A DNA stretch of 8,834 nucleotides from the NCBI GenBank assembly GCA_021778875.1, contig JAJYBT010000056.1, positions 1 to 8,834 of the forward strand, written 5' to 3'. A model generated the notes under the pieces. It had not been told where the DNA came from. It did not search any database and worked only from the letters and a program-made list of their open reading frames with translations. Origin of the DNA: Acidobacteriota bacterium. GTDB taxonomy: Bacteria > Acidobacteriota > Terriglobia > Terriglobales > Acidobacteriaceae. The translations under genes and the position numbers were made by a program. This document shows positions 1 through 8,834 of this stretch, one piece after another; the stretch's first letter is position 1, and each line of letters opens with the position of its first letter.

Positions 1-1037
1 TGACTTCGCAGTACAACACTCTGGAAGCGCAGGTGAATGCAGCAGGGTCAGGCGGCGCTGCGAATGGTACGAATACGCTGGCGGACATCAAGGACAGGGC
101 ATCAGAGCGACAGGTCCTGAGCATCTACGATGATCGCATTCAGACCGAGCAGCAACTGGCCGCGGTTTACGGCAGGTGGTCCGATCAGGTGCTGCTGCAG
201 CATCGCATTGTGCTGCATCTGATTCTGCAGTCGCTTGCGTTAATCCTGGTGATTCTGATCAGCATGCTGCTGGCCGATGCCCTGGTGCGCCTGCTGATGG
301 CGCGCCCCAATCTGGACCGGCGGCAGATGCATACGCTGCGCACGATCTTCGAGGTGAGCATCCAGGTGCTGGGAGCGCTGCTCATTCTGCTTGTCATCTT
401 CGGATCGCCGCAGCAGACGCCTACCATTCTGGGCCTGGCCACGGCAGCGCTCACCATCGCGCTGCAGGACTTCATCCTCGCATTTCTGGGGTGGTTTGTC
501 CTGATGGGCAAGAATGGCATTCACGTCGGCGACTGGGTGGAGATCAATGGCGTGGGCGGCGAGGTGATTGAGGTGGGGCTGTTCAGCACAACACTGCTGG
601 AGACAGGCACGCTGGCCGACAAGGGACTGCCGACCGGTCGCCGCATCGCGTTCATCAACAGCTTTGCAATTCGCGGGCAGTTCTTCAACTTCTCAACGGC
701 GGGGCAATGGATGTGGGATGAGATCAGCACAACCATGCCTGCGGGCAGTGATATTCACGCCGTGGCCGAGAACATGCACAAGATGGTGGAGGAAGAGACG
801 GCAGAGAATGTGCATGCGGCCGAGCAGGAGTGGAAGCGCGGCGCGCACGGAGACAGCCTTAGCCGATTCAGCGCGGCGCCGGTGGTGAATCTGCGTCCCT
901 CAGGCGGTGGCGCGACGGAAGTGGAGGTGCGGTACGTTACCCGAGCCTCAGGACGATTTGAAATGCGCAACCGGCTGTATCAGCGGATGGTGGATTTGCA
1001 GCAAGCTGTAAGCGCAAGGCCAGCCGTGGCGCAATAG
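1..1037 (+). CDS. MscS-family mechanosensitive ion channel, 5' partial
   Basis: The reading frame is open to the left edge (first full codon at base 3), so the gene starts outside the window; 344 residues are visible, ending at TAG 1035-1037. The visible N-terminal ~65 residues are hydrophilic and probably coiled-coil or periplasmic. Three hydrophobic segments follow, at about residues 68-98, 112-134 and 139-168. The last resembles the pore-lining TM3 of MscS (GLATAALTIALQDFILAF) and runs into the typical beta-domain start (HVGDWVEINGVGGEVIEVGL, ending near residue 193). A soluble alpha/beta tail completes the protein. By family it would be an inner-membrane channel that opens under membrane tension to release solutes on osmotic downshock. 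TM3 retains the small-residue and LQD pattern but lacks the Arg-Pro-Phe step often seen after it (here GKNGIHVGD). Gating properties cannot be read from this. It has no evident functional link to histidine synthesis and no convincing terminator of its own before the his promoter. Confidence 0.88.
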   Translation, partial: TSQYNTLEAQVNAAGSGGAANGTNTLADIKDRASERQVLSIYDDRIQTEQQLAAVYGRWSDQVLLQHRIVLHLILQSLALILVILISMLLADALVRLLMARPNLDRRQMHTLRTIFEVSIQVLGALLILLVIFGSPQQTPTILGLATAALTIALQDFILAFLGWFVLMGKNGIHVGDWVEINGVGGEVIEVGLFSTTLLETGTLADKGLPTGRRIAFINSFAIRGQFFNFSTAGQWMWDEISTTMPAGSDIHAVAENMHKMVEEETAENVHAAEQEWKRGAHGDSLSRFSAAPVVNLRPSGGGATEVEVRYVTRASGRFEMRNRLYQRMVDLQQAVSARPAVAQ

Positions 1038-1059
1038 GACGACCGCGTCTGCGGGCGTG

Positions 1060-1089
1060 TTGACAGGAGCAGAGTGCTGCATTTACGCT
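1060..1089 (+). promoter_or_regulatory. Candidate sigma70-type promoter of the his operon
   Basis: A perfect -35 consensus TTGACA (1060-1065) is followed after 18 bp by TACGCT (1084-1089), which keeps the first T, the second A and the final T of the -10 consensus. A start 7-10 nt after the -10 would fall at about 1096-1099, on or just before the ATG of the His-rich leader ORF at 1099. The site lies in the short spacer after the mscS stop, where a his promoter is expected. The -10 is only 3 of 6, so the exact start is inferred. Confidence 0.6.
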
Positions 1090-1098
1090 GTTTTGTAG

Positions 1099-1176
1099 AT
1101 GCAGAGCCACCGCCATCACGGTCACCATCACCATCATGGACATACCATGTCGGCGGACTGCTGTGGCCTGAGCTAA
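1099..1176 (+). CDS. hisL: Histidine-rich leader peptide of the his attenuator
   Basis: A 26-codon ORF (ATG 1099, TAA 1174-1176) encodes 25 residues, 9 of them His, at positions 4, 6, 7, 9-13 and 15 (core HHGHHHHHGH). The His codons mix CAC and CAT, which argues for selection on the amino acid and against a simple trinucleotide repeat. The tail reads TMSADCCGLS. Placement between a promoter and an intrinsic terminator 25 nt beyond its stop, directly ahead of hisI-hisG, matches the hisL leader of enterobacteria: translation senses charged tRNA-His. The start is forced, because TAG (1096-1098) immediately precedes the ATG in frame. There is no Shine-Dalgarno in the usual window; the nearest purine tract (AGGAG, 1065-1069) is about 29 nt away and overlaps the -35. 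The predicted transcription start suggests a leaderless mRNA. Role inferred from architecture; the gene symbol is by analogy. It could instead be a metal-binding micropeptide, which I find less likely. Confidence 0.85.
   Translation: MQSHRHHGHHHHHGHTMSADCCGLS
1110..1156 (+). promoter_or_regulatory. Possible protector (1:2) hairpin within the leader ORF
   Basis: CCGCC (1110-1114) can pair with GGCGG (1152-1156), and inside it CATGG (1135-1139) pairs with CCATG (1145-1149) around the loop ACATA. Both stems sequester part of the segment used as the antiterminator left arm (1148-1156), so in an untranslated transcript they would favour the terminator. This is the usual 1:2 structure of amino-acid attenuators. 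The stems are only 5 bp each, so the fold is plausible but not certain. Confidence 0.45.
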
Positions 1177-1214
1177 ACGGCCAGAGAGATTCAGAACTAC
1201 CAAGCCCGCCGGCA
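1148..1214 (+). promoter_or_regulatory. Antiterminator pairing of the his attenuator
   Basis: UGUCGGCGG (1148-1156) can pair with CCGCCGGCA (1206-1214) as 9 continuous pairs, one of them U-G. The right arm contains most of the terminator's left arm (1202-1213), so the two structures exclude each other. Between the arms UGGCC (1164-1168) can pair with GGCCA (1179-1183), a nested hairpin that would bring the arms together and holds the leader stop codon in its loop. The left arm starts 5 nt after the last His codon (1141-1143): free when a ribosome stalls within the His run, covered when it reaches the stop. Base pairing is seen directly; the switching is inferred. Confidence 0.7.
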
Positions 1215-1234
1215 ACCCTGCCGACGGGCTTTTT
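1202..1234 (+). terminator. Intrinsic terminator (attenuator) before hisI
   Basis: AAGCCCGCCGGC (1202-1213) and GCCGACGGGCTT (1220-1231) form a 12-position stem with a single C-A mismatch and a 6-nt loop (AACCCT). The T run is 1230-1234, its first two bases lying in the stem. It is a strong GC-rich intrinsic terminator placed 62 nt upstream of hisI, not at the end of a gene. It starts 25 nt after the leader ORF stop, so a ribosome released there would not block it. It may also end transcripts reading through from mscS. Confidence 0.85.
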
Positions 1235-1296
1235 CATGCGCGGCATGTGTTGTCCCATACAAACAACGAAAAAAGGACCAGGAAGCCAGGAAGAAG

Positions 1297-1656
1297 ATGA
1301 GCAACGAGACCCCGAAGATTGATTTTGAAAAGATGGACGGCCTGGTGCCGGGCATTGTGCAGGACGCCCGCACAGGCGAGGTACTGATGCTGGGATTTCT
1401 GAACCCGATCAGTTATGCGAAGACGTTGGAGAGCGGCTATGTCACGTTCTGGAGCCGCACCCGCCAGAAGCTGTGGATGAAGGGCGAGAGCAGTGGCAAC
1501 CGCCTGCGCATTGTCTCCGCATCTACAGACTGCGACAACGACACGCTGCTCTTCCGCGTTGAGGTGGAAGGCGACGGCCTGGTGTGCCACGAGGGCACCG
1601 TAAGCTGCTTTACCCGGCCCATTGCAAAAGAAGAAATGGAGGCGAACCGTGGCTAA
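1297..1656 (+). CDS. hisI: Phosphoribosyl-AMP cyclohydrolase (HisI)
   Basis: Cytoplasmic zinc enzyme of histidine synthesis step 3: opens the adenine ring of phosphoribosyl-AMP to give ProFAR. The 119-residue protein has the family signature [17 protein letters not shown] (52-68), the metal-binding DCDND (78-82) and CHEGTVSCF (97-105); C79, C97 and C104 match the zinc cysteines. It is monofunctional: the PRA-pyrophosphatase (HisE) domain fused behind it in E. coli is absent. The ATG is preceded by AGGAAG (1288-1293), part of a tandem CCAGGAAG duplication (1278-1285 and 1286-1293). It is the first structural gene after the attenuator, and its end overlaps hisG by 8 nt. First position is unusual, since hisI is often last in his operons. 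Confidence 0.96.
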
Positions 1657-2524
1657 TAAACTTCGTCTTGGACTGCCCAAGGGCAGCCTGCAGGACGCTA
1701 CGATTGCTTTGTTCAAGCGCGCGGGCTGGAACATCTATGCCGACGGCCGTTCTTACTTTCCTTCTGTTGACGACAGCGAGCTGGAGTGCATGCTGATTCG
1801 CGCGCAGGAGATGGCGCGCTATGTCGATCACGGCGTACTGGATGCCGGGCTCACTGGAATTGATTGGGTGGTTGAGAGCGGTCTGGATGTCACCAGCGTG
1901 ACGTCGCTAACCTATGCCAAGCAGAGCCGCCGCAAGGTTCGCTGGGTGCTGGCCGTGCCGGAAGGAAGCGGGTACGAGAAGGCTGAGGACCTGGAAGGCA
2001 AGATCATCGCCACCGAGCTTGTCGAAGTGACCAAGCGCTACTTCGCTGACAAGGGTGTCAACGTGAGAGTGGAGTTCAGCTGGGGAGCCACGGAAGTGAA
2101 GCCGCCCACGCTGGCCGATGCCATTGTCGAAGTGACGGAGACTGGCAGCTCGCTGAAGGCAAATCATCTGAAGATTATCGACACGGTGATGGAGAGCGAG
2201 ACGCACCTGATCGCTGGCAAGGCGGCGCTTGCCGATGAGTGGAAACGAACGAAGATTGATCAGATTGCGATGATGCTGCGCGGAGCGATTGATGCACAGT
2301 CGCAGGTCGGGCTGATGCTGAATGTCCGAGTGGAGCAGCTGGACGGCGTGCTTGCCGTATTGCCTGCGCTGAACTCGCCCACCGTGTCGCACCTGAGCAA
2401 CTCGGAGTGGGTTGCAGTGAACACGATTGTGGAGGAGCGTGTTGCTCGCGATGTGATTCCGCGCCTGAAGGCCGCCGGGGCAACGGGCATTGTGGAGTAC
2501 CCGCTGAACAAGGTCGTGCTGTAG
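1649..2524 (+). CDS. hisG: ATP phosphoribosyltransferase, long form (HisG)
   Basis: Catalyses the first committed step, joining ATP and PRPP to give phosphoribosyl-ATP; normally feedback-inhibited by histidine. The protein is 291 residues: an N-terminal two-lobe catalytic part opening [11 protein letters not shown] (5-15), a PRPP-binding stretch [14 protein letters not shown] (146-159) followed by ETGSSL (164-169), and a C-terminal ACT-like regulatory domain from about residue 208 to the end. This length marks the HisG-long type, which does not need the HisZ partner. The start chosen is GTG 1649, with GGAGG at 1638-1642 six bases upstream; translation then begins [12 protein letters not shown], the expected family N-terminus. 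An in-frame ATG at 1622 would add nine residues lying wholly within hisI and has no good ribosome site. The start overlaps hisI by 8 nt, suggesting translational coupling. Confidence 0.96.
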
Positions 2525-2644
2525 GGCGGCTTATTCAAGCGCAGAGAAGCGCTGATCATGTGGAGCGGCTCTTATGCAGCATGGAGCCGCTCACAGAGGC
2601 TTGAGATTGATCATGGGGAATGCGGGTTCTATCAGGAGCAGGCA
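2525..2644 (+). promoter_or_regulatory. hisG-hisD spacer with RNA hairpins
   Basis: This 120-nt spacer is the only real gap inside the operon. GAGCGGCTC (2563-2571) pairs perfectly with GAGCCGCTC (2584-2592) around a 12-nt loop that itself contains ATG/CAT arms. A smaller hairpin is AGCGC (2538-2542) with GCGCT (2549-2553). The octamer TGATCATG occurs twice, at 2553-2560 and 2608-2615. No T run follows the hairpins, so they are unlikely to be terminators. They may act in mRNA processing or stability, or set the HisG to HisD ratio. I see no convincing internal promoter. Confidence 0.5.
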
Positions 2645-3934
2645 ATGAAGCTGATTCGGACCAGTGGGAAAGGCGCGCAGGCATCGGCGCAGGTGCTCGC
2701 GACGCTTGAGCGGCGCGGCGGCACCTCGCTTGAGTCGGTGCAGCCTGCCGTCCGTCGCATTGTGACCGCAGTGCGCCGGCAGGGAGATCGTGCACTCTTC
2801 CGCTTTGCACGGCAATTCGATGGGCTTGCGGGGCCGGCTCAGTTTCGTATTTCGCAGGACGAGATGCGCGCCGCATGGGATGCGACGGATCCGCTGCTGC
2901 GGGATGCGCTTGCAAAGGCTGCCGCGCAGATTCGCAAATTTGCGCAGCGGCAGATGCCCGGCTCGTGGAGCAAGACGGCGGGGAATGGTCTTATCACCGG
3001 CCAGTTGGTGCGGCCCATTGCGTCGGTTGGATGCTATGTTCCCAGCGGTCGCCATCCGCTGCCTTCCACTCTGCTGATGACCGCGATTCCCGCGCAGGTT
3101 GCGGGTGTGGAGCGCATTGTTGCAATTTCACCCAGGCCTGCACAGGAGACGCTGGCGGCCGCGCACCTGCTGGGAATCCGCGAGTTTTATCGGGTGGGCG
3201 GCGCGCACGGCGTGGCTGCTCTGGCCTATGGCACAGAGAGCCTGCCGCGTGTGGACAAGATTGTTGGCCCCGGCAACCTGTTTGTGACTGCGGCCAAGCG
3301 CATGGTGGCCTTTGATTGCGCGATCGACATGCTCGCAGGGCCTACAGAGATTGTGGTCACCAGTGAGCGCGGCACCGCAGCGGGCATTGCGTCGGACCTG
3401 GTTGCGCAGGCTGAGCATGATCCGGAGGCGCTGGCCGTGTTCATCACCACGCAGATGGAACTGGCGAAAGAGGTGATTGCGGAAACGCACGCGCGCAGCC
3501 AAGACAATGCGGTGGCACGAAAGGCTCTGGAACGCAATGGAGTGGTCGTTGTTGCGAAGAATATTGCAGAGGCGCGGGAGATAACGAATCGTCTGGCGCC
3601 TGAGCATCTTACGGTGGATGCGGCCAGCGACCTGGACTGGGTTCACAATGCAGGCTCTGTGTTTGTAGGCCGTTGGTCGGCACAGCCGATGGGCGATTAC
3701 ATCTCCGGGCCCAATCACACGCTGCCGACCGGGGGCATGGCTCGCGTGCGCGGCGGCTTGAGCGTGAACGACTTCGTCAAGCTGATTACCGTGCAGGAGT
3801 ACTCTGCCGATGGCATGCGCGCACTGGGGCCGAAGGCCGCGTTGCTGGCGGAGGCGGAGGGTCTTGTGGGCCATGCCGAGGCGATTCGAACGCGCCTGCG
3901 CAGAGCGAAGGTGCAGAGGAGGCCTCGTGGTTAA
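2645..3934 (+). CDS. hisD: Histidinol dehydrogenase (HisD)
   Basis: Performs the last two steps, oxidising L-histidinol to histidinal and then histidine with two NAD+; zinc-dependent, cytoplasmic, dimeric. The 429-residue product has the full family length and signature: GGAHGVAALAYGTE (185-198), VDKIVGPGN (203-211), zinc ligands Q255 and H258 in AQAEHD, D351 in MGDYISGPNHTLPTGG, and H410 near the C-terminus. The catalytic pair E320-H321 sits in APEHL. The ATG at 2645 has AGGAG (2634-2638) six bases upstream and gives a normal N-terminus. An in-frame ATG at 2558 would add 29 residues running through the spacer hairpin and is rejected. The 3' end overlaps hisC by 8 nt. Nothing essential is missing. 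Confidence 0.97.
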   Translation: MKLIRTSGKGAQASAQVLATLERRGGTSLESVQPAVRRIVTAVRRQGDRALFRFARQFDGLAGPAQFRISQDEMRAAWDATDPLLRDALAKAAAQIRKFAQRQMPGSWSKTAGNGLITGQLVRPIASVGCYVPSGRHPLPSTLLMTAIPAQVAGVERIVAISPRPAQETLAAAHLLGIREFYRVGGAHGVAALAYGTESLPRVDKIVGPGNLFVTAAKRMVAFDCAIDMLAGPTEIVVTSERGTAAGIASDLVAQAEHDPEALAVFITTQMELAKEVIAETHARSQDNAVARKALERNGVVVVAKNIAEAREITNRLAPEHLTVDAASDLDWVHNAGSVFVGRWSAQPMGDYISGPNHTLPTGGMARVRGGLSVNDFVKLITVQEYSADGMRALGPKAALLAEAEGLVGHAEAIRTRLRRAKVQRRPRG

Positions 3935-5021
3935 CGACGCGAATGCTTTGTATCCGGCGCCCCGCGCACGCGTGCAGGCGATGAAGGAGTATCACCCTCC
4001 GCTTGGCAGCCGCGATGCGCTGCGACTGGACTTCAATGAAAATACGCTGGCCTGCTCGCCCAGGGTGCGCGAGGTTCTGGGCTGCGTGTCTACGGGCCAT
4101 TTGACGCGTTATCCGGAGCGGGAACCTGTTGAGGCCATGGTGGCGGCACATCTGGGCGTGCAGCCGCTACAGGTGGTTTTGACGAATGGAGTGGATGAGG
4201 CGATTCACGTCCTGTTCGAAGCATTTTTAGACGAGGGGGATGAACTGCTGTTGCCCGTGCCGACGTACACGATGTACGAGGTGTATGCGTCTGCCACGGA
4301 TGCGCGGGTGATTGCGGTGCAGGCTGCGGACGATCTGCAGTTTCCCTTCGAGCGCCTTCTGGCGGCCATCACAGAGTGCACGAAGATCATTGCGATTGCC
4401 AATCCGAACAGCCCAGCCGGATCGGTGGCCACGCGGGAACAGATACTGGAGATTGCGAAACGCGCGCCGAATGCAGTGTTGTTGATCGATGAGGCCTACT
4501 TCCATTTTTATGGTGAGACGGTACTGGATCTTGTCGGCACGGTTCCAAACCTGGTGGTAGCGCGCACGTTTTCCAAGGCGTATGGCCTTGCGGGTCTGCG
4601 CCTGGGATTGCTTGCGGCAGACGCTGGCGTGGTGCGCTGGATTCGTCGTGTGCTTTCGCCCTACAGCGTGAACTCGCTGGCGCTTGCGTGCCTGCCGGCA
4701 GCGCTTGAGGATCAGAGCTATCTGGACTGGTACGTGGCGGAGGTGCTGGCCGCACGCACTGAGTTTGAATCGGCTCTGGATGCGGCAGGAGTGCGCCGCT
4801 GGCCGAGTCGCGCGAATTTTGTGCTTGTGGAGATTGGCCCGCAGCACAAGGAGTTTACAGCGAAGATGCACGCAGCCGGCGTGCTGGTACGCGACCGGTC
4901 GAGCGATCCCGGTTGCGATGGGCGCGTGCGCATCACCATTGGAACCCGGCAGCAGATGCAGCAGGCGGCACAGGCCCTGAACGAAACACTGGCGGCATTA
5001 CGAGCCGGAATCGAGGCGTAA
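3927..5021 (+). CDS. hisC: Histidinol-phosphate aminotransferase (HisC)
   Basis: PLP enzyme of step 7, converting imidazole acetol phosphate plus glutamate to histidinol phosphate and 2-oxoglutarate. The 364-residue protein shows the HisC N-terminal LDFNENT (34-40), [10 protein letters not shown] (157-166), DEAYFHF (188-194), the Schiff-base lysine K217 in [17 protein letters not shown]225, and the substrate-phosphate region around R334 (GRVRITIGT). The start chosen is GTG 3927, with AGGAGG at 3917-3922 four bases upstream, a slightly tight spacing. It overlaps the hisD stop by 8 nt, the same arrangement as hisI/hisG. A downstream ATG at 3981 is possible but would remove 18 residues, including part of the usual N-terminal segment. 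The stop overlaps the hisB ATG by one base (TAATG). Confidence 0.95.
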
Positions 5022-5638
5022 TGACAAGGACGGAAGGGAATGCCCAGAGCTTGCGCACGGCGAGCTTTGAGCGCAACACGACAGAGACGAAGATTGCGAT
5101 CCGGCTGACGATCGAGGGCGGCGGCCACTACAAGGTGTCCACGGGCATTCGATTTTTTGATCACATGCTGGAGCTGTTCACGCGCCACGGAGCCTTTGAT
5201 CTGGAGCTGAAGTGCGACGGCGATCTGGATGTGGATCAGCATCACACGGTGGAGGATGTGGGCATTGCGCTGGGCGAGGCCTTCGATCGCGCCCTGGGGG
5301 ATAAGCGGGGCATTCTGCGCGCGGGATATTTTCTGATGCCGATGGACGAGACGCTTGCCATCGCAGCTGTAGATCTGAGCGGCCGCGCGGCATTTGCCGT
5401 GGACACGAAGGTTCGCACGCGCCTGGTGGGCGACCTGCAGACCGAGCTGGTCACGGATTTCTTTGAGGGATTTGCGCGCGGGGCCAGGGCGAATGTGCAC
5501 GTCAAGACCATGTATGGCCGCTCGAATCACCACAAGATTGAGGCGATCTTCAAGGCGTTTGCCAGAGCGCTGCGCGTGGCCTGCTCGCGCGATCAGCAAC
5601 TGGGCGAGATGCTGCCTTCGACAAAGGGACTGCTCTGA
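5021..5638 (+). CDS. hisB: Imidazoleglycerol-phosphate dehydratase (HisB, monofunctional)
   Basis: Mn-dependent dehydratase of step 6, turning imidazole glycerol phosphate into imidazole acetol phosphate. At 205 residues it is the monofunctional form; no N-terminal HAD-type histidinol-phosphatase domain is present, unlike E. coli HisB. Signatures are clear: [13 protein letters not shown] (45-57), [16 protein letters not shown] (72-87), MDETLA (108-113) and [19 protein letters not shown] (166-184), which supply the His/Glu metal ligands. The N-terminal ~12 residues are poorly conserved. The ATG shares one base with the hisC stop and has GAGG (5013-5016) upstream; the stop in turn shares one base with the hisH ATG (TGATG). 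Histidinol-phosphate dephosphorylation must come from another locus. Confidence 0.97.
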
Positions 5639-6255
5639 TGCGCGTGACGGTGATTGATTACAAGGCCGGGAATCTGACCTCTGTGCTCAAGGCGCTGCGG
5701 CATCTGGGCGCGGAGGCTGAGGTGACTGACGGGCCCGGACCTGTGCAGAGCGCCGAGCGGATTGTGCTGCCGGGCGTGGGACATTTTGCCGCAACGGAAC
5801 GGCTGGATGCGAACGGGCTTACGCCCGCGATTCGCGCGGCCATTGCGCGCAGCGTTCCATTTCTCGGCATCTGTGTTGGCATGCAATGGCTCTTTGCGGG
5901 ATCGAGCGAAGCGCCGGCGCAGCCTGGGCTGGCGCAGTTCGCCGAGGTTTGCACGCGCTTTCCGGAGGGCTCGGAGAAGGTTCCGCACGTGGGTTGGAAC
6001 TCGCTGGAAGTGAGCCCGCGATCGCATCTGCTTGCGGGCGTGCAGAGCGGTGAGTTCGTCTACTTTACGCACTCGTACAAGGCGCCGGTAACGGAGAACA
6101 CTGCGGCCGTTACGCACTATATTGAGCCGTTTGCCGCGGCTGTTGAAGAGCGCAATGTGATGGGCGTTCAGTTTCATCCGGAGAAGTCCGGCGCGACCGG
6201 ATTGCGGATTCTGCAGAATTTTCTGGAGTGGAAGCCCAAGGAGAGCGCATGCTGA
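5638..6255 (+). CDS. hisH: Imidazole glycerol phosphate synthase, glutaminase subunit (HisH)
   Basis: Class I glutamine amidotransferase subunit. It releases ammonia from glutamine and channels it to HisF for step 5 (PRFAR to imidazole glycerol phosphate plus AICAR). The protein is 205 residues. Its nucleophile C79 is in [11 protein letters not shown], the oxyanion-strand motif is LPGVGHF (44-50), and the triad partners are H180 and E182 in [10 protein letters not shown]. The N-terminus [12 protein letters not shown] is typical. The ATG shares its first base with the hisB stop; AAAGGGA (5623-5629) provides a ribosome site. The 3' end overlaps hisF by 7 nt, as expected for two subunits made in equal amounts. 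Confidence 0.96.
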
Positions 6256-7028
6256 CCAAACGAATCATTGCATGCCTGGATGTGCACGGCGGGCGCGTGG
6301 TGAAGGGCGTGCAGTTCGTGGACCTGGTGGATGCCGGAGATCCGGCCGCGCTGGCGGCGCGTCATGCACGTGAGGGCGCGGATGAGATTGTTCTGCTGGA
6401 CATTACCGCTACGCACGAAAAGCGGCAGACGCTGCTGGACACGGTGCGCCGCACTGCGCGCGAGCTCTTTGTTCCGTTCGCAGTGGGTGGGGGAATCCGC
6501 AGCGCGCGCGATGCCGAGCAGGTGTTTGACGCCGGGGCGGACAAGGTCAGCATCAACTCCGCGGCGCTTGCGGATCCGGGCTTGATTGACGCGATTGGTC
6601 GCAGCTTTGGCGCGCAGGCGGTAGTGGTTGCGATTGATGCGCGTCGCGATCCCGTGGCCGCGGATCCGGTGAGGGATGCGCAGGTGTATGTGCAGGGTGG
6701 CCGCAAGCCTGCCGGCCGCAGGGTGGTGGAGTGGGCGCGCGAGGCAGAGGCTCGTGGAGCCGGAGAGATTTTGCTTACGTCCATGGACGCGGACGGAACG
6801 CGCGCTGGCTTTGATTGCGAGTTGACCGCTGCAGTGAGCGAGGCGGTCAGCATTCCGGTAATTGCTTCCGGCGGCGCCGGCACAGTGGCTCACTTTGTGG
6901 ATGTCTTTGCGCGCGGCAAGGCCGATGCGGCCCTGGCTGCAAGCATCTTTCACTTTGGCATTTCGAGCGCGCGATCGCTCAAGCAAGAGCTGGCCAAGGC
7001 CGGCGTACCTGTGAGGCTGCCATGCTGA
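6249..7028 (+). CDS. hisF: Imidazole glycerol phosphate synthase, cyclase subunit (HisF)
   Basis: A (beta-alpha)8-barrel partner of HisH that uses the channelled ammonia to cleave PRFAR into imidazole glycerol phosphate and AICAR. The 259-residue protein has both catalytic aspartates, D11 ([15 protein letters not shown]) and D130 ([10 protein letters not shown]). It also has the phosphate-binding motifs AVGGGIRS (78-85) and IASGGAGT (205-212), and the HisF loop VQGGRKPAG (148-156). The ATG at 6249 has AAGGAG (6238-6243) five bases upstream and overlaps hisH by 7 nt; an in-frame ATG at 6228 is rejected, since it would add seven residues within hisH. HisF precedes HisA here, whereas hisA usually comes first. 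The stop overlaps the hisA ATG by 7 nt through the same octamer, CATGCTGA, as the hisH junction. Confidence 0.96.
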
Positions 7029-7699
7029 TTCCTTCGATTGATCTTCTGGGTGGTCGCATCGTCCAGCTTGTGCAGGGCGAAAAGCTGCGCCTTGCCTTTG
7101 ACGACTTTGAATACTGGATTGAGAAGTTCTCGCGCTTTCCACTGGTGCAACTGATCGATCTGGACGCGGCGATGCGGCAGGGAGACAACGCGGCCCTGGT
7201 GGCGCAGATTGCGCGACGCCTGCAATGCCAGGTGGGCGGCGGAATCCGCACTGCCGAACGCGCCAGGCAGGTTCTGGATGCCGGAGCAAGGCGCGTGATT
7301 ATTGGCTCCGCGCTTTTCTCAGAGCAAGGCACCGTGAACGCCGAGTTTGCCGCGAGCCTGACGGCAAGCGTTGGTGCCGAGCACGTGGTTGCCGGTATCG
7401 ACACGAAGAATGGGCGCATTGCCGTGAAGGGTTGGAAGGCACAGGTGGCGCTCACACCTGATGAAGCGATTCCGCAGCTTGATCCGCACGTTGCGGCGTT
7501 CCTGTATACGCATGTGGATGGCGAAGGCCTGATGCAGGGATTTCCGGTGGACACGGCGGCGCGTTTGCGCAAGCTTACCCAGCGCCAGCTCATCGTGGCT
7601 GGTGGAATCCGTAGCCAGCAGGAGGTGGACGCGCTGGACACGCTGGGCGCCGATGCCGTTGTCGGCATGGCAGTTTACACGGAATTGCTTGCGGTTTGA
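7022..7699 (+). CDS. hisA: ProFAR isomerase (HisA), short and divergent
   Basis: Isomerase of step 4, converting ProFAR to PRFAR by an Amadori rearrangement on a (beta-alpha)8 barrel homologous to HisF. The family is shown by the N-terminal [18 protein letters not shown] with catalytic D7, the phosphate motif VGGGIRT (71-77), IIGSALF (93-99), second acid D127 in VAGIDTKNG, and a threonine (T163, in [13 protein letters not shown]) where T164 assists catalysis in the Thermotoga enzyme. It is 225 residues, against about 240-245 in most HisA. The usual TDxxRDG motif reads THVDGEG, and the C-terminal barrel loop reads VVGMAVYT where other HisA have GxALYEG. The pattern fits a lineage-specific HisA rather than decay. 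The ATG at 7022 has GAGG (7013-7016) upstream. It is the last his gene of the operon. Confidence 0.92.
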
Positions 7700-7700
7700 T

Positions 7701-7713
7701 GCGCTCGAAGCGC
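7701..7713 (+). other. Small hairpin just after the hisA stop
   Basis: GCGCT (7701-7705) and AGCGC (7709-7713) form a 5-bp GC-rich stem with the loop CGA, one base after the hisA stop. Only three T's follow after four bases (7718-7720), so it is at best a weak terminator. No other terminator is visible before the next gene, so readthrough from the his operon into the aminotransferase gene is possible. Confidence 0.35.
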
Positions 7714-7748
7714 GGCGTTTCTGCTTCCAGTCGATGCTTGAATTTCCC

Positions 7749-7782
7749 TTGCATTCAGGCTCCCGTTCGATATGCTGAATGC
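7749..7782 (+). promoter_or_regulatory. Candidate promoter overlapped by an 8-bp inverted repeat
   Basis: GCATTCAG (7751-7758) and CTGAATGC (7775-7782) are perfect reverse complements separated by 16 nt. They straddle a possible promoter: TTGCAT (7749-7754, weak -35), a 16-nt spacer, and TATGCT (7771-7776, 4 of 6 for a -10). The half-sites overlap both promoter elements, the expected geometry for a dimeric repressor's operator. It could equally be a chance repeat. The downstream gene starts 39 nt after the second arm. Confidence 0.4.
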
Positions 7783-7821
7783 GAAGTGGCGCAATTGCCT
7801 TGAACGAAAGGAACCGGGTTG

Positions 7822-8834
7822 ATGACGACGAAGCATGGCGGAATCCGCTTGGCGAAGCGGCTGGACGAAGTGGGATTTTCCGACATTGTGCAGATTCGCA
7901 ACAAGGTGATGGGCATGCGCGCCGGCGGGGCGCAGGTGCATGCGCTGCACGGCGGCGAACCCTTCTTTGAGACTCCGCAGCGGATCAAGTATGCGGCGAT
8001 TGCCGCCCTGGTGGAAAATCAGACGCACTATCCGCCTTCGTCCGGCCTGTTGCCGCTGCGCCAGGCTCTGGTGGAAAAGCTGGCGAGAAAGAACGGCATT
8101 GCTGTTTCGACCGACGAGGTGATTACAACGGTTGGCGGGTCACAGGGCCTCTATGCTGCTTTTCAAAGTGTGCTCGACCCCGGGGATGATGCGCTGGTGT
8201 TTTCGCCGCACTGGACGCCCATTGGGGATCTGGTGACCGGAGCGCAGGCGCGGCCTTTGCTGGTGCCCACGGCGACAGCGCGGCGAAATGGAATCCGGAA
8301 GACGCTGGAGCAGTTCTCCACGCGCAAGACGCGCGTGATCTACTACAACACGCCGCAGAATCCCAGTGGAGTGGTGTTTACGCGCGCTGAGGCGGAGGAG
8401 GTAGCTGCCTTTGCCCGGGAGCGCGACCTGATTGTGATTGCCGACGAGGCGTATGAGGACCTGGTGTATGACGGCGAGCACATCTCCATTGCATCGCTGC
8501 CGGGAATGCTGGAGCGCACCATTACGTCCTATACGTTCTCCAAGACCTATGCCATGACCGGGTGGCGTGCAGGATATGCCGTAGCCCGGGAGCCCTTTAT
8601 GACGGCGTTGCGGAAGATCGTGCTGTACTCCACGAACGGTCTTGCCACGCCGGTGCAATATGCCATGATGGAGGCGCTCAAGACTCCGGATGCGGAGATT
8701 GCCGCGCGGCGCGAAGAGTATCGCAAGCGGCGCGATCTGCTGGTGGGCGCTTTGAACGAAGTGGGACTGGAATGCGAAGTGCCAGCCGGGGCATTTTATG
8801 CATTCCCGAACGTGGAGAAGACTCACACGAAGAG
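7822..8834 (+). CDS. Class I/II PLP-dependent aminotransferase (aspartate aminotransferase-like), 3' partial
   Basis: The frame stays open from ATG 7822 to the window edge: 337 complete codons, so roughly 60 residues are missing if the protein has the usual ~395-residue length. Fold type I landmarks appear in order: GGEPFFETP (44-52), HYPPSSGLLPLR (69-80), TTVGGSQGLYAAF (102-114), W131 in FSPHWTP (the aromatic stacking on PLP in many families), NTPQNPSGV (176-184), DEAYEDLVYDG (208-218), the Schiff-base lysine K241 in YTFSKTYAMTGWRAGY, and AGAFYAFPN (322-330). The pattern is closest to the Thermus-type aspartate aminotransferases; substrate cannot be settled, because the C-terminal carboxylate-binding Arg is outside the window. 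The ribosome site AAAGGA (7807-7812) is nine bases from the ATG. The gene follows hisA by 122 nt with its own candidate promoter, so it is probably separate from the his operon. Confidence 0.9.
   Translation, partial: MTTKHGGIRLAKRLDEVGFSDIVQIRNKVMGMRAGGAQVHALHGGEPFFETPQRIKYAAIAALVENQTHYPPSSGLLPLRQALVEKLARKNGIAVSTDEVITTVGGSQGLYAAFQSVLDPGDDALVFSPHWTPIGDLVTGAQARPLLVPTATARRNGIRKTLEQFSTRKTRVIYYNTPQNPSGVVFTRAEAEEVAAFARERDLIVIADEAYEDLVYDGEHISIASLPGMLERTITSYTFSKTYAMTGWRAGYAVAREPFMTALRKIVLYSTNGLATPVQYAMMEALKTPDAEIAARREEYRKRRDLLVGALNEVGLECEVPAGAFYAFPNVEKTHTK

Follow-up and report, generated by a model that had tools for sequence, protein, structure and literature searches.

Here, we identify positions 1060 to 1296 of an 8,834-nt stretch of DNA (the window) as a probable ribosome-mediated histidine attenuator that would act on a leaderless or nearly leaderless transcript of a his operon in the Acidobacteriota. 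Judged from the sequence and its relatives, we assign this reading a probability of roughly 0.88. A conserved run of His codons, a terminator and a covarying antiterminator make a ribosome-mediated his attenuator in front of a non-enterobacterial operon, as proposed in the original prediction, the best reading of the region. The epithet "classical" attached to that prediction fits the ribosome-mediated his type but not the message, which, unlike that of E. coli hisL, is predicted to start at the leader ATG or within a few nt of it; this predicted leaderless start is the new part. The reading proposes a function for Acidobacteria attenuators, i.e., histidine control of the his operon, that is invisible to the existing Rfam model and that would reach most sampled hisI loci of one class as well as other classes. 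With its predicted leaderless design and a near-fixed distance between promoter and ATG, the system could also be a clean one in which to study the pacing of ribosome and polymerase without Shine-Dalgarno loading.

The window corresponds to G000:C151:12396-21229 in a genome of 3.6 Mb. A gene with a mechanosensitive-channel domain ends upstream at 1037, and the 259 nt between this gene and hisI contain no long gene. The operon has the order hisI, hisG, hisD, hisC, hisB, hisH, hisF, hisA, with Pfam support for all eight genes. The elements are listed in Table 1.

Table 1. Elements of the predicted attenuator and the downstream operon (window coordinates)
Feature	Position	Strand	Basis
-35 box TTGACA, perfect	1060..1065	+	22/22 genus leaders with whole upstream region
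-10 box TACGCT (TANNNT type), weak, 3/6 consensus bases, 18-nt spacer	1084..1089	+	sequence
hisL-like leader ORF MQSHRHHGHHHHHGHTMSADCCGLS, 25 codons, 9 His, stop 1174-1176	1099..1176	+	translation; relatives
Segment 1 (CCGCC), can pair with 1152-1156	1110..1114	+	94.2% of A2 cells paired
Segment 2 (GTCGGCGG / GUCGGCGG), antiterminator 5' partner, near ORF end	1149..1156	+	complementarity, joint changes
Hairpin across leader stop codon, TGGCC 1164-1168 / GGCCA 1179-1183	1164..1183	+	88.4% of A2 cells paired
Linker motif [AG]GAT[TC] (AGATT), between leader stop and terminator	1187..1191	+	95/137 distinct linkers
Intrinsic terminator, 12-position stem, one mismatch, loop 1214-1219, T tract 1230-1234	1202..1234	+	sequence, folds
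Segment 3 (CCGCCGGC), antiterminator 3' partner and part of terminator 5' arm	1206..1213	+	complementarity, joint changes
hisI, first structural gene	1297..1656	+	Pfam PRA-CH 1.9e-28
hisG, hisD, hisC, hisB, hisH, hisF, hisA	1649..7699	+	Pfam; names from family and order

Histidine leaders precede hisI in most sampled families of the class

The 25-residue ORF with nine His codons on which the original prediction was built is recovered by translation. Histidine occupies eight of ten consecutive codons (6-15), so that the run is as dense as had been claimed and slightly tighter than the eight His in 11 codons then given; all nine His codons fall within codons 4-15 (1108-1143).

Relatives of the window HisI were collected from 41 near genomes (36 with a match), from the best 80 of 346 named loci and from 200 class genomes (183 with a match), part of which were fetched. 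This gave 177 loci with HisI, 172 of them with at least 300 nt of upstream sequence. Among the class loci, L139-L178 were selected manually from the match lists, named loci were placed in family f1 by assumption, families f4, f9 and f10 were added later, and some loci are present twice under different identifiers, with distinct counts kept separately. An sORF of no more than 45 codons was scored as a leader if it contained five or more His within 12 codons. By this rule, a leader precedes hisI in 167 of 172 upstream regions (148 of 153 distinct ones), which, as best matches to the window HisI, favor its operon type; among the controls, two of 1630 windows and one of 600 shuffled sequences pass the rule. 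Of the 13 class families that were sampled, nine have leaders. At 162 of the 167 leader loci, the leader is followed by a T tract and a hairpin of at most -8 kcal/mol (median -21.4 kcal/mol). The original prediction proposed to look for the His codons in relatives, and was to be given up if these lacked both the codons and the terminator; most relatives keep the run and the terminator, and thus the sequence part of that test came out in its favor.

The five loci without a leader by the rule are L159 and L160 (f13), L162 and L163 (f5) and L178 (f6), three of which still have three to four His. No leader ORF was found by the rule at ten loci of f4, f9 and f10, where a true hisE is present and the operon differs. 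Both f13 loci sampled carry hisI without a leader by the rule, and regulation there may differ.

The covariance model R1 gave a match in 108 of 150 family genomes, in seven of them twice, and where the place of HisI was listed the match lay just upstream of it (e.g., G064 and G209). In G165 and G145, off-site matches outscored the on-site ones; we judged these to be chance rather than leaders. The off-site match L184 is an out-of-frame reading in the 3' part of a coding ORF with a terminator before the next ORF, and L185 has the same peptide. A scan of trpE-, leuA- and ilvB-like loci in the window's own genome (L234, L235, L238-L242), covering few loci by crude rules, recovered the his leader and found no leaderless Trp or branched-chain leader with a terminator; one other ORF, with W.W and no promoter, passed loosely.

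Promoter position and the predicted leaderless start

A promoter had been claimed ahead of the ORF, and both boxes are found there, the -10 box being weak. A simple consensus scan of the region reported neither promoter nor terminator because its thresholds are too strict for a weak -10 box and a mismatched stem.

Several observations point to transcription starting at or next to the leader ATG. First, TTGACA ends 31-33 nt before the ATG in all 22 genus leaders with a whole upstream region. Second, among 146 distinct leaders from several families, TTGAC lies 30-34 nt before the ATG in 118, and TANNNT ends 8, 9 or 10 nt before it in 65, 40 and 18 cases, i.e., 123 times; several leaders from other classes have the same spacing. 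Third, SD-like words precede the ATG in 8 of these 146 leaders. According to a study of leaderless genes, a TANNNT box with its first T ~12 bp upstream marks such genes (PMC3160421). Because the first T of TANNNT here usually lies at -14 to -16, we infer a 5' UTR of 0-4 nt, i.e., a transcription start at ~1095-1098 in the window.

The same data bear on the possibility that the attenuator is real but that the leader is translated from a longer transcript of an upstream promoter. The weak -10 box of the window and the 14 of 146 leaders that lack TTGAC in the 45 nt upstream would fit such a transcript. It is nevertheless unlikely, given that the distance from -35 box to ATG is fixed throughout the genus, that the -10 box usually has the same place in distant families and in other classes, that SD-like sequences are rare, and that 9.7-19.4% of genes are predicted to be leaderless in three Acidobacteria genomes (PMC3160421). 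A leaderless or nearly leaderless leader message is the reading that we carry forward.

Terminator, antiterminator and codon conservation

The terminator claimed between leader and hisI is present in the window as a mismatched stem followed by Ts, and in relatives as described above. Its arms (1202-1213 and 1220-1231), which enclose the internal mismatch C1209/A1224, were found by a mismatch-tolerant search, and the region 1085-1240 has a folding energy of -57.1 kcal/mol, which is 3.6 sd lower than in shuffled sequences.

Segment 2, GUCGGCGG, is complementary to segment 3, CCGCCGGC, with one G-U pair. Between genera, the two partners change jointly (GCCGGCGG/CCGCCGGC, GUCAGCGG/CCGCUGAC and GUCGGCGG/CCGCCGAC), and the mutually exclusive antiterminator of the original prediction gains support from both the complementarity and these joint changes. 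A leader's own partners paired better than partners swapped with other arm classes in 119 of 142 distinct leaders, and in 92 of the 142 at most 5 of 100 leader-part shuffles paired as well. For a second test, 20 of 167 loci were dropped and GCGG and CCGC served as anchors, some of them inside the His run (e.g., L107, L116). At the six unanchored positions, the 56 distinct combinations give 239 paired cells out of 336, compared with a mean of 220.2 in shuffles (sd 4.5, maximum 233), none of 1000 reaching the observed value. Pairing counts of this kind are inflated by the relatedness of the sequences.

A2 (52 rows) gives a more mixed picture of covariation, which had been proposed as a check. 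The antiterminator cells are 97.6% paired and those of the stop-codon hairpin 88.4%. Six cells change on both sides, compared with a shuffled mean of 1.8; all six belong to a single pair, and this count of one two-sided pair is no higher than in shuffles (0.9). The pairing of segments 1 and 2 shows zero two-sided changes on A2. At columns 140/156, one pair of the terminator carries a mismatch in 33 of the 52 rows while the base on the segment 3 side is kept, which would fit a segment 3 that is also constrained by pairing with segment 2. The patterns used to select A1 and A2 demand CCGCCGGC, and that for A1 also TTGACA; the constancy of segment 3 in A2 is therefore in part a product of this selection. 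In the genus, each of the 22 loci whose upstream region is whole matched the patterns, and two of 24 are cut by contig ends.

The leader codons are conserved in two ways. At codons 6, 7 and 9-13, His is retained in 42-48 of the 48 genus-type leaders compared, and CAC and CAT are mixed at codons 9-13, with alternation greatest at 9 and 11. Retention of His while its codons alternate suggests selection as decoding needs. Further along, all 48 use GCG for Ala 19 and 47 use GAC for Asp 20; the leaders were chosen by [SPT]AD at codons 18-20, so that Ala 19 and Asp 20 are there by construction but their codon choice is not. Codon 22 specifies H, Y, T or C, yet its third base is mostly T. The fixed codon choice at 19 and 20 and the third base of codon 22 suggest selection as RNA pairing needs.

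Two further elements lie between the His run and the terminator. In the conserved hairpin across the leader stop codon, one of five pairs changes from C-G to U-A in 6 of 52 rows, and RNAalifold on A2 chose an alternative 5' hairpin and not this one; we regard it as a candidate only for a polymerase pause hairpin. The motif [AG]GAT[TC] is present in 45 of 48 linkers of the genus type and in 50 of the 89 remaining distinct ones, and in 7.4% of shuffles of the non-genus linkers. The parts of the region, their conservation and the joint change of the antiterminator partners are features of the sequences themselves.

These patterns speak to whether the product might instead be the His-rich peptide, as a metal-binding or trans-acting factor, or the terminated RNA, as an sRNA, with a terminator that merely ends the transcript. 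Conservation of the His run as amino acids would suit this idea, as would the trans roles that a report on Sinorhizobium meliloti trpL describes for the peptide and the attenuator RNA (PMC7298713). The leader peptide outside the His run, by contrast, differs between families, the codons that follow are conserved at the RNA level, and segments 2 and 3 covary, all of which render it quite improbable as a replacement for attenuation; the peptide or the RNA may have a trans role in addition. Control of hisI translation by hiding its ribosome-binding site, rather than by termination, has in its favor that at some loci only a few nt separate the T tract from hisI; in the window the tract ends 62 nt before hisI, and the regular presence of stem and T tract (162/167) makes this idea very improbable.

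Proposed mechanism and folding tests

From the arrangement of these parts, we infer how attenuation would proceed with respect to start site, leaderless loading, stalling, the part played by the stop-codon hairpin and the choice between termination and readthrough. Transcription would start 0-4 nt ahead of the leader ATG, which would let a ribosome load straight onto the 5' end. When histidine is plentiful, this ribosome would pass the His codons and reach the stop codon; segments 1 and 2 would pair behind it, the stop-codon hairpin would be occupied, and segment 3 would be free for segment 4, so that transcription would stop near 1234. When charged tRNA-His is scarce, the ribosome would stall on 1108-1143 and keep the 5' side covered. 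Segment 2 (1149-1156) would then take segment 3 (1206-1213) before segment 4 is made, and this pairing would block the terminator and allow transcription of hisIGDCBHFA.

When only the RNA upstream of segment 3 was folded, the median pairing of segment 2 with the 5' side was 0.71 without a ribosome, 0.34 with a ribosome in the middle of the His run and 0.70 with a ribosome at the stop codon. Masking in mid-run freed segment 2 (drop >0.3) in 77 of 127 leaders, and pairing rose in one. For the window's own leader, the values were 0.39 with the ribosome on the first His, 0.62 in mid-run and 0.70 unmasked. A cruder equilibrium test, in which capture of segment 3 was followed in 162 leaders, did not separate the stalled state from the stop state: medians were 0.81 in mid-run and 0.68 at the stop codon, and the difference exceeded 0.3 in 25 leaders and fell below -0.3 in none, with 22 above and 31 below among 243 shuffled controls. 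Sequestration of segment 2 before segment 3 exists discriminated better than equilibrium capture of segment 3.

Relation to known attenuators

A position outside the standard His_leader model had been anticipated and was borne out. The Rfam search of the window at E up to 10 returned no family match, including His_leader (RF00514) and T-box, and none of 17 Acidobacteriota loci reached the gathering score of His_leader in the same run in which E. coli hisL scored 131.6 bits. That a T-box or metabolite riboswitch controls the operon, the His ORF being incidental, is hardly credible, for while T-boxes control his genes in Firmicutes and Actinobacteria according to a survey (PMC9413887), the window has no such match and a His run of this density very seldom arises by chance.

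As in E. coli hisL, a short ORF with a His run, a terminator and a competing antiterminator precede the his operon. By contrast, the window operon starts with hisI and that of E. coli with hisG, and the -10 box usually lies 8-10 nt before the ATG here but 38 nt before it in E. coli, TAGGTT being what we take to be the hisL -10 box. The hairpin across the leader stop codon also sets the present leaders against E. coli hisL. Leaderless polycysteine attenuators have reportedly been described in mycobacteria by Canestrari in 2020; to go by the title, they resemble the present leaders in having a leaderless sORF that repeats the sensed residue, which is cysteine instead of His.

Among other systems, the survey on T-boxes reports his attenuators for gamma-proteobacteria and some Firmicutes (PMC9413887). 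Its Firmicutes candidates likewise have a His-rich leader, a terminator and an antiterminator and no RF00514 match, with three to five His in a row in 17 genomes, as compared with up to nine His in 12 codons here. The trpL RNA of S. meliloti starts at the leader ATG, but that system concerns Trp, trpE and an alphaproteobacterium (PMC7298713, PMC10117765). For Actinobacteria, one analysis states that there are no conserved his RNA elements (PMC1262725). In 2010, leader peptide systems had, to the knowledge of the authors of a survey and ermC aside, been shown only in Proteobacteria and Actinobacteria before their own case in Bacilli, and in that survey almost no attenuator predicted in Acidobacteria has an associated function (PMC2965389). 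In the literature searched, we found no his leader described for Acidobacteriota, nor the combination of leaderless message and histidine attenuator in this phylum; a described leader may exist, e.g., in Lopatovskaya 2010.

Leaders in other classes of the phylum

Outside the window's class, 38 loci (L186-L223) were hand-picked from the match list. Among these, 18 are hisI-hisG operons, of which 16 have a leader by the rule. A terminator with a T tract follows the leader in 13 of the 16 and in one more of them, L196; by eye, L186 and L192 have a hairpin without a T tract. L199 has, by eye, a four-His ORF with hairpin and T tract, and in the hisI-hisG operon of L210 no His-rich ORF was found.

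Eight queries yielded 17 hisG-first operons, including the ten f4, f9 and f10 loci. In three genomes of f38 (L214/L244, L218 and L220/L245), a His-rich ORF and a terminator lie ~1 kb before hisG (minus strand, about 7274, in L218; at 156 in L244; at 166 in L245). A hisZ-like gene, with TIGR00443 as best NCBIfam match below its cut-off, follows the leader in L218 and L245, and in L245 a TANNNT box lies ~10 nt before the ATG. These are probably attenuated hisZ-first operons. L201, from another family, is hisG-first with the leader MQLSSLNIHLHHHHHVHHTRVM (minus strand, about 7678) and a different terminator, and is possibly of separate origin. No leader was found in the other 12 hisG-first operons examined, and the stretch of L209 ends too soon. 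Among 13 loci with other arrangements, L223/L248 has a four-His ORF and a terminator before hisD. The notion that the leader is confined to hisI-first operons was dropped once wider stretches had been examined; the leader is thus a common feature of hisI-first operons that also occurs before some others.

We tentatively suggest, at somewhat short of even odds, that these loci reflect an old phylum-wide design, in which leaderless His leaders serve hisI-, hisZ- and hisG-first operons, direct loading at the 5' end replaces the paused-polymerase synchronization of hisL, and the stop-codon hairpin and the conserved RGATY linker report that the ribosome has finished.

The HisE step

The window operon (1297-7699) lacks hisE, and no PRA-PH match was found across genome G000, which is 95.75% complete. 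In 25 of 101 class genomes, each of them from f4, f9 or f10, a PRA-PH match falls below E = 1e-16; 47 others have weak matches in longer ORFs, which we guess to be MazG-like, and 29 have none. In this operon type, the HisE step may be carried out by a different enzyme.
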